From positions 20,849-84,848 of the forward strand of contig JAJDVQ010000013.1 of the NCBI GenBank assembly GCA_022826045.1: a stretch of 64,000 nt of DNA. The letters run 5' to 3'. Under the pieces are notes generated by a model. It saw only the letters and a list, made by a program, of their open reading frames with translations. It was not told where the DNA came from and did not search any database. This DNA comes from Acidimicrobiia bacterium. Its GTDB lineage: Bacteria; Actinomycetota; Acidimicrobiia; Acidimicrobiales; Poriferisodalaceae. The position numbers and the translations under genes were made by a program. Positions 1-64,000 of the stretch are shown one piece after another. Every line of letters begins with the position of its first letter. Position 1 is the stretch's first letter.

Positions 1-51
1 GCGATCAGCAGACACGGGCCGACTAACCGGCGACAGGGCACCACAGACCGG

Positions 52-1062
52 CTAACCGGCCGTGGCCTCGCGCAGGGCCGCATTGCGCGACGCAGCCATG
101 CCGCCGGGGAAACCGATCTCGGCGGGGGCCTCGATCTGGCTCTGCAACACCCAGCCGAGCAGGCCGTGCCGATCGCAGATAGCCGTGTGCGTGCCCGCAA
201 GCCCCTGGGGCGCCACCACTGTGGCCGCATCGAAGTAGAACCACTCCCCCGTCGGCACGCGCAGCAGCTGCAGCGTCACATCGGTGTTGATGTAGGCGCC
301 GCCGGACGGCGAGAAATCCCACCCCACGGCCGCGCCGAGATCGGCCAAGGTCGCAACTCGCACCAGCGGTGACGTCTCCTCGCCCGCCATGATCGGATGG
401 TCCAATCGCAGCCACGTGCGGCCGGGGCCCGGCTCCTCCGTCGAGCCGCCGACGAAGCGAAAATCCACGGCGTCGGCGTTGAAGCCGGGACGCGGGTAGT
501 CGATGTCGGGATTGGCGCCGGGGCCGGCGCGCTCGGCCGGGATCGGCGGCAGCGATTGCCCGTCGCCCCCAAGCTCAGCCGACGGCTCAGTCGGGGTCAG
601 CCATTGCGACGTCGCCCGCGCCACCAGGCGACCCGTCTCCCGGTCCGCCGTCGCATCAGCAGCCCGCGGCGAGCCGACCGAGCCCGAGACGCCTTCGGAG
701 CCCCGCGCCCCCGACATCGCCCGCACCTCGGCGTCGACCAGCGCAGTTCGCTTGCCACCCTTCACGGTGGTTGCGGTGACCGCGTAGGTCGCCATCGGCA
801 TGCCCGAGAGGATCTCCACCGTCAACCGGCTGCAGACCTGCGCAATCCCGAGCCGCCGATGCTCGCGCTCGACCGCCCAGCCCAGCAGGCCGCCGATGGC
901 ACCGCCGTGCATCACCTGATGAGCCCACGGACCGCGCGTCAGTTCGGTCGCGCGCACGCCGCCAGCCTCCAGCACGAAGAGCGCCGGCGGCATCCGCCCG
1001 GGGAGCGCTGAGTCGGAAGAAGCAAGGGCTTCGCCGTTCGGCTCGGATCCGATGTTTGTCAC
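52..1062 (-). CDS. Acyl-CoA thioesterase-like (hotdog) protein
   Basis: The 336-residue protein has the look of the double-hotdog thioesterase family (4HBT_3/TesB-like). An N-terminal hotdog carries HQVMHGGAIGGLLGWAVE, the helix that normally packs against the acyl thioester, and a second hotdog near the C-terminus has ADLGAAVGWDFSP followed by TDVTLQLLRVP. Such enzymes hydrolyse acyl-CoA esters in the cytosol. A Gly/Ala/Thr-rich linker of about 90 residues separates the halves, which is longer than usual. The start is a GTG only 83 bp from the divergent TRAP transporter start, so the two may share a promoter region. The true substrate cannot be told from sequence. Confidence 0.8.
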   Translation of the reverse strand: MTNIGSEPNGEALASSDSALPGRMPPALFVLEAGGVRATELTRGPWAHQVMHGGAIGGLLGWAVEREHRRLGIAQVCSRLTVEILSGMPMATYAVTATTVKGGKRTALVDAEVRAMSGARGSEGVSGSVGSPRAADATADRETGRLVARATSQWLTPTEPSAELGGDGQSLPPIPAERAGPGANPDIDYPRPGFNADAVDFRFVGGSTEEPGPGRTWLRLDHPIMAGEETSPLVRVATLADLGAAVGWDFSPSGGAYINTDVTLQLLRVPTGEWFYFDAATVVAPQGLAGTHTAICDRHGLLGWVLQSQIEAPAEIGFPGGMAASRNAALREATAG

Positions 1063-1145
1063 GGCGACAAGCTAGGTGGCAGGATGTTGGATCGCCCGTT
1101 CTCGTGTTCGAGCGATGCCAGCAACCAGCAGAGGGAAGGGGTGAC

Positions 1146-1970
1146 GTGACCGACACTGCCACCCCCGCTCCCCATGCGCCGCCAGCGACCACGGCCCCGC
1201 CATGGTGGACGCGGCTGCACCCGATCGGCTGGCTCGCCGGCGCCACGATCGCGTTCGCCATCATCGCCCGCCTCCTGTGGGACACCGACTACTGGATCGG
1301 CAACCTGGCGTGGTGGAACTGGCTGGTGCTGGCAGGCGCAGTGGCGATGGGCCTCTGGCACGACGGGCTCGACCGGCTCCGCCGGGGCGTGGAGTCGATC
1401 GCCACCTTCAGCCTGACCGTGGCGTGGATCCTGGCGTGGGTGGTCTTCGGGCTGCAGCTGTTCAACGTCATCACCCGCTACGGCAATGACCTCGTCGAGA
1501 CCGACATCCTCTTCGGCGAGACCACCAGCCTGGCGTGGCAGTCGTTCGGGCTCATGTTTCTCGTTGCCATCAACTTCGGCGTGCGCGACGGCGTGAACCC
1601 GCGCATCGACTTCTGGTGGGCCAACTTCAGCGCCAAGCGCAAGGCATGGCTCGACTTCGTCGTTCACTCGGCCCTGCTGCTGCCGTTCATCGTCATGGCC
1701 ATCCGCATCCTCAAGGGCTACGCGGCCACCTCACTGGGCCGTCGGCACAACGGCGAGTGGCCGAGCAGCTGGCGGGTCTGGGAGAGCTGGGAGCAGGGTG
1801 TCGATGCAGGCAGCCTCCCGGTGGGGCCGATCAAGGTGATGATCCTCGTTGCGTTCGTCCTGTTCGGACTGCAGATCCTTGCCGAGATGATCAAGACCGG
1901 CTTCGTGATGATCGGCGACGAGGCGAAGGGCGGCATCGTCGAGCACGAGTCGCCGCTGCGCGTCGAGTAG
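1146..1970 (+). CDS. dctQ: TRAP transporter small permease (DctQ-like)
   Basis: This is the small membrane subunit of a tripartite ATP-independent periplasmic transporter. It contains about four to five hydrophobic segments and the typical LAWQSFGLMFLVAINFGVRDGVNPRIDFW region, split here only for description. The ORF track begins at an ATG at 1056, inside the divergent gene's start region. I prefer the GTG at 1146 because a purine-rich GAGGGAAGGGG ribosome site sits just upstream, giving 274 residues. This is longer than classical DctQ (about 170) and fits the mannitol/chloroaromatic-type TRAP branch. The next gene starts 7 bp after its stop, so it is co-transcribed with the large permease and binding protein. 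Confidence 0.88.
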   Translation: MTDTATPAPHAPPATTAPPWWTRLHPIGWLAGATIAFAIIARLLWDTDYWIGNLAWWNWLVLAGAVAMGLWHDGLDRLRRGVESIATFSLTVAWILAWVVFGLQLFNVITRYGNDLVETDILFGETTSLAWQSFGLMFLVAINFGVRDGVNPRIDFWWANFSAKRKAWLDFVVHSALLLPFIVMAIRILKGYAATSLGRRHNGEWPSSWRVWESWEQGVDAGSLPVGPIKVMILVAFVLFGLQILAEMIKTGFVMIGDEAKGGIVEHESPLRVE

Positions 1971-1977
1971 CTGCCCC

Positions 1978-3546
1978 ATGACCGACCTTCTGGCTATATT
2001 CGGCATGGACACGGGCGTCTTCCTGGCGCTGACGATGTTCGTCGTGTTCATGGGGATGATCCTCACCGGCTACAACGTCGCGTTCTCATTCGCCGCGACG
2101 GCCTTGGCGTTCGCGTTCATCGGCGACATCACCGGAGCGTTCAACACCGCCACGCTCAACACGCTGCCGGCGCGCTGGTTCGTGGCCATCAGCGACCCCG
2201 TGCTGCTCGCCGTGCCGTTGTTCGTGCTGATGGGCGCGATCCTGGAACGGTCCGGCATGGCCGAGCGGCTGCTGAACGCCGTGGGCATGCTGATGGGCGC
2301 GCTGCGCGGCGGCGTGGCCGCTGCGGTGGTGCTGGTGGGCACGCTGCTGGCCGCCGCGACCGGCGTGGTGGCGGCCACCGTCATCGTGATGGGCCTGCTG
2401 TCGCTGCCGGCGATGGTACGGCTCGGCTACGACAACAAGCTCTCGACGGGCGCCATCACCGCCTCAGGCACGCTCGCGCAGCTGCTGCCGCCCAGCATCG
2501 TGCTGATCCTGCTGGCCCAGCAGATGGGTGTGGGCATCCTGGGCCTGTTCGCCGGCGCGCTGCTGCCCGGCCTGATTCTCAGCGGCCTGTACGTGGCGTA
2601 CGTGCTGGTCGTGTCGTGGTGGAAGCCCGACATGGGCCCGGCCATGCCGATCGAGGAGCGCAAGCTGGAAGGCAACCCGTCGATCCAGACCAAGCTGCTG
2701 ATTGCAGCCCTGCTGGGCTTCATGGTGGGCTGCGTGATGCTGCTCGCCAATCTGCGCGTGGCAGCCATCGCAGCAGTGCTGGTGATGCTCGCGAGCTTCG
2801 CGATCATGGCGTTCGCCAGGATGCTGGCGTGCGAGGTGCTCATTGCGATCGTGCCGATCGTGGTGCTCATCCTCGGCGTGCTGGTGTCGATCTTCCAAGG
2901 CATCGCAACGCCGTCGGAGTCGGGTGCCGTCGGCGTGTTCGGGGCGCTTGCCCTCACCGGCCTGAACTGGCTCTTCGACCGCCTGCTGATGCGCGAGGGC
3001 GCCACCCACATCACGCCCCAGTGGCGACTCAACCGCGCAGCAGCAGTGCAGGCGGGCAAGTCCACCGCCAGCGTGGTGGTGCTGGTGATGACGCTGCTGT
3101 TCAGCTCCACCTTTTTCAGCGCCATGTTCTTCCAGCTCGGCGGCTCCGATCAGACCTCCGAGTGGCTCACCTCCATCGGCGGCGGCAAGCTGGGCTTCGT
3201 CATCATCGCGATGATCGCGGTGTTCCTGCTGGGCATCAATCTGGAGTTCCTCGAGATCACCTTCATCGTGGTGCCCATCTTCGTCCCGGCCATGGAGGTG
3301 CTGGGTTTCACCCAGGACGAGAAGATCTGGTTCGCCGTGATGATGGCGGTGAACCTGAACATGGCGTTCATCTCGCCGCCGGTGGGCTTCTCGCTGTTCT
3401 ACCTGCAGAGCGTGGCCCCGCCCGAAGTGCGCACCGCCGACATCCACAAGGGCGCCATCCCGTTCATGGGGCTCCAGTCGATCGCCTTGGTGATCCTCGG
3501 GGTGTTCCCGGGCATCGTGTACACGTCGCTCGAGTTGTTCAGTTAG
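1978..3546 (+). CDS. dctM: TRAP transporter large permease (DctM-like)
   Basis: The 522-residue, almost wholly hydrophobic protein is the large TRAP permease, which moves the substrate across the inner membrane driven by an ion gradient. Visible family features are the N-terminal MILTGYNVAFSF region, the SDPVLLAVPLFVLMGAILERSG stretch, and the C-terminal NLNMAFISPPVGFSLFYL segment. It is longer than classical DctM (about 430), with an extra central hydrophobic part, as in the mannitol/chloroaromatic subgroup. It lies 7 bp after dctQ and 92 bp before the binding protein gene. Confidence 0.92.
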   Translation: MTDLLAIFGMDTGVFLALTMFVVFMGMILTGYNVAFSFAATALAFAFIGDITGAFNTATLNTLPARWFVAISDPVLLAVPLFVLMGAILERSGMAERLLNAVGMLMGALRGGVAAAVVLVGTLLAAATGVVAATVIVMGLLSLPAMVRLGYDNKLSTGAITASGTLAQLLPPSIVLILLAQQMGVGILGLFAGALLPGLILSGLYVAYVLVVSWWKPDMGPAMPIEERKLEGNPSIQTKLLIAALLGFMVGCVMLLANLRVAAIAAVLVMLASFAIMAFARMLACEVLIAIVPIVVLILGVLVSIFQGIATPSESGAVGVFGALALTGLNWLFDRLLMREGATHITPQWRLNRAAAVQAGKSTASVVVLVMTLLFSSTFFSAMFFQLGGSDQTSEWLTSIGGGKLGFVIIAMIAVFLLGINLEFLEITFIVVPIFVPAMEVLGFTQDEKIWFAVMMAVNLNMAFISPPVGFSLFYLQSVAPPEVRTADIHKGAIPFMGLQSIALVILGVFPGIVYTSLELFS

Positions 3547-3638
3547 CCGCGGCAGCCCATCAGGCGTGGTTCCGACGCGTGCTAGTTTCGCGCCGAGCAG
3601 TCGACGCGGTGTTGCGCGCCTGCGGGGAGGCACTACCA

Positions 3639-4871
3639 ATGACTACGCACGACGAGGCCAGTCCGGAGACTGCCCTTGATGACACCGTCGAAGCCGGCGG
3701 GTTCGACCGGAGATCGTTCCTCAAGGCCGGTCTCGGCGTGGCGGGATTCGCAGCGGCCGCCACGGTGCTCAACGCCTGCAGTTCCGACGACGGCGACACT
3801 GCAGCGACGACCTCTGAAGGCCCCGTCGGCACCGACGCGCCGACCACATCGGTGGCGCTCACCCAGGACGGTCCCGAGATCGAGTGGGAGATGGCGACGA
3901 GCTGGCCCGCTGCGCTGGTGACCCTGTTCGGGTCAGCCCAGCACTTCGCCGAGCAGGTGAGCCGTCTCACCGGCGGCAGGTTCAAGATCAATCCTCGGCC
4001 GGCCGGCGAGATCGTGGGCGGCCTCGAAGTGCTGCCCACCGTGCGCGATGTCGGCGTGCAGTCGGGCCACACGGCGTCGTACTACTACGTGGGACTCAGC
4101 CCCGTGCAGCAGTTCGGCACTGCGGTCCCGTTCGGGCTGACCCAGCGCCAGCAGAATGCCTGGCTGTACAGAGGCGGCGGCCTCGACATGCTCAACGAGT
4201 TCTACGCCGAGGAGCACGGGGTGATCGCGTTCCCCGCCGGCGGCACCGGCTGCCAGATGGGCGGCTGGTTCACCAAGGAGCTCAACTCGGTCGGCGACCT
4301 GCAGGGCCTGAAGATGCGGATCCCCGGCCTCGCGGGGCGGGTCCTCGAGAATCTGGGCGGCGAGCAGGTCACCTTGGCCGGCGGCGAGATCCTGCCGGCG
4401 ATCCAGCAGGGCGCGATCGACGGCGCCGAGTTCGTGGGTCCCACCGACGACCTGATCCTGGGCCTCGACCAGTTCGACGGCGAACTGTTCTATTACCACC
4501 CCGGCTGGTGGGAGCCCGGCACTGCCGTGGAGGTGCAGTTCCCGCTGTCGTTGTGGAACGACTTGCCCGCCGAGTACCAAGCGGCGATCGAGATCGCTGC
4601 GGCGGCGACGAACATCAACACGATCGCCGACTACGACGTGCGCAACCAGACCGACCTGCAGCGCGTGAAGGAGTTCGCCAACATCCGGCAGTTCCCCGAC
4701 GACATGATGGCGGCGTTCAAGGAAGAGACCGAGAACGTGCTGGACGCGGTGGCGGCGGACGATGCTCGCTTCGCCGCCATCTTGGCGCCGTGGCGGGAGT
4801 TCCGTGACGGCATCGCCGAGTGGCACGGCTTGGCGGAGCGTTCCTTCCTGGACCAGCAGACGCAGATCTAG
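3639..4871 (+). CDS. dctP: TRAP transporter substrate-binding lipoprotein (DctP/TakP-like)
   Basis: The 410-residue protein is the extracytoplasmic solute receptor of the TRAP system. A twin-arginine motif (RRSFLK) precedes a hydrophobic stretch and a lipobox-like LNAC, so it is probably exported by Tat and lipid anchored. The mature part has the TRAP fold signatures MATSWPAALVTLFG and LQGLKMRIPGLAGRV; the Arg in GLKMRIPG is the usual carboxylate-binding residue. Similarity in layout is to TakP-type receptors for 2-oxo or other organic acids. The ORF track extends upstream to 2616 in a frame overlapping dctM; the real start is the ATG at 3639 with GGGGAGG upstream. Substrate identity is inference. 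Confidence 0.9.
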   Translation: MTTHDEASPETALDDTVEAGGFDRRSFLKAGLGVAGFAAAATVLNACSSDDGDTAATTSEGPVGTDAPTTSVALTQDGPEIEWEMATSWPAALVTLFGSAQHFAEQVSRLTGGRFKINPRPAGEIVGGLEVLPTVRDVGVQSGHTASYYYVGLSPVQQFGTAVPFGLTQRQQNAWLYRGGGLDMLNEFYAEEHGVIAFPAGGTGCQMGGWFTKELNSVGDLQGLKMRIPGLAGRVLENLGGEQVTLAGGEILPAIQQGAIDGAEFVGPTDDLILGLDQFDGELFYYHPGWWEPGTAVEVQFPLSLWNDLPAEYQAAIEIAAAATNINTIADYDVRNQTDLQRVKEFANIRQFPDDMMAAFKEETENVLDAVAADDARFAAILAPWREFRDGIAEWHGLAERSFLDQQTQI

Positions 4872-5002
4872 CCGGATCGCACAGGTTCTCGTCGGCAGAC
4901 CGACCGGTGCCGGGTGCCAGCGTCGGCTGCGAGTATCGCCGTCTCGTGCCGTTGACGCGCAACCGTCGTCCCGAGCAGATCGGCGGCGCGTAGGGTGCCC
5001 TC

Positions 5003-5932
5003 GTGCATCCGTTCAGATTCGGCGTCCAGTACGGCAAGCCAGAGAGTCCCGCTGTGTTCCGCGAGACGGCGCGCAAGGTCGAGGATCTCGGCTATTCGAC
5101 CTTGTTCTGCCACGACCATTTCTGGGACAGCTGGTCGCCCATCGTGCATCCCGCCGTCGCGGCGGAGATCACCACGACCCTGCGGGTCGGGACGCTGGTG
5201 TACGCAGCCGACTACCGGCACCCCGCAGTGCTGGCGAAGGACTTCGCCACCCTCGATCTGCTGGCGGAGGGACGCACCGAGTTCGGCATCGGCGCCGGCT
5301 GGCTGACAGACGACTACGAGCAGGCGGGCATACCGCTGGACCGGCCCGGCGTGCGCATCGACCGCATGATCGAGGCGTTGGAGGTCATCAAGGGGCTGTG
5401 GCGGGGCGAGCCCTTCGACTACGACGGCGAGCACTACCAGATCGCCGGCATGGTGGGCCGCCCGCTGCCCCACACGCCTGGCGGGCCGCCCGTCATCATC
5501 GGCGGCGGCGGCAAGCGGGTGCTGAGCGAAGCTGCCCGCCTTGCCGACATCATCAGCCTGAACCCGAATCTCCGCTCGGGCACCGTGGGCCCCGATGCCG
5601 CCCGCAGCTCGGTGGCCGACAAGTTCGTCGAGCGCCGCCAGTGGATCGCAGACGCCGCCGGGGACGGCTTCGCCGACATCGAGATCCAGCTCAACACGTT
5701 CATGGCGTTGGTGTCCGACGACGCCGACAGCGTGCTCGAGCAGTTCGCGCCCGGCTTCGGGCTGACGCTGGAGGAAGCCCGCGAGGTTCCCTTGGTGCTG
5801 GCCGGCACGGTCGACGACATCTGCGAGCAGCTGCATCACCACCGCGAGACCTACGGCGCCAGCTACATCATCATCCACGACCCCGAGGTCGATGCCATGG
5901 CGCCGGTGGTGGCCCGCCTCGCCGGCACCTGA
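5003..5932 (+). CDS. Luciferase-like F420-dependent oxidoreductase (TIGR03621-like)
   Basis: This is a TIM-barrel luciferase-like monooxygenase-family protein of 309 residues. It begins MHPFRFGVQYG and carries LLAEGRTEFGIGAGW and GGPPVIIGGGGKRVL, the stretches that shape the F420/FMN pocket in this group. In actinobacteria these enzymes usually use reduced F420, acting in the cytosol on unknown substrates. The start is a GTG 131 bp after the TRAP binding-protein gene, so it may or may not belong to that operon. The gap contains no other ORF that looks real. It is the last housekeeping-type gene before the island. Confidence 0.87.
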   Translation: MHPFRFGVQYGKPESPAVFRETARKVEDLGYSTLFCHDHFWDSWSPIVHPAVAAEITTTLRVGTLVYAADYRHPAVLAKDFATLDLLAEGRTEFGIGAGWLTDDYEQAGIPLDRPGVRIDRMIEALEVIKGLWRGEPFDYDGEHYQIAGMVGRPLPHTPGGPPVIIGGGGKRVLSEAARLADIISLNPNLRSGTVGPDAARSSVADKFVERRQWIADAAGDGFADIEIQLNTFMALVSDDADSVLEQFAPGFGLTLEEAREVPLVLAGTVDDICEQLHHHRETYGASYIIIHDPEVDAMAPVVARLAGT

Positions 5933-6035
5933 GCGGCACGCTGGCACCCGGCGTGTCGCGACTGACGCGATTGCACTGCGACAATCAATCCATGACGTCA
6001 ACGCAGGAAGACTCAACGCCCGAAAACGATCGGAG

Positions 6036-6560
6036 TTATAGGGCTGTTTCCCCAAGATCGGCGTCGTCGATCGCTTGGTAGTCGAAGGTGACGCTGAGCG
6101 AGTCGGTTAGGCGTTCCATCGTCAGCCACGGATCCTTGCGATGCACCATGACGTGACAGTTCACGCACAGCGGACGCACCTTTTCGATTGCCTCGGACAG
6201 CGTCAGTTCCCGTGCCCCACCGTTCCCGTGCCCCACCGAACGCAATCGGTTCTAGGTGGTGGATTTGGATGTAGCCCGCCCCGATGCCGACGTAGGCGCG
6301 GTCAAAGTCGAATGAGCAACTGGCGCACGGAAGTTTCCCACCCACGGTGCAGTGCTGCACGGCGGCATCTCGCAGTCGATTGGAGCGCTTGCGGTAGTTG
6401 GCGGTGCGCCTGTTCAACTGGCCCTCTGTGATGACGCTCTCGTCGATGACGACAACCGGCAATTGGCTGAGTGCGACCGGGTCCAGACGGCGCGCGGCGC
6501 CGCCGGACGCTTGCGCATTAGTGCACGCATCAAATCGTCGTCGGGTACCCAGGGATGGTA
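6036..6560 (-). pseudogene. HNH endonuclease gene broken by a 16-bp tandem duplication
   Basis: On the minus strand the upstream frame encodes a Cys pair (PCASC) and IHHLEPIAFGGARE, and a second frame continues with ELTLSEAIEKVRPLCVNCHVMVH. Joined, they give a normal HNH core: Cys-x2-Cys, His-His, then Cys-x2-Cys-His and His. The frames are separated by a perfect 16-bp tandem repeat (6206-6237); removing one copy restores a continuous reading frame. The 5' end is also unclear: two frames near 6480-6550 look coding and I see no good start codon, so a second lesion is likely. The product would be a stand-alone McrA-like or mobile-element HNH nuclease, now inactive unless frameshifting occurs. 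Confidence 0.75.
6206..6237. repeat. 16-bp perfect tandem duplication inside the HNH gene
   Basis: The unit GTTCCCGTGCCCCACC occurs twice back to back (6206-6221 and 6222-6237). Since 16 is not a multiple of three it shifts the HNH reading frame. Confidence 0.95.
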
Positions 6561-6570
6561 GTTTCCGCGT

Positions 6571-7374
6571 ATGAGCACAGCCGCGATGGAAGAGGTCGCC
6601 AGTCGCCGCTGGCCCGGCGGCGTCGAATGCCCCAAATGCGGCAGCCGGGACGTCGCCCGACGCAAACCGCAGAAACGTCGCCGCTGGCCGCAATGGCGAT
6701 GCCGTGCATGCCGCCGAGATTTCACAGCTCTCACAGGGCACCCTCAGCGCGCCCGCAGCCGCCGCCCGGCAGCGGGCATCGCCGCGGACGACGTCAGGGT
6801 CCGCGATGCAGCCCAGCGCCCCGCCGCCGCAGGACTGTCGGCAGGGGCACGCCGCACGCTTGCTGTGCTGCGACGACGCCCGGACGGCGCCACAGCAGCC
6901 AAGATCAGCGAACTCAGCGGGCTGTCGCTCTCGCAGACGCACAGAACGCTGCGAAATTTCGCGGAACGCGGCTGGGCATGCCGACGCGACGGCACTGTCC
7001 GCGACGGGCATCAGCTCCGGGGAACGAACCTGTGGCAGATCGTCCACTCCGACGAATGCCTCGCAGCGCTCGCTTCGCTTCCCGTCGAGAGCTTCCCGAT
7101 GCCGCCGCTTCCTCAGCCGGACATGGTCCCGCCCGAATTCTGGCATCTGTTCTGGTCCGGGCTGCAAGGCTCCGAGCTGCGCATCGGCGAACACGCCGAG
7201 CACATCGGAGGCGTCATGATCGGCAGCAACGATCTCAGCGCCGAAGCGTGGGCGCTGCGTCATCTCCCGACAGACGCACTCATGACGCTGCACCGCGCGC
7301 GGACCCGGACCGGCAGCCCGTCGGGGCGGCTGCTTGCAGCCACGATCCGGCACAGGGCCGGTCCCGATGCTTGA
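6571..7374 (+). CDS. Zinc-ribbon/winged-helix protein, predicted antitoxin of AbiE-like pair
   Basis: The 267-residue protein has three parts. Residues about 13-50 are a transposase-type zinc ribbon (WPGGVECPKCGS then WRCRACRRDF and a TALTG ending), as at the N-terminus of IS1595-family transposases. Residues about 90-145 form a winged helix (ISELSGLSLSQTHRTLRNFAERGW). The C-terminus carries PPEFWHLFWSGLQGSELR and ALRHLPTDALMTLH, which resembles the protein usually encoded just before AbiEii-type nucleotidyltransferases in actinobacteria. Its stop overlaps the next start by 8 nt (ATGCTTGA), implying coupled translation. I infer an antitoxin or repressor role. The ribbon is not followed by any transposase DDE domain, so it is a domain fusion or a captured fragment. 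Confidence 0.7.
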   Translation: MSTAAMEEVASRRWPGGVECPKCGSRDVARRKPQKRRRWPQWRCRACRRDFTALTGHPQRARSRRPAAGIAADDVRVRDAAQRPAAAGLSAGARRTLAVLRRRPDGATAAKISELSGLSLSQTHRTLRNFAERGWACRRDGTVRDGHQLRGTNLWQIVHSDECLAALASLPVESFPMPPLPQPDMVPPEFWHLFWSGLQGSELRIGEHAEHIGGVMIGSNDLSAEAWALRHLPTDALMTLHRARTRTGSPSGRLLAATIRHRAGPDA

Positions 7375-8233
7375 AGGCCACGCGCATCTCTTCGCTCCGC
7401 AGCTGCGAGGGCTCTGGCCGCTCGCCGCGGAAATCGCTGCCGAAGTGAACGGGCGGCTGATGGGCGGCACCGCGCTCGCAGTCCACCTCAAGCACCGAAC
7501 CAGCGAAGACCTCGACATCATGACCATGGACGGCTTCGACGGACGCGAGCTTCGCGCGTCGATCGAGAAACGCATGCGGCAGACCAGACCGGACGACTGC
7601 TGGCGTGCCGTCGAGATCATCGAAGCACGCAACGACAGCTACTGCGCCGTCATCGACGGCATCCGTGTCGAGGCTTTCACCGCTCTCGGCAGCGGGTCAG
7701 CGAAATCGTCTGACATGCGATGGGTGCAAGCCGCGCAGGTCGTAGAAGGAACCCCCGTCGGCACCGTCCCCGACATCTTGGCGTCGAAGCTCGCTGTCAT
7801 CGAACGCCGCCAGAAGCTCCGCGACTACATCGACCTCGCTGCCATCGACCGGAGCACCCCGTGGAAGCTCGAAGACGGACTCGACTTCTACCGTCGCGTG
7901 CACGGCTTCGACGTCAACCCCGACCCGCATCAGATGCGCCGGATCGTCACAGCGCTGAGCGCGCCCGGCTACATCGAACCGGATCCCGGATTCGACTCGC
8001 AGCGCGACGACACGCTCGAATACCTCGAGCATCGTTCCGGCGATCTGCTCGACTACATGGCCGAAATCGCGGACCGGGACGTCGCCCGCGCCGCCGAGAA
8101 GCACGCATCCGGGCTCGGCGCTTCGCGTGCATCAGCGAGCTCGTCGCAATGCGGGGCGTGGATGCCGCGCGCTCGCACCGCATGCCGACTGCCGCCCGAC
8201 CACAAAGGCCCTCACCGTCGCAGACGCAGGTGA
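7367..8233 (+). CDS. AbiEii/AbiGii-type nucleotidyltransferase with Cys/His tail
   Basis: The protein (288 residues from the ATG at 7367) has the nucleotidyltransferase signature LMGGTALAVHLKHRTSEDLDIM: a Gly-Gly-Thr-Ala loop followed by Asp-x-Asp. Later come VGTVPDILASKLAVIERRQKLRDYIDL, typical of the AbiEii/DUF1814 family. Known AbiEii and MenA proteins are toxins that add nucleotides to tRNA; that activity here is inference. The upstream gene overlaps it by 8 nt and encodes the likely antitoxin. The C-terminal 27 residues form a separate basic tail with two Cys and two His that is shared with the Fic protein two genes away. I chose 7367 over the track start at 7334 because of the overlap geometry. 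Confidence 0.83.
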   Translation: MLEGHAHLFAPQLRGLWPLAAEIAAEVNGRLMGGTALAVHLKHRTSEDLDIMTMDGFDGRELRASIEKRMRQTRPDDCWRAVEIIEARNDSYCAVIDGIRVEAFTALGSGSAKSSDMRWVQAAQVVEGTPVGTVPDILASKLAVIERRQKLRDYIDLAAIDRSTPWKLEDGLDFYRRVHGFDVNPDPHQMRRIVTALSAPGYIEPDPGFDSQRDDTLEYLEHRSGDLLDYMAEIADRDVARAAEKHASGLGASRASASSSQCGAWMPRARTACRLPPDHKGPHRRRRR

Positions 8234-8333
8234 ACGCGCTGCCCTGTCGGCACGGGCGACGGACTGCCGAGTTCGGTGACGCCTGGCGTGCCTGCCGGCG
8301 GGCGCTGACAGGTCGGTCGGTAGCGTCGCTGTT

Positions 8334-9278
8334 GTGAGCCGCCGCGGCAGTTTCGAGTTCAGTGTCGAGAGTGTCTGGGACCGTGACCCGCGGGTCGCGG
8401 AGGGAGCCGTGTCGCGGGTGCTGGCCGTCGGCGATCTTCACGGCATCATGACTGCTTTGCAGTCGGCGATAGCTGTCGATGTGGACGTCGAAGCCGACGC
8501 GATCGTGCAGGTCGGAGATTTCTGGCTCGCTGACAGGCACTGGTCGAAGTTCACTGCACGCCACTCCGCCTACATGGAGACCGCGGCGGCGTCGCCGGTG
8601 CCGATAGTGGCCATCGACGGCAACCACGAAATCTGGCCGACGCTCGCGAGGTTCGCGGCTACCCCCGAAGCACTGCAGGCCGCGGCGGCACGCCGCCCTG
8701 TCAGTCTCGGCGGCAGCCTGTGGTGGGCGCAGCGAGGCAGCGTCTGGACATGGAACGGCTGCCGCGTCGGCGCGCTCGGCGGAGCGGTGTCACCTGACAA
8801 GCACATCGAGGACGTCCGCCGGTACCGATGGCCCGAGGAGACCGTCACCGACGCTGACCTGGGCCGGCTCGTCGAGAACGCTGACGTCGAGCACGATGGC
8901 AAGCTCGACCTGCTGTTCACCCACGACGCGCCCGCTCAGACTCGAGGGCTCCGCGGGGGCGTCGACTACCTGTGGCGGTTCCCCGAGGTCGAAGCCGAGA
9001 TGAACCAGACCCGCAAGCTGCTCGCCGAAGCCGTCGTCCGGCTCGAACCCGGCACGCTGCTGCACGGGCACTGGCATCAGCACAACCGCGAGACCATCAA
9101 CGAAACCACCGACGCAGTCAGCCTCGCAGCCAACATGGAACCCGGAACCGCTGCCGCTGCCGTGCTTGACCTTCACGGACCCGGCGTCGACGTCGAAACA
9201 ACAGGAATCGGGTACAGGACCGACACAGCCAGATGGGCCGCCAGCGCACGCGACATCACGCGACTCGCTGAACTGTGA
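8334..9278 (+). CDS. Calcineurin-like metallophosphoesterase
   Basis: The 314-residue protein shows the ordered metal-binding motifs of calcineurin-like phosphoesterases: VGDLHG near residue 30, QVGDFWLADRHW near 60, IDGNHE near 95, LLFTHDAP near 195 and LLHGHWHQHN near 240. It should hydrolyse phosphoester bonds using two metal ions in the cytosol. It starts at GTG 100 bp after the nucleotidyltransferase gene and is convergent with the Fic gene, with only 27 bp between stops. A substrate such as a nucleotide or nucleic-acid end is possible in this toxin-rich setting but is not shown by the sequence. Confidence 0.88.
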   Translation: MSRRGSFEFSVESVWDRDPRVAEGAVSRVLAVGDLHGIMTALQSAIAVDVDVEADAIVQVGDFWLADRHWSKFTARHSAYMETAAASPVPIVAIDGNHEIWPTLARFAATPEALQAAAARRPVSLGGSLWWAQRGSVWTWNGCRVGALGGAVSPDKHIEDVRRYRWPEETVTDADLGRLVENADVEHDGKLDLLFTHDAPAQTRGLRGGVDYLWRFPEVEAEMNQTRKLLAEAVVRLEPGTLLHGHWHQHNRETINETTDAVSLAANMEPGTAAAAVLDLHGPGVDVETTGIGYRTDTARWAASARDITRLAEL

Positions 9279-9305
9279 CGAGCTGTCCCCCGTTCGCCGG
9301 GGAAC

Positions 9306-10697
9306 TCACCGTCGCCGGTAGCGGTGCTGGCCGCCGTGGCCTCGTGGCAGGACACACGGCTTGCGGGATCGCGGCCCGCGGTGCCCGCAAGGAGGCGGCC
9401 CGGGGCGATTCGGAACAACCGAGGCCGGAGTGTTGCCTCGTGGCGGGGGGCGCGTTCCAAGGCTGTGCGTCATCACACCGTCGGGCTGCATCTGACGCAT
9501 TGCGCCTACCAGGTCGGCGACCGTGTAGCGGACGTTGCGCTCTCCGCCAGCCGTGTCCAGGATGCCGGCTGACGCGAGCGCTTTCACGGCGTTGCGTGCG
9601 ACCCGCTCGGACACCCCGAGACGGACGCTGACCATCCCTGTGTCGAGCACCGGCATGGACGGCAGATGCGCCAGCAGACGCGCGGAAGCGCTGCCTGCTC
9701 GGAAGCGCGCCTGCCGTTGCCATTTCTCCACGAGCCGTTCCATCATGCCTGCGGTTCTCTCTGCCTGCTCGTAGGCGCTCTCGCAGGCTTCGCCGAATCG
9801 GCGGATCCATTGTTCGTGTACTCGGCTTCGGGTCGCGGTGTCGTCGACGACGCAGTCCACGCGGGTGTCGTTCAGTGCGGCGTAGTAGCCGGCCCTGTCT
9901 CGCTCGAGCGCTGTGCTGATCGGGACTGTCCCGCCCGCGAGCCGATGAGCGTTGAGCACCGCCTGTATCAACGCCCGTCCGGTGCGTCCGTTGCCGTCCT
10001 CGAACGGATGGATTGTCTCGAACTGGGCGTGAACGATTGCTGCTCTGAGCACAGCAGTGTGTCCGCTGCCGTTGATGTAGCCGACGAGGTCATTGAGCAG
10101 CCCCTCGAGATGCTCAGGCGGCGGCGCCACAAACGTCGCGTCGTCGATGAGGCAGCCGGCAGGACCGACCCATATCGGCTCAGCGCGGATCGTTCCGCCT
10201 ATGTCGTGGTCGCGGATGTTCTCGAACAGCGCCATGTGCAATCGAAGGATGTCGTCGACAGTGCAGGCATGGCCTTCGGACATCTGCCGGCCCAGTGCGA
10301 CCGCGGCAGCTATCTGGCGGGACGCGCCGAGCGTCAATGTCTCGTTGGCGTCTGACACAGGTCGACCGACTTGTTCTCGATAGCGCGCCCAGGCGAACGC
10401 GTCTGTGGTGGTGTGGATGTTCTCGATGGCGCTCGTGCGGATGCTCTCGTCGCGGGCCGTCATCCAATCCGCCAAGGCGCTTCCGAGGTCCGTGTGCGGC
10501 AGCGCCGTGATGCGTTCGAGGGCGCTCTGCGCGGCGACCAGCGTTTCGACCGCGGCTGCGCTCAGTTGCGGTTCCCAGTCGCGCAGCGGATGCGGCACGT
10601 AGGCTCGGTAGGAGCGGTGCCCGTACCCGACTCGACTCGCGAGCCAGCCCTTCGCCGCCACATATCTGCCCATAGCCCCCACAATAACGTTCCGCAT
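9306..10697 (-). CDS. Fic-domain protein (class II, own inhibitory helix) with Cys/His tail
   Basis: The 463-residue protein has the Fic catalytic loop HPFEDGNGRTGRAL near residue 225, matching HPFx[DE]GNGRxxR. Its N-terminal part contains TSAIEN, matching the (S/T)xxxE(G/N) inhibitory motif, so activity is probably self-restrained. A winged-helix segment (MVSVRLGVSERVARNAVKAL) follows the Fic core. Fic enzymes usually AMPylate proteins. The last 27 residues are a Pro/Arg-rich tail with two Cys and two His nearly identical in pattern to the tail of the nucleotidyltransferase at 7367-8233. Its start codon lies inside the first copy of an 18-bp direct repeat, suggesting tight transcriptional or translational control. 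Confidence 0.9.
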   Translation of the reverse strand: MRNVIVGAMGRYVAAKGWLASRVGYGHRSYRAYVPHPLRDWEPQLSAAAVETLVAAQSALERITALPHTDLGSALADWMTARDESIRTSAIENIHTTTDAFAWARYREQVGRPVSDANETLTLGASRQIAAAVALGRQMSEGHACTVDDILRLHMALFENIRDHDIGGTIRAEPIWVGPAGCLIDDATFVAPPPEHLEGLLNDLVGYINGSGHTAVLRAAIVHAQFETIHPFEDGNGRTGRALIQAVLNAHRLAGGTVPISTALERDRAGYYAALNDTRVDCVVDDTATRSRVHEQWIRRFGEACESAYEQAERTAGMMERLVEKWQRQARFRAGSASARLLAHLPSMPVLDTGMVSVRLGVSERVARNAVKALASAGILDTAGGERNVRYTVADLVGAMRQMQPDGVMTHSLGTRPPPRGNTPASVVPNRPGPPPCGHRGPRSRKPCVLPRGHGGQHRYRRR

Positions 10698-10753
10698 GGG
10701 CTATTCCGGCGTTCGGAACGGAACTTCACGGGCACAACGTTCCGCATGGGCTA
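10686..10753 (-). promoter_or_regulatory. Paired 18-bp repeats spanning the fic start, possible operator
   Basis: The sequence AACGTTCCGCATGGGCTA occurs at 10686-10703 and again, identically, at 10736-10753, 50 bp apart (near five helical turns). The first copy contains the fic start codon and first codons on the minus strand. Between the copies is GTTCGGAAC, a 9-bp palindrome, flanked by further CGGAA/TTCCG half sites. This looks like a two-site operator for an autoregulator, perhaps the winged-helix part of Fic itself. The function is inference. Confidence 0.5.
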
Positions 10754-10813
10754 CTCGGAAGCGTCTGGGGTGTGCAGCGCGCTCTGCGAGGCAGCGCCAC
10801 GCATTCGTCGTTC

Positions 10814-11384
10814 TCAGGGCAGCGAGACTCGGTCTGTGTGGTCTTCGATTCTGCGTGTGTGAGCGGACGGCAGGTCACCGCCGAGCGGTCCGACCGGTTC
10901 CTTTGGGTCGGCGGCGAACGAGTCGAACTGTTCGTTGGCTTCGACAGCAGCATCAGCGCCTACGACGTCGAGGTGACGGTCGCGGGTTTGCATGGCGACC
11001 GCTCGCAGCAGCATCCGGTCCGGCATGATCTGCCCTTTGGCGCCGTTCGGGGTCGCTGCCGGGACAGACTCGTATTCGGCGAACGGATACGTGTCGACCG
11101 GTGTCTCGCTGGCTTCGCAGCGATATCTGTATTCGACGCCGATGGGCGAGTCGGAGCTGTCCTCAGCCCAGCGGACAACCGGAGCGTCGAACTCGTCGGA
11201 ACGGACGGTCGGTGATGGCTCGCACGTTCTCGAGCAGCAGCGTCGGACGTTCGTCGCTGCGAGCGAGCAGGCCCGTGAGCGCATCGAACAGCCACCGCCC
11301 GTCGCTGTCTCCGCGGCGTTCGCCGACGGTGGCCATCAGCACCTCCCCGCAGAAGGCCGGGTAGCTGTGACACCCCTGTCCTAG
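10814..11384 (-). pseudogene. Broken gene, N-part resembling a cytosine-5 DNA methyltransferase
   Basis: This 700-bp interval between fic and the AddB-like gene has no intact gene. On the minus strand one frame (about 11163-11384) reads GERRGDSDGRWLFDAL and, 10 residues on, PTLLLENV, which fits the region from motif III to the ENV motif IV of C5 methyltransferases. A second minus frame (10814-11284) continues with an ordinary protein-like acidic sequence I cannot identify. They look like pieces of one gene split by a frameshift near 11215. The catalytic Pro-Cys motif is not visible. The methyltransferase assignment is tentative. Confidence 0.4.
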
Positions 11385-11394
11385 CTTTCGTGCC

Positions 11395-14300
11395 GTGGCC
11401 ACCGACACCATGACGGACGAGGTACCCCGCAGCGGCAGCGCTTCGGAGAGCGAAGGGGTGCGGGTTGTTCCCGTGGCTTTCGGAATGCCGGCACGACAGG
11501 CGCTGGCTGCGTTGGCGGCCGAAGCCAAGACGGGCGACCCGCTGAGACCGGTCACTGTCGTGGTGCCGTCCAACTACACCGGGCTGGCGCTGCGTCGTGC
11601 CTTCGCCTTGGGGGTCACCGATGAGGGAGACGAGGCACCGGGCGACACGGCACGGGCGACCGGCGGCGGCATCGCGGCATTTGACACGCTGACGTTCGGG
11701 GCACTCGCCGATCGACTGGCCGGGCCGTCCCTGCAAGCAGCCGGCCGGCGGCCGCACGGCGCCATGGTGCTGACGGCAGCCGTACGCGAGGCACTTCGCC
11801 ACGATGCTGCCCTCTTCGGGCCGGTGGCCGATCACCACCGCACCGCGGAGGCGCTGGCGGGGACCTACAGCGAACTGCGCGATCTCTCGCCGCGCCAACT
11901 GAAGCAGGTCGCCGCGACATCCACGCGGGCAGCGGCCGTCGTCGCCATCTGCGAACGCATCAGATCGTTGCTGGCGCCGGAGTGGTACGACACGAGCGAA
12001 CTCCTGCAGGCCGCCGCTGCACACGCGGAATCTGCACAGCCAGGCGCCCTCGCGTTCGACCCGGGAGAGTTCGTGCTGTACCTGCCGCGACGGCTCAGCG
12101 TGCCTGAGGCCCGGCTGGTGCGCGCACTCGGCCTGTGGACGCTGGCCGCGCGCCGCATGCCGCTGCATGTGCTGGTGGGCGTCACCGGCGATCATGCAGC
12201 CGACGCGTCGGCGCGAGCGGTCTGCGAGCGACTGGGAGTCGGGCTGCCGGCCCATGAGGCGATGCCGCCGACCGGCACGCGGATCATGAGCGTCACCGAC
12301 CCCGACGAGGAAGCGCGCACTGTGGTGCGCGCCGTGGTGGCCGATCTCGACGAAGGTGTGGCCCCAGGGCGCACTGCGGTGTTCTACGCGGCGGCCGAAC
12401 CGTACGGACGCATGCTTGAAGAGCAATTCGAGGCTGCGGGCGTGCTGACGTACGGCAGCACCGCACGCACGCTGGGCGAGTCGATCTACGGGCGATTTGC
12501 CTTGGGCTTGAGCGCTCTGGCCGACGACGGCGGCACTCCCTTCCTCGGACGTCGCGAAGTGTTCGATCTGCTTGCCGGCGCCAAGATCCCGCGTCGGCAG
12601 CCCCGCCAGCGAAACGCTGAGGAGCACTTCTTCGTGCCCGATTCGGCGTGGGAGCGCTTGGCTCGCGCAGCCCATGTGGTCAGCGGTGACGACTGGGAGG
12701 TCCGGCTGTCGGCTCACGCCGAGCTGCTGGAAAGCCAAGCGCGGCCCAGAGCCCACGGCGAAGCATCGGCAGACACCCAAGCCGCATGGCTCCGTCGGCA
12801 GGCCCGCGAATGCCGTGCAGCAGCAGAGTTCGCGGCAGAACTGCGCGATCGCGTGCAGCAAGGCAGGCAGCACCGGACATGGCGCAGCCTGTGCGACTGG
12901 ATGCGCGCCTCGCTGCGGCGCTACCTGGGAGCAGTGGGGCGCGACGGCTGGACGCAGGATTGGCCGCCGTGGGAGCGCAGTGCCGCGGAGCGCGTGGAAG
13001 GCGTGCTCGACCGGCTGGCCGACCTCGGCACGGTGGAGAGGCGGGTCACGCTGGGTGTGATGCGCCGCGCGCTCGAAGTCGAACTCGGCCAACCGCACGG
13101 TCGCAGCGGCACCGAGGGCACCGGCGTGTACGTCGGTCATGTCAATGGCGCAATCGACATCGTTGTCGATCGCACGTACGTCGTAGGCCTGGCCGAGGGC
13201 ATCTTCCCCTCGCGCCCCGTGCCCGACAGCCTCATCAACGAGGACGAGCGCCGTGCGCTGGGCGGCGCACTGGCACAGCAAACCGACGCGACCGCCGAGC
13301 AGCATCGAGCGCTGCTGGCCGCGATGGCCGGCGCCCGCCACGCCTGCACCCTGCTGCTTCCACGCGGCGACTTGCGTCGTAACTGCGAGTACGTGCCGTC
13401 ACGCCTGCTCATCGACACCGCTCGCCGACTCGAGCGTGCTGCTCGCGGCGGCGATGCTGCGGCGAACCCGGCGGGCCGCTCGGAAAGCGGTCAGGAGTAC
13501 TTCGCCGACGGCCTAGTGGACGGCGACAGCCTCAGCGCCGCGGCGCTCGACAGCGCGGTGGACGGCATCATCGAGGCCCCCTCGTATCTCGCCGGGATTC
13601 GCTCCGCCGGCTTTCCGGCCACGGTCACCGAGTACGACGCGGCGAGCCTGCTTGGGCACTGTGCGAGCGGGCGCCCGGTCGCGAGCCATGCACTGTGGCG
13701 CGACCCCGCACTGCGCAGGGGCGTCTCGCTGACCGACGCCCGCGCCAGCAGCGAGTTCACCCGCTTCGACGGGAACCTGGCCCGCGTCATCGATGCCGAC
13801 GGCGCGCTGGCCAAGGTCATGTCCGCCACCCGTCTCGAGCACTGGGCCACCTGCCCGCGGCGCTACCTGTTCGAGGATCTGCTCGGCATCAAGGCTGTCG
13901 AAGAACCCGAGGACATCCTGCGGCTCAGCCCGCTCGAACGAGGCCATCTCATGCACGAGTCCATCGACCGCTTCTTGCAGCCCCTGATCGCGAATCGACA
14001 GTCGGCAGGCAGGGACGCGCCCGTGGCTCTCAGCGGTCCGGGCCGCATGCCTCCGGGACCGCAGCGTCCGCCTTCCGACGAAGACCGCGACGAGCTTGTC
14101 GCTATCGGCCGCGAGCTGGCAGACCAGCGAGAAGCGCAAGGCCTGACCGGTTCGCCGCTGCTGTGGCAGCGCGACCGAGCCGCAATCTTGAGTGACCTGG
14201 CCGAAATGCTGGAGCGAGACGGCGACAAGCACCGGCCGCCCCGCGGCGAGATCGAAGGTTCGGAGTTCCGGTTCGGCTTTGCCGATTCCGCGGCCGGGGC

Positions 14301-14937
14301 CGTCGCATTCGACCTCGCCGACGGGCACACGGTGCGCTTTCGAGGCGTCATCGACCGGGTGGAGCGCACGGACGACGGCGCGTTGGTGGTCATCGACTAC
14401 AAGACCGGTTCGCCGCGCAGCTACCGGGGCCTGACGCCCGCCACTGCGCCGCGGACGTCCGAGCCAGATCCCACGCTGCGAGGCACGAAACTGCAGCTTC
14501 CCGTCTATGCGCTCGCTGCGGCTGAGCACTTTCGCGGCGCCGCGACCGTCGGCGCAGCAGATCACGCCGCCTACTGGTTCATCTCGAGCCGGCCCGGTTA
14601 CTGGACTTGGATCGATCTCGCTGTCGACGACGAGGTGATGCGGCGGTTCGCCCAGGTGGTCGAAGTCATCGTGGCGGGCATCCGCGGCGGTGTGTTCCCC
14701 GGCTATGCCCGCCCCGGTGACGATCGCCTGCCCTTCGTGGCATGCCCGTACTGCGATCCCGACGGCATCAGTTCGGGCGATGTCCGCAACGACTGGATGC
14801 GCAAGCGGCACCAGCCGCTGCTCGAGGGCTTCAGCCGCCTGGCCGAGCCTGACGAACACGACGCACTTGGCGCCGCGGCCGATGCCGACCCTGACGCTGC
14901 GTCACCGCGCGGGCGCTGCGTGGGCGGGCCGCGGTGA
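11395..14937 (+). CDS. AddB-like helicase-nuclease subunit (PD-(D/E)XK nuclease family)
   Basis: The 1180-residue protein resembles the AddB/RexB or actinobacterial UrdA-type partner of a RecB-like helicase. The N-terminal part is a degenerate UvrD-like fold without a clear Walker A. The C-terminal third has a RecB-type nuclease core: VVIDYKTGSPRSY near residue 1000 and KLQLPVYALAAAEH after it. A Cys at about 820 (HWATCPRRYLFEDLLG) and a late CPYCDP at about 1117 match the iron-sulfur staple of AddB nucleases. It starts at GTG and its TGA overlaps the next gene's GTG by 4 nt, so the two subunits are translated together. The complex processes double-strand DNA ends for recombination. Confidence 0.82.
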   Translation: MATDTMTDEVPRSGSASESEGVRVVPVAFGMPARQALAALAAEAKTGDPLRPVTVVVPSNYTGLALRRAFALGVTDEGDEAPGDTARATGGGIAAFDTLTFGALADRLAGPSLQAAGRRPHGAMVLTAAVREALRHDAALFGPVADHHRTAEALAGTYSELRDLSPRQLKQVAATSTRAAAVVAICERIRSLLAPEWYDTSELLQAAAAHAESAQPGALAFDPGEFVLYLPRRLSVPEARLVRALGLWTLAARRMPLHVLVGVTGDHAADASARAVCERLGVGLPAHEAMPPTGTRIMSVTDPDEEARTVVRAVVADLDEGVAPGRTAVFYAAAEPYGRMLEEQFEAAGVLTYGSTARTLGESIYGRFALGLSALADDGGTPFLGRREVFDLLAGAKIPRRQPRQRNAEEHFFVPDSAWERLARAAHVVSGDDWEVRLSAHAELLESQARPRAHGEASADTQAAWLRRQARECRAAAEFAAELRDRVQQGRQHRTWRSLCDWMRASLRRYLGAVGRDGWTQDWPPWERSAAERVEGVLDRLADLGTVERRVTLGVMRRALEVELGQPHGRSGTEGTGVYVGHVNGAIDIVVDRTYVVGLAEGIFPSRPVPDSLINEDERRALGGALAQQTDATAEQHRALLAAMAGARHACTLLLPRGDLRRNCEYVPSRLLIDTARRLERAARGGDAAANPAGRSESGQEYFADGLVDGDSLSAAALDSAVDGIIEAPSYLAGIRSAGFPATVTEYDAASLLGHCASGRPVASHALWRDPALRRGVSLTDARASSEFTRFDGNLARVIDADGALAKVMSATRLEHWATCPRRYLFEDLLGIKAVEEPEDILRLSPLERGHLMHESIDRFLQPLIANRQSAGRDAPVALSGPGRMPPGPQRPPSDEDRDELVAIGRELADQREAQGLTGSPLLWQRDRAAILSDLAEMLERDGDKHRPPRGEIEGSEFRFGFADSAAGAVAFDLADGHTVRFRGVIDRVERTDDGALVVIDYKTGSPRSYRGLTPATAPRTSEPDPTLRGTKLQLPVYALAAAEHFRGAATVGAADHAAYWFISSRPGYWTWIDLAVDDEVMRRFAQVVEVIVAGIRGGVFPGYARPGDDRLPFVACPYCDPDGISSGDVRNDWMRKRHQPLLEGFSRLAEPDEHDALGAAADADPDAASPRGRCVGGPR

Positions 14938-17900
14938 GTGCGGCGACCGGCGCCGAGCCGGCAGCGGTAGCCGATCATTCCGTACGCGAGCGCGTCGTGC
15001 ACGACGTCGGCTCGACGATGTTCGTGGAGGCCGGCGCTGGCACCGGCAAGACCACCGCGCTGGTCGGTCGCATCGTCGAGCTGGTGTCGGGCGAGCATGC
15101 CGTGCCGATCAGCGCGATTGCGGCCATCACGTTCACCGAGAAGGCCGCCGCCGAATTGCGCAATCGAATCCGCGCGGAGCTGAACGCCCGATTGGCAGGG
15201 TCGCAGGACGCCCGGACGTGCCAGCAGTTGCGTGACGCGCTCGACGGGCTCGACAGTGCAGCCATCTCGACGCTGCACAGCTTCGCTCGCCGCATCCTCA
15301 GCGAGCATCCCATCGAAGCCGGACTGCCGCCGCTGTTCGAGACGCTTGATCAGATCACGAGCGACGTCGAGTTCGACGATCGCTGGCGCAGTTTCGTCAA
15401 CGGGCTCCTGGCCGACCACGATGCGCTGTGGCTCGTGCAGATGCTCGACGCGGCCGGCGTGACGCCAGCCGATCTGCGCGAGATAGGCGCTGCCTTCGGC
15501 GCCAACTGGGACCGCATCAGGCAGCCGGACCGCCCATTCGAGCCGGCGCCGCTGCAGATCGACGGTCTGGTGGCCCGCGGCAGCGCGCTGTGCGCGCGCA
15601 GGCGCGAGTGCAGCGATCCCGGCGACAAGGCGCTGGCCCGCTTCGGACAGCTCGAAGAGTTCGTGGCTCGCCTGCGATGGGCGCGCAGCGACGCCGAGGC
15701 GCTGGGGGTGCTGCTCGATGCCGAAGACTCCCGCCACGGCGTCCCCAAGATCGGCAACCGTCGCAGGGGAACAGGGCAGGCCCAGAACTGGAAGGACATC
15801 GCGTCGGTGCGCGAGGACTTCACTGCATTGCGCGTGCTCTGCACCGAGACGGCAGCCGAAGCGCTGCAGCAGGTGATCTCTGCGTGGTGCAGCCACGTCG
15901 CCCGCTTCACCATCGAAGCCGCAGAGCAGCGGCGTGCCAGCGGGCGGCTGGAGTTCCACGACCTGCTGGTTCGCGCACGCGACCTGCTGAAGTCATCGCA
16001 TGATGCCCGCGACTCGCTGCACCGGCGGTACCGGCACCTGCTGCTCGACGAGTTCCAGGACACCGACCCGATCCAGATCGAGATCGCAACGCGCATCGCT
16101 GCCGTGGTGGATGCCGACGAGTCCGTGCCCGACGGCTGGCGGCACATCGACACCGTGGACGGGCAGCTGTTCTTCGTCGGCGATCCCAAACAGTCGATCT
16201 ACCGGTTCCGTCGGGCCGACATCAGCCTGTATCTCGATGCCAAGGACAGCTTCACGAGCTCGCAGCCTCAGACGGCGCTGGTCACGAACTTCCGCACGAC
16301 GGAGCCGATCATCGAATGGGTCAATCACGCCTTCGGCCGGCTGATGGCTGCCCGCGGCGTCGATCCGGTCGATCAGCTCGCACCCCCGGCACACGACGCC
16401 GGCGCCGAACCGGCGGCGGCAGCCGACGCAGCGCCGCAGCATTCGGAGCGACTTCACCCCGAGTATGCACCCCTGCACGCATCGAGATCGGCAGTGGGCC
16501 ACGGGCCGGCAGTCGTGACGCTGGGCCTGAGCGGCCATGGCGATATCAGTGCGCAAGCCATTCGCGAGGTTGAGGCCGCCGACATCGCCAGCGCCATCAC
16601 CGAGATCCTCGCGAATCAGTGGTCCGTCGAGGACCGTCACCGCGGCGGCGAGCGGCCAGCCCGCCTCGGCGACATCGCCATCCTCATCCCGACGCGGACA
16701 TGCCTGCCGCAGCTTGAAGCGGGACTGACAGCAGCGCAGGTGCCGTATCGCCTCGACGCATCGGAGTTCGTGTGGCGCTCCCGGACGGTGCGTGATCTGC
16801 TGATGTGCCTGCGGGCCGTTGCCGACCCCGACGACGCTCTCGCGGTCGCGAACGCGCTGCGCACGCCGCTGTACGGGTGCGGCGACGACGACCTGTACAC
16901 GTACTGCCGAGCGGTCGGGTCGTGGAGTCTCTTCGCTTCCGATTTCTCCGCAGTGCCGGGCGGCGCCGAGCACCCGGTGGCACTAGGCATCCAGCACCTG
17001 CGGCGTCTCTACGACGAGCATGCCGTTGTCGCCCCGTCGGTGCTGCTCGACCGGCTGGTACGCGAGCGGCGCGTCGTCGAGCAGGCCGCAGCCGGGCGGC
17101 GAACCCGCCAAGTCTGGCGACATGTGCGCTACGTCATCGATCAGGCGCGGGCATGGTCGCACAGTCAGCAAGGAGGCTTGCGGCAGTTCCTCCGCTGGGC
17201 CTCGATGCAGGCGTCCGAACGCGCCAAAGTCACCGAGGCAATCCTTCCCGAATCTGACGACGACTCGGTCAGGGTGATGACGGTTCACGCAGCGAAAGGA
17301 CTCGAGTTCCCGATCGTGATCGTGGCGGGCCTCCAAGGCGGCAACCGGTCGCGGCCGTCGCTCGTGGGCTTCACCGGCGCTGACCACGACGGCCCCGAAC
17401 ACTGCTGCGGCGCTGCCGCAGTGCGCCTGCGCGCCGGCGCCGAGACAGCCGGCTACGCACTCTGGGCCGAACGCGAGAAGACAGCGGATCACTTCGAGCG
17501 CATCCGGCTGCTGTACGTGGCCTGCACCCGCGCACGCGACCACCTGATCGTGTCGTTGCATCGCCCGCTGCCGCCCGCGAACGCGGACACCGCGCAGCAG
17601 CCGCGCAGCAAACCCAGTTCGCAGCTGCTCTTCGAAGCGATGCCGAAGCTCGACGCCGGGACGGTGGCGAGCGCTCGCGGCTGGGACTACCGAGAGGCCC
17701 CGGGCGATGCGACGGTTGCCCTGCAGGCCGCCGACACCGCGGCCTCGCGCAGCGGGCTTCCCGAGCGCGGCGACTGGCTTGCGCGACGGGAGCGAGCTGT
17801 GCGATCAACGAGAGTTCGCTCGGCGCTCAGCGCCACCTTCATTGCTCGCGGCGGTGCCGCTGCGGTCGGCGGCGGAGGACCTCACCAAGTCAGTCCGCAC

Positions 17901-18653
17901 GCGAGCCCCCGCGGCGACAGTCCGCCGGCCCGCGGCCCGGACGACATCGGCCCGACCCACGACGGGCTCAGCGCAGATCCAGTCGATGCACGCCATGCCG
18001 GCAAGGACGCGCCCGACGAACATCTCGGCGACGAGGGGCCTCCTGCACGCCGCGGGCGTGGCGCGACGGCAGTGGGCAAGGCAGTGCACGGTGTGCTCCA
18101 AGCCGTCGATCTGGCCGACGGCGAAGCGCTCGACGAGTTGGCCGCTGCACAAGCCGTTGTCGAAGGCGTGGCAAACCGAGCCGAGGAGGTCGCCGACTAT
18201 GTCCGCTCTGCTCTGGCCAGCGACGAGGTGCAGTGTGCCGCTGCGGGGCGATGCTGGCGCGAGGTGTACGTGGCCGCTCCGGCAACGCCGACTGCGTCAT
18301 CGTCGGGTGCTGCCTCGGGTCCGGTTGTGGAGGGCTACATCGACCTGCTGTTCGAGGACGGCCAGTCCGACGGGCTCGTCGTTGTCGACTACAAGACCGA
18401 TGCGCTCGGCGCGATGCCCGGCGCCGACCACGAACGTGCCGAGCAGTATCGGCGGCAGGTCACCGTCTACGCATGGTGCCTCGAACGGGCGACCGGCCTT
18501 CCGGTCGCCCGTGTGGTACTGCTGTACCTGCGCGCCGACGGCACGCCGGCTCACGCTGATGCGCTGGGGGGCGAAGCGCTGCGCCAAGCGATCGATGATG
18601 TGGCCGAGCGCGCAGCCGAACTCGCCCAAGCACCCGACGAGTCGACGTCGTAG
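14934..18653 (+). CDS. AddA/RecB-like UvrD-family helicase-nuclease
   Basis: The 1239-residue protein is an SF1A helicase with a C-terminal nuclease. Walker A is FVEAGAGTGKTTAL near residue 30, ITFTEKAAAELRNR is motif Ia, LLLDEFQDTDPIQ is motif II, VGDPKQSIYRFRRAD is motif III and VMTVHAAKGLEFPIV is motif V. The RecB-type nuclease motif VVVDYKTDALG lies near 1150. Together with the overlapping upstream gene it forms an AddAB-type exonuclease that unwinds and degrades DNA ends. A long Pro/Ala/Asp-rich low-complexity insert around residues 980-1040 precedes the nuclease domain and is unusual in length. It converges with the amidase gene 26 bp downstream. Confidence 0.9.
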   Translation: MSAATGAEPAAVADHSVRERVVHDVGSTMFVEAGAGTGKTTALVGRIVELVSGEHAVPISAIAAITFTEKAAAELRNRIRAELNARLAGSQDARTCQQLRDALDGLDSAAISTLHSFARRILSEHPIEAGLPPLFETLDQITSDVEFDDRWRSFVNGLLADHDALWLVQMLDAAGVTPADLREIGAAFGANWDRIRQPDRPFEPAPLQIDGLVARGSALCARRRECSDPGDKALARFGQLEEFVARLRWARSDAEALGVLLDAEDSRHGVPKIGNRRRGTGQAQNWKDIASVREDFTALRVLCTETAAEALQQVISAWCSHVARFTIEAAEQRRASGRLEFHDLLVRARDLLKSSHDARDSLHRRYRHLLLDEFQDTDPIQIEIATRIAAVVDADESVPDGWRHIDTVDGQLFFVGDPKQSIYRFRRADISLYLDAKDSFTSSQPQTALVTNFRTTEPIIEWVNHAFGRLMAARGVDPVDQLAPPAHDAGAEPAAAADAAPQHSERLHPEYAPLHASRSAVGHGPAVVTLGLSGHGDISAQAIREVEAADIASAITEILANQWSVEDRHRGGERPARLGDIAILIPTRTCLPQLEAGLTAAQVPYRLDASEFVWRSRTVRDLLMCLRAVADPDDALAVANALRTPLYGCGDDDLYTYCRAVGSWSLFASDFSAVPGGAEHPVALGIQHLRRLYDEHAVVAPSVLLDRLVRERRVVEQAAAGRRTRQVWRHVRYVIDQARAWSHSQQGGLRQFLRWASMQASERAKVTEAILPESDDDSVRVMTVHAAKGLEFPIVIVAGLQGGNRSRPSLVGFTGADHDGPEHCCGAAAVRLRAGAETAGYALWAEREKTADHFERIRLLYVACTRARDHLIVSLHRPLPPANADTAQQPRSKPSSQLLFEAMPKLDAGTVASARGWDYREAPGDATVALQAADTAASRSGLPERGDWLARRERAVRSTRVRSALSATFIARGGAAAVGGGGPHQVSPHASPRGDSPPARGPDDIGPTHDGLSADPVDARHAGKDAPDEHLGDEGPPARRGRGATAVGKAVHGVLQAVDLADGEALDELAAAQAVVEGVANRAEEVADYVRSALASDEVQCAAAGRCWREVYVAAPATPTASSSGAASGPVVEGYIDLLFEDGQSDGLVVVDYKTDALGAMPGADHERAEQYRRQVTVYAWCLERATGLPVARVVLLYLRADGTPAHADALGGEALRQAIDDVAERAAELAQAPDESTS

Positions 18654-18679
18654 AGATCGCTGCTTCGACGTCCCCTGCG

Positions 18680-20050
18680 CTAGAGCGCGCGGGGTGGGGG
18701 CTGGTAGCCGCCGGTGAGCTCGCCGATGCGACGAGCCAGCGCCATCGTGGTGCGATCGCCGCCGTAGGGGCCGACCACTTGGAATCCCACCGGGAGGCCT
18801 TGGGTGGTGAGGCCCAGCGGCGGCACGGTGGCGGGCAGGTACGACATGCCGGTCAGGATCGTCCAGCGGGTCATCTCGATGTAGGGCCGCTCGATGCCGT
18901 TCGCGGCGATGCGGCGCTCGGCGAAGGTTCCTTCCTGCATGTGGTCGAAGGGCGGGTGGAAGCTCACCGGCATGAGAATGGCGTCGTAGCCGGTGAAGAA
19001 GTCTGCCCACTTGCGACGGCACTCCTCCCGCGCCATGTGACGCTCGAGCCACTCGCGATGACCCGGTCCTTCGCCGCGGCCCGCAAGCGTCATGGCAGCC
19101 CGCACCAGCCACAACCCGGTCTCCCACGCCGGCAGCGGGTCGATATCGGGCCGCGCCGCGTGGTCGACGCTCACGCCGCTGTCCTCGAGGGCTGCGACAG
19201 CCGCGTTCATCACCTCGAGCACGTCACCGTCGACCGGGCAGTACTCGTCGTCGAGCCACGCCGCGACACGCAGGCCGCCGACGTCATCCGGTGAAGGCGG
19301 CATCTGCGGCACCCACGGCACCTCGGTGCGCAACAGCACGTCGAACAGCAATTCCAGGTCGTCGCAGCTGCGCGCCAGCGGGCCGAACACGTTGATGTCG
19401 GGCTCGGTGGTGCCGCCGCGCAGGTGATCGAGGTAGCCGGTGGTTGGGATCACCCCGAAGCTCGGCTTGTGACCCCAGATGCCGTTGTACGAAGCCGGGA
19501 ATCGGATCGAACCGCCGATGTCGGTGCCGATCTCGAAGCCGGTGAAACCCATGGCGGTCGCCGCTGCGGCACCTCCCGAGGAGCCGCCGGGCACCTTCGT
19601 CAGATCCCACGGGTTGCTGGTGGTGCCGAACAGGTCGTTGAACGACTGGTTGTCGGCCGACCAGCGCGGCAGGTTGGTCTTGCCGATCACGATCGCTCCC
19701 GCAGCACGGCAGGCAGCCACGACTGCCGCATCGGTGTCGGGCACGTTGCCGGTCAGCTCCCGCGCCCCACCGGTCGAGCGGATGCCTTCGGTCATCAAGG
19801 CGTCCTTGGCGGTGAACGGGACTCCGTGCAGCGGCCCGAGCGTGGCACCGCCCGCCTGCGCAGCATCAGCAGCAGCGGCGCGCTCGAGCGCCGCTTCGAA
19901 GTCGCGGGTGACCACCGCGTTGATGTCGCCGTCGAGCCGCTCGATGCGGTCGATGACGTGGGCGGTCAGCTCGCGGCTCGACAGCTCCCCCGCAGCCACT
20001 GCCGCTGCCTGCTCGCTCGCACTCCACAGTCCCGGGTCATCGCTCGCCAT
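18680..20050 (-). CDS. Amidase-signature family amidase
   Basis: The 456-residue protein contains the amidase signature: the catalytic Lys in GVPFTAKDALMTEG, the Gly/Ser stretch PGGSSGGAAAATAMGF, and GTDIGGSIRFPAS with the second Ser and nucleophile. These enzymes hydrolyse amides by a Ser-cisSer-Lys triad. The ORF track extends to 20317; I prefer the ATG at 20050 (MASDDPGLWS) because AGGGGACG lies just upstream and the family start fits. It follows a luciferase-like oxidoreductase gene on the same strand by 113 bp. Confidence 0.9.
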   Translation of the reverse strand: MASDDPGLWSASEQAAAVAAGELSSRELTAHVIDRIERLDGDINAVVTRDFEAALERAAAADAAQAGGATLGPLHGVPFTAKDALMTEGIRSTGGARELTGNVPDTDAAVVAACRAAGAIVIGKTNLPRWSADNQSFNDLFGTTSNPWDLTKVPGGSSGGAAAATAMGFTGFEIGTDIGGSIRFPASYNGIWGHKPSFGVIPTTGYLDHLRGGTTEPDINVFGPLARSCDDLELLFDVLLRTEVPWVPQMPPSPDDVGGLRVAAWLDDEYCPVDGDVLEVMNAAVAALEDSGVSVDHAARPDIDPLPAWETGLWLVRAAMTLAGRGEGPGHREWLERHMAREECRRKWADFFTGYDAILMPVSFHPPFDHMQEGTFAERRIAANGIERPYIEMTRWTILTGMSYLPATVPPLGLTTQGLPVGFQVVGPYGGDRTTMALARRIGELTGGYQPPPRAL

Positions 20051-20163
20051 CTCGTCCCCTGATCCCCACGCGCCGATACAACCCGGCGTCGCGCCGACGT
20101 TAGTTCTGACATCGCAGGCAGGTTCTGAGTGGAGCGCCGTCGTGGCGGGGTCGGCCTCAGTGC

Positions 20164-21222
20164 TTACCCGGTGATCTGCCGGTAGGCGTCGATCACCGTT
20201 GCGAGCTCGGCAGGCGTTGCGCCGTGCATGAGCACGGCGTCGCAGCCGAGGTCGATCTGGCGTCTCACCGCCGCGGCGCATTCGGCGGGCGTACCCGCTG
20301 CCATCGGGGCCAGCCATTCATCCGGCAAGAGCGTGCCGATGTGCTCGAGCTCGGCAACCGTGGCTGTGCCGTCGATCGGGGCGAGGAACTTGGCCACGAC
20401 CTCGTCCGCGCGGAACTGCGCCAGCACATCGGGGTCCCAGCGATTCACTCGCACCAGCACATCGCCGTAGTACTGCAGGTAGGTAGCCAAGCGTCCGATC
20501 GTCTTGCGCAGCCGCAGCTCGGGCGGCACCTCGTCGCTGACCACGACGAAGCATGACCACACATTCACCTCGGCCGGATCGCGTCCGGCCTGCTCGGCCG
20601 CCACCGACACTGCGTCCACTGAGCGCACCACGGTCTCGTCGGAATAGAACGGATGCAGGATGACGTCGTCGAAACAGCGCCCGCCCAGCGCCAGCGTGTT
20701 CGGCCCCATTGCCCCGAGAGCCAAGGGCAAATGCTCGTCGAGCGTCTGGTCGAGCAGCAGGATCGGAACGCGGCCGGTCGGACCGTCGTAGTCGCCGATG
20801 ATCTCGCCCCGGAACAACCGGCGCATCATCAAGGCGAAGTCCTCCAACTCGGCCGTGGTGACGGGCTCGAGGCCCATGATCTGCTGCGCCACAGCGACAC
20901 CGCGCCCGAAGCCCATCGTGAACCGGCCGTCGGCCAGGCTCTGCACCGTGAGCGCGAGGCCCGCCGTGAGCGTCGGGTGGCGGGTGTTGATGTTCGTGAC
21001 TCCCAGCGTGATGCCAATGGAGCTCGTGACCGCGGCGGCAGCGCCGCAGATGGCGCCGGCCTCCTTGCGATTAGGTCGTTCTCCGAGAAACGCCCTGCCG
21101 AGCCCCATTGCTTCGGCAGCTTGAATCTCGGTGAGGGCCTCCGCAGAGTCATCGGCATCGCCAGGCAGCATGTAGAAGCCCAGCTCGGGAAACTCTTGCG
21201 TTGACACTGCTCTGTCCGACAT
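20164..21222 (-). CDS. Luciferase-like F420-dependent oxidoreductase (TIGR03857-like)
   Basis: A 352-residue luciferase-like protein with FPELGFYMLPGDADD at the start, SLADGRFTMGFGRGVAVAQQ and PLALGAMGPNTLALGGR. These match the F420-binding TIM-barrel group seen in actinobacteria. It is a predicted cytosolic oxidoreductase of unknown substrate. It sits upstream of the amidase on the same strand and 92 bp after the end of the anti-sigma-like gene. It is only distantly similar to the other luciferase-like proteins in the window, so these are separate subfamilies rather than recent copies. Confidence 0.87.
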   Translation of the reverse strand: MSDRAVSTQEFPELGFYMLPGDADDSAEALTEIQAAEAMGLGRAFLGERPNRKEAGAICGAAAAVTSSIGITLGVTNINTRHPTLTAGLALTVQSLADGRFTMGFGRGVAVAQQIMGLEPVTTAELEDFALMMRRLFRGEIIGDYDGPTGRVPILLLDQTLDEHLPLALGAMGPNTLALGGRCFDDVILHPFYSDETVVRSVDAVSVAAEQAGRDPAEVNVWSCFVVVSDEVPPELRLRKTIGRLATYLQYYGDVLVRVNRWDPDVLAQFRADEVVAKFLAPIDGTATVAELEHIGTLLPDEWLAPMAAGTPAECAAAVRRQIDLGCDAVLMHGATPAELATVIDAYRQITG

Positions 21223-21314
21223 CTGCGAGACACTAGGACACCGTTCGCGCGTGACATCGATTCATCGGCTGCATGCGGCGCGCAGCAGGTGCACGGCCGC
21301 CTGACCGCTCGCCG

Positions 21315-22736
21315 CTACTCGGTGCGCTCGACGATGAACAGCGTCTGTTCCGGCTTGCCGACGACGACCGCGAGATGCTCGCCCGCCCTGCCGACCTCGC
21401 CATTGACGTGGTCCAGCTCCTCGTCGGCGATCGGGCAGACCTCCCACGTCTGTCTGCCACGCCGCAGCATCGCCATGCCCCCGCTGACGTGCACCGTCGT
21501 GGCGACATCCATGACGGTGGTCTGGTGCAGGGCCACGGTTGCGGCACCCCCGTCTGCCGATCGACTGGGAGTCAGCTGCAGCGCAGGCACCGTGTACGTC
21601 GGCGGGCTCATGGTCGTCCACTCCAAGTCAGCACCGGATGCTGCGGCGGCATCGGCATCGGAGCGAGCCACGTTCGGCCAGTGATCCGCGAACCCCCCGT
21701 CCAGCCGCGCAAGCGGCCAGCTGTCACGCCAGATCTCGCCGAGTTCCTCCAGTTCGGCGACGAGTTTCGCTGCCGCACCGGTCGGCGCCTCGAACTCCGC
21801 TGGGCCTGTGCATTGCTCGTCCAGCCACAGGCGCTCGACGCGCTCGAGTTCGATGGCGGTGTCGGTGACGCGAATCCGGGCATCGAGCAGCTCCCACCCC
21901 ACCGTCGGCGGTGTGTCGTCATCGACGCGCACGTAGCTCCACTGCTCGCCTGTGCGGACCGCCACCACCTGCTCACGTGCGCAGTCGAGCGGCCGAACCA
22001 CGCCGAGCACGGCAATGCGCCCGGGTCTGGACAGATCGACCGCCACGACGTCCATGTCATCGGGCAGGCCCACCGACTGCCAGTCCGCGCCGTCGTACGC
22101 GTACCAGTTGCCGGCAGCGCGGGCGACGGCGTGCGCGCCGCTGAACGAGTAGCGCATGTCTGCGCCCTCGGCCGCTGGCGGCGGATTCACGATCGACACG
22201 GTCGTGGCGAACACTGCCGCTTCGGAGTCGCTGCTGGCCGGCGGCTTGCTGTCCCAATTCTCCGACTCGCCAGCTATCGCCGGTTCGAGCGTCTCGCCGA
22301 CGGGCGGCGTGGCGGCGCCATCCGCTGCGTCCTCCAACAGCTCCGCTGCGTCCTGCTGGGAATCGTCGTCGCTCGCCGCCGCCGCGGTCACGATCTCGGC
22401 GGCAGCCTCGTCGGCCATTTCCTCCTCGGCCATGTCCTCTTCAGCGACGCTGAATGCGACAGCAGCAGTCGTCGCCGACATGGGCTCGGCCGCCTCCTGC
22501 TGCTCGGCGGCCACCACGGAGTCGCTGAGTTCATCAAGCCCGCCGCCTCGCAGCGACACCACGCCGACAAGTGCAACCGCCGCGAGCGCACAGGCGCCCA
22601 TGCCGCCGCGCACCGCGTTGCGTCGACGCTGCAGTCGGGCTGCGCGCGCCTGGACGCCCGCGAGCGAGCCCGAGCCCACCGGCATCTCCGATGCTGCGCT
22701 GCGCAGCCGCCCGCGGAGGAGGTCCTCGTCGGTCAC
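21315..22736 (-). CDS. Membrane-anchored partner of sigma factor, anti-sigma-like
   Basis: The 473-residue protein has a short basic N-terminal cytoplasmic part (about 40 residues, many Arg), one membrane segment (GACALAAVALVGVVSL), then a very acidic, Ala-rich linker of about 90 residues (EEDMAEEEMADEAAAE) and an extracytoplasmic domain of about 300 residues with several Trp. Its ATG overlaps the sigma-factor stop by 4 nt, the usual arrangement for a sigma factor and its membrane anti-sigma. I see no zinc-type HxxxCxxC anti-sigma motif, so the regulatory role rests on position and topology. Confidence 0.6.
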   Translation of the reverse strand: MTDEDLLRGRLRSAASEMPVGSGSLAGVQARAARLQRRRNAVRGGMGACALAAVALVGVVSLRGGGLDELSDSVVAAEQQEAAEPMSATTAAVAFSVAEEDMAEEEMADEAAAEIVTAAAASDDDSQQDAAELLEDAADGAATPPVGETLEPAIAGESENWDSKPPASSDSEAAVFATTVSIVNPPPAAEGADMRYSFSGAHAVARAAGNWYAYDGADWQSVGLPDDMDVVAVDLSRPGRIAVLGVVRPLDCAREQVVAVRTGEQWSYVRVDDDTPPTVGWELLDARIRVTDTAIELERVERLWLDEQCTGPAEFEAPTGAAAKLVAELEELGEIWRDSWPLARLDGGFADHWPNVARSDADAAAASGADLEWTTMSPPTYTVPALQLTPSRSADGGAATVALHQTTVMDVATTVHVSGGMAMLRRGRQTWEVCPIADEELDHVNGEVGRAGEHLAVVVGKPEQTLFIVERTE

Positions 22737-23407
22737 GACCCGTCCCTTGCATCAGGTGCTGCTTCCAGCACGTTGCGCAGCTGTTCCAGACCGCGGCTGA
22801 GACGGCTCTTGACGGTGCCCGTCGCGATGCCGAGCGCATCGGCAGTCTCGGCCACCGACCAGTCCAGGTAGAAGCGGGCCACAATCACCGCGCGATGCGA
22901 ATCATTGAGCGTCGCCAACGCCCGCTCGAGGTCCACGTCGCGCGTCCGGTCCTCGGTGGCGTGCGGCTGGGCCAGCAGGGGTCGCCGTTCTCGTTCCCGG
23001 CGAACCCGTCGCAGCCACGACCGCGCCCAATTCAGCCCGACGCGGAATACCCAACCCTGCGGATTCGCGTAGGCGCTGACCTGTCCCCAGCGCTGGCACG
23101 CGCGTGCAAATGCCTCGTCGGCTGCTTCGGCGCCGAGCGCGCTGTCGCGCAGTGCCATCCCGAGCGCCCGCGCCAACTCGTCGCGATGGGCCGCATAGAA
23201 GTCCTCGAAGCGGACCGCCACCGCATCGATGGGGCCGGCCCCGGTCGACGGCCCGCCCTCAGCCGCGCTCACCGTCAGTCCTGGGCGGATGGCGGCCGAG
23301 CCGATCGTGCTCGATTCCGTCATCGGAGCAGCCATCAGCGAAACATCGGGACGCAGACCCCAGCTCATCACTGCCGGAATCGTCAATGCAACGGGCGCGC
23401 CAGCCAT
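22733..23407 (-). CDS. ECF-type RNA polymerase sigma factor
   Basis: The 224-residue protein has sigma region 2 (FEDFYAAHRDELARALG through AYANPQGWVFRVGLNWARSWLRR) and region 4 with a helix-turn-helix (DWSVAETADALGIATGTVKSRLSRGLEQLR). It directs RNA polymerase to a small regulon. Four Met codons lie in the first 29 residues; I keep the first because GGGGAC lies 5-6 nt upstream of it and the others lack a ribosome site. The roughly 60-residue Ala/Gly/Pro-rich leader before region 2 is longer than usual. The overlapping downstream gene encodes its predicted membrane partner. Confidence 0.88.
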   Translation of the reverse strand: MAGAPVALTIPAVMSWGLRPDVSLMAAPMTESSTIGSAAIRPGLTVSAAEGGPSTGAGPIDAVAVRFEDFYAAHRDELARALGMALRDSALGAEAADEAFARACQRWGQVSAYANPQGWVFRVGLNWARSWLRRVRRERERRPLLAQPHATEDRTRDVDLERALATLNDSHRAVIVARFYLDWSVAETADALGIATGTVKSRLSRGLEQLRNVLEAAPDARDGS

Positions 23408-23500
23408 GCCAAGTCCCCACGAAGACTGCCTATCCCTTCAGACTCCTGCCGGACTGTTTCGGTTCCATGAAGATCGTTGCATGAACGTCATGGCCGACGG

Positions 23501-24712
23501 TCACGGCCGCCCGTGCGCGCGCCGCTCGGCCGCGAAGTCGTCCTCGACGAGCACGCCTGCTTCGCGCAACGCGTCGATTTCTGTGCGGTCGGCGCCCAGC
23601 CACTCCGCTAGCACCTCGCCGTTGTGCTCGCCGAGGTACGGCGCCAGTGAGTCCGAGGTAACCCCCGAGACCGCCGCCCAGTCCTCAGCAGCACCAGCAA
23701 ATCTGTACGGCGTCTGCGTGACGCGGCGCGTGCCGCCGTCGCGAGCGCTGATCTCTACCGAGGAACCCCGATGGGTCGCGGTGGGCGATTCGTGCGCCTC
23801 CGCGGTCGTGCGGATGTCACCCCACGCCAGGTTTGCCGCATCCAGCGCAGCCAGCATCTCCGCACGGGTCCCGAAGGAGCTCAGGAAGACGTTGATCGCA
23901 TCGGTGCGGTGCGCCCGCTTGGTGGGGATGTCGGCATCCGGGGGCGACGGATCGGCCAGCCCGTGGGTCTCGCTCAGCTGCCTCCAGATCCATCGGAAGT
24001 CGCCTGCGGTCAAGACCGGCCCGTCCACGCCGTCCCACACGAGCCCGCCCTGGGATGTGTAGTTCCCGCCGTCGAGCCCCGCCTGGCTCCCCTCATCGGT
24101 CGCCAAGAACGCTTCGAGCATCGCGATGTCGATGTGCTGGCCGTGCCCGGTCGCCTCCGCGACGCGTAGCGCCGCGAGCACGCCAATGGATCCGTGCAGT
24201 GCTGCGTTGGTGTCGGCGACGGCCAGGTACGGCTCTTGGAGCGGCTGCTGATGCATCTTGGCGGCGCGAGCCATCCAGCCCGACTCGCCGTGCAGCACTG
24301 CCGCATAGGCCGCTCGCTGCGAATCGGGACCTTCCTGCCCGAAACCGCTGATCGACAGCATCACCAATGCAGGGTTCACTTGGCACAGCTCGGCAAACGA
24401 CAGGCCGTGGCGCGCCATGACGCCCGGCCGGAAGTTCTCGACGAGCACATGGGCCTCGGCCACGAGCCGCTTCACCGTCTCGGCCCCGCCCTCAGCACGC
24501 AGGTCGATGCAGACATTTCGTTTGCCCACGTTCTGCTGGGTGTAGAAGCCGGCGAGCCCCGCCCGGTTGACGCCCCACAGGCGCGAGATGTCGCCCTCGG
24601 GCGGCTCCACCTTCACGACGTCGGCTCCGAGGTCGCTGAGAATCCGTCCGGCGAACGGCCCGGCCAGAACGCGGCTCATGTCGACCACGCGGATGCCTGC
24701 CAGCGGTCTCAT
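23501..24712 (-). CDS. CaiB/BaiF family (class III) CoA-transferase
   Basis: The 403-residue protein opens with LAGIRVVDMSRVLAGPFAGRILSDLGADVVKVE, the hallmark start of family III CoA-transferases. The catalytic Asp is expected in AVADTNAALHGSIGVLAAL. It would move CoA between acyl acceptors in the cytosol. It is the last gene of a leftward run (MFS, P450, luciferase-like oxidoreductase, dioxygenase, CoA-transferase) and lies 31 bp after the dioxygenase gene, which suggests CoA activation of a product made by the oxygenases. The sigma-factor gene begins 93 bp further on. Confidence 0.92.
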   Translation of the reverse strand: MRPLAGIRVVDMSRVLAGPFAGRILSDLGADVVKVEPPEGDISRLWGVNRAGLAGFYTQQNVGKRNVCIDLRAEGGAETVKRLVAEAHVLVENFRPGVMARHGLSFAELCQVNPALVMLSISGFGQEGPDSQRAAYAAVLHGESGWMARAAKMHQQPLQEPYLAVADTNAALHGSIGVLAALRVAEATGHGQHIDIAMLEAFLATDEGSQAGLDGGNYTSQGGLVWDGVDGPVLTAGDFRWIWRQLSETHGLADPSPPDADIPTKRAHRTDAINVFLSSFGTRAEMLAALDAANLAWGDIRTTAEAHESPTATHRGSSVEISARDGGTRRVTQTPYRFAGAAEDWAAVSGVTSDSLAPYLGEHNGEVLAEWLGADRTEIDALREAGVLVEDDFAAERRAHGRP

Positions 24713-24743
24713 CAGGGTTCGCTCCTGTCGCCTGCGAAATGGC

Positions 24744-25601
24744 TCAACGAGGCCGGTCGCCGGCGATCGTCACCCGGAGCATGTGCCGGCGCTGCCCGTG
24801 GTAGTCGTTCAGCGCGTAGTGCTGGACGCTGCGGTTGTCCCACATGGTCAGCGTTCCCGGTTCCCACCGCACCCGGCACGTGAACTGCTCGCCGACCGCA
24901 TGGCTCCACAGCATCTCGAGCAGCGCCTTCGACTCGTGCCGCCGCATGCCCGAGATGGCTTCGGTGAACGCCCGATTCACATACAGCGCCTTCGCGCCGG
25001 TCTCGGGATGGGTCCGCACGACCGGATGTGTCAGCTGTGCGTGCGCCTCCTCGGACACCGCGACCTTCATCGAGCTGCGCTGGTCGGCGTACCGGTCCGA
25101 GTCGCCTCGCCGCCCGTACTGGCGAGCCGCCGAATGCACCGCGCTGAGGCTCTCGGCGAAGCGCTTCATCGTGTCGGACAGCCCCGTGTAGGCCGCCTGC
25201 TGGTTCGCGAACAGCGTGTCACCGCCGAAGCTCGGCACCTCCACCGCATACAGCGCTGTCGCCATCGGGGGGCATTCCAGGAACGACATCTCCGAATGCC
25301 ACCCGCCGCCGAAGTTGACCGTCTCGTGTGGCTCTTTGATGACCGGCACCACCTCGGGTTCGTCCGAGGTGCCGCCGAGGTACGGGTGACGCTCCAGCTC
25401 GCCGAACCGGCGGCCGAAACGTGCGAGCGCCGCCGCGTCCATCTGCTGGTCGCGGATCACCACGACGTGGTGAGTGCACAGTGCCTCCCGGATCGCGGCG
25501 CACCCGGAGTCATCGATCGTGGTGACATCGAGCGGCTCGCCGTCGGGCGCCCACAACTCGGCGCCGAGTGCACCGGCGAGGGGTTTGGCCGTGATGCTCA
25601 T
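24744..25601 (-). CDS. TauD/TfdA-family Fe(II)/2-oxoglutarate dioxygenase
   Basis: The 285-residue protein matches TauD-like dioxygenases: VVVIRDQQMD near residue 48, the metal site GWHSEMSF near residue 100, the distal His in MWDNRSVQHYALNDY, and the 2-oxoglutarate Arg in HMLRVTIAG. The acidic ligand is Glu (His-Ser-Glu) where most TauD relatives have Asp; this is tolerated in some members. It would hydroxylate a small organic substrate using O2 and 2-oxoglutarate. It is located between a luciferase-like oxidoreductase and a CoA-transferase in the same operon. Confidence 0.9.
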   Translation of the reverse strand: MSITAKPLAGALGAELWAPDGEPLDVTTIDDSGCAAIREALCTHHVVVIRDQQMDAAALARFGRRFGELERHPYLGGTSDEPEVVPVIKEPHETVNFGGGWHSEMSFLECPPMATALYAVEVPSFGGDTLFANQQAAYTGLSDTMKRFAESLSAVHSAARQYGRRGDSDRYADQRSSMKVAVSEEAHAQLTHPVVRTHPETGAKALYVNRAFTEAISGMRRHESKALLEMLWSHAVGEQFTCRVRWEPGTLTMWDNRSVQHYALNDYHGQRRHMLRVTIAGDRPR

Positions 25602-25660
25602 GGCGACCCTGTCGCGTTGGTTGCTGTCGCGTTCATTGCGGCGTCCCTGCCTCGATCAGC

Positions 25661-26665
25661 TCACTTCGGTGTCGTGATGGCATCGACGGATCGGGCGCCG
25701 ACCCCGAGCGGATCCGCCTCCCTCAGCCGCCGTGCCACTTCCCCCGCTGCAAGTATCGCCTCATCGGGGTTTCCGCCGCACGGCGTCATGTTGATGTGGC
25801 GACAGCCGGCGTCGAGGTATGGCATGAAGAACTCCACGATGTCGTCGACCGTGCCGCAGGGCGTGTACTTCTCGAACGCCTTGAACGGCACCCGGTAGAA
25901 GCGTTCCAGCTCTGGGCCGACCCAGCCGGCCGCTTCTTCACGGCTGTCGCCCAGGCCGATCCACAGCTGGATGCCGTGATCGGGTGCTTGGGGCGCAGGC
26001 GCGGCGCTCGCCCGCTCGGCGGCAGCCGTCTCTGCGTACAGGCGCAGCGCCGCGCGGTAGTGCTCGACCGTGCACCAGATGCCCAGCCAGCCGTCGGCAA
26101 AGTGACCGGCCCTGCGGATGGCAGCGTCGGACCGGCCGCCGACATAGGTCGGGATGGGCGGGTCGGGCACCGGCACGATGCGGGCTTGGGAGAATGAGAA
26201 GAACTCGCCTGCGTGATCGACGGTCTCACCGGCCAGCAATCGCAGCACGATGCCGAGCGATTCGTCGGTCCGGCGCCCCCGGGTTCGCGGATCGACGCCG
26301 CACACTTCGACTTCGTGGCGGTCGTCGCCGCCAATGCCCACGCCGAAGCTGATCCGTCCGGGTGCCATCTCGGCCAGGTTCGCAAGCTGGCGGGCCACGG
26401 GAATCGGGTGGCGCAGCGGAAGCAGGTACACGCCGAGATACACGCCCAGCGTGGGATGCAGGTTGGCCAGTGCCGCCGCAGTGACCATGCCGTCATTGCC
26501 GTGCCCGATCCGGAAGCTGACGTGGTCGGCAAAGAACACGTGATCGATGCCCGCGTCCGCGACGAGCTCGAGCATGCGACGGCGCTCGGCCCACGGTCGT
26601 GACCAGAGCTTGACGTCGGGTGTGACGCCGACCCGGATGGGCGGGGCCGCGGGACGCCCGGTCAC
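25661..26665 (-). CDS. Luciferase-like F420-dependent oxidoreductase
   Basis: A 334-residue TIM-barrel luciferase-like protein with IDHVFFADHVSFRIG near residue 38, MAPGRISFGVGIGGDDRHE near 105 and PPIPTYVGGRSDAAIRRAGHFADGWLG near 175. It is predicted to use F420 or flavin. Its start overlaps the end of the P450 gene by 4 nt (ATGA type), so the two are translationally coupled and probably act on the same substrate. Confidence 0.88.
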   Translation of the reverse strand: MTGRPAAPPIRVGVTPDVKLWSRPWAERRRMLELVADAGIDHVFFADHVSFRIGHGNDGMVTAAALANLHPTLGVYLGVYLLPLRHPIPVARQLANLAEMAPGRISFGVGIGGDDRHEVEVCGVDPRTRGRRTDESLGIVLRLLAGETVDHAGEFFSFSQARIVPVPDPPIPTYVGGRSDAAIRRAGHFADGWLGIWCTVEHYRAALRLYAETAAAERASAAPAPQAPDHGIQLWIGLGDSREEAAGWVGPELERFYRVPFKAFEKYTPCGTVDDIVEFFMPYLDAGCRHINMTPCGGNPDEAILAAGEVARRLREADPLGVGARSVDAITTPK

Positions 26666-28074
26666 GGCGAAGCCGCCTCACGACTGGCAGCCGCTTCGCC
26701 ACCGGCAGGCGCATCCCAGAGCACCGGCAGGTGCTTGAAGCCGTGCTGGAAGTTCGACAGCAGGCGCTCGGGCCTGCGGGCCGGGTCGAGGCGCAGATTC
26801 GGCATTCGCCACAACGACTCGGTGAACATCGCTGACATCTGGCGACGAGCCAGGTGGGCGCCCAGGCAGAAATGCGGTCCTGCCCCGAATGTCAGGTGCT
26901 CGTTCGGGCTGCGCTCGATGTCGAACCGGTCGGGCTCGGCAAACACGGCGGGGTCGCGATTGGCCGCCACGTGAAAGACCACCACCTTGTCGCCCGCACG
27001 AACGGAACGGCCGCCGAGTTCGACATGGCGCGAGGCCGTGCGGCGGAAGTGCACTACCGGCGGAATGAAGCGCAGCATCTCCTCGATGGCGCCCGGCAAC
27101 AAACCAGGGTCGGCGAGCAGCTTGCCGAGCTGATCGGGATGCTGCAGCAATGCCCAGAGCCCGCCGGGGATGCCGTTCCGCAACGTCTCGTTGCCGGCCA
27201 CGGCGAACAGGAAGAACATGGTCTCGAACTCTTCGTTGGTGATGCCGCCCTCAGCGTCGTCGGCCGCCAGCAGGATGGACACCACGTCGGCACCCGGATT
27301 CGCCCGCTTGTAGGTCGCAAGGTCGTGCGCATACCCATACATGTCTGCGAGGCCCTCACGCGAGCGAGGGTCGGGCATGCGACCGTCGGGTCCGGGGCGG
27401 ATCTGGGCTCGCACCTCGCAGGCGCGCTGCGCCATCTCGGTCCCTGTTGCCGGATCGAATGCGTCAGACACCGAGTACTCGGCGTCTTGGTAGCCGATGA
27501 CCCGGTTGGACCAGTCGAACAGCAGCATCCGGTCCTCGGACGGCACGCCCATGATGTCGGCGAGCGTCAGCAGCGGCAGCTCAGCCGAGACCTCCTTGGC
27601 GTAATCGGCGTGCCCGCGATGCACCACCGCACTCACGAGCCGTTCGGCCCGAGCAGAGATGGTGGCCTCCAGCTCAGCTACGGCGCTCGGTGTGAATGAG
27701 CGCATGAGCAGGCGCCGCAGCCGCGTGTGCTGCGGCGGATCCTGGTTGAGCATCATCCGCTGTACGAATTCGAGCATCGCAGCGGTCTGGGGATCGCGGA
27801 TCTGCGTGCCGCCCAGGTGGGACGAGAACGTCCCCGGATCGCGCAGCACCCGGTTCATCAGCTCGTGCGTGAGCACCGCCCAGAAGCCAGGCCCCGCCTC
27901 CCACCCCATGAGCTCCGGCTCGGGCACCCAGAGCACCGGGGCATGTGCGCGCAGTTCGGCAATCAGATCGTGCGGCACACCGTCCAGATATGTCCGCGGG
28001 TCGAACAACGGCGCCGGATCGAGCCCAGATGCAAACCCAGAATCAATCTCAGCGTCCGAGCCGACGGCTCCCAT
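26662..28074 (-). CDS. Cytochrome P450
   Basis: The 470-residue protein has all P450 landmarks: the I-helix FAVAGNETLRNG (Ala-Gly-x-Glu-Thr), the ExxR in EEMLRF, and the heme loop FGAGPHFCLGAHLARR with the Cys ligand. The DPPQHTRLRRLLMRSFTP C-helix region is typical of bacterial class I P450s. It needs a ferredoxin and reductase, neither of which is encoded nearby. The MFS transporter gene ends 5 bp upstream and the oxidoreductase overlaps downstream, so it belongs to the catabolic operon. Confidence 0.94.
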   Translation of the reverse strand: MGAVGSDAEIDSGFASGLDPAPLFDPRTYLDGVPHDLIAELRAHAPVLWVPEPELMGWEAGPGFWAVLTHELMNRVLRDPGTFSSHLGGTQIRDPQTAAMLEFVQRMMLNQDPPQHTRLRRLLMRSFTPSAVAELEATISARAERLVSAVVHRGHADYAKEVSAELPLLTLADIMGVPSEDRMLLFDWSNRVIGYQDAEYSVSDAFDPATGTEMAQRACEVRAQIRPGPDGRMPDPRSREGLADMYGYAHDLATYKRANPGADVVSILLAADDAEGGITNEEFETMFFLFAVAGNETLRNGIPGGLWALLQHPDQLGKLLADPGLLPGAIEEMLRFIPPVVHFRRTASRHVELGGRSVRAGDKVVVFHVAANRDPAVFAEPDRFDIERSPNEHLTFGAGPHFCLGAHLARRQMSAMFTESLWRMPNLRLDPARRPERLLSNFQHGFKHLPVLWDAPAGGEAAASREAASP

Positions 28075-28079
28075 GGCGC

Positions 28080-29372
28080 TCAGCGTGCCACTTCTTGCTG
28101 TCGCTGTGAGCCGGTGGCGGTGCCGGTCGTGCGCTGCGGCGGGCTCGGGGGCTTCGTGATCACGAAGAACAGCATGCCGAACGCTGTGAGCACCGCAAGC
28201 GCCACGAAGCCAGTCACGTAGCTGCCGGTTGTGTCAGCCACCCACCCTGCGGCGAGGGGGCCGACGATCGGCCCGATCATCACGATGAGCGAGCTCACGC
28301 CCATGATCGCAGCGAACGCCGAAGAACCGAAGTAGTCGGCTCGCAAGGCTTGCATGAGCGGCCCGCGCGCTCCCCATGCGAGCCCGTGGAAGATCACGAA
28401 CAGCACCACCACGAACGCGTTGGGAGCCCACGCCAGCAGCAGGATGCCGCCGGCGTGCCCGAACATGGCGACCGATGCAATGAGCCGCTTGTTGATCCGA
28501 TCGCCGAGCCAGCCGCCCACGGCCATGCCGGCGAGCTGCATGAGCGGCAGCGCTGCAGCGAACAGGCTGGCCTGCTGCAGCGAGTAACCCCGTTCTGATG
28601 TCAGATAGAGCTGCAGGTGCGCCATCACTGCGCCGACCACGAACAGGGCACTCAGGTGACCGAACGAGATTGTCCAGAACGCTCTCGTGCGCATCGCCTC
28701 CTTCGCCGTGAAGTGGACGTCGGTCAGGCCTTCGGCTCGGACCGTCCTCCCGTTGGCGACGATCTTGGCCCCGCCGTCGACCTCCTCGCCGAACTCGGCA
28801 GGGCTGCCGTCGAGATACTTGGCCAGCCACCACGCGACGGCAGCGCCCCCGACGCCGGTGACCGCAGCGGTGGTGCGCCAGCCGAACCACGTGAACGACA
28901 GCACCACGAGCGGGACGCATACGCCGCCCGCAGCGAGGCCCATGCCGCCGAACGCCAGCGCGCGGGCGCGCAGCCGTTCGAACCATCGCACGATCGCGAC
29001 GGTGACGGTCAGAAAGCCGCAGAATGCGCTGCCGACGGCCATAACGAAGAAGGCGCCGTAGAACTGCCACAACGAGTGCAGCTGGCTGAACCACACGAAG
29101 CCGATCGCCATGCCCACAGCGCCTGCCCGGGTAACGGCTTTGGGTCCGAACCGGTCGATCAGCCAGCCCTGCGCCGGTCCCAGCAGCGCCGTCTCGGCAC
29201 GATTCACCGCAAACGCGCCCGACAGGGCCGTCTTGCTCCAGCCGTACTCCCGCTCGATCTCCACCAGGTAGGCACCCAGCGCATGCATCACGAATGCGCT
29301 CTGGAGCCCCTGGACCACTGCCCCCGCACCCACCACCTTCCAGCCGCGGAAGGTGGTGCTGCGTTTGGACAT
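28080..29372 (-). CDS. Major facilitator superfamily transporter
   Basis: A 430-residue protein with about 12 hydrophobic segments. The N-terminal half contains GAYLVEIEREYGWSKTALSG and QGWLIDRFGPKAV, the latter fitting the loop 2-3 motif of the monocarboxylate-porter-like MFS branch. The track start at 29711 runs into the divergent gene; the ATG at 29372 (MSKRSTTFRGWK) has CAGGATG upstream and starts just before the first membrane span. It leads the leftward catabolic operon and likely imports its substrate. The 125 bp to the divergent amidohydrolase gene must hold both promoters. Confidence 0.88.
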   Translation of the reverse strand: MSKRSTTFRGWKVVGAGAVVQGLQSAFVMHALGAYLVEIEREYGWSKTALSGAFAVNRAETALLGPAQGWLIDRFGPKAVTRAGAVGMAIGFVWFSQLHSLWQFYGAFFVMAVGSAFCGFLTVTVAIVRWFERLRARALAFGGMGLAAGGVCVPLVVLSFTWFGWRTTAAVTGVGGAAVAWWLAKYLDGSPAEFGEEVDGGAKIVANGRTVRAEGLTDVHFTAKEAMRTRAFWTISFGHLSALFVVGAVMAHLQLYLTSERGYSLQQASLFAAALPLMQLAGMAVGGWLGDRINKRLIASVAMFGHAGGILLLAWAPNAFVVVLFVIFHGLAWGARGPLMQALRADYFGSSAFAAIMGVSSLIVMIGPIVGPLAAGWVADTTGSYVTGFVALAVLTAFGMLFFVITKPPSPPQRTTGTATGSQRQQEVAR

Positions 29373-29497
29373 CGTTACATCCTGCCTGATGAGGCGGCTG
29401 CTGCGTCGGTTCAGAGCCCCTCTTTGGGCTGATCTAGACTTGTTTTTTTCCTCCAGCCACGCACCAAGGACTCCCAACGGAGCGAGGAGGGCACAAG

Positions 29498-30340
29498 ATG
29501 GCACGCAAGGTGACGGCCGCAATCGTGCAGACGGCCTGGACCGGTGACAAGGACTCGATGATCGAGCTCCACGAGAAGTACGTGGCCGAGGCGGCTGCCG
29601 CCGGTGCCCGGGTGATGTGCTTTCAGGAGCTGTTCTACGGGCCCTACTTCTGCCAGGTACAAGACGCCGAGTACTACTCCTACGCAGAGGCAATTCCCGA
29701 CGGCCCGACAACCAAGCGCTTCTGCGAGCTCGCGGAACAGCACGAGATGGTGCTCGTGGTGCCTATGTACGAGCGGGAGCAGGCCGGGCTCCTCTACAAC
29801 ACCGCGGCCGTCATCGACGCCGACGGGACCTATCTCGGCAAGTACCGCAAGAACCACATCCCGCAGGTCAAGGGGTTCTGGGAGAAGTTCTACTTCCGGC
29901 CGGGCAATCTCGGCTATCCCGTCTTCGAGACCGCCGTGGGGACGGTCGGCGTCTACATCTGCTACGACCGGCACTTCCCCGAGGGCTGGCGTGCGCTCGG
30001 GCTGGCCGGCGCGGAGATCGTGTTCAACCCTTCAGCCACCAGCCGGGGGCTGTCCGCATACCTGTGGCAGCTCGAGCAGACATCCTCGGCGGCGGCGAAC
30101 ATGTACTTCGTCGGGGCCATCAACCGGGTCGGCGTCGAACCGCTGGGCGACAACGACTTCTACGGCACGTCGTACTTCGCCAACCCCCGCGGGCAGATCG
30201 TTGACGGGGCCGCGTCGGACCATGCCGAGGAGTTGGTGGTGCGCGAGCTGGACCTCGAGATGCTCGACGAGGTCCGCAACCAGTGGGCCTTCTACCGAGA
30301 CCGTCGGCCCGAGTCGTACGAACCGCTCGTGGCGCCCTGA
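29498..30340 (+). CDS. Nitrilase-family amidohydrolase, likely beta-ureidopropionase
   Basis: The 280-residue protein has the Glu-Lys-Cys triad of carbon-nitrogen hydrolases: CFQELFYGPYF (Glu), LGKYRKNHIPQ (Lys) and VYICYDRHFPEGWRALG (Cys). The motif set and its position directly before a dihydropyrimidinase gene point to N-carbamoyl-beta-alanine amidohydrolase (third step of reductive pyrimidine breakdown), although N-carbamoylputrescine amidase is close in sequence. The ribosome site GGAGCGAGGAGGG lies upstream of the ATG. It is the first gene of a rightward operon. Confidence 0.85.
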   Translation: MARKVTAAIVQTAWTGDKDSMIELHEKYVAEAAAAGARVMCFQELFYGPYFCQVQDAEYYSYAEAIPDGPTTKRFCELAEQHEMVLVVPMYEREQAGLLYNTAAVIDADGTYLGKYRKNHIPQVKGFWEKFYFRPGNLGYPVFETAVGTVGVYICYDRHFPEGWRALGLAGAEIVFNPSATSRGLSAYLWQLEQTSSAAANMYFVGAINRVGVEPLGDNDFYGTSYFANPRGQIVDGAASDHAEELVVRELDLEMLDEVRNQWAFYRDRRPESYEPLVAP

Positions 30341-30396
30341 GCGGCGAGCCAAGGCGGGAGCGGGTTGAGCAGATCGCGAACCAGGGGGACACATAG

Positions 30397-31806
30397 ATGA
30401 CGACGCTGATCAAGGGGGGCACCGTTGTCAGCTCGACCGGAGCGGACCCGGCCGAGGTGCTCATTGACGGAGAGCAGATCGTCGCGGTCTTGCAACCCGG
30501 CAGCGACATCGCCGTCGCAGCCGAGCAGGGGGCCGAGGTTGTCAATGCCACCGGACGGCTGGTCGTGCCCGGCGGCGTGGACGTGCATACGCACATGGAG
30601 CTGCCGTTCGGCGGCACCTACGCCTCCGACACATTCGAGACGGGTACGAGAGCTGCAGCGTGGGGCGGCACCACGACCATCGTGGATTTTGCCGTGCAGA
30701 AGACCGGCGAGAACGTGCGCGAATGCCTGGATGAGTGGATGGCCAAGGCCGAAGGCAACTGCGCCGTCGATTTCGGCTTTCACATGATCATCGGCGGCGT
30801 CGACAACGACTCGCTCAAGGAAATGGACCTGCTGGTCAACGAGGGCATCACCAGCTTCAAGCTGTTCATGGCGTACCCGGGGGTCTTCCTCGCCGACGAC
30901 GGCCAGATCCTGCGGGCCATGCAGCAGGCAGCCGGCAATGGCGGGTTGATCATGATGCACGCCGAGAATGGCTTGGCCATCGACGTGCTGGCCGCCCAGG
31001 CGTTCGAGCGCGGCGAGACCGCGCCCGTCACCCATGGCTACGTGCGCCGCAAGGAACTGGAGTCGGAGGCCACCCACCGGGCGATCCAGCTCGCGAAGGT
31101 CGGCGCCGCGCCGCTGTACATCGTTCACCTGTCGGCGGCAGAGGCCCTCGAGCAGGTGACGCTGGCACGCGACGCCGGCATGAACGTGTTCGCCGAGACC
31201 TGCCCGCAGTACCTGCATTTCAGTCTCGAAGAGCACCTCAACCTGCCCGGCTTCGGGGGCGCCGCCTATGTGTGCTCGACGCCGATCCGCTCCCGCGAAG
31301 AAGGCCACCAGGACGCCCTGTGGAAGGGGCTGCGCACCAACGATCTGGCCGTCGTGTCCACCGACCACTGCCCGTTTTGCATGAAGGAGCAGAAAGAACT
31401 CGGGCTCAACGATTTCCGCGCCATCCCCAATGGCATCGGCGGCGTCGAGCACCGCATGGACATGATCTACCAGGGCGTGGTGACCGGCGAGATCGGCTTG
31501 GCCCGCTGGGTGGAACTGTGCGCCACCACCCCTGCTCGAATGATGGGCCTGTACCCGCGCAAGGGGATCATCGCGGCGGGATCCGATGCCGACATCGTGA
31601 TCTACGACCCCGAGCATCGCTGGACCATCAGCGTCGACAACCACCATATGAACATCGACCACTCGGCCTATGAAGGAGTCGAGGTGACAGGACACGTCGA
31701 CACGGTGTTTTCTCGGGGTCGCAAGATTATCGACGGCGGCCAGTACCTGGGGCGCGCCGGCGACGGCCAGTACCTGCCTCGGGGGCTGTGCCAGTACCTG
31801 CAATAG
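30397..31806 (+). CDS. hydA: Dihydropyrimidinase (D-hydantoinase)
   Basis: The 469-residue protein is a cyclic amidohydrolase. PGGVDVHTHMELPFGG gives the first metal His pair, ITSFKLFMAYPG the Lys expected to be carboxylated, then MMHAENG, the bridging-site His in LYIVHLSAAEA and the Asp in VVSTDHCPF. Length and motifs match dihydropyrimidinase rather than allantoinase. It opens the ring of dihydrouracil or dihydrothymine to the N-carbamoyl beta-amino acid, which the upstream enzyme would hydrolyse. It starts 56 bp after that gene. Confidence 0.93.
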   Translation: MTTLIKGGTVVSSTGADPAEVLIDGEQIVAVLQPGSDIAVAAEQGAEVVNATGRLVVPGGVDVHTHMELPFGGTYASDTFETGTRAAAWGGTTTIVDFAVQKTGENVRECLDEWMAKAEGNCAVDFGFHMIIGGVDNDSLKEMDLLVNEGITSFKLFMAYPGVFLADDGQILRAMQQAAGNGGLIMMHAENGLAIDVLAAQAFERGETAPVTHGYVRRKELESEATHRAIQLAKVGAAPLYIVHLSAAEALEQVTLARDAGMNVFAETCPQYLHFSLEEHLNLPGFGGAAYVCSTPIRSREEGHQDALWKGLRTNDLAVVSTDHCPFCMKEQKELGLNDFRAIPNGIGGVEHRMDMIYQGVVTGEIGLARWVELCATTPARMMGLYPRKGIIAAGSDADIVIYDPEHRWTISVDNHHMNIDHSAYEGVEVTGHVDTVFSRGRKIIDGGQYLGRAGDGQYLPRGLCQYLQ

Positions 31807-31872
31807 GGGGCAGCACCATGGCCCGACGCAACGGAGCGTTCGGGCAACAGAACGGATCGGGGGACTGAGAAC

Positions 31873-32874
31873 ATGGACTTTGGCGTTGTTCTGCAGACCG
31901 ATCCGCCTGCGTGGCGTGTGGTTGACCTGGCCCAGCGGGCCGAGACGCTGGGGTTCGACTACGGGTGGACTTTCGACAGCCATGTGCTGTGGCAAGAGCC
32001 CTATGTGATCTACAGCCAGATGCTGTCGGCCACGAACCGCATGATCGTCGGCCCGATGGTCACCAACCCGGGAACCCGGAACTGGACGGTCACCGCGTCG
32101 CTGTTCGCCACGCTCAATGACATGTTCGGCAACCGGACGGTGTGCGGCATCGGCCGCGGCGACTCGGCCATGCGAGTGCTGGGCCACCGTCCCACCAGCC
32201 TGGCCGCGCTGTCCGAGTCGATGACGGTCATCAAAAGCTTGGCCGAGGGCCGCGAAGTCACCTACAACGGCACCCGTCAGCAGATTCCATGGTCGTCAGG
32301 CAGCCAGCTCGATATCTGGATGGCGGCGTACGGACCGAAGGCGCTGCGACTCTGCGGGGAGCAGGCCGACGGCTTCATCCTGCAGCTTGCCGATCCGCAG
32401 ATCGCCGAGTGGACCGTCGCCGCCGTCCGCCAGGCCGCGGCTGATGCCGGACGCAATCCCGATGATCTCTACATCTGTGTGGCAGCACCCGCATACGTCG
32501 GCGACAACCTCGCCCACCAACGCGACCAGTGCCGCTGGTTCGGCGGCATGGTCGGCAACCACGTGGCCGATCTCGTCGAGCGGTACGGCGACGCCGGGGG
32601 CGGGGTGCCCCAAGCGCTTACCGACTACATCGCCGGGCGTGAGGGCTACGACTACGCCGAGCATGGAAAGGCAGGCAACGTCCACACCGACTTCGTGCCT
32701 GATGAGGTGATCGACCGGTTCTGCATTCTCGGCGACGCCGATCATCACGTTTCCCGGCTCGACGAGCTGCGAGAACTCGGCGTCGACCAATTCGCCATCT
32801 ATCTCATGCACGACGCCAAGGACGAGACCCTCAACGCCTACGGCCAGCGGATCATTCCGGCGCTCGCGACCTGA
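31873..32874 (+). CDS. Luciferase-like oxidoreductase linked to pyrimidine catabolism (TIGR03842-like)
   Basis: A 333-residue luciferase-family protein beginning MDFGVVLQTDPPAW, with GFDYGWTFDSHVLWQEPYV near residue 30 and CGIGRGDSAMRVLGHRP near 97. This group is found next to hydantoinase genes in actinobacteria, and I infer a role in the same pathway, perhaps an F420-linked reduction of the pyrimidine ring since no DHPDH gene is seen here. The start is an ATG after GGGGGACTGAGAAC. It lies 66 bp after hydA. Confidence 0.87.
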   Translation: MDFGVVLQTDPPAWRVVDLAQRAETLGFDYGWTFDSHVLWQEPYVIYSQMLSATNRMIVGPMVTNPGTRNWTVTASLFATLNDMFGNRTVCGIGRGDSAMRVLGHRPTSLAALSESMTVIKSLAEGREVTYNGTRQQIPWSSGSQLDIWMAAYGPKALRLCGEQADGFILQLADPQIAEWTVAAVRQAAADAGRNPDDLYICVAAPAYVGDNLAHQRDQCRWFGGMVGNHVADLVERYGDAGGGVPQALTDYIAGREGYDYAEHGKAGNVHTDFVPDEVIDRFCILGDADHHVSRLDELRELGVDQFAIYLMHDAKDETLNAYGQRIIPALAT

Positions 32875-32884
32875 CTGGCGAGCC

Positions 32885-33844
32885 GTGCAAGCAGAGACCG
32901 CTCCACCATCGCATTCACCGGCACATTCGCCCGGGTCAAGCCCGTCGGAGATAGACGACCCGATCGTCCGCGACCAGTTCATCCGCCTGCAGGCGGAATT
33001 CGCAGTCTCGTGGGTGCCGAGGGGCCTTGTGCCACGAGAAGAGGGCGCCAACATCACCAACATTGCTCAGGTGTTCCAGCGAAGCGCCACCTTGCAGGTG
33101 CCCTTCGTGGACTCCGGCATCAACTCGGTGGCCGACCTCGAAGGCCGCACCGTGGGCAACTGGGGATTCGGCAACGAATTCGAGCTGCTGGCCGGGCTGC
33201 GCCGCAGCGGGCTGGATCCGGACTCCGACATCCAGCTGGTGCAGCAGAACTTCGACATGCTGGCGCTGATCTCCGGAGAGATCGATGCGGCACAGGCGAT
33301 GATCTACAACGAGTACGCGCAAGTGCTCGAGACGGTCAACCCTGCCACCGGCGAGCTCTACCAGCCGTCCGATCTCAACATCATCGACTGGAACGACGAG
33401 GGCACGGCGATGCTCCAGGACGCCCTGTGGGCTGATGCCGACCGCCTCGATGACGATCCGGCGTACTACGACGCGGCGGTCCGGTTCGTGGAGGCGTCGC
33501 TGCGCGGCTGGATCCACTGCCGGGACAACACCGAAGAGTGTGTGCAGATCGTGCTCGACAATGTCCCGACGCTGGGTCAGTCGCACCAGACGTGGCAGAT
33601 GAACGAGATCAGCGCGCTGATCTGGCCGTCGCCGTTGGGTGCGGGCATCATGGATCCCGACCTGTGGGCACAAACGGTTGATGTGGCCACCAGCGAGGGC
33701 ATCCTGGCCGCTGAGCCCGATGAAGGTGCGTACCGTACCGACATCGCCGAGGCGGCGGTCGCGAATCTGCGGGACGCCGGCGTCGATGTCGTGGGCAACG
33801 ACTGGGAGCGGATCCCCGTCGTGCTGCTCGAAGGCGGCGAGTAG
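32885..33844 (+). pseudogene. NMT1/THI5-like ABC binding protein lacking its N-terminus
   Basis: The 319-residue reading frame matches the NMT1/THI5-like substrate-binding family from about residue 40 on: VSWVPRGLVPREEGANITNI, then SVADLEGRTVGNWGFGNEFEL. Family members normally carry an export signal and about 90 more residues before this point. Here the first 40 residues are Ser/Pro-rich and unrelated, with no signal peptide or lipobox, and the start is a weak GTG only 10 bp after the previous stop. No ABC permease or ATPase gene is nearby. I read it as a remnant of a pyrimidine-precursor importer left after a deletion; an unusual cytosolic protein is the alternative. Confidence 0.65.
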
Positions 33845-33870
33845 CCGCTCGCACGCCCACCAGACCGGTT

Positions 33871-33901
33871 GGGGCGGCGGCGGTTCGTCCGCCGCCGCCC
33901 C
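33871..33901 (+). terminator. Strong GC hairpin closing the pyrimidine operon
   Basis: GGGGCGGCGGCGG, loop TTCGT, then the exact complement CCGCCGCCGCCCC form a 13-bp stem 27 bp after the binding-protein stop. There is no T tract, as is common for actinobacterial terminators. The 205-bp gap to the next gene holds nothing else I recognise. Confidence 0.65.
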
Positions 33902-34049
33902 GGTCGGCAATCTCCGGCGCCGGACCGGGCGCGGTCTACACGATGGAGACATCCGTCGCCGGGACCACTGAGCGCGCCGCGTGTGGCCGCGATGGTCTCG
34001 CCAACGGACATGATGGAGCCATCAGTTCGCCGAGACCTTCGAGCACGCG

Positions 34050-35069
34050 GTGGCCGACTCAGATCGACCTGACGTAAGACGCGGCCCGTGGCTCACCGCC
34101 CGGCAGGTCGATGTGCTCCTGGCTGCTGCGGCGATTGCTGCGGTCGGGACGGGTCTGGCGTCGTGGGCGGTGGGCACCGGCTGGGGCCGCTGGCTGACCG
34201 TCGCCCACGCCATTGCCGGCCTGAGTCTGCTGGCGATGGCGCCGGCGAAGCTCCGGGGCTCGGTGCGCACCGGGCTCAAGCGCCGTCGCGCCAGCCGGTG
34301 GCTGTCGATGCTTCTGGGGGCTCTCGTCGTCGCAACGGTCGTGCTCGGGCTGCTGCACGCCACCGGGCTCTGGCACGGCGTGGGCTACTGGTCGGCGCTG
34401 TGGACCCATGTCCTGCTGGTCGCGTTCGTGGCGCCGCTGCTGCTGTGGCACATCGTCAGCCGGCCGGGGCGTCCCGGCATCACCGACCTCGACCGCCGGG
34501 CGTTCCTGGGCGGGGGCATCGCGCTGGCAGCCGCAGGAGCTGCGTACTGGATCCAGCAGCTGGCGGTGGGCGACAACCGGCGATTCACCGGCTCGCACGA
34601 GATCGGCTCGTTCAATCCCGCCGAGATGCCGACAACCATGTGGCTCAACGACCGGTCGCCCCGGGCGAACGCCTCCGACTGGGAGCTCACCGTCGCAGGC
34701 GAGCCGGTACAGCTGCAGACCCTCCACGATCGAGCTGCCCCGTTGACCGCCGACCTCGACTGCACCGGCGGGTGGTGGAGCCGTCAGTCGTGGGATGCAG
34801 TGCCATTGGCCGAGTTGCTGCCAGAAGACGACGCACCAACGCTGGAAGTCACATCGCTGACCGGATACAGCCGCCTGTTTCCTGCCCGCGACGCGGACAA
34901 TCTGTACTTGGCCGTCGGCTACGGCGGTGAACCCCTGCGCCGAGGCCACGGCGCCCCGGTGCGGCTGGTGGCACCTGGCAGGCGAGGCTTCTGGTGGGTG
35001 AAGTGGGTCAGCCGCGTCGACGCCGTCAGCCGCCCCTGGTGGCTGCAGCTCCCCTTCCCCGCGGAATAG
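34050..35069 (+). CDS. Membrane cytochrome-like / molybdopterin oxidoreductase fusion
   Basis: The 339-residue protein has about four membrane spans in its first 140 residues with His residues typical of b-type heme proteins (TVAHAIAGLSLLAMAP, LWTHVLLVAF, LLLWHIVSRPG). A further hydrophobic segment near 155 follows DRRAFLGG. The rest is a sulfite-oxidase-fold domain with the molybdopterin Cys expected in LDCTGGWWSRQSWD. It would pass electrons between the membrane and a molybdenum site facing outside, as in YedYZ-type systems where the two parts are separate genes. The GTG start is uncertain. Confidence 0.75.
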   Translation: MADSDRPDVRRGPWLTARQVDVLLAAAAIAAVGTGLASWAVGTGWGRWLTVAHAIAGLSLLAMAPAKLRGSVRTGLKRRRASRWLSMLLGALVVATVVLGLLHATGLWHGVGYWSALWTHVLLVAFVAPLLLWHIVSRPGRPGITDLDRRAFLGGGIALAAAGAAYWIQQLAVGDNRRFTGSHEIGSFNPAEMPTTMWLNDRSPRANASDWELTVAGEPVQLQTLHDRAAPLTADLDCTGGWWSRQSWDAVPLAELLPEDDAPTLEVTSLTGYSRLFPARDADNLYLAVGYGGEPLRRGHGAPVRLVAPGRRGFWWVKWVSRVDAVSRPWWLQLPFPAE

Positions 35070-35179
35070 CGGGGCACCGCCGGCTGCGCTGCGTGCCAAC
35101 CCACGCTGGGCGGCCGACACGCAATGCGAGCGCGATACGCCAACGGACTGCATTGCCCGCTTAGCCTCCACCGCAATTG

Positions 35180-35196
35180 TTATATTTCGATATAAT
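35180..35196 (+). promoter_or_regulatory. MazEF promoter with palindromic operator
   Basis: TTATAT-TTCG-ATATAA (35180-35195) is a perfect 6-bp inverted repeat overlapping TATAAT (35191-35196), a consensus -10 box. It sits 14 bp before the antitoxin ATG, in an otherwise GC-rich region. This fits autorepression by the AbrB-type antitoxin. Confidence 0.7.
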
Positions 35197-35209
35197 CTTG
35201 GAGGCTGCG

Positions 35210-35467
35210 ATGCACACAGCGATACTCCGTCGAGTCGGCGGCTCGGTAATGCTGGCCATACCGCCGGCGCTGCTCGATGTCATGGAGGTGACCGTTGGCT
35301 CAACGGTCGGCGTTGCCGTCGAGGACGGGAACCTGATCGTCGAGCCGCGACGCCGCCCCAGCTACTCGTTGGACGAACTGATCGCGCAGTGCGACCCAGG
35401 CGCGCCGCTCGATGACGAGGCACGGGCCTGGATAGGCGGAGCACCGGCAGGCCGCGAGCTGCTGTGA
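35210..35467 (+). CDS. AbrB/MazE-type antitoxin
   Basis: The 85-residue protein has an AbrB-like swapped-hairpin N-terminus (AILRRVGGSVMLAIPPALLD) followed by TVGSTVGVAVEDGNLIVEP, and an acidic C-terminus that should bind the toxin. I start it at the ATG at 35210 after TTGGAGG, not the track's 35177, which lies in the promoter. Its stop overlaps the toxin GTG by 4 nt. It would neutralise the MazF-like toxin and repress its own promoter. Confidence 0.88.
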   Translation: MHTAILRRVGGSVMLAIPPALLDVMEVTVGSTVGVAVEDGNLIVEPRRRPSYSLDELIAQCDPGAPLDDEARAWIGGAPAGRELL

Positions 35468-35799
35468 CCCGCAGGGGGGACATCTGGCTCGTCGACCTCG
35501 GTCCCACAGCAGGCCACGAGCAGCGAGGAACGCGGCCGGTCATGGTCGTGTCGCCTGCGGAATTCAACGACCTGACCGGCACGCCTGTCGTCGTGCCCAT
35601 CACCACCGGCGGCCAATTCGCCCGCCGCCGCGGATTCGCCGTTTCCTTGGACACTGCGGGCACGCGAACGCATGGCGTCGTGCGCTGTGATCAGCCGCGC
35701 ACCCTCGATCTGGAAGCCCGCAATGGCAGAATGCTCGAGAGCGCGCCAGAGGACATCGTGTATGAGGTTCTTGCCCGCCTCGAAGCGATACTGACCTGA
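35464..35799 (+). CDS. MazF/PemK-type mRNA interferase toxin
   Basis: The 111-residue protein begins RRGDIWLVDLGPTAGHEQRGTRPVMVVSP, the MazF/PemK signature with the conserved Arg-Gly-Asp and Gly-x-Glu-Gln-x-Gly-x-Arg-Pro. VVPITTGG and GVVRCDQPRTLDL follow, containing the catalytic Arg and Thr/Ser area. Such toxins cut single-stranded RNA at short motifs. The gene starts at GTG in a 4-nt overlap with its antitoxin and ends 18 bp before the first (degenerate) CRISPR repeat, so it may keep the CRISPR locus from being lost. Confidence 0.92.
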   Translation: MTRRGDIWLVDLGPTAGHEQRGTRPVMVVSPAEFNDLTGTPVVVPITTGGQFARRRGFAVSLDTAGTRTHGVVRCDQPRTLDLEARNGRMLESAPEDIVYEVLARLEAILT

Positions 35800-35817
35800 A
35801 CGCATCTGTATCGCCAT

Positions 35818-36000
35818 CCTGCAACGAAGGGCGGGGAATATTCCCCGCCAAACTCGACGTCGAGGGTGAGCTCGCCTTGCCACAGCGTCATGCTTCAATG
35901 AAGGGCGGGGAATATTCCCCGCCAAACCTGCCGTGCTGGTGACCGCCCGCCGATGCGGATTCCGGCTTCAATGAAGGGCGGGGAATATTCCCCGCCAAAC
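35818..36000 (-). CRISPR. Three-repeat CRISPR array, type I-G associated
   Basis: Three 36-bp repeats lie at 35818-35853, 35892-35927 and 35965-36000, separated by spacers of 38 and 37 bp. The second and third are identical; the first differs at three of its first 12 bases. The centre is the 20-bp perfect palindrome GGCGGGGAATATTCCCCGCC. Read on the minus strand the repeat begins GTTTGG and ends TTGAAGC, a typical 3' handle, so transcription runs leftward with the cas operon, and the degenerate copy is the trailer-end repeat. The array is very short, so acquisition is rare, recent, or the array has been trimmed. Confidence 0.95.
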
Positions 36001-36171
36001 CCACTCTCGAAAACTACCGGCCCTGACCAGCGGATTTGAACGCAGTTGCGAGCGCTCCCTGTGTAGGAGCGCTCGGGAAGCATGAGATTCTGTTGTCAAG
36101 GTGCATTTCAGGCCCGTACACCGGGGCTGCGAGCGCTGCCCGGGCATCGGGGCCTGACCGGACCGCTCGCA
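36001..36171 (-). promoter_or_regulatory. CRISPR leader with inverted repeats
   Basis: The 171 bp between cas2 and the first leader-side repeat hold no gene. They contain a perfect 9-bp inverted repeat, GAGCGCTCC (36050-36058) and GGAGCGCTC (36066-36074), and an 8-bp pair TCAGGCCC (36108-36115) and GGGCCTGA (36150-36157). On the minus strand TTGACA (36094-36099) could be a -35 box, though I see no convincing -10 at proper spacing. The repeats could be adaptation or transcription sites, or the end of the cas transcript. Confidence 0.6.
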
Positions 36172-36468
36172 TCAGACGATTACCGGCCCGGATTGTGGCA
36201 GTGGCGGAGCTACACCGAGAAAATCAAAGCAGTCTCGGCCGCGCTCTGTCGGCATTCCTAGGTCGATGAATGCAACTGTATCATCTCCATGGTGGATCAC
36301 TTCCCCGAGTTCGAACTTGAGGTCTATCAACTCGATCCGATCTAGATCGCTGATAAACACGCTGTAGTGCATCGGCCAGCCGTAAGCCTTCATTGCCTTG
36401 TGGACCTTGCGCAACCGCTTCGGATCGCGGATGTCATAGGAGACCAGATACCGGCGCCGATCACTCAT
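36172..36468 (-). CDS. cas2: CRISPR-associated endoribonuclease-fold protein Cas2
   Basis: The 98-residue protein begins RRRYLVSYDIRDPKRLRKVHKAMKAYG with the conserved metal-site Asp, and continues MHYSVFISDLDRIEL, both typical of Cas2. It bridges Cas1 dimers in the spacer-integration complex. It is the last gene of the leftward cas operon, 4 bp after the cas4-cas1 gene, and its end marks the start of the leader. Confidence 0.95.
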   Translation of the reverse strand: MSDRRRYLVSYDIRDPKRLRKVHKAMKAYGWPMHYSVFISDLDRIELIDLKFELGEVIHHGDDTVAFIDLGMPTERGRDCFDFLGVAPPLPQSGPVIV

Positions 36469-36472
36469 TGCT

Positions 36473-38113
36473 CTACCTGGTCATGAAGGGGACGTACTCG
36501 GGTATCTCGCCGAGCATGCTTGCTGCAAGCATCCGTGCCTGGACCTCGAGGACGCGACGGTAGGTGATCTTGTAACCGTATGTCGGGTGAGTGACCTCGT
36601 GGTCGAGACGCCGCTCGTAGGCGGCGATGATTGCTCGGCGCGCTGGCTGCTCCAGCGCCACTCCCCCAGCCCGGACGACAAAACCGTTCTCGGCCACCTC
36701 CCCGTTGTTCACGGCATTCACGACGACTGACTCGGCGATGATGGGCCGGAACTCCTCGGCGAGATCGAGTGCGAGCGCAGGCCGCCCGAATCTCGGTCGG
36801 TGATACACGCCCAAGTAGGGGTCGAATCCGATCGAGAACACCACCGCCGTGAGGTCCTTGACCAACAGCGCGTACAGGAACGACAGCAGACAGTTGACGG
36901 GGTCGCGAGGCGGTCGCCGGTTGCGGCCGTTGAAGTCGAAGGTGCCGAGACGGTCGTCCTTCAGCATCGTTGCGAAGCTGCCGAAGTACGAGCGAGCGGC
37001 GGCGCCTTCGATCCCGAGCAGCGACTCGACCGAGTCAGCCTCGGCCGCCTTGGCGGCGAGCTCCTTCAGCTGCGCGACGGTTGAGTCCACCGGTTCACGA
37101 GAGTTTCGCATCAGCAGGGTTCGGGAGTTGCGGATCTTGCCGACGATCATCTGCCGTGCCAAGGGCAGGCCGGCCTGAGCCGCCACCGCGACCTGGCGCC
37201 GCCGCAGCTCCACATGCTTGGACGACAGGCCATGGGCCATCCCTTGGAACCATCCCCCGTAGCTGAACCAGCACACCGGGATGTCCTGCCGGAACGCTGC
37301 GTGGAGCAGCTGAGTGGACACCTGCACATTGCCAGTGAGGTTGATCTGCGACACATCGATCAGACGCTCGCTGCTGACCACCTCGCGGTTGACCTTCACT
37401 TCAACCCGACGCTGACTGATGCCGAGCCGAGCGCCTTGCTGGCCGACATACAACGGCCGCGCAGCCGAATCGCGAGGCGTCAGACGCCGAGGCGCCCCCT
37501 CGGCACGCCCAGCGTGGAAATTGGTCTCGTCGGGAAGACAGATGCCCACCAGCGAACAACGCGGACACTTCGGGCTGTCCACCAGCGGCGGCGGCGGGTC
37601 ATCGGCAGCAGCGACCTGACGCAGCCGGTCCACAGTGTCGAGCGTCCGACGAACCAAACGATCATCGAACTCGACAGTTGTGCGCTCGCGCGACGAGGCG
37701 AGATAGAACTGGCCGTGATCGCAGGCATAACCGTTCTCACGCAACATCAACCCGATAGCGGCCAACTGCACCAGCTCGGGCTCCCACGCGGGCCCGTGCT
37801 TCGGCGGCCGGCCCCGCTTGACCTCCACAGGCACCACCCTGCCGTCGGAACCCTCGACGATGTCCGTCCTCGCAATGAGACCCAAACGCTCCGAGCTCAC
37901 GAGCACAGAGCGAGCGTCGCGAACCGGATCGTCCTCCGACGACTCCCCCATCCGACCGCCGCCCTTGTCCACATTGCGATGCACATAGCGGCCGTGCACC
38001 GTGTCAGCGTTGTCCTCGAATCTGGCCTGGACCCATTCGAGATAGAACAGCCGCGGGCAGTACACGAACTCATTGACCATCCGGGCCGGCACGAGCTCAG
38101 GTACGTCAGCCAC
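36473..38113 (-). CDS. Cas4-Cas1 fusion protein
   Basis: The 546-residue protein joins two adaptation enzymes. Residues 1 to about 195 are Cas4: MVNEFVYCPRLFYLEWVQ with the first Fe-S Cys, VVPVEVKRGRPPKHG as the nuclease motif, and PKCPRCSLVGIC with the last Cys residues. From about 210 on is Cas1: PLYVGQQGARLGISQRRVEV, RQDIPVCWFSYGGWFQG, and FSIGFDPYLGVYHRPRFGRPALALDLAEEFRP with the active-site His. Cas4 selects PAM-bearing prespacers and Cas1 integrates them. This fusion is a hallmark of type I-G (formerly I-U) loci. It overlaps the csb3-like gene by 8 nt. Confidence 0.95.
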   Translation of the reverse strand: MADVPELVPARMVNEFVYCPRLFYLEWVQARFEDNADTVHGRYVHRNVDKGGGRMGESSEDDPVRDARSVLVSSERLGLIARTDIVEGSDGRVVPVEVKRGRPPKHGPAWEPELVQLAAIGLMLRENGYACDHGQFYLASSRERTTVEFDDRLVRRTLDTVDRLRQVAAADDPPPPLVDSPKCPRCSLVGICLPDETNFHAGRAEGAPRRLTPRDSAARPLYVGQQGARLGISQRRVEVKVNREVVSSERLIDVSQINLTGNVQVSTQLLHAAFRQDIPVCWFSYGGWFQGMAHGLSSKHVELRRRQVAVAAQAGLPLARQMIVGKIRNSRTLLMRNSREPVDSTVAQLKELAAKAAEADSVESLLGIEGAAARSYFGSFATMLKDDRLGTFDFNGRNRRPPRDPVNCLLSFLYALLVKDLTAVVFSIGFDPYLGVYHRPRFGRPALALDLAEEFRPIIAESVVVNAVNNGEVAENGFVVRAGGVALEQPARRAIIAAYERRLDHEVTHPTYGYKITYRRVLEVQARMLAASMLGEIPEYVPFMTR

Positions 38114-39038
38114 GTCGCCAGATCACCCTTGGCGGCCCGAAGCGCCCATACTTGCTGGCCCGGTCGATGCTCGACGTCAGGATCCGGGTAATCCCCCAGC
38201 CAGCGAATTGACGTGTCCGGGCGACGTATGGAGCTGAATCAACGCCGACCGCATCGGACGGCGGGATCGATGCATGCGCAATGTACGTCCTGGACACTCG
38301 ACTCGGCACGGGGCGCTCCCATAGCGGCCATGAGAAGCATCCTTGGTTCCACGTCCCGTGACACGCCGTGGTCGCAGTCTTCCGGTAACCGCGGAACACC
38401 GGGAAATGGAACATGCCCAAAATGGCGAGGCAGTGGGCACCCGCGCACGAGAGCTTCGGATTCCTCGCGGTATCAGTCGGATCGAACGCTTCAAGCGCAT
38501 ATTGGCGGTCATCGATGACATCCCAACCAAGCGACGGGAGTCGCCCGTCGTATCGCCACGCCCCCGACAGGGTCTGCGCAATGTCTTCTGGACTCGTCTC
38601 AGAGAGGATTCTCTTCATCATGTCGAGGAGCTTCTGATTCCCGGACGTGAAGTCAAGATCTGTCGGCTTCGCCTTTGTTCGAGACATCGCATCGAGACTG
38701 TTCTCCGCGACGAGTGACGCCGCCAGAACCCCGTTCCTCGAAACGCGTGATTCGGCTAGGTAATCCCGGATCGCGCTCGCAGGAAACTTGACGTCACCGC
38801 GAGACGGACTTGGATTCAGCGCTGCCCCTTGGGACCAGCCCTTCGCCACCGAATCGACACGCGAAACGATTTCTTCCAAGTCGAAGACGGAGTCGACAAT
38901 CGCCACCGGAGTGAGCGAGTCGGCCCACCCAAGATGCAGTTCACAGTCGGTCTCGGCGAGTGCGACCTGCACTCCGAGTCCCGCCAGAAACCCGAGCGGG
39001 CTGTCGCCCGACAGCCCAGGGAGCTCAAGTTCCGGCAT
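38106..39038 (-). CDS. Csb3/Cas8-like type I-G effector subunit
   Basis: The 310-residue protein starts LPGLSGDSPLGFLAGLGVQVALAE, which resembles the opening of Csb3/Csx17-type proteins, and includes DDRQYALEAFDPTDTARNPKLSCAGAHCLAILG. Its place between cas3 and cas4-cas1 is where the Cas8-like subunit lies in type I-G. It is much shorter than Csx17 (about 700), so it fits the Csb3 variant first seen in Geobacter-type loci. It would be the large subunit recognising PAM. Start and stop overlap both neighbours by 1 and 8 nt. Confidence 0.75.
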   Translation of the reverse strand: MPELELPGLSGDSPLGFLAGLGVQVALAETDCELHLGWADSLTPVAIVDSVFDLEEIVSRVDSVAKGWSQGAALNPSPSRGDVKFPASAIRDYLAESRVSRNGVLAASLVAENSLDAMSRTKAKPTDLDFTSGNQKLLDMMKRILSETSPEDIAQTLSGAWRYDGRLPSLGWDVIDDRQYALEAFDPTDTARNPKLSCAGAHCLAILGMFHFPVFRGYRKTATTACHGTWNQGCFSWPLWERPVPSRVSRTYIAHASIPPSDAVGVDSAPYVARTRQFAGWGITRILTSSIDRASKYGRFGPPRVIWRRG

Positions 39039-42000
39039 CAGCGAACCTTCCGATCAACGTCAGCAGGCCCCCGTGCTTCGGCTTCGCTCTGGCGGTGATC
39101 GGCGAGACGGAGGATCGCTTCGAGCCAGGCCAGACCGTGGTGCCCGTACTTGGTGCTCAGGCGCCAGAAGCGGTCGGCCATCTCGAGAGCGAGAGTCGAT
39201 TCGCTGAACTCGGATCGGACACTCAGCGCATGGCCGTCGTGCTGATAAGCCAAATCCTGTGGACAATCGTCGGGAACTATCCGCGGCAACGGGCGACTGT
39301 GACCGTGGTGCGTAGCTACCAGGTGCAGCACCAGGTCCGCATCGTTGGCTCGCCCCATCAGCGCCGTGGAGGACTGCGCCATTGCGACGCTCGCTATCTC
39401 GTGTCGCACGGGCGGCCATGAGTGACGCCGGGTACGAGCGCCTGGAAGCGACTTAGCGAGCGGCTCGTCCAGCGACTCCAGGCGGACCCGATCATGTCCG
39501 ACCATCTGCGCCTGGAATCTGCGGTCCACTTTGCCGAGATCGTGTAGCTCGCCAGCGAGCCGCAGATCGCAGACCAGCTCATCACTGAGGCCGAGGTTCC
39601 GAGCGAAGCCCTCGGCGCGCACACCGACCCCTTCGAGGTGGCTGCGGAGTGTGATTCCCGTGCCGGTCATCGACGTGTCGTCGTCTCCGCGAATCGCCGA
39701 GACATCAGGCGAGTTCTCGACCAAGACGTAGTAGCCGCCTGCGGCTGGAGCAGCTCGACCCGGCCAGAGGTCGTCCTCCGAGTCTGAGATCAGCTCCAGT
39801 AAGCGCCGAGCGCGCGTTCGGAGTCGAAACAGCGCCCCGGCAGTGTCTCCATCTTCTGACGTCGGACCAGTGAAGAGCCAGCGCATCTGCATCGGCGCCG
39901 ACTCGTGATCGCGATCGAGCAGATTGCCTATCCACTCGTCGATCCGGTCGTCGAGAGCCTGGGTTTCGTTATCTGTGTCGTCGCCGTCGGCGATTTGATC
40001 GCTGGGTGGCTTGGGCAGCGGCGGTGCCTCGTCGCCGAGCCAATCTTCGATCCACTCCTGCATTTGAGCGTCGAGGCGAATTGTGCAGCGCTTCGCGTAG
40101 GCCCACTGAGCCTCGTCGCCGATATCCGCAATGACTTCTTGCCGCGTTGCTGGATCCGCGCCGCCAATCTGCGTCGGATCCGCCCCGACGTTTCGCTGAG
40201 GGTCCCAAGTGCCGCCGCTGAGGCCGCCTCGTGACGGATCGACAACGATGACGTCCCCAGGCTTGACATCGTCGATATCGACTTCCTCGATGACTGCTTC
40301 CCCGCCGAGGTAACGGTGAACTCGCCTGCTCTCGACTGTCGCGGTTCCATCGTCACCTCTGCGTCTCGGATCGCCATCCGGGGCGGGTGTGGCCACGTCG
40401 GCAATCGGCGTCTCGTCGTTGCCTCGCAGCCATGCTCGAACAGCAGAAATCGGCACTGTCAAGTACTCGGCCTGTCGCGGACGAACCGCCTGCAGCGCCT
40501 CCGGCCGCGCGTCCCGACGCCAAACGATGGACACTTCTGGTTCAGGCGGGTTGTCGTCGAAGCCGTGCAGGAAGTCGCTGATATCCGGCTGCACCAACGG
40601 CTCGGGTCGGGTCTGTGCCCATGCCTCGATGTGGGTGGGCAGCAGCAGAGGTGCTGCGGGGCGCGGGGCGCGGGTGTCAGGCGGCATGTCGACGAGCGCT
40701 CCGCTCGACGGACCGATGTCAATGAAGCCACCGTCAGCCCGCTCACTCAGCTCTCGCCACGTGGCCTTGATCGCGTCGCCATAGATCGGATCGGATCGCT
40801 TGCCTTCGACATCGGGCTTCAGCCCGAGCACCCAGCAGCGCGCCGGCTTGCCCGTCTCCTCGGCGAGCGAGCCGCGCCGGTCCAAGCGACCGACTCGCTG
40901 GCGCAGACTGTCCACCGGGCAGGCTTCGGTGATGAGGGCGTCGAAGCTGAAGTCAGCGCCGACTTCAATGGCTTGAGTGGCAACGACGACCGTACGGCCC
41001 GCATCGGGGTCTCGGATATCGGGATCGACAAGAGCCTCTATCTCCCGAAGCCGACGTGCTCGGTCCAGCGGACGCATGCGACCCGTGACCAAGTGCGACG
41101 CGATCCTTGTGTCACGCAATGCGCGGTCGATTTCTCGCGCGGTGCGGACTCGGTTCACGATCACACCGATGCTTCGCTCGTGCTCTTGAAGCTCTTTCTC
41201 GATGATCGCTGTGACCTTCTTCGGCAACGCCGCATGTGCTGCGGAACCTGTGACCGGAACGAGGCTCGCTCGCTTGGCTGCGAGAGCTATCTGGCGGAGC
41301 CGTTTGCTCGGTTCTCCGAGACCTTCGAGGTCAGTGGAGGAGTGCAGCTCGAATCGGCGGTGTTCCTCGGTCGGTGGCGTGGCAGACATCTCTACGATGC
41401 AGCCGCGCCTCGGCAGCAGGTTTGCGTTGAACGAGTTGACCGTCGGCTCCTTCTCGATGTCGCGCAGCGTGTCGACGAACGGCCTACTCAGATGCACTTC
41501 GTCGAGGATGACGAGGCAGTCGTTGCCGGCGAGGCCCGCATGGATTGGCCGCATGCCGTGGCTGGTCCCGTAGCCGCGGAACAGCAGCTTGGAGCCGAAC
41601 TGGTCGACGGTGGACACCATCACCCAGGGTTGGTCGGGCCGCAGTGCCCAGTCGTTGTCGATCGGGACGCCACCACGCAGGGCGGACACGCCGATCGGAT
41701 TTGTGAGTTCATCGACGATGTCGTTCAGTGCGGAGCGCATCCGGCTGAGGACGCCGGTGTGAGCGGCCCGGATCGAGTCGCTGATCTTCTGTGCGCGCTC
41801 GTAGACCTGATCGACCACGATGCGGCGGTCGATCACGAACACGACCCGGCGCGGAAAGGTCTCCGGACGGGCTGCGAGCGTGAACACCGCAGTGTCGAGG
41901 ACTGCCGTCTTGCCAGCGCCGGTCGGCAGATCGATGACATCGGGCCATCGCCCCTCAGCGAGCACCTGGCCCGTCAGGCGCTCCTGCCACGGGTAGGGCT

Positions 42001-42064
42001 CATAGCCGTGCACCGACTCGAAGTAGTCAGCGAATTCGTCCGCGGACAGAGACTCAGCGCCCAT
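39038..42064 (-). CDS. cas3: Cas3 helicase-nuclease with C-terminal HD domain
   Basis: The protein (1008 residues from the ATG at 42064) is the type I interference nuclease. Helicase motifs come first: VIDLPTGAGKTAVLDTAVF (Walker A) near residue 50 and LVILDEVHLSRPFVDT (DEVH box) near 190; QRVGRLDRRG is motif VI. The HD nuclease domain is at the C-terminus: LAGELHDLGKVDRRFQ, RHSWPPVRHEIASVAM and HLVATHHGHSRPL. Helicase-then-HD is the reverse of classical Cas3 and typical of type I-G. It unwinds and degrades target DNA. I prefer MGAESLSADEF as start, an 11-nt overlap with csb2, over the track start 39 nt earlier. Confidence 0.94.
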   Translation of the reverse strand: MGAESLSADEFADYFESVHGYEPYPWQERLTGQVLAEGRWPDVIDLPTGAGKTAVLDTAVFTLAARPETFPRRVVFVIDRRIVVDQVYERAQKISDSIRAAHTGVLSRMRSALNDIVDELTNPIGVSALRGGVPIDNDWALRPDQPWVMVSTVDQFGSKLLFRGYGTSHGMRPIHAGLAGNDCLVILDEVHLSRPFVDTLRDIEKEPTVNSFNANLLPRRGCIVEMSATPPTEEHRRFELHSSTDLEGLGEPSKRLRQIALAAKRASLVPVTGSAAHAALPKKVTAIIEKELQEHERSIGVIVNRVRTAREIDRALRDTRIASHLVTGRMRPLDRARRLREIEALVDPDIRDPDAGRTVVVATQAIEVGADFSFDALITEACPVDSLRQRVGRLDRRGSLAEETGKPARCWVLGLKPDVEGKRSDPIYGDAIKATWRELSERADGGFIDIGPSSGALVDMPPDTRAPRPAAPLLLPTHIEAWAQTRPEPLVQPDISDFLHGFDDNPPEPEVSIVWRRDARPEALQAVRPRQAEYLTVPISAVRAWLRGNDETPIADVATPAPDGDPRRRGDDGTATVESRRVHRYLGGEAVIEEVDIDDVKPGDVIVVDPSRGGLSGGTWDPQRNVGADPTQIGGADPATRQEVIADIGDEAQWAYAKRCTIRLDAQMQEWIEDWLGDEAPPLPKPPSDQIADGDDTDNETQALDDRIDEWIGNLLDRDHESAPMQMRWLFTGPTSEDGDTAGALFRLRTRARRLLELISDSEDDLWPGRAAPAAGGYYVLVENSPDVSAIRGDDDTSMTGTGITLRSHLEGVGVRAEGFARNLGLSDELVCDLRLAGELHDLGKVDRRFQAQMVGHDRVRLESLDEPLAKSLPGARTRRHSWPPVRHEIASVAMAQSSTALMGRANDADLVLHLVATHHGHSRPLPRIVPDDCPQDLAYQHDGHALSVRSEFSESTLALEMADRFWRLSTKYGHHGLAWLEAILRLADHRQSEAEARGPADVDRKVR

Positions 42065-43751
42065 CGCTGACCGACCGTTCGCCAGAACTGCCCGACGACA
42101 CATCCCATTCAGGGATCGGGCGCATCAAGCCCAGGCCGACGAACCGGCCAGAACCCATCACCAACGGGCCCTCAACCTCTTCGGCGAATCGCACGGCGGC
42201 GTGCACCAAACGACGACGCACGCCCTCGCCACGACGCGTGCCTTGTACAAAGGCCGGATAGGCAGCCGCACCGCGAACGCCAGTGATCAGCGGATCGAAC
42301 GAGACCGCGACGGCCTCCGGTTCGGGCAGACCGATATGGACGCACGACTGTCGCACTTGCGCTTCGGCTGCAGCCCACGCCTTGGCTCTTGCGCTCGGCG
42401 AACCACGAGCAAGCCGGCCGGGATTCTTCGGCAGCGCGATCGGTGTCACGCTCGCCCAGCTGCGAGACGCCCGTGCCCACGTTCCGCTCCGCAGACTCGA
42501 GAGTTCGAATGGAGGCTGCTTGCGCTGAAGGTCGATCACATTGCCCCCGGCCAGCGTCAGCCGGCAGAGACCAGGTGGCTCGGATTGCTCCCAGCGACCA
42601 ATGGCGCGGTAGGCGGCGCGGGCCGCGAGTTCGTCAAGCCCATCGGGGAGCAGCACTGCCAATCCCATGACCCGGCCGTCGGCATGGGCATGGCCGACAT
42701 TGGGAAGGGACACGAAGGCGACATGAGGGTCACGGCTCGGCGAACCGCTGGGCAGATGACCGCTCAGCCCTTCCGGCAGAGGGTCCTCGGCATGGTGGAA
42801 CACCGCTCCACGCAGCGTCTCAACCAGCTCGACAGTGCGCGTCACCGGCAACCCGCGCTTGCCGGCCGGAATCTCGAACACGACTAAGTCGCCCGCGATG
42901 TCGGGGCGCGACGCGGGCTTCGCTTCGTCATCTTCGCTGCGAACCTGCCCGTAGCGAACGCCCAAGAACGGCAGCGCACGGGGACGCACCCCCCCGTGCC
43001 GGGAGTGGGCACGCTCCAACGCGTCAAGCTGGCCACGCTGAGTGCACCTCAGCACCATCGGCCCCTCCCCGGGCTTCAACGTCGGCTCCGGCGCAGAATC
43101 GACAAGCCGGCACGACACCAACGACGACGAATGCCCAAGTCGCGTCACACGGCTCAGCAGCGCATCAAGCGCCGCTGCAAGACCAGGATCAGGAGACTCG
43201 TCCCATGAGAAGGTCACACACGAGCAGTCGGGCGTGACAGACGGAAACTGACGCTCCTGCTTGCCCCGCCCTTCCGGCAGGAGCGCTTCGGCAGCTTTCG
43301 GATTGGTCGAACCAACCGCCTCAACAAGTGAAGCCACATAGCGTTCCTTGTCGATCTTGTCTCGCAACCGCTCGACGGCGGGCGTTACCTCTCCTTCCAA
43401 GGCCTCGAGCAGCTGATCGTGCCCGTCTTGAAGATCAGCAAGTCGACCAGCGCGGCGTCGATACTGCGCCCCAGCAATGACCGACGCATCGTTCACGGGA
43501 ACGAAGTGACTGACCGGGCGACGAACCGAGACACTGTCGGGACGAGATGCCGTGATCGCGGGTGCTTTCTGGCGCTCCAGCCACTCGAGGGCGGCCCGCT
43601 CACTCGCGTCGGCGGCATCAGCATCGGCCCACGCCGCCACGAGCGCCGAGAACAAGCGAGCCGGGTGCGGCGGCCATTCGTGCTGTTGACGGTCGTGGTG
43701 TGCCGTCGCGACATACCGACCGGTCAACAGCGTGACCTCGACGGTAATCAC
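42054..43751 (-). CDS. csb2: Csb2, Cas5-Cas6 fusion of type I-G
   Basis: The 565-residue protein begins MITVEVTLLTGRYVATAHHDR then EWPPHPARLFSALVAAWAD, the characteristic Csb2 (GSU0054-type) start, which corresponds to Cas5. The C-terminal half has HVAFVSLPNVGHAHADGRVMGLAVLLP with paired His residues and ends EGPLVMGSGRFVGLGLMRP, corresponding to a RAMP/Cas6-like crRNA-processing part. It would cut the precursor crRNA in the repeat and cap its 5' end in Cascade. It overlaps csb1 by 4 nt and cas3 by 11 nt. Confidence 0.9.
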   Translation of the reverse strand: MITVEVTLLTGRYVATAHHDRQQHEWPPHPARLFSALVAAWADADAADASERAALEWLERQKAPAITASRPDSVSVRRPVSHFVPVNDASVIAGAQYRRRAGRLADLQDGHDQLLEALEGEVTPAVERLRDKIDKERYVASLVEAVGSTNPKAAEALLPEGRGKQERQFPSVTPDCSCVTFSWDESPDPGLAAALDALLSRVTRLGHSSSLVSCRLVDSAPEPTLKPGEGPMVLRCTQRGQLDALERAHSRHGGVRPRALPFLGVRYGQVRSEDDEAKPASRPDIAGDLVVFEIPAGKRGLPVTRTVELVETLRGAVFHHAEDPLPEGLSGHLPSGSPSRDPHVAFVSLPNVGHAHADGRVMGLAVLLPDGLDELAARAAYRAIGRWEQSEPPGLCRLTLAGGNVIDLQRKQPPFELSSLRSGTWARASRSWASVTPIALPKNPGRLARGSPSARAKAWAAAEAQVRQSCVHIGLPEPEAVAVSFDPLITGVRGAAAYPAFVQGTRRGEGVRRRLVHAAVRFAEEVEGPLVMGSGRFVGLGLMRPIPEWDVSSGSSGERSVSDGR

Positions 43752-45001
43752 GCGGCCTCCGTCACATCCTCACGTGCCGACACCTCGCGGCTGCGCCGGA
43801 GCAACTCGACAAGCTTCGGTGCCGGCACCAGCCGGATTTCATCCGTCGCCCAGCCAAGTCCCGCCGCTGCCGCTTCGCGTGCCGCCCGCTCAACCAACTC
43901 GGCACTCGTAGCGCGGCCGATGCCGACGGCCTGAGGTTCGGAGCCATCGCGCAATACAAGTTCCGCTGACAACGGGTGCACAGGCACCAGCAAGCAACGC
44001 GAGCGCAGGTCAAGATCCATCTCGTAGCTGTATGCGATCGCGGCGACGCCGAGCGCTGCCACCGCAGCTCGTGCGGCTACGGCAGCTTCCCGGCTCGCAT
44101 TGGCGAACTTGAGTCGACGCAGCGCCGCGAACGAGATCACCGTGGTCTGCCGGGCAGACGAGATGGTCACACCACCGGCGAGCCCATCGATCGAGGGCGC
44201 GATGTTGCCGTGATTGATCTTGGACGGCTGCCCTGCCGTTCCGCTCTCAGAACCCCGCGACGCGGGCTCAGGCTTCCCGCCTTTGAGCTGAACAGCGTCG
44301 TGTGACTCGAACGTCCAGACTTGCCCGGGATCGCTGTGGTTATACGCGATCTGGTCTGCTGGCAGCTTCTCGATCTGCAACGGGTCGATCCTGCTCCTGA
44401 CCTTGGTTCCGATCTTCGCATCCAGCCCGACTACCTCAGACACGTACGCACGCTGGAACTTGGCGCCAAGACCGCCCTTGGGTCCCGTCGAGTCCCACTG
44501 CCCGAAGAGCAACCCAGTGGGGGCATACCGGAACATCGCAGCCGCGTTGCGAGGCTGAGCATCGGTGATCGCCTTGCCGATGTCCGAAAGACGGAACAAG
44601 GTGCCGTCAAGCAAGCTGTCACGAAAGATCGCGTCCGCCAACCGATGCGGAGCTTCAAGCACCGTCAGGCGTCCGAGGTCGTTGACTCCCTCTTCACCCG
44701 AGAAATCAACGAAGGGAACCGGGAACGCGAGCTCATCAGCCTCCCAGCCCTCCAGCAACGCAAGCTCGGCGCGGTTCGCCTGCGACGCCACCGAATCCAA
44801 TAGCACAGTGGTCGACACCCGGTCACCAATCTGGCGCTCCTCGACGGCGTACTTGTGCTCGGCCGTGTTTGGGACGTCGTAAGTCGGCGGGAAGACTTTG
44901 CCTCCCTCGCCATCCGTCGGCTGCAAGCGCAAGATCGAGCGCAGCGCGACCGCCCCGCCCGACACAGCATCTCGCAACCTCTCATAGGTCAGTTCAGTCA
45001 C
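43748..45001 (-). CDS. csb1: Csb1, Cas7-like backbone subunit of type I-G
   Basis: The 417-residue protein has the Csb1 (GSU0053-type) signature GGKVFPPTYDVPNTAEHKYAVEERQIG and VLLDSVASQANRAELALLEG. It is expected to form the Cas7-like filament along the crRNA. It is the first gene of the operon; its GTG follows AAGGAG by 6 nt on the minus strand. The operon order csb1-csb2-cas3-csb3-cas4/1-cas2 has overlaps or gaps of 4 nt or less throughout. Confidence 0.92.
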   Translation of the reverse strand: MTELTYERLRDAVSGGAVALRSILRLQPTDGEGGKVFPPTYDVPNTAEHKYAVEERQIGDRVSTTVLLDSVASQANRAELALLEGWEADELAFPVPFVDFSGEEGVNDLGRLTVLEAPHRLADAIFRDSLLDGTLFRLSDIGKAITDAQPRNAAAMFRYAPTGLLFGQWDSTGPKGGLGAKFQRAYVSEVVGLDAKIGTKVRSRIDPLQIEKLPADQIAYNHSDPGQVWTFESHDAVQLKGGKPEPASRGSESGTAGQPSKINHGNIAPSIDGLAGGVTISSARQTTVISFAALRRLKFANASREAAVAARAAVAALGVAAIAYSYEMDLDLRSRCLLVPVHPLSAELVLRDGSEPQAVGIGRATSAELVERAAREAAAAGLGWATDEIRLVPAPKLVELLRRSREVSAREDVTEAA

Positions 45002-45191
45002 GTCCGCTCCTTCGCGCTGTGCATCTTGTTCATTTCTCTGTGCTCTCTTCGCGAACGTAGTTTCACGGTGTTACATGAATGCGGATGGACACCCGTCCCG
45101 GTGATGCGCTGCTGCCGAGTAGTCCGGCTCACGGCCTCTGGCTCTGCCTCGGTGTCGATACTTGTGGCACCCCCTTCATACGGTTGTTCCC
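45002..45191. promoter_or_regulatory. Upstream region of cas operon and 5' flank of HNH copy 1
   Basis: This gap must hold the leftward cas promoter. Its right part (from about 45140) carries a stretch with CTCGGTGTCGATACTTGTGG and TTCATACGGTTGTTC that recurs before HNH copy 2 (about 46330-46377), and partly before copy 3 (TGTACGGTTGTTCTC near 49238). The conserved flank ends exactly at each HNH start codon, so the HNH gene appears to travel with its own promoter. Confidence 0.5.
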
Positions 45192-45386
45192 ATGGAAACG
45201 GACAGCAGCGACCGGGTTGGCGGCGGCGACTCCCCGCCCCACATGCCACACATGAGGCTTCTGCTGGTGTCGGGGTGCGGGCCGACGCGGTAGCTGTGTC
45301 GGAACTGCCCGACGCAGCGCTGCATCGCCGGCTGGCCGAGGCCGGCCCGGTCACGTCGGGCGGACCGTCGCTGCCTGGGCGTCTGT
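45192..45386 (+). pseudogene. DUF222/13E12-type HNH gene fragment, copy 1
   Basis: The first roughly 60 codons of the HNH gene at 49254-50474 are repeated here (METDSSDRVGGGDS, then ADAVAVSELPDAALHRRLAEA in another frame). A frameshift occurs within the first 25 codons and the rest of the gene is missing. It ends exactly where a fragment of the convergent membrane-protein gene begins. Confidence 0.85.
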
Positions 45387-45700
45387 CTCACAAACGGCCG
45401 AACTCGCTGAATGGCGGCACCTCGACCAACTCTGTGCTCATCATCAACAGCGCGTCCGCGCGCACTGCGGAACTGCCGCACATGAGCGGCAAAGCCGTGC
45501 TCGTCGATCTGCGATTCCAGACGCATGCAGGGCCGGGCGCCCACGACCTGACAGCGAGCGCCGTAACCAGCGGGACCTTGCTCCACCGCCGAGTCGTACC
45601 CGCCATGTCATCGTCAGGCATGACGATGGCCTGAGCGCCCAGACCGGCAGCACTGCCGCGCCAACACCATGCCCATGGCGAGCGTGAGATGGCTCAAAAA
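45380..45700 (-). pseudogene. Decayed copy of the membrane protein at 50583-51104
   Basis: Minus-strand frames read VPDDDMAGTTRRWSKVPLV, then MRLESQIDEHGFAAHVRQF in a second frame, and STELVEVPPFSEFG in the first again. These match the intact protein's VPDDDLTGTARLWVTVPLV, MRLELQIDGDGFAARVRPF and SAEIVEVDPFWEFG. Several frameshifts and a missing C-terminus show it is dead. Its order relative to HNH copy 1 is the same convergent order as the intact pair, with the middle deleted. Confidence 0.8.
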
Positions 45701-45769
45701 CCATTCGAGTGCACCGAGCCGGTGACTGTACGTTCGAGGCGCGTCGCGAGACGAGCGGCGGGAGAGCGC

Positions 45770-46273
45770 ATGGCTACCATTCAGACTGTGCCGGAGCAGC
45801 CCGCTGCAACAGACACGGCCAGCGAGACAGACAGCCCCGACAGTGCGGCCGAATCCCGAGTGCCGACGAGCGGGAGCGACGACGGCAGGGGCAGCACGCA
45901 ACCGGCCGCGACTGCCGACCATCGCACCAGTAGGCGCCATCCCTTCCTCCGCCAGACGGCAGCAATCACGATCATCGCCGCGCTGATCGCGTCCATGACG
46001 CTCGCTGCCGTCACGGCGTTCAACACGCTCCGCTCCGACATCCTCTCCGTGCGGACCGAACTGCGAGACGAGATCAGGTCGGCGGAAACCGGTCTGCGGG
46101 ACGAGATTGCTGCGGTGCGAACCGGCTTGCGAGCCGAGATCGGATCTCTGCGGACCGAACTGCACGACTTCCGAACCGAGGTCAGTGCGGTGCTGCTCGA
46201 TCATGCCGAACGTCTCGCGCGCATCGAAGCCCTGCTCCTGAACGGCACCATCGACTCGAGCCAGCAGTCCTGA
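45770..46273 (+). CDS. One-TM hendecad coiled-coil protein, copy 1
   Basis: The 167-residue protein has a disordered Ser/Asp/Thr-rich N-terminus of about 80 residues, one membrane span (ITIIAALIASMTLAAVTAF), and a coiled coil of four 11-residue units: RTELRDEIRSA, ETGLRDEIAAV, RTGLRAEIGSL, RTELHDFRTEV. The end (LLDHAERLARIEALLLNGTI) is helical too. I prefer the ATG at 45770 with GGAG six bases upstream. I do not recognise a named family; the shape suggests a membrane-tethered oligomer. A shortened copy lies at 48050-48355. Confidence 0.65.
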   Translation: MATIQTVPEQPAATDTASETDSPDSAAESRVPTSGSDDGRGSTQPAATADHRTSRRHPFLRQTAAITIIAALIASMTLAAVTAFNTLRSDILSVRTELRDEIRSAETGLRDEIAAVRTGLRAEIGSLRTELHDFRTEVSAVLLDHAERLARIEALLLNGTIDSSQQS

Positions 46274-46377
46274 GCACCAGCCACAAGGACCGCTCCATAG
46301 GACGGACGTCGTCGAGATGGTGCCCGATTCCGCCTCGGTGCCGATACTTGTGACACCCCCGTCATACGGTTGTTCTC

Positions 46378-46629
46378 ATGAAAACGGACAACGACGACCG
46401 GGTTGGCGGCGGCGACTCCTGCGCTCAGCGCGCCGCACATGAGGCGTCTGCCGGCGTCGAGATGCGGGCCGAAGCGGCAGCAGTGTCGGAGCTGTCCGAC
46501 GCGGCGCTGCGTCGTCGGCTGGCCGAGAGATCGGCCCCATCGCCGCAGGCGCACGGGTGCTGCCGACGATCTTCAATCACGCAACCGGCGACGGGTGGCA
46601 GCACGGCCCCGAGAGCACCCCCAGCTTGA
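46378..46629 (+). pseudogene. DUF222/13E12-type HNH gene, copy 2 with internal deletions
   Basis: This 83-codon frame starts like the intact HNH protein (MKTDNDDRVGGGDS, ADAVAV-like AEAAAVSELSDAALRRRLAE), then jumps to the segment equivalent to ARVLPAIFNHATGD read in another frame, then to the last codons (STAPRAPP). Two internal deletions remove the central domain and the HNH site. It is an inactive relic despite an open frame. Confidence 0.85.
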
Positions 46630-46658
46630 ATGCCGGGCCGAATCTGCGGGTTGCCCGC

Positions 46659-47912
46659 TCAGGCACTCCAGAGACGATCTGCCGGCACGACACCAATGCG
46701 ATCTTCCAAGCGGTAGCTCATTTCGCCCGTGCAAATGACGAAGCCCGCAAGGAAGCTGTCGCCCAAGGTGGTGCGTAACGCGCGCAGACCGCTCGCATCG
46801 CTACGGCCGACGCGGGCTGCAGCCTTGACCTCGAAGGCGACCACTGATCCATCGACGCGCTCGACGACAAGATCGGCTTCTTGGCCATCGTGAGTCCGCC
46901 AATGACCCACGGACGCGATGTCCTCAGTCCACGACGCTTGCTTGAGCAGTTCACCGACGATGAACGTTTCGAAGAGGTGGCCGAACTCCACCTGCGCCGC
47001 CGGATCAGGCCTCGCTAAGCGTTCGGCAGAGACACCCATCAGTCGCGCAGCCAAGCCGCTGTCGAGCACATGCACCTTCGGCGATGTGCCCGTGCGTGCC
47101 CGCAGCGTCCTGCCCCATGCTGGCAGCCGACGAATGAAGAAGAGGGCTTCGAGCAGCTTCGTATACGTCTCGGTCGTGGCGGCCTTCAGGCCGACGGCGC
47201 TGCCGGCTCGTGCCATGTTCAGCACCTGTGCCGTTTGCCCTGCGAGACGTCTGAGCAAAGCCGGCAAGAGCTCACCGTGGCGGACACTCGTCAGGTCTCG
47301 GATGTCCCGCTCCAGTGACATCCGGACATAGTCGTCGAACCACCGGCGGCGGCCTTCGGGGGTTCGAGCGATGGCAAGCGGCATGCCTCCGGTGCAGAGC
47401 CGTTGGATGTAGTCGGCGCGAGTGCATTTCGACTGGACCGGCGACCTGAGCGACTCGGGATCGCTCAGTGCAGTCCCCAAGAAGTCCTCGGCGTGCGCCG
47501 TCATCTCACCCTGCGAGAACGGCAGCACATCGACAATGTGAATACGACCGGTCAACGCTTGCGCTGCGGTCGGCAGGGCATCGAATCTCGTTGAGCCGGT
47601 GATGACGAACCGCCCTGGCACAAGGTTCCGGTTCAGTTCAGCCTTGATGACATCGAGAACCACAGGTGCCTTCTGGAATTCGTCGATGCACACGGGTGCG
47701 GGTCCCGAAACGAAGGCTGCAGGATCGGATGACACTGCGTCACGTACTGCTGGCCGGTCGAGATCGATCACCTGGACACCGTGGCGACGGGCGATCTCGG
47801 CGAGCAGAGTCGACTTGCCCACCGTGCGCGGTCCCTGCAATGCCACTACCGGCTCGTCGCGCAGCCTGTTCAGCACGTTTGCGGCTATGCGCCGATGTAC
47901 GAGTTGCATCAT
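46659..47912 (-). CDS. DUF4143-type P-loop ATPase
   Basis: The 417-residue protein (from the ATG at 47912, MMQLVHRRIAANVL) has Walker A LQGPRTVGKSTLL near residue 27, Walker B PVCIDEFQKAP near 73, and FVITGSTRFDALP near 100. The C-terminal half contains FGHLFETFIVGELLKQ and GQEADLVVERVDGSVVAFEVKAA, the DUF4143/PD-(D/E)XK-like part with Asp and Glu-x-Lys. These ATPases are widespread, often mobile, and of unclear role. The track extends the frame to 48080, over the 23-bp repeats, which I do not accept. Confidence 0.88.
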   Translation of the reverse strand: MMQLVHRRIAANVLNRLRDEPVVALQGPRTVGKSTLLAEIARRHGVQVIDLDRPAVRDAVSSDPAAFVSGPAPVCIDEFQKAPVVLDVIKAELNRNLVPGRFVITGSTRFDALPTAAQALTGRIHIVDVLPFSQGEMTAHAEDFLGTALSDPESLRSPVQSKCTRADYIQRLCTGGMPLAIARTPEGRRRWFDDYVRMSLERDIRDLTSVRHGELLPALLRRLAGQTAQVLNMARAGSAVGLKAATTETYTKLLEALFFIRRLPAWGRTLRARTGTSPKVHVLDSGLAARLMGVSAERLARPDPAAQVEFGHLFETFIVGELLKQASWTEDIASVGHWRTHDGQEADLVVERVDGSVVAFEVKAAARVGRSDASGLRALRTTLGDSFLAGFVICTGEMSYRLEDRIGVVPADRLWSA

Positions 47913-47931
47913 GTTGGCATCGTAACTTGAA

Positions 47932-48046
47932 TCTGGGGATTTGGAGATAGTTTTTCTGGGGATTTGGAGACCCAGATTTTGGGGATCACGAGGCGATCTG
48001 TCCAAGGATCTAGAGGCACGAAACCAGAGAATCCGAAGAGGCATCA
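47932..48046. repeat. 23-bp-period imperfect tandem array between ATPase and coiled-coil gene
   Basis: Five consecutive 23-bp units start at 47932, 47955, 47978, 48001 and 48024. The first two share TCTGGGGATTTGGAGA; the others decay but units 1-4 keep GGAT at positions 6-9 and GAG at positions 13-15. It fills the divergent gap between the ATPase start and coiled-coil copy 2. A similar set occurs at 53062-53130. Confidence 0.6.
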
Positions 48047-48049
48047 TCA

Positions 48050-48355
48050 ATGCGTCACGTACCCAGCCAAACGGCAGCAATCACGATCATCGCCGCGCTG
48101 ATCGCGTCCATGACACTGGCAGCCGTCACAGCATCCAACACGCTCCGCTCCGACATCGTCTCCGTACGGACCGGACTGCGAAACCAGATCAGCTCGGTGG
48201 AAACCGGTCTGCGAGACGAGATCGGGTCGCTGCGGACCGAACTGCATGACTTCCGAACCGAGGTCGGTGCGGTGCTGCTCGATCATGCCGAACGTCTCTC
48301 GCGCATCGAAGCCCTGCTCTTGAACGGCACCATCGGCTCGAGCCAGCAGTCCTGA
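48050..48355 (+). CDS. One-TM hendecad coiled-coil protein, copy 2 (short)
   Basis: The 101-residue protein is a paralog of the one at 45770-46273. It lacks the disordered N-terminus, keeps the membrane span (ITIIAALIASMTLAAVTAS) and has three 11-residue coiled-coil units rather than four (RTGLRNQISSV, ETGLRDEIGSL, RTELHDFRTEV), then the same C-terminus (LLDHAERLSRIEALLLNGTI). The high identity implies recent duplication, with a 33-bp unit gained or lost. GAAGAGG upstream of the ATG could be the ribosome site. Confidence 0.6.
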   Translation: MRHVPSQTAAITIIAALIASMTLAAVTASNTLRSDIVSVRTGLRNQISSVETGLRDEIGSLRTELHDFRTEVGAVLLDHAERLSRIEALLLNGTIGSSQQS

Positions 48356-48453
48356 GCACTGGCCCCAGCCCTGCTCCGGTGGGCTCGTATTCGTACTGAA
48401 TGCGGCAACGTCCGGACCCCAACATTCACATTCTCGATGATAAGATTGAGAAA

Positions 48454-49050
48454 ATGAATACATCAGCGTCGGCGCTGGTGCCGCTGTTCAGATCAGATCA
48501 GCAGCTGCGCATTCTCGGTGTCCTCTTCGGCGGCACCGGGGATGAGCTCACTGTGGGAGAACTCGCCGTGCGCGCCGACGTTGCGCAAGCCACCGCGAGC
48601 CGCGAGGTCGCTCGTCTCGAACAGCACGACCTCGTGAAGACGCGGGCTCTGGGCCGCAACCGGCTGGTGCGCCCCAACTGGAGCCTGCCGTGGGCGCCGG
48701 AACTGCGCTCGATCCTGTTGCAGACCGTCGGCGTGCTGGGGCGCCTGGGCGAAGCGCTCAGCGGGCTGGAAGGAGTCGACGAAGCGTTTGTGTTCGGATC
48801 GTGGGCCGCACGCTTCGAAGGCGAGCCAGGCCCGTTTCCGAACGATGTCGATGTCGTCGCAGTCGGCGACGTGCCGCTGCGGTCGGTTCGCAGAAAATGC
48901 CGTGAGGTCGAGCAGCACCTGCGAGTAGGCATCAATCCTGTTGTGATCGACGCTGAAACTTGGAGTGCTCCAGAAGCGGAGCCCTTCGTCACTCACATCC
49001 GGGAGCAGCCGCTGGTGCCGATCTCACTCGATGCAGGCCCCGATGGCTGA
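48454..49050 (+). CDS. HTH-nucleotidyltransferase protein (MNT-like antitoxin)
   Basis: The 198-residue protein starts with a winged helix (LTVGELAVRADVAQATASREVARLEQHDLV) and ends with a minimal nucleotidyltransferase: VFGSWAARFEGEPGPFPNDVDVVAVG, the Gly-Ser loop and Asp-x-Asp. Such proteins pair with HEPN toxins. I use the ATG at 48454 rather than 48400 because an imperfect dyad (TTCTC...GAGAA, 48431-48452) and AT-rich promoter-like sequence lie directly upstream. The next reading frame starts in an 8-nt overlap and looks like a cut-off partner. Confidence 0.8.
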   Translation: MNTSASALVPLFRSDQQLRILGVLFGGTGDELTVGELAVRADVAQATASREVARLEQHDLVKTRALGRNRLVRPNWSLPWAPELRSILLQTVGVLGRLGEALSGLEGVDEAFVFGSWAARFEGEPGPFPNDVDVVAVGDVPLRSVRRKCREVEQHLRVGINPVVIDAETWSAPEAEPFVTHIREQPLVPISLDAGPDG

Positions 49051-49150
49051 CTGGCTGGCGGAGGCGATTGCAACCGGAGACGTGGAGCGAGTGCCGGCGA
49101 ACATGGGTGCGGCCGATGAGCGCTCACGGCCGGGGCACCAAGCCGGCAAA
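49043..49150 (+). pseudogene. Truncated partner gene of the MNT-like protein
   Basis: ATGGCTGA overlaps the previous stop. The frame reads MADWLAEAIATGDVERVPAN then MGAADE, like the first 25 residues of the small HEPN-like proteins usually encoded here, and then turns into unrelated basic sequence running into the promoter of the HNH gene. No RxxxxH HEPN site remains. The toxin half is probably lost. Confidence 0.55.
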
Positions 49151-49253
49151 TCACGAAAAAGGCACATAGCCCGTAACACCCTGAGTCAGACCCAGGCCTC
49201 GACCGCCGACCCCAACGTCATGGCTGTAACACTCCCTTTGTACGGTTGTTCTC

Positions 49254-50474
49254 ATGGCAACGGACAGCGACGGCCGAGTTGGCGGGGACGGCGCCCCTGC
49301 CGCGGATGCCCCGCATGAGGCACCTGCGGGTGTCGAGGTGCGGGCCGATGCGGTGGCGGTGTCTGCGCTGTCTGATGCTGCGTTGCATCGCCGGCTGGCC
49401 GAGATCGGGCGGGCAACGTCGGCGTTGGCGGCGCTGCGCAGCGAGACGCTGCGGGAGCTGACGCGCCGTACCGACGTTGCGACGGCCGAACAGACAGCCA
49501 AGGACACACTGAGAATCCCGGGGCGGGCTGCGCGCAGCGAAGTGAAGCTCAGCGTGGCGCTCGGCGACCTCGACGCGACCCGCAGCGGCCTCGAGAAAGG
49601 CGCTATTCCCGACGGGCACGCTCAGCTGATCGCCCGCGCGTCGACCGAGGGGCCTATCGACGAGGCATGGCTCGCCGAGCGGGCACAGCGCGAGGGGTAC
49701 GACCAGTTCCGCCGCACCGTCGCCCGCCACCAGGCCGAGGCGAGCAGCGACGACGGCGCCTCGCTGCTGGAGCGCCAGCGCCAGGCTCGCTCAGGGAAGA
49801 TCTTCACCAGCCGGCACGACGGCATGGTGGTGCTCAATGCCCAGTTCGACCCCGTCACCGGCGCCCGACTGGCGACCGTGATTGCCGCGGCCGAACGGCG
49901 TCTCTACAGCAACGAAGACCCCAAGTCACGGCCGTCGCACACCCAGCGCACCGCAGACGCGATCGCAACGCTGATGCTCGAACCCGACACCGCGCGTCCC
50001 GCAGGCACCTCACTGCTGGTGGTGGCCGACTACGACGCCGTGAACCACCGGCTCGTCAACGCCCGCCTGTCAGACGGCACACCCATCCCCATCGGTGAGA
50101 TCGGCCGCATCGCCGCCGACGCACGAGTGCTGCCGGCGATCTTCAACCACGCAACCGGCGACCTGCGCATGGGCCGCAGCCGCCGCACCGCCACCGAACT
50201 GCAGCGTGCCGCGCTCGCACTGCGTGACCAGGGCTGCATCGGCTGCGACGTGTCGCCCGACTACTGCCGAGCGCACCACATCATCGAATGGCAGCACGGC
50301 GGCCGAACCGACTACGACAACCTCGTGCTGGTCTGCAACGACTGCCACCACAAGATCCACGACCACGGCCACACCGTCGAACGAGTGCCTGGCACCGGCC
50401 GTCACGAACTGCGCTCTCCCGCAACGCCACCGTCGACGGGTGACAGCACGGCCCCAAGAGCACCGCCCGCCTGA
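49254..50474 (+). CDS. DUF222/13E12-repeat family HNH endonuclease (intact copy)
   Basis: The 406-residue protein has an N-terminal DUF222 helical region (ALRSETLRELTRRTDVATAE, KLSVALGDLDATRSGL), a central FDPVTGARLATVIAAAERRL segment, and a C-terminal HNH: GCIGCDVSPDYCRAHHIIEW then GGRTDYDNLVLVCNDCHHKIH, with all Cys and His present. Related genes are known as repeated elements (REP13E12) in mycobacteria. Two broken copies lie within 4 kb, so the gene is or was mobile. It converges with the membrane-protein gene. Confidence 0.92.
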   Translation: MATDSDGRVGGDGAPAADAPHEAPAGVEVRADAVAVSALSDAALHRRLAEIGRATSALAALRSETLRELTRRTDVATAEQTAKDTLRIPGRAARSEVKLSVALGDLDATRSGLEKGAIPDGHAQLIARASTEGPIDEAWLAERAQREGYDQFRRTVARHQAEASSDDGASLLERQRQARSGKIFTSRHDGMVVLNAQFDPVTGARLATVIAAAERRLYSNEDPKSRPSHTQRTADAIATLMLEPDTARPAGTSLLVVADYDAVNHRLVNARLSDGTPIPIGEIGRIAADARVLPAIFNHATGDLRMGRSRRTATELQRAALALRDQGCIGCDVSPDYCRAHHIIEWQHGGRTDYDNLVLVCNDCHHKIHDHGHTVERVPGTGRHELRSPATPPSTGDSTAPRAPPA

Positions 50475-50582
50475 GCGCCGGGGCGGCGAGGCGAGGGTCT
50501 GTCCCCGCCATTCCAGGTCAGCTGCGAGGCAACCCGACAAGCCGGGAAGTCTGGCCTTGCCCCTGTCGTCAGCGTTCCGCGC

Positions 50583-51104
50583 TCAGGCTCGATTCCGCGG
50601 GCCTCGTTGCAGCACGTTGAGCAGGTGCTCGGCGTGGCATGTCAGAAGTGTGAGGCGGCAGGTCTTCGGTTCGCGGGTGCCAGCGTGGTGCAGGTAGGTC
50701 ACACGCAGGGCCGTGCTGCCGGCGCCGCCGAGCAGGCGATTGCTGCGCAGGCCCTTGTGCCACCAGCCGCCGAACTCCCAGAACGGATCCACTTCGACGA
50801 TCTCTGCGCTTACGACTGCTCGGGCATCTACGCGCTGACCGCGGAATGGCCGCACACGGGCCGCGAAGCCATCACCGTCGATCTGCAGTTCCAAGCGCAT
50901 ACGGCTGAACATCCACGACGCAGCTGCGAACGACATGACCAGCGGGACCGTGACCCACAACCGGGCTGTACCCGTCAGGTCATCGTCGGGGACGGCGGTG
51001 ACGAGCGTGCCCAGCCCTGCCGCCATCACCAGCAGCGCCACTACGAATATCTGCTGTGCGCGCCGGCTCTTGCCGTCGAACCGCTCCACGATCTCGCTCG
51101 GCAC
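50583..51104 (-). CDS. Two-TM membrane protein with PH-like C-terminal domain
   Basis: The 173-residue protein has two N-terminal membrane segments (IFVVALLVMAAGLGTLVTAV and TVPLVMSFAAASWMFS) and a C-terminal beta-rich domain (LELQIDGDGFAARVRPFRGQRVD, EVDPFWEFGGWW, CRLTLLTCHAEHLLNVLQ), a layout like small bacterial PH-domain membrane proteins. I do not know its role. A decayed copy next to HNH copy 1 shows that it was duplicated together with the HNH gene. It lies 3 bp from the end of the DUF4276 gene. Confidence 0.65.
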   Translation of the reverse strand: MPSEIVERFDGKSRRAQQIFVVALLVMAAGLGTLVTAVPDDDLTGTARLWVTVPLVMSFAAASWMFSRMRLELQIDGDGFAARVRPFRGQRVDARAVVSAEIVEVDPFWEFGGWWHKGLRSNRLLGGAGSTALRVTYLHHAGTREPKTCRLTLLTCHAEHLLNVLQRGPRNRA

Positions 51105-51107
51105 CGC

Positions 51108-51740
51108 CTACAACGCTTCGAGTCGAGCGACCCAGCCGTCGAAGCGGGGACACGCTTCCCGGATACTCGCGAGGCCGATCGCCTTGGCAATCGCCGGGCC
51201 GTGAAGCCGCTTCTCGTACCTCATTCGGTGGTCTTTGAAACAGCGCTCGACCCGCTTGCTCGGGGCGGTTGTGGCACCGTCGTTGATGTCCTCCGGTGTT
51301 CCGTGGCCACCAGCGATCTGTCCGAGGGTTTCAAGCGCCGAGGCCGGCAGTCCCGCGATGACGCCGAACGAACTCGGGTCCGAGAAGAGCAACGCCTCAA
51401 GCTCATACTGCTGGACGTAGGCGAACTGCGGGGTGACACGAGGCTCTCGCCGGCTGTGGTTGCCGATTGCCGCGTCGATCCGTGCCGTGAGGTCGTCAAT
51501 CGTCTCGCCCGGCTGTGGTCGGCCAAAACCGTAGAAATCCACCAATGAGGTCACGGCGTCGTAGTTCCAGGACAGCATCGCCATATGCGGCGCAAGCCGG
51601 TCAACGCTGATCTTGCCACCACGACCCCACGGCTTGATCGGATCCACCAAAATGCCTTGGTCAGCGAGGTGCGGCGACAACAGCTGCTTGACGAACTCTT
51701 CCTCGGTCTCGCCCTCGACAGCGATAGCCACCCGCTTCAC
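51108..51740 (-). CDS. DUF4276 (TOPRIM-like) protein, partner of AAA ATPase
   Basis: The 210-residue protein begins VAIAVEGETEEEFVKQLLSPHL, the DUF4276 signature with the TOPRIM-like acidic residues, followed by AVTSLVDFYGFG and FAYVQQYELEALLFSDP. Its GTG/ATG start overlaps the stop of the AAA ATPase gene by 4 nt. Paired AAA ATPase and TOPRIM-like proteins act as phage-defence modules in related systems (OLD, PARIS, AbiL); a nuclease role for this pair is inference. Confidence 0.82.
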   Translation of the reverse strand: MKRVAIAVEGETEEEFVKQLLSPHLADQGILVDPIKPWGRGGKISVDRLAPHMAMLSWNYDAVTSLVDFYGFGRPQPGETIDDLTARIDAAIGNHSRREPRVTPQFAYVQQYELEALLFSDPSSFGVIAGLPASALETLGQIAGGHGTPEDINDGATTAPSKRVERCFKDHRMRYEKRLHGPAIAKAIGLASIREACPRFDGWVARLEAL

Positions 51741-52921
51741 GGACGACCGCCGAGCAGGTTCATCTGCCAGAGTTCTCCAGCCGTGTAGTTCTCGTCAAGC
51801 CAGCGCACATAGTCCGCTCGGTCCAAGCGGCGCACCATCGTCTCCGATTTCTTCAATTCCATCACGACGATCTCGCTGAGATCGAATACATCGACAAGCA
51901 ACGGCGATTGGGTTGCCACGATTACCTGACACTGGCCTGCGAGGGCTTCGATCATCGATCCGATCAGCGAGACAGCCGCAGGATGCAGGCCGAGTTCTGG
52001 CTCATCGAGGACCATCACCTTGGGCAGCATGTCGGGTGGAAGATTGAGAAGCGTGATCAACGCGAAGAACCGCAGCGACCCATCCGAGGTCAGATGGGCG
52101 CCGAGGGTCTTGTCCCATTCCGCTGCGCGCCATCTCAAGATCGCTTTGCCGTTCCGTTCCTCAAGGAGAAATTGATCAAAGTTGGGCAGGATGCGTCGAA
52201 TGTTGCATTGGACCCACTCGTAGTGATCCGGGTACTCGTCCAAGAGGCGAAGAAGCACAGCGGCCAAGTTGCCGCCGTCGGAGCGCAGCAAGCGGTTGTC
52301 GCTCGCGTCCCATGGCCGCTTCATGGGGGCGCCGAGGGAGGTGTCGTGGAACTGAAAGGTGTGGCAATCCCTCAGCAGGTTGCAGACCACACGCGCCGTC
52401 GTGGGATTCACATCTGACATGCGACCCTTGGCAGCCTCATCAATCCTCGCTTCAGTGTGACCGCTGCCCGCCGAGATCCATTTGGCCAAGCCCGGCCCTC
52501 TTTTCGGATCGCTGAATCGCCAACGCTCGTCGCTGAAGATGAAGCGATCGGGAGCGCCGTAGGACAGCGAGATCGAGTACTCGTTCAGCCCCTTCGAAGT
52601 CGAGAGGCGAACATCGGCATCCATCCGCGGCGTCACTTTGTTCCCCATGAACAGCTGGTCGCCGGCACCGCCGTATTGGTTGACGAACTGCTCAAGGCGA
52701 CCTGACCGCAGCATCCAACCCAACATCTCAAAGAAGCGAACGAAGTTTGACTTGCCCGAACCATTCGCGCCGATGAGAACCGTCACGCCGCCCAGTCCGT
52801 CCAACTCAACGTCGGCGAGCGAACGAAATCCTCGAATCGCGACCGACTCAAGAGTCGCCGATGAATGCGACGCCGCCGTCCGGACCTGCGCCAGCTCTTC
52901 CCATTGGGGTTCGTCAACCAT
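51737..52921 (-). CDS. AAA_21-type SMC-like ATPase of a predicted defence pair
   Basis: The 394-residue protein starts LESVAIRGFRSLADVELDGL and VTVLIGANGSGKSNFVRFFEML (Walker A near residue 55), has LTSDGSLRFFALITLL (signature-like) and KVMVLDEPELGLHPAAVSL (Walker B) near residue 325, then VIVATQSPLLVDVF with the switch His replaced by Gln. This is the RecF/OLD-like ATPase without a fused TOPRIM; the overlapping downstream DUF4276 gene supplies it. Together they form a two-gene OLD-like module. Confidence 0.88.
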   Translation of the reverse strand: MVDEPQWEELAQVRTAASHSSATLESVAIRGFRSLADVELDGLGGVTVLIGANGSGKSNFVRFFEMLGWMLRSGRLEQFVNQYGGAGDQLFMGNKVTPRMDADVRLSTSKGLNEYSISLSYGAPDRFIFSDERWRFSDPKRGPGLAKWISAGSGHTEARIDEAAKGRMSDVNPTTARVVCNLLRDCHTFQFHDTSLGAPMKRPWDASDNRLLRSDGGNLAAVLLRLLDEYPDHYEWVQCNIRRILPNFDQFLLEERNGKAILRWRAAEWDKTLGAHLTSDGSLRFFALITLLNLPPDMLPKVMVLDEPELGLHPAAVSLIGSMIEALAGQCQVIVATQSPLLVDVFDLSEIVVMELKKSETMVRRLDRADYVRWLDENYTAGELWQMNLLGGRP

Positions 52922-53061
52922 CAGGCACTCGACACCTCATTGACCGGGAGCTGTCGATGGGCTCGTCCAACTCTGCGGCAACCGGATGCTTCTTGATCCT
53001 ACGGTGCCACCCGGGACGCGACGGGTTCGGAGGCGCAGCAACGGCACGGGCGACGACTCAA

Positions 53062-53130
53062 GTTGGGGAATTGGAGGCCGTTGCTTTGGGGATTTGGAGG
53101 CATCAACTCCAAGGATGCTGACGCTGGCGC
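53062..53130. repeat. Second 23-bp-period repeat set upstream of the AAA ATPase gene
   Basis: Units at 53062 (GTTGGGGAATTGGAGG), 53085 (TTTGGGGATTTGGAGG) and 53108 (TCCAAGGAT start) have the same 23-bp period and order as the array at 47932-48046, including the TCCAAGGAT third/fourth unit. It lies in the 221-bp gap before the AAA ATPase start, which holds nothing else I recognise. Confidence 0.5.
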
Positions 53131-53142
53131 CCGTTCGGGGCC

Positions 53143-54381
53143 TCAGATGCCGACGCGGATCTGCAGGTTGCGGGGGCCTCGGATCTGCGAGCCGCCCCAT
53201 TCGGCGCTGCGGCCGTCGGCGTCGGTGGCGAGCTCGAAGTTGGGGAAGCGTGCGAGCCACTCTTCGAGCGCGACCTTGAGCTCCATGCGGGCCAGGTTCG
53301 AGCCCAGGCAGCGATGGATGCCGATGCCGAAGGCGACGTGCCGGTTGTGGGCTCGATCGATGAGAACCTCATCGGGACGGTCGAACATGGCGGGGTCGCG
53401 GTTGCTCGCACCGAAGGGCAGGTACACCTTGTCGCCCTTGGGGACCGGGCAGCCGCTGATCTCGGCCTCGTCGGTGGCGCTGATCCGGGCCATGGTCACC
53501 GGCGCGTAGGCCCGCAGGAATTCCTCGATGGCCGAATCGAGCAGTTCCGGCTCGGCCAGCAGTCGCTCGCGGTCGTCGGGATGGGTCGCCAGGTGCAGCA
53601 GGCTGGCCGATATCGAGCTCCACGTGGTGTCGATGCCGGCCAGCAGCAGCAGGAAACCGACACCGGTGATGTGGCGATTGGTGAGCGGGTCGCCGTTCGG
53701 CAGCCGCATGTCGATCAGCTTCGAGGGAAGATCATCTGCACGTTCCTCGCGGCGAGCGTCGACGAGGTCGCCGAAGTACTTCAGCACTTCGCGGGTCGCA
53801 AGGGCTCGGTGGTCGTGCTCCTCGGGTGTGGCCTGCAGCACGGCGACAGCCCAGCGGGTGAACATCGGCTCGTCCGATTCGGGCAGGCCCAGGATGCGGG
53901 CGATCACCCGCACCGGGATGTACTTGGAGAAGGCGTCGGCCGCGTCGACTACCCCGGAACCGCCGCGGTCCGCCCCCGTCTCGGCCGCGATGACGTCGAG
54001 GCGCTCGCGGGCGATGCTGCGCGTCACCTCGACGAGGTCCTCCACTGCCCTGGGCGAGAAGAACGGCAGCAGCATCCGGCGGGCGTCGGCATGGAATGGC
54101 GGATCGGAGGTGATCGGCGGGGCCGAGATGAACGACGCACCCTCAGGCGTCTGCGCCACCGAGCTGTCGCGTGAGCTGAAGTTGTCGGTGTCGTAGGCCA
54201 CCGCCGCGATGTCGTCCCAGGTGGTGGGCATCCACCCGCCGCCGTTCCGGTCGCTGTGCGCGACAGGGCACTCGGTGCGCAGTTGGTCCCAGACCACTGA
54301 CGGGTCCGCTATGTACTCGTCGCTGAAGATGTCGAAGTCACGCTCGACGTCCACACGATCGGCCTCGGTCGTCGTGCTCAC
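53143..54381 (-). CDS. Cytochrome P450
   Basis: The 412-residue P450 has I-helix LLLAGIDTTWSSISA, ExxR in IEEFLRAYAP, and heme loop AFGIGIHRCLGSNLARME. SDPPFHADARRMLLPFFSPRAVE is the C-helix region. It is not a close copy of the P450 at 26662-28074. It stands alone on the minus strand, divergent from the CMD-like gene, with tandem 18-bp repeats in the shared gap. Confidence 0.94.
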   Translation of the reverse strand: MSTTTEADRVDVERDFDIFSDEYIADPSVVWDQLRTECPVAHSDRNGGGWMPTTWDDIAAVAYDTDNFSSRDSSVAQTPEGASFISAPPITSDPPFHADARRMLLPFFSPRAVEDLVEVTRSIARERLDVIAAETGADRGGSGVVDAADAFSKYIPVRVIARILGLPESDEPMFTRWAVAVLQATPEEHDHRALATREVLKYFGDLVDARREERADDLPSKLIDMRLPNGDPLTNRHITGVGFLLLLAGIDTTWSSISASLLHLATHPDDRERLLAEPELLDSAIEEFLRAYAPVTMARISATDEAEISGCPVPKGDKVYLPFGASNRDPAMFDRPDEVLIDRAHNRHVAFGIGIHRCLGSNLARMELKVALEEWLARFPNFELATDADGRSAEWGGSQIRGPRNLQIRVGI

Positions 54382-54466
54382 GGCAAGCCCCCCTCACCTG
54401 AGGCTCGGCAGGTCCCAGACGCTGCCAGCGTAGGCCAGGCGCCCAGCAGAGGCCGCGTGCGCGTCA

Positions 54467-54502
54467 TGAGCAGTGTCATGAGCTTGAGCAGTGTCATGAG
54501 CT
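54467..54502. repeat. Tandem 18-bp repeat in divergent P450/CMD promoter region
   Basis: TGAGCAGTGTCATGAGCT occurs twice without a gap (54467-54484, 54485-54502), 44 bp before the CMD-like start. Part of a third unit (GTCATGAG) precedes. It may be a regulator-binding site for the divergent genes. Confidence 0.5.
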
Positions 54503-54545
54503 ATCGACATACATCAGTGCATGGAGAGCGCTCTAGTCTGCCGGT

Positions 54546-55124
54546 ATGTCACTCCCGCGACCAGCCCAACCGCGTCTGGAACCCTTGGAGTGGGCCGCCG
54601 AGCTCGCACGCGAGGCGATGAAATCCTCGCCGGCCAACGTGGTGAACATGCGGGCGACGATGGCCCACAACCGCCTCGTCTCCAAGGCCATGGGCATGTT
54701 CTCCCAGACCATCCTGCTGAAATTCGAAGGCGACCTCACACGGCGCGACGTGGAGATCGCCGTGCTGCGAACTTGCTGGAATTGCAGCTCGGAGTACACG
54801 TTCGGCCAGCACGGTCTCGTGGCGCTCGTCGACGGCGTGACCGAGGCCGAGCTCTACGACGCGACCCGTCCCGTAGCACAAGGTCACTGGACGCCCGCCG
54901 AGGCCGCCATGCTCCAGCTCGTCGACGATCTGTGCGCCGACGACTGCGTGTCCGACGCGGCTTGGGCCGCAGCGTCGCAGCACTACAGCGCCGCCGACAT
55001 GTGCCAGCTGCTCGCCGTGTCGGGCTGCTACCGCATGGTGTGCGGCTTCAACAACAGCGCCGGCGTGCAACTCGAAGAAGGCGTGCCCGGCTGGCCGATG
55101 CCACCCGCAGCATCCCCGTCCTGA
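54546..55124 (+). CDS. Carboxymuconolactone decarboxylase (AhpD-like) family protein
   Basis: The 192-residue protein carries the CMD core EIAVLRTCWNCSSEYTFGQH, with Glu, Cys-x2-Cys-like Cys-Trp-Asn-Cys and the conserved His, and a second helical part. AhpD-like members use the Cys pair for redox chemistry; other members are decarboxylases. It leads a rightward set with an enoyl-CoA hydratase and a hydrolase, and diverges from a P450, consistent with breakdown of a cyclic or aromatic compound. Confidence 0.88.
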   Translation: MSLPRPAQPRLEPLEWAAELAREAMKSSPANVVNMRATMAHNRLVSKAMGMFSQTILLKFEGDLTRRDVEIAVLRTCWNCSSEYTFGQHGLVALVDGVTEAELYDATRPVAQGHWTPAEAAMLQLVDDLCADDCVSDAAWAAASQHYSAADMCQLLAVSGCYRMVCGFNNSAGVQLEEGVPGWPMPPAASPS

Positions 55125-55253
55125 GTCGGCCGGCCCGCACTGCCCGAAACTCGCCCGTTTTCCGTCGCCGCACCGCCCGAAACACACCGGTCCTCCGCCG
55201 CCCGCGGGCCCTCGCAGCCATGCGTCGGGGGGCGCGCAGCTAGCGTCCGCGCC

Positions 55254-56270
55254 ATGAATTCCGACGCGGGAGACGCGGGAACCGCCGGAGGGACTGAAGG
55301 CACCAGCGAACCCGAACCGGTGGTGCTCTACGACGAAGTCGACACGGTCGCGTTCATCACGCTGAACCGGCCGGAGCGCATGAACACCCTCACCGAGAGC
55401 GTCATTGCCGGTGTGGCAGACGGCATCGACCGGGCGACGGCGTCGCGCAACGTCCGCTCGATCGTGCTCCGTGGCAACGGCCCCACGCTCACAGCCGGCT
55501 ACGACCTGAATCCAGGCGGCGGCACCCCGACCGCGTCAGGGCAGGCCTCAAGCGGCGGGACGCACGACGAGCTGTACGACTCATGGGGCAGTCCGTACAG
55601 CGCCCCCGGCCCCAAGCCGCGAGAAGGCGCCTGGGACCCGGTGCGCGACTGGCAGTTCATGGGCCACAACGTGAAGCGGTTCATGAAGATCTGGGAGTGC
55701 CCCAAGCCCGTGCTGGGCCAGATCCACGGCTGGGCGATCGGCGGGGCCACCGACATGATCCTGTGCTGCGACCTGCTGTTCATGGCCGACGACGCCCACA
55801 TCGGCTACGCCCCGTCGCGCATCTACGGCACGCCCACCACGATGATGTGGGTATACCGGCTGGGCCTCGAGCACGCCAAGCAGTTCCTGCTGTCGGGCGA
55901 TGCCATCGACGCCGACACCGCCCACCGCATCGGTCTCGTCGCCTACGTGCACCCGCCCGACGAACTCGGCGAGCGGGTCGAGGCGTTCGCCCGGCGGCTC
56001 GCTCACATCCCCGCCAACCAGCTCGCGCTCAACAAGCTGCTGATCAACCAGGCCTACGAGAACATGGGCCTGCGCACCAGCCAGCTTCTGGGCACATTCT
56101 TCGACGGCGTGACCCGCCATACCGAAGAGGCCTACCGCTGGGTGGAGGACTTCGAGACGAAGGGCTTCCGCCAGGTGATCGCTGAGCGCGACACACCCCA
56201 CGGCGACTACGGCGAGCGGCCCCGACCGAACGAGCAGCGGATTCCCAAGCGCCGCATCGACAACCGATGA
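55254..56270 (+). CDS. Enoyl-CoA hydratase/isomerase (crotonase) family protein
   Basis: The 338-residue protein has the crotonase start AFITLNRPERMNTLTESVI, oxyanion-hole residues in LRGNGPTLTAGYDLN, and QIHGWAIGGATDMILCCDLLFMADDAHIGY. A roughly 45-residue insert (containing YDSWGSPYSAPGPKPREGAWDP) follows the first oxyanion loop, so it is longer than the usual 260. It probably hydrates or isomerises an unsaturated acyl-CoA. Confidence 0.9.
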   Translation: MNSDAGDAGTAGGTEGTSEPEPVVLYDEVDTVAFITLNRPERMNTLTESVIAGVADGIDRATASRNVRSIVLRGNGPTLTAGYDLNPGGGTPTASGQASSGGTHDELYDSWGSPYSAPGPKPREGAWDPVRDWQFMGHNVKRFMKIWECPKPVLGQIHGWAIGGATDMILCCDLLFMADDAHIGYAPSRIYGTPTTMMWVYRLGLEHAKQFLLSGDAIDADTAHRIGLVAYVHPPDELGERVEAFARRLAHIPANQLALNKLLINQAYENMGLRTSQLLGTFFDGVTRHTEEAYRWVEDFETKGFRQVIAERDTPHGDYGERPRPNEQRIPKRRIDNR

Positions 56271-56343
56271 CCGTACGCAGCGCTGCGAGCCGCAGCAGGG
56301 CCACACGGCTGCCGATCGGCAGGGCGGCACTAGCGTTCGTGCG

Positions 56344-57252
56344 ATGGCAGAGGGCACCACGCTGGTACTGCTGCACGGGCTCGGCGCCAACCGCCACGTG
56401 TGGGACGGCGTGGCCAAGCTGTGGAAGGGCGACGTATACGCGCCCGACATCCGCGGACACGGCGAGGCGCCGTGGAGCGCTCCGTACTCGTTCGGGGCGA
56501 TGGCGGCTGACGTCGCGGAGGTGCTGAATCGTGACTGCAGCGGGGTCCACTACGCCGTCGTGGGGCACTCAATGGGAGGCGCAGTGGGGCTGGCACTGGC
56601 GTCCGGCTGGTTCGGGGCACCTCCCGCCGGGGCCGCGACCGTCGGTGTGAAGCTGCGCTGGTCCGACGAGGAGTTGTCCCGCATACCGGACCTTGCCGCA
56701 CGGCCGCCACGGGAGTTTCCCGACCGTGCCGGCGCCGTCGAGTGGTTCATGAAGCTCGCGGGCCTGCACGGCGTGCTCGCCGGCGACGACGCCCGCATCG
56801 CAGCGACCATCGAGGCGGGCGTGACCGGCCCGCTGCATCACGACGCCGAGCGGCGCGTCGCGGACGGCAGGGAACCGGCGCGCACCGACCCGCCCGAACC
56901 CCCAGAACCGCCAGAACCGCCAGAACCGCCAGAACCGCTGGACCAGTCCAGTCTGCCGCCAGCCTGGCGCACCGCCCAGGACCCGGCCACCATCGAAGTC
57001 GGCCCGCCCGACATGGCGGGTCTGCTCGCCGCAGCGAAGTGCCCAGTCTCCATGGCCATCGGCGAGCGCGACCCGCTGGTCGCAGCCGACCATCACGGCG
57101 ATCTTGCCGCAGCAGCGGCAGCCAATCCGCTGGCGGCCGGTGTGACTGCGCCGCATGTATTCGGCGGCCTCGGCCACAACGCGATGGTCGAAGACCCCCA
57201 CGCAGTCGCCGACTGGCTCACGAAGCTGCCAGGCTTCGCCGACGCCCGCTGA
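56344..57252 (+). CDS. Alpha/beta hydrolase with Pro-Glu repeat insert
   Basis: The 302-residue protein has LVLLHGLGANRHVWDG near the start, the nucleophile elbow VVGHSMGGAVGLAL (Ser), the Asp in AIGERDPLVAADHH and the His in GGLGHNAMVEDP. A PPE repeat insert sits in the lid region around residues 183-200, encoded by a short tandem repeat. It starts 73 bp after the crotonase gene and may hydrolyse an ester or thioester in the same route. Confidence 0.85.
   Translation: MAEGTTLVLLHGLGANRHVWDGVAKLWKGDVYAPDIRGHGEAPWSAPYSFGAMAADVAEVLNRDCSGVHYAVVGHSMGGAVGLALASGWFGAPPAGAATVGVKLRWSDEELSRIPDLAARPPREFPDRAGAVEWFMKLAGLHGVLAGDDARIAATIEAGVTGPLHHDAERRVADGREPARTDPPEPPEPPEPPEPPEPLDQSSLPPAWRTAQDPATIEVGPPDMAGLLAAAKCPVSMAIGERDPLVAADHHGDLAAAAAANPLAAGVTAPHVFGGLGHNAMVEDPHAVADWLTKLPGFADAR
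56893..56937 (+). repeat. 9-bp in-frame tandem repeat encoding Pro-Pro-Glu
   Basis: CCAGAACCG is repeated four times exactly (56902-56937), preceded by a variant unit. Nine is a multiple of three, so copy changes would lengthen or shorten the hydrolase lid without a frameshift. Confidence 0.9.
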
Positions 57253-57346
57253 CCGTCGGGCCGGCCCAGGCCCAAGGCCAGAGCCGGGCGGCCGATTCTG
57301 CCCTCGTCGACCGGGGGGCCGGGGCTCAGGGCCAGAGCCGGGCGGC

Positions 57347-58129
57347 TCAACCCTCTTCGAGCGGCAGCTCTCCGGAGATCTTCACGCACTCGCCGCCGTC
57401 GATGTCCATCACGTGACCGGTCATCCACGAGCCGGCAGCCGACAGGAACAGCGCAGCTTCGCCGATGTCGGACGGCTCGCCGAGCCGCTTGAGCGGCAGC
57501 TGGTCGGCGATCATCTTCCCGCGGGGCCCGTCCCACAGCACCCGAGCGAAGTCAGTGCGGATCAGCCCCGGCGCGATGCAGTTCACCCGCACCTTCGGCC
57601 CCATCTCCGCCGCAAGCTGGCGGGTCATGTGCATGAGCGCGTCCTTGAACATGCAGTAGACGCCCAGCGCCTCAGACGTGTGATGCCCGCCCACCGACGC
57701 GATATTGATGACCGAGCCACCGTGGGCGCCCATCCACTTGTCCCACGCCACCTGCGACCACTGCAGCGGTGCGCGCAGGTTCACCTCATACGTCTTGTCG
57801 AGCCGGGGGATGTCGCAGTCCATCATCGGGCCCGCCCACGGGTTCGTGGCCGCGTTGTTGACCAGGATGTCCAGCGACCCGTAGCGCTCGATCGTGCCGT
57901 CCATCACCCGCTCGGCCTCGTCGAGATGCCCGATGTGCGAAGCGATGTAGCTCACCTCGCCGCTGGCCGTCTCGGCCAGATCGGCCACTGCCGCCTCGCA
58001 CTTGTCGGCCTTGCGGCTGGTGATCATCACATTCGCGCCCGCATCGGCGAACGACTTTGCGATGCCCTTGCCGATGCCGGCCGAGCCGCCGGTCACCAGC
58101 GCCGTCTTGCCGTCCAGTCGCAATTCCAT
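57347..58129 (-). CDS. Short-chain dehydrogenase/reductase (SDR)
   Basis: The 260-residue protein has the classical SDR marks: KTALVTGGSAGIGKGIAKSF (cofactor Gly-rich loop), DILVNNAATNPW, INIASVGG with Ser, and VYCMFKDAL (Tyr-x3-Lys). I start at the ATG at 58129 after GGGAG, 20 codons inside the track frame. It lies 10 bp after the acyl-CoA dehydrogenase gene in a leftward set with the carboxylase. The 94-bp gap to the convergent hydrolase contains two copies of GGCCAGAGCCGGGCGGC. Confidence 0.92.
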   Translation of the reverse strand: MELRLDGKTALVTGGSAGIGKGIAKSFADAGANVMITSRKADKCEAAVADLAETASGEVSYIASHIGHLDEAERVMDGTIERYGSLDILVNNAATNPWAGPMMDCDIPRLDKTYEVNLRAPLQWSQVAWDKWMGAHGGSVINIASVGGHHTSEALGVYCMFKDALMHMTRQLAAEMGPKVRVNCIAPGLIRTDFARVLWDGPRGKMIADQLPLKRLGEPSDIGEAALFLSAAGSWMTGHVMDIDGGECVKISGELPLEEG

Positions 58130-58139
58130 GGTGAACTCC

Positions 58140-59390
58140 CTAGCTCTTGCCGATCTGGTTCCACGGGCCGCCGTCGGAACGCGGTTCACGCGGCAGCCCG
58201 AGCACCCGGTCGCCGACGATGTTGCGCTGCACCTCCGACGTGCCGGCGTAGATCGTCCCGGGCCTGGCGCCCATGAACGTCTGGACCCACGACAGCGACG
58301 AGAACTCCGCTCCCACGGCGTCGGTGTTGATGCCGTTCGCCGCAGGATGACCGCTGGGCGCCGTCGCCTCCATGCCGAGCAGATCCAGCGAGAACTCGGT
58401 GACCCAGTGGTGGTACTCGCTCCACAGGAGCTTGTGCAGCGACGACTCGGGCCCAGGTGCGTTGCCGGCCAGCACGTTGGTGACGTTTCGCTGGCCCATC
58501 CACTTCATGATCTCGACCTTGGTGTGGGCCCGCGCAAGATCTTGGCGTACGAGCGGGTCGTCGTTGGCGCCCCGCTCCAATGCAACCGCAGTGATGCGGT
58601 CAAGCTCATCGCGGAAGCGGAGCGCGTCGGTGGTGGCGCCATGGCCTCGCTCGAAGCCCAGCAGCACGTTCGCCACCCGCCAGCCGTCGTTCACGTCGCC
58701 GACCACGTTCTCCTTCGCCGTCTTGGCGTCGGTGAAGAACACCTCGTTGAAGTCGTGCCGGTTGTTGATGTTGATGATCGGGCGCATCTCCACACCGGGC
58801 TGGTCCACCGGCACCAGCAGGAAGGAGATGCCGCGGTGCTTGGCCTCGGTGGGGTTGGTGCGGCACAGCACGAAGATCCAGTTGGCGGTGTGGCCGCTGG
58901 AGGTCCAGATCTTCTGGCCGTTGATCACCCACTCGTCGCCGTCGAGCACGGCGCGCGTGCCCAGGTTGGCGAGGTCGGAGCCGCTGTCGGGCTCGCTGTA
59001 GCCCTGGCACCAGCGATGCTCGCCCGAGATGATCTTGGGCAGGAAGTGGCGCTTCTGCTCCTCGGTGCCGCACTCGATGATGGCGTTGCCGACCATCGTG
59101 ATGCTGAAGCCGTCGTTGTTGCCGCCGGTGGGGACCCCGGCCTTGGCGAACTCCTCGGCCAGCACGACACGCTCGACTTCGCTGAGCCCGGCGCCGCCGT
59201 ACTCGACCGGCCACGAGACGGCCAGCAGCTGATTCTCCGACAGCAGCGTCCGCCACTCATCGGTGAAGCGGTCGGCGGCCTCTTCGTCGAGGGCGCCCAT
59301 GCCGGACCAGTTCGAGGGCAGGTGCTCTGCCAGGAAGGCCTGGATCTTCTCCCGGTAGTCCTCGGCCTCGTCGGTGTAGGTCGGATCCAT
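58140..59390 (-). CDS. Acyl-CoA dehydrogenase
   Basis: The 416-residue protein shows the FAD family features: EYGGAGLSEVERVVLAEEFA, WCQGYSEPDSGSDLANLGTRA, VINGQKIWTSSGHTANW, and the late YAGTSEVQRNIVGDRVLGLPRE. SEVQRNIV is common in long-chain or steroid side-chain type members. It oxidises an acyl-CoA at the alpha-beta bond. It sits between the carboxylase beta subunit and the SDR on the same strand. Confidence 0.94.
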   Translation of the reverse strand: MDPTYTDEAEDYREKIQAFLAEHLPSNWSGMGALDEEAADRFTDEWRTLLSENQLLAVSWPVEYGGAGLSEVERVVLAEEFAKAGVPTGGNNDGFSITMVGNAIIECGTEEQKRHFLPKIISGEHRWCQGYSEPDSGSDLANLGTRAVLDGDEWVINGQKIWTSSGHTANWIFVLCRTNPTEAKHRGISFLLVPVDQPGVEMRPIININNRHDFNEVFFTDAKTAKENVVGDVNDGWRVANVLLGFERGHGATTDALRFRDELDRITAVALERGANDDPLVRQDLARAHTKVEIMKWMGQRNVTNVLAGNAPGPESSLHKLLWSEYHHWVTEFSLDLLGMEATAPSGHPAANGINTDAVGAEFSSLSWVQTFMGARPGTIYAGTSEVQRNIVGDRVLGLPREPRSDGGPWNQIGKS

Positions 59391-59479
59391 GGGCGCGCTC
59401 CCCTGCTTGGCTGACAGCTCAGCTCGTCGCTGAGTCTGCCACGCGACAGGGTGGTTGGCTCAGGGCCGATACCCGCTGC

Positions 59480-59556
59480 GCTGGTCGCTCCGGCGCCGGC
59501 CTACGGCCGGCAGCCGCCGTGCTGGTCGCTCCGGTCCCGGCCTACGGCCGGTAGCC
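59480..59556. repeat. Direct repeat with hairpins at the end of the carboxylase gene
   Basis: GCTGGTCGCTCCGG followed by CCGGCCTACGGCCGG occurs at about 59480-59516 and again at 59521-59556, 41 bp apart, with few differences. The second copy includes the last codons of the carboxylase gene. Each has a CCGGCC-TAC-GGCCGG palindrome that could form a hairpin and reduce read-through into the dehydrogenase gene. Confidence 0.7.
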
Positions 59557-61092
59557 GAAGGTAGACGGCCCGTGCCGGAGGGCGCGGCGGGCGAGGTCCA
59601 CCCACTCGCACAGCACCGGGCGGGTGTCGCGCGGGTCGATGATCTCCTCGATCTCGAAGAACTCGGCCGAGCGGTGCGGCGAGCGCACGCTGTTGAGCCG
59701 CTCACGGATCTCTTCGAGCAGCTCGTCGGGCGTGTCGCTGTCGGCCAGGTCCTGCTTGTAGGCCACCTCGAGGCCGCCTTCGATGGGCAGCGAGCCCCAG
59801 TCACCCGAGGGCCATGCCACCCGGAAGCTGCGGGCGCCCGGCTGGTTGTTGGCCGCGCCGGCGACGCCGAATGCCTTGCGGACGACCACACAGGCGAACG
59901 GGGCGGTGAGCTGTCCCAGTGCGGCGAGGGCAGCCGATCCGAAGCGGATCGTCCCGCTCTCCTCGGATTCCTTGCCGATCAGGAAGCCCGGGCAATCTGC
60001 CAGGTGCACCACGGGCAGGTGGAACGTGGAGGCAGTGTCGAGCAGGCGGATGAGCTTGCGGCAGCTGTCAGCTGTCCAGCCGCCGCCGTACACGTAGGGA
60101 TCCTCGCCGAAGATCGCCACCGGCCACCCGTCGAGGCGTGCAAGTCCGGTGATGATCGAACGCCCCCAGCGACTGCCGATCTCGAAGAAGCTGCCCTGGT
60201 CGCAGACCGACTCGATGATCGAGCGCATCTTGTAGACGCGCCGTGGCTCACGCGGCACGATCGAGATCAGCTCCTCGTCGCGCCGCTGCGGGCTGTCGCC
60301 GCTCAGCACCCGCTCGGGCAGTTCGTCCACATTGGCAGGCAGGTACGACAGGAACCGGCGTGCCCGCTCGAACGCCTCGTCCTCGCTGTCCACCACGTCG
60401 TCAATTGCGCCGTTGGCCGTGTGGATGTCTGCGTGGCCGAGTTCTTCCTTGCCGTGATCGCCCAGCGACGCCTGCTCGACGAGTGCCGGCCCGGCAATCA
60501 TCATCTGGGCGGTGTCGCGCACGATGACCGAGTAGTGCGCAGTGGCCACCCGGGCGGCGCCGATGCCCGCCACCGAGCCCAGCGCCAGCGACACCGATGG
60601 GGCGACCGAGAGGTGATTCACGATGACGTCCCAGCCCCGCAGTTCGGGGATGTAGGTGCGGCCCGCCATCTCGATGGATTTGACCGAGCCGCCGCCGCCC
60701 ATGCCGTCCACCAGGCGGATGTGCGGCAGCCGCATCTCGTACGCCATTGACTCCGCCGCGTTGCGCTTCTCGGGGATGGTGGCGTCCGAGGAGCCGCCGC
60801 GCACGGTGAAGTCGTCGCCGGACAGGACCACAGGCCGATCGTCGATACGAGCAAGGCCGAAGATGAAGTTCGACGGCGTCAGGTGGACGAGATTGCCGTG
60901 ATCGTCGTACTCGGCGACGCCGGCGGTCTTGCCGATCTCGTGGAACGAGCCCTTGTCCACCATGGCATCGATGCGCTCGCGCACCGTCATCTTGCCGAAG
61001 AAGTGCTGCCGCTCGACCTTGTCGGGCCCGCCCAGCGCCTCGGCAAACTCCTCGCGCCGACGCAGCTCTGCGATCTCGGGCTCCCAGCTCAT
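59542..61092 (-). CDS. Acyl-CoA carboxylase beta subunit (carboxyltransferase)
   Basis: The 516-residue protein is a biotin-dependent carboxyltransferase: MTVRERIDAMVDKGSFHEIG near the start, LSGDDFTVRGGSSDATIPEK, ALGSVAGIGAARVATAHYS, and in the second half FGEDPYVYGGGWTADSCRKLIR and HLADCPGFLIGKESEESG. It would work with a biotin carboxylase subunit not encoded here, on a short or branched acyl-CoA. I start at the ATG at 61092 (MSWEPEIAELRR) after GGGGGTTGC. Confidence 0.92.
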   Translation of the reverse strand: MSWEPEIAELRRREEFAEALGGPDKVERQHFFGKMTVRERIDAMVDKGSFHEIGKTAGVAEYDDHGNLVHLTPSNFIFGLARIDDRPVVLSGDDFTVRGGSSDATIPEKRNAAESMAYEMRLPHIRLVDGMGGGGSVKSIEMAGRTYIPELRGWDVIVNHLSVAPSVSLALGSVAGIGAARVATAHYSVIVRDTAQMMIAGPALVEQASLGDHGKEELGHADIHTANGAIDDVVDSEDEAFERARRFLSYLPANVDELPERVLSGDSPQRRDEELISIVPREPRRVYKMRSIIESVCDQGSFFEIGSRWGRSIITGLARLDGWPVAIFGEDPYVYGGGWTADSCRKLIRLLDTASTFHLPVVHLADCPGFLIGKESEESGTIRFGSAALAALGQLTAPFACVVVRKAFGVAGAANNQPGARSFRVAWPSGDWGSLPIEGGLEVAYKQDLADSDTPDELLEEIRERLNSVRSPHRSAEFFEIEEIIDPRDTRPVLCEWVDLARRALRHGPSTFGYRP

Positions 61093-61250
61093 GCAACCCC
61101 CGTTCTGGCGGCTCGCCCCGACGCAGCGAACCCGCACAAAGGGTACGGCTGCGCTCGGGGTGCCTGCCTGCCGAGCCCGACGGGCATCCCGCCCGCTTCA
61201 GCCAGCAGCGGGATCGACCAGCAGCTTGATCGCCGCGCCTGTCAGAAAAT

Positions 61251-61290
61251 AATAGTATATTTAGATAATTTTCAATCTATTCTCTCAGCG
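61251..61290 (+). promoter_or_regulatory. AT-rich promoter with inverted repeat before two small genes
   Basis: A 45-bp AT-rich island (AATAGTATATTTAGATAATT) interrupts the GC-rich sequence just before the ATG at 61291. TAGAT (61262-61266) and ATCTA (61275-61279) form an inverted repeat near a likely -10 element, similar in layout to toxin-antitoxin operators. Confidence 0.5.
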
Positions 61291-61506
61291 ATGTCAGCAG
61301 GTGAGCCGTACGTGTGGCTTCCCGGCCTCATCGAATTGAATGGAGACGAGGCGCTGGCGGTGTTGTACGCGCTCGACGTTGCAATCGCGAGAGCTCGAAG
61401 CGCACACGAAGAGCGGGTTGCAGAGGCCGCCAAATTGCTCATCACGCGTAAGCTCTGGGACGAGCTCGCGGACATTCTCGAAATGAACGGAGATCACGAT
61501 GGCTAG
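61291..61506 (+). CDS. Small protein of unknown function, first of a coupled pair
   Basis: The 71-residue protein (MSAGEPYVWLPGLIELNGDE, then ALAVLYALDVAIARARSAHE and ITRKLWDELADIL) is mostly helical and mildly acidic. I do not recognise a family. The ATG follows an AT-rich promoter with an inverted repeat, and its stop overlaps the next gene by 8 nt. The size, coupling and promoter resemble a toxin-antitoxin pair, but nothing in the sequence proves that. The track frame starts far upstream at 60883, antisense to the carboxylase, and is rejected. Confidence 0.6.
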   Translation: MSAGEPYVWLPGLIELNGDEALAVLYALDVAIARARSAHEERVAEAAKLLITRKLWDELADILEMNGDHDG

Positions 61507-61828
61507 ACCCCCGACCATGCGACATCTCGTCGCTGAAGATGACCCCGTGCGAGCGGGGATCGCTGCGGAGCGGCTCGGCGTCGAGCTGTTCGACATCTAC
61601 TGCATGATCGAGTGGGGCGAGATCATCGGGGGACCCGACCCGGACCGCCGCGTCGCCGTGCCGGCCGCCGAGATCGACCGTGTCATCGCCGTCGGCGGCG
61701 CCCCGAATTACGCCGAACTCTGGTGCAAGTACGGATCGGGCAAGAACTTTCCCGAGGCCGAGAGGCGGCGCCTGTCGGCGATGCACAAGTCACTTGCAGC
61801 CAGCGCCCTCGAGGCGCTGCCCAGCTAG
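61499..61828 (+). CDS. Small protein of unknown function, second of a coupled pair
   Basis: The 109-residue protein begins MARPPTMRHLVAEDDPVRAG and continues AAERLGVELFDIYCMIEWGE, VAVPAAEIDRVIAVGG, and NYAELWCKYGSGKNFPEAER. It is rich in acidic and aromatic residues and has no signal or membrane segment. I do not recognise it. It overlaps the preceding gene by 8 nt, so both are translated from one message. It ends 68 bp before the SDR gene. Confidence 0.6.
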   Translation: MARPPTMRHLVAEDDPVRAGIAAERLGVELFDIYCMIEWGEIIGGPDPDRRVAVPAAEIDRVIAVGGAPNYAELWCKYGSGKNFPEAERRRLSAMHKSLAASALEALPS

Positions 61829-61896
61829 CGCCGACCCAAGCCGAGCCAGCCGATCGGCAACACGTACAGATCATCGCCTTCGCATATCGTGCGCGT

Positions 61897-62682
61897 ATGG
61901 AATTGAGACTTGACGGTCGCACAGCGCTGATCACCGGGGGCAGCCGCGGTCTGGGACGGGCGATGGCCGAGACGTTCGCTGCTGCGGGTGCCGCGGTGGC
62001 CGTGGTGGCCCGAGACCAGGCGGTGCTTGATGCGACGCTCGCAGCGCTCCGAGATGCGAACCCAGATGCCGCTCACACAGCGATTTCGGCCGATGTACGC
62101 GTGGCGGACGAGGTCTCCCGAGCTCACGCAGAAGCGGTGGAGGTCTGCGGGCCGGTGGACATCCTCGTCAACAACTCCGGGACGTCGCACGCCAAGCCGT
62201 TCCTGGACATCACCGACGACGACTGGCACGACGATCTCGACCTGAAGCTGTTCTCGGCGATCCGACTGTGCCGGCTCTGCATCCCGCACATGCGCAGTCA
62301 GGGCTGGGGGCGGATCATCAACTCGCTGAACGCCGAGGCCAAAGCGCCGAGGGCGCAGACGTGCCCGACCTCTGCGACCCGCGCCGCGGGCATGGCGATG
62401 ACCAAGGCGCTCGCGTCGGAGTTCGCGACCGACGGCGTGCTCGTGAACGCGCTCAACACAGGCCTGCTCGTGACCCACCAGTGGCGGGCTCGCTGGGAGC
62501 GAATGCAGCCCGCCGAAACGTTCGAGGAGTACACCGCAGCGGTCGGCGAGCGGATTCCCATCGGCCGCATGGGCGACGCCCAGGAGTTCGCCAACTTGGC
62601 TCTGTTCCTCGCCAGCGACGCTGCCAGCTACGTCACTGGCGCCGCAATCAACATCGACGGCGGTCTGTGCCCCGTCGTATAG
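61897..62682 (+). CDS. SDR-fold protein lacking the usual Tyr-x3-Lys
   Basis: The 261-residue protein has the SDR cofactor loop ALITGGSRGLGRAMAETF and DILVNNSGTSHAKPF, and ends GAAINIDGGLCPVV. In place of the Tyr-x3-Lys motif it reads CPTSATRAAGMAMTKALASEF, so the expected Tyr is Thr and the Lys is Arg. The Ser of the triad region is INSLNAEA. It may have altered catalysis or be a binding protein. I start at the ATG at 61897; the track frame begins earlier in the neighbouring gene. Confidence 0.85.
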   Translation: MELRLDGRTALITGGSRGLGRAMAETFAAAGAAVAVVARDQAVLDATLAALRDANPDAAHTAISADVRVADEVSRAHAEAVEVCGPVDILVNNSGTSHAKPFLDITDDDWHDDLDLKLFSAIRLCRLCIPHMRSQGWGRIINSLNAEAKAPRAQTCPTSATRAAGMAMTKALASEFATDGVLVNALNTGLLVTHQWRARWERMQPAETFEEYTAAVGERIPIGRMGDAQEFANLALFLASDAASYVTGAAINIDGGLCPVV

Positions 62683-62724
62683 CCCCCTTGCAGGCAGGGG
62701 GTCGCGGGTTCGGGTCCGGTCAGT
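62683..62724 (+). other. Hairpin after SDR stop followed by a tRNA T-arm-like stretch
   Basis: Right after the stop codon CCCCCT-TGCAGGC-AGGGGG forms a 6-bp stem with a 7-base loop, the size of a tRNA anticodon arm, and is followed by GTCGCGGGTTCGGGTCCGG, which resembles a T arm with one mismatch. No 5' half of a tRNA is present. It may be a simple terminator or a decayed tRNA end. The rest of the 150-bp gap is G/T rich and shows nothing else. Confidence 0.3.
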
Positions 62725-62832
62725 TCCGCCGGTTTGGGCGGGGTCGGGGGCGTTCGAGGTTCGTTTTCTGTTGGCTGATTGTCTATCGTGGTGGCTGTGA
62801 GTGTGCGTCGGCACATGCGAGGGAGGCTGGTG

Positions 62833-64000
62833 ATGGTTGTTCGTAGTGTTCGGGCTGGGCTGAGGAGCCTCCCCCCCCCCCTGTTTGGTTCGGCTGGGCG
62901 GCCGGGGCGCGTGAGGCGTGCTTGGGGGCGGCGCGTTGCGGCTGTCGCGGTGCTGTGCGTCGCGGTCGTGGCGGTGGCGCCGGCTGAGCGGGCCGGGGCG
63001 CAGAGTGTCCCGAACGTGTGGTTTTCCATTTTGGGGACTTTCCCGGCGCTGGAGCCGTCAGAAATACGGGCGGCAAATTTCCAGGTCAACCAGGATCTGA
63101 CCGCGCCGCTGACTGTCAGCTACACGATTGGCGGCACGGCGACTTGCGGGACGGACTACACCATCGCCGGCGCGGACTGCGCCCAAATGACCGGGACGTT
63201 CACCTTCCCGGCGGGCACGGAGAGGTTCTCCAATGTTCGGTTGCCGCTGACGATCCTGGCCGACGCGGTCCCCGACAACGGCGAGACCATCGTTTTGACC
63301 CTCGTCGACGGCGCCGGCTACAACCTGGGCTCGGGCACCGCGATAACGGCGATGATCGTTGAGAACTCCGGCCGGGCCGCGTTCCGGATCGGCGGCCTGC
63401 CCCAGGTGAACGGCACCCTGACGGGGCATCGGGTCTGCGACGACGCCGACGGCAACGGCACGGTCACCGGTTACCAGTGGCAGAGCAGAAGCAGTCCCGG
63501 AAGGGCTGCGTTCACCAATATCGCCGGCGCGACGTCCCAGAGCTACACCCTGACGCAGGCGGCCTCGGGCCATTACTTCCGGCTCCGTGTCGAGTACACC
63601 GACGGGAACAACGTCTCCACGCGGGTCTACTCGCCGATCGTCGGCCCGATCGGGCCGGTCGCGGCGGCGAACACGGTGGGGTTCGGCCGCGGCGGCTACA
63701 ACGTGCGCGAGGGCGACCCGCTGGAGCCGACGCTGACCTTCGGCTCGCCCACGGCGCAGGAGCAGACCTTCGAGATCGTCTTCCAGACTTGCGACGCCGA
63801 CCTGGGCAATGACGTCAGCGTGGATTACGCCGAACACAGCTCGTTTGTGCGCGACACCGATGTCTCCGCCGCGCACTCGGTGACGGTGCCCGCGGGCGTG
63901 ACCAGCCACACCTTCAGCCTGCCCGTGCCGGCGGACGGCGAGATCGAGGGCTACGAGACCTTCGTCATGGGCTTCGGCGCGATCCCGGCCGGGATCACCA
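62833..64000 (+). CDS. Secreted Calx-beta repeat protein (partial, runs off window)
   Basis: The frame is open from the ATG at 62833 to the window end (about 389 residues seen) and is missing from the ORF track because it has no stop here. A long N-terminal region with many Arg leads to a hydrophobic segment (VAAVAVLCVAVVAVAPA) and an AGAQS cleavage site, so it is exported. Next comes a Calx-beta-like domain (VSYTIGGTATCGTDYTIAG through GETIVLTLVDGAGY), an immunoglobulin-like segment (VTGYQWQSRSSP, YFRLRVEYTDGN), and the start of a second Calx-beta unit. Such proteins are surface or adhesion proteins. The signal-peptide coding region contains an 11-C run. Confidence 0.85.
   Translation, partial: MVVRSVRAGLRSLPPPLFGSAGRPGRVRRAWGRRVAAVAVLCVAVVAVAPAERAGAQSVPNVWFSILGTFPALEPSEIRAANFQVNQDLTAPLTVSYTIGGTATCGTDYTIAGADCAQMTGTFTFPAGTERFSNVRLPLTILADAVPDNGETIVLTLVDGAGYNLGSGTAITAMIVENSGRAAFRIGGLPQVNGTLTGHRVCDDADGNGTVTGYQWQSRSSPGRAAFTNIAGATSQSYTLTQAASGHYFRLRVEYTDGNNVSTRVYSPIVGPIGPVAAANTVGFGRGGYNVREGDPLEPTLTFGSPTAQEQTFEIVFQTCDADLGNDVSVDYAEHSSFVRDTDVSAAHSVTVPAGVTSHTFSLPVPADGEIEGYETFVMGFGAIPAGIT
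62871..62881 (+). repeat. 11-C homopolymer in the signal-peptide coding region
   Basis: Eleven consecutive C bases lie 38 bp into the Calx-beta gene. With 11 C the frame stays open; if the tract has 12 C, the frame reaches a TGA near 62910. This is a candidate slipped-strand switch. Confidence 0.9.

Follow-up and report, generated by a model that had tools for sequence, protein, structure and literature searches.

A poly-C tract in the signal-peptide leader of a predicted surface-protein gene, a probable phase-variation switch in uncultured Acidimicrobiia

Near the end of a 64,000-nucleotide stretch of DNA (the window) from an Acidimicrobiia bacterium, a gene for a predicted exported protein carries eleven consecutive C bases close to its start codon, which raises the question of whether this tract switches the gene on and off by changing its length. 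An earlier note on this DNA had proposed the gene as a candidate for phase variation and had placed the tract in codons 13–17, in agreement with our direct reading of the sequence, in which codons are counted from the ATG at 62833. Translation of the gene with 8 to 15 C bases gave a frame that is open up to the contig end at 8, 11, and 14 C, while at 9, 10, 12, 13, and 15 C translation stops after 50, 26, 51, 27, and 52 amino acids, respectively, reproducing the open frame at 11 C and the early stop at 12 C on which the proposal had been built. The repeat unit is not divisible by three, it lies near the 5′ end of the coding sequence, and a change of one or two units (9, 10, 12, or 13 C) leads to premature termination, which are the features of a contingency locus. 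We consider it likely that the tract is a slipped-strand translational phase-variation (contingency) locus within a genus-wide set of such tracts. The earlier proposal agrees with every comparative test (the paralog, the homologs, the genus-wide tracts, and the ON and OFF frames of orthologs). The features of the locus are collected in Table 1.

Table 1. Features of the window gene and its upstream region, in window coordinates
Feature	Position	Strand	Basis
Upstream segment in common with the C104 paralog, probably promoter and leader	62685..62810	+	C85/C104 alignment
Degraded tRNA-Ala gene remnant (3′ part), at the left boundary of the duplication	62687..62731	+	Matches the 3′ half of the tRNA-Ala beside the C104 paralog
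Shine-Dalgarno sequence AGGGAGG, well spaced, 6 nt 5′ of ATG 62833	62820..62826	+	Direct sequence reading
Start codon and pre-tract leader codons (MVVRSVRAGLRS...)	62833..62870	+	One synonymous difference from the paralog
C11 homopolymer, proposed slipped-strand ON/OFF switch, ON at 11	62871..62881	+	Direct reading and translation
Stop codon TGA, read at 10 or 13 C	62912..62914	+	Translation of length variants
Signal-peptide hydrophobic core (VAAVAVLCVAVVAVA), amino acids 35–49	62935..62979	+	Hydropathy 3.1 over 13 residues
Stop codon TGA, read at 9, 12, or 15 C	62985..62987	+	Translation of length variants
Start of the predicted mature surface protein, with PKD-like and weak Calx-beta matches, ended by the contig end	63001..64000	+	Domain matches

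The tract is the only C or G run of 8 or more bases within the window, where runs of length 4, 5, 6, and 7 occur 307, 69, 9, and 1 times, respectively. Extrapolation of this run-length tail gives an expectation of about 0.01 runs of at least 11 bases in 3.64 Mb, and a first-order Markov model gives 2.3. The genome contains 30 C/G runs of at least 9 bases, 6 of which form the start of contig C99 (L089:1-220), where long C and G runs alternate in the manner of assembly nonsense; these were set aside, as were homopolymer clusters resembling them in G003 and G004. The 24 runs outside the start of C99 include 18 of at least 10 and 16 of at least 11 bases, the longest being 16, and the 16 runs observed at the latter threshold are to be compared with the 0.01–2.3 expected. 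No A/T run of 9 or more bases was found anywhere in the genome. In the genus, represented by 11 genomes, every genome has between 6 and 26 C/G runs of at least 10 bases, as raw counts that in some genomes include artefact clusters; of 14 genomes representing the family's other genera, 3 have 1–3 such runs and 11 have none. An order-wide scan of 148 genomes for runs of at least 12 bases found none in 92, and many such runs in a few genera only, which comprise the window's genus and, for example, g45, g65, g77, and g92; some tracts in the g65 and g45 genomes also precede signal peptides. Chance in a GC-rich genome was ruled out as an explanation by the run-length statistics together with the order-wide counts. 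Elsewhere in the window are a tandem array of a 73-bp unit (35815–36002; 2.6 copies, 81% matches) and a 9-bp repeat, CCGCCAGAA, in 5.4 copies (56890–56938).

A comparison with relatives, suggested as a check in the earlier note, located the tract at the equivalent N-terminal position of a paralog on contig C104 and of homologs from two other species. The paralog, which is 82% identical, has C12 and is still in frame, with a net difference of +3 nt, and the homologs in G007 and G001 have C9 and C15, both also in frame. A further homolog (L094), at least 1736 amino acids long, has (GAGCC)11 at this site in place of poly-C and is likewise in frame. Poly-C lengths in the family are 9, 11, 12, and 15, and every homolog examined is ON. 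The residues encoded at the site vary (Pro, Gly, or a pentapeptide), with polyproline and polyglycine tracts occupying the equivalent position, so the conserved element is a slippable repeat at that place. A coding role of polyproline was rejected as the general cause, since polyglycine G tracts and the GAGCC repeat share the position. The scan of named genomes for the window protein returned two loci, L094 and L095, the former on a contig binned as a gammaproteobacterium (isolate jk18x25bins.5), and no relative of the protein was found on viral contigs. Relatives by the window protein come from metagenome-assembled genomes labelled jk18x, one of them labelled Acidimicrobiia; names of this form are used for bins from Caribbean Ircinia sponges (PMC9531527), and we infer a sponge origin for the window's organism. 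GAGCC arrays of at least 19 copies were also seen at other places: one of 19 copies in G001 (L225, G001:C243:2514-2608) lies apparently inside coding sequence, and contigs C76 and C5 of the window's genome both end in such an array (the ends of L223 and L224), so the two contigs probably meet there in a single locus.

The window gene is truncated by the end of contig C85, and what is encoded begins with a signal-peptide-like leader, with cleavage likely soon after the hydrophobic core, at ERAGAQ. The basic n-region and the hydrophobic core both come after the tract, which places the tract inside the signal-peptide leader. The description of the gene product in the earlier note as an exported Calx-beta protein fits the signal-peptide-like leader; the Calx-beta label is weak, with a score of 17.7 bits against the Pfam cut-off of 27 (PF03160) for the truncated fragment, and the PKD-like match of this fragment scores 24.1 against 27. 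Other tract genes of the same genome contain Calx-beta matches above the cut-off. Upstream of the gene, the C85 and C104 sequences are near-identical from just past the stop codon of an SDR gene to shortly before the start codon. An intact tRNA-Ala gene (anticodon TGC) lies just 5′ of the C104 paralog (L091:11772-11847), the window gene adjoins only the decayed tRNA-Ala 3′ piece, directly after the SDR gene stop codon, and ARAGORN found no tRNA in the window. These flanks suggest that the gene was duplicated, together with its leader, from a site linked to a tRNA gene.

Across the genus, a signal-peptide-like N-terminus was found in the codon-biased frame after the tract in 26 of the 118 tracts examined (22%); the rate at random positions was 2.3% for the window and 3.0% for those loci themselves. 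Two of the 26 cases (in G006) entered via homology, and a stricter count is 24 of 116; for a few loci, such as the L069 lipoprotein and the L071 exported protein, the frame was checked by hand. Tract genes of the window's genome encode a collagen-repeat lipoprotein, several Calx-beta proteins, a glycosyltransferase, a type ISP restriction-modification enzyme, and an SNF2 helicase with a NO VEIN domain, and those of the genus also include subtilases, methyltransferase-HNH enzymes, and others. The recurrent classes are surface proteins (Calx-beta, subtilase, and collagen-like) and restriction-modification or helicase genes, which are the classic phase-variable classes in Neisseria and Helicobacter. 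Some tracts, most of all in G010, are in genes of other kinds, such as a permease and an IclR regulator. Three G-tract loci of the window's genome (L079:3258-3272, L081:2202-2215, and L082:3463-3476) have a common leader (M..AN.R.RGGGG) and upstream region but differ in what follows, a pattern that would fit repeated use of one switchable start cassette.

Many tract loci have flanks in common with a tract locus in another species, and such sets vary in both length and frame. The SNF2/NO VEIN helicase gene reads through about 1092 amino acids with G12 in G000, and a close ortholog in G007 has G13 and meets a stop 12 residues past the start of the tract; in G007, a methyltransferase-HNH gene shifts frame exactly at a C10 tract. 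Neither of these contrasts depends on a guess about the start codon. One ortholog pair is ON at C14 in G000 and OFF at C13 in G001, another is OFF at C15 in G000 and ON at C13 in G002, and of a four-species set only the G000 member has its conserved leader in the reading frame of the signal peptide, the other three being out of frame. Tracts conserved in place, variable in length, and found in both ON and OFF frames are thus present across the genus. The type ISP genes of three species have tracts of 15, 12, and 10 C (L072:1683-1697, L190:1499-1510, and L133:2004-2013), none of them in frame with the nearest ATG, and the set that includes the tract on contig C72 is OFF, when read from the obvious ATG, in all species seen, at the same offset in three. 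Beyond the tract, genes that are OFF still have long open frames with a strong codon bias.

MutS was absent from all 11 congeners, and NucS, which does not correct indels (PMC8228993), is present in all of them. These facts bear on the alternative that survives best, that of an indel-prone coding repeat drifting slowly and uncorrected in a MutS-less genome, so that length differences between species reflect time and decay rather than switching. The length data here are between species only, several loci (the type ISP and C72 sets) are OFF in all species seen, and in Cutibacterium acnes the length of most tracts goes with the clade, suggesting that change is slow (PMC4746626), all of which slow drift would accommodate. 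It is nevertheless unlikely as an account of the tracts. The sister genera are MutS-less too and have almost no long tracts, and on this ground loss of mismatch repair was rejected as a cause acting alone; with the same repair background and no tracts in these genera, selection to keep the tracts appears to be a better explanation than mutation alone. Decay would also not account for tracts at signal-peptide leaders in more than a fifth of cases, for their persistence at orthologous sites, or for a pentanucleotide array where relatives have a homopolymer, and it is at odds with the long codon-biased frames that OFF genes retain.

A second alternative is that translation starts, or restarts, 3′ of the tract, in which case length changes would be harmless or would only tune expression. 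An ATG after the repeat in the L096 and L094 homologs (MRG...R) would give a standard signal peptide, as this alternative requires. In the window gene, however, the in-frame GTG codons at 62911, 62950, and 62968 were found to have no Shine-Dalgarno sequence at any of the three, and GTG 62911 is not conserved in the C104 paralog, leaving the downstream start that could have overturned the earlier proposal without support there. The block from the ATG to the tract differs from that of the paralog by a single, synonymous base, while about 20 nt before the ATG have diverged; this conservation, beginning exactly at the ATG that follows a strong Shine-Dalgarno sequence, suggests that ATG 62833 is likely the true start and that the pre-tract part is coding. 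We regard a downstream start as improbable.

Slippage of the polymerase or the ribosome on the tract could instead yield a fixed mixture of in-frame and out-of-frame products, with the DNA length mattering little. Runs as long as C11 can cause slippage during transcription, and the C72 set, with its constant OFF offset in three species, would be compatible with this, but the pentanucleotide repeat of the L094 homolog would not be subject to such slippage and the frame varies freely within other ortholog sets, making the alternative very improbable. That tract lengths or whole tracts are assembly or sequencing artefacts is hardly credible, even with homopolymer lengths in metagenome assemblies liable to error and some contig ends (the start of C99, the G003 and G004 clusters) evidently nonsense, given that tracts recur at orthologous sites with well-aligned flanks in independent genomes and that most sister-genus genomes have none, though with consensus assemblies of one genome per species as the source throughout, exact lengths may be off by one.

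Phase variation at the window gene is predicted to operate as follows. Slipped-strand mispairing in replication would lengthen or shorten the run of C that separates the start codon from the signal peptide, and the change would stay uncorrected with MutS absent and NucS not repairing indels. At 8, 11, or 14 C translation would continue through the signal peptide into a large protein that is secreted or at the surface (ON), and at other lengths it would end within about 50 codons (OFF). Length changes are presumably frequent and reversible, the protein is presumably exposed at the surface, and its switching may be expected to matter. Through poly-C and poly-G tracts genus-wide, with some pentanucleotide repeats, many surface and defence phenotypes would coexist in one population. 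On balance, though by a narrow margin, we favor the broader proposal that this genus of uncultured, probably sponge-dwelling Acidimicrobiia has a Neisseria-like phasome, in which tens of G/C tracts and pentanucleotide arrays switch signal-peptide surface proteins, restriction-modification genes, and helicase genes; similar expansions in a few separate genera of the order suggest that phase variation arose or was kept repeatedly in certain members, perhaps host-associated ones.

Repeat-slippage phase variation has been studied mostly in vertebrate pathogens and commensals. If the proposal is correct, the same strategy would operate in bacteria that lack MutS-based mismatch repair, either in symbiosis with an invertebrate or under pressure from phages. 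The loci form a concrete list, and reading their tract lengths from metagenome reads makes the extent of clonal diversity of symbionts in surface and defence genes directly testable; OFF genes in such assemblies may be mis-annotated as pseudogenes. A search of the open-access literature for phase variation in Acidimicrobiia, or as a trait of sponge symbionts, found none, an absence that is weak evidence, and the genus-wide phasome is apparently unreported.

The window locus is one of many of its kind, a known type of switch in a new lineage. Among Actinobacteria, long G/C tracts, some of them at surface-protein genes, are also found in Gardnerella (PMC11287997) and C. acnes (PMC4746626), where about 70% and 72% of tracts, respectively, lie between or upstream of genes; many tracts here are instead inside coding sequence, often just before a signal peptide. 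The phasomes described for Campylobacter, Helicobacter, and Neisseria, built on homopolymers (PMC6321876, PMC2823697, and PMC5084427), resemble the genus set in having many coding-associated tracts per genome, both shared and variable among relatives, and differ from it in their organisms, the present ones being uncultured, probably sponge-associated Acidimicrobiia known from assemblies. Phasevarions, which are phase-variable DNA methyltransferases (for example PMC5149525), have a counterpart in the tracts of the methyltransferase-HNH and type ISP genes, and the G007 methyltransferase-HNH gene with its C10 tract is a methyltransferase gene whose frame shifts at a repeat; any effect of the tract genes of this genus on methylation and a regulon is putative. 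The closest parallel for the window gene itself is provided by the opa genes of Neisseria, which carry (CTCTT)n in the sequence of the leader peptide (PMC3745409). The protein and the lineage here are unrelated and the repeats are mostly C or G homopolymers; in both systems the signal-peptide leader of a surface protein, a predicted one here, contains a non-triplet repeat, and a change in repeat length turns the frame on or off, and the L094 homolog has a pentanucleotide unit as well.
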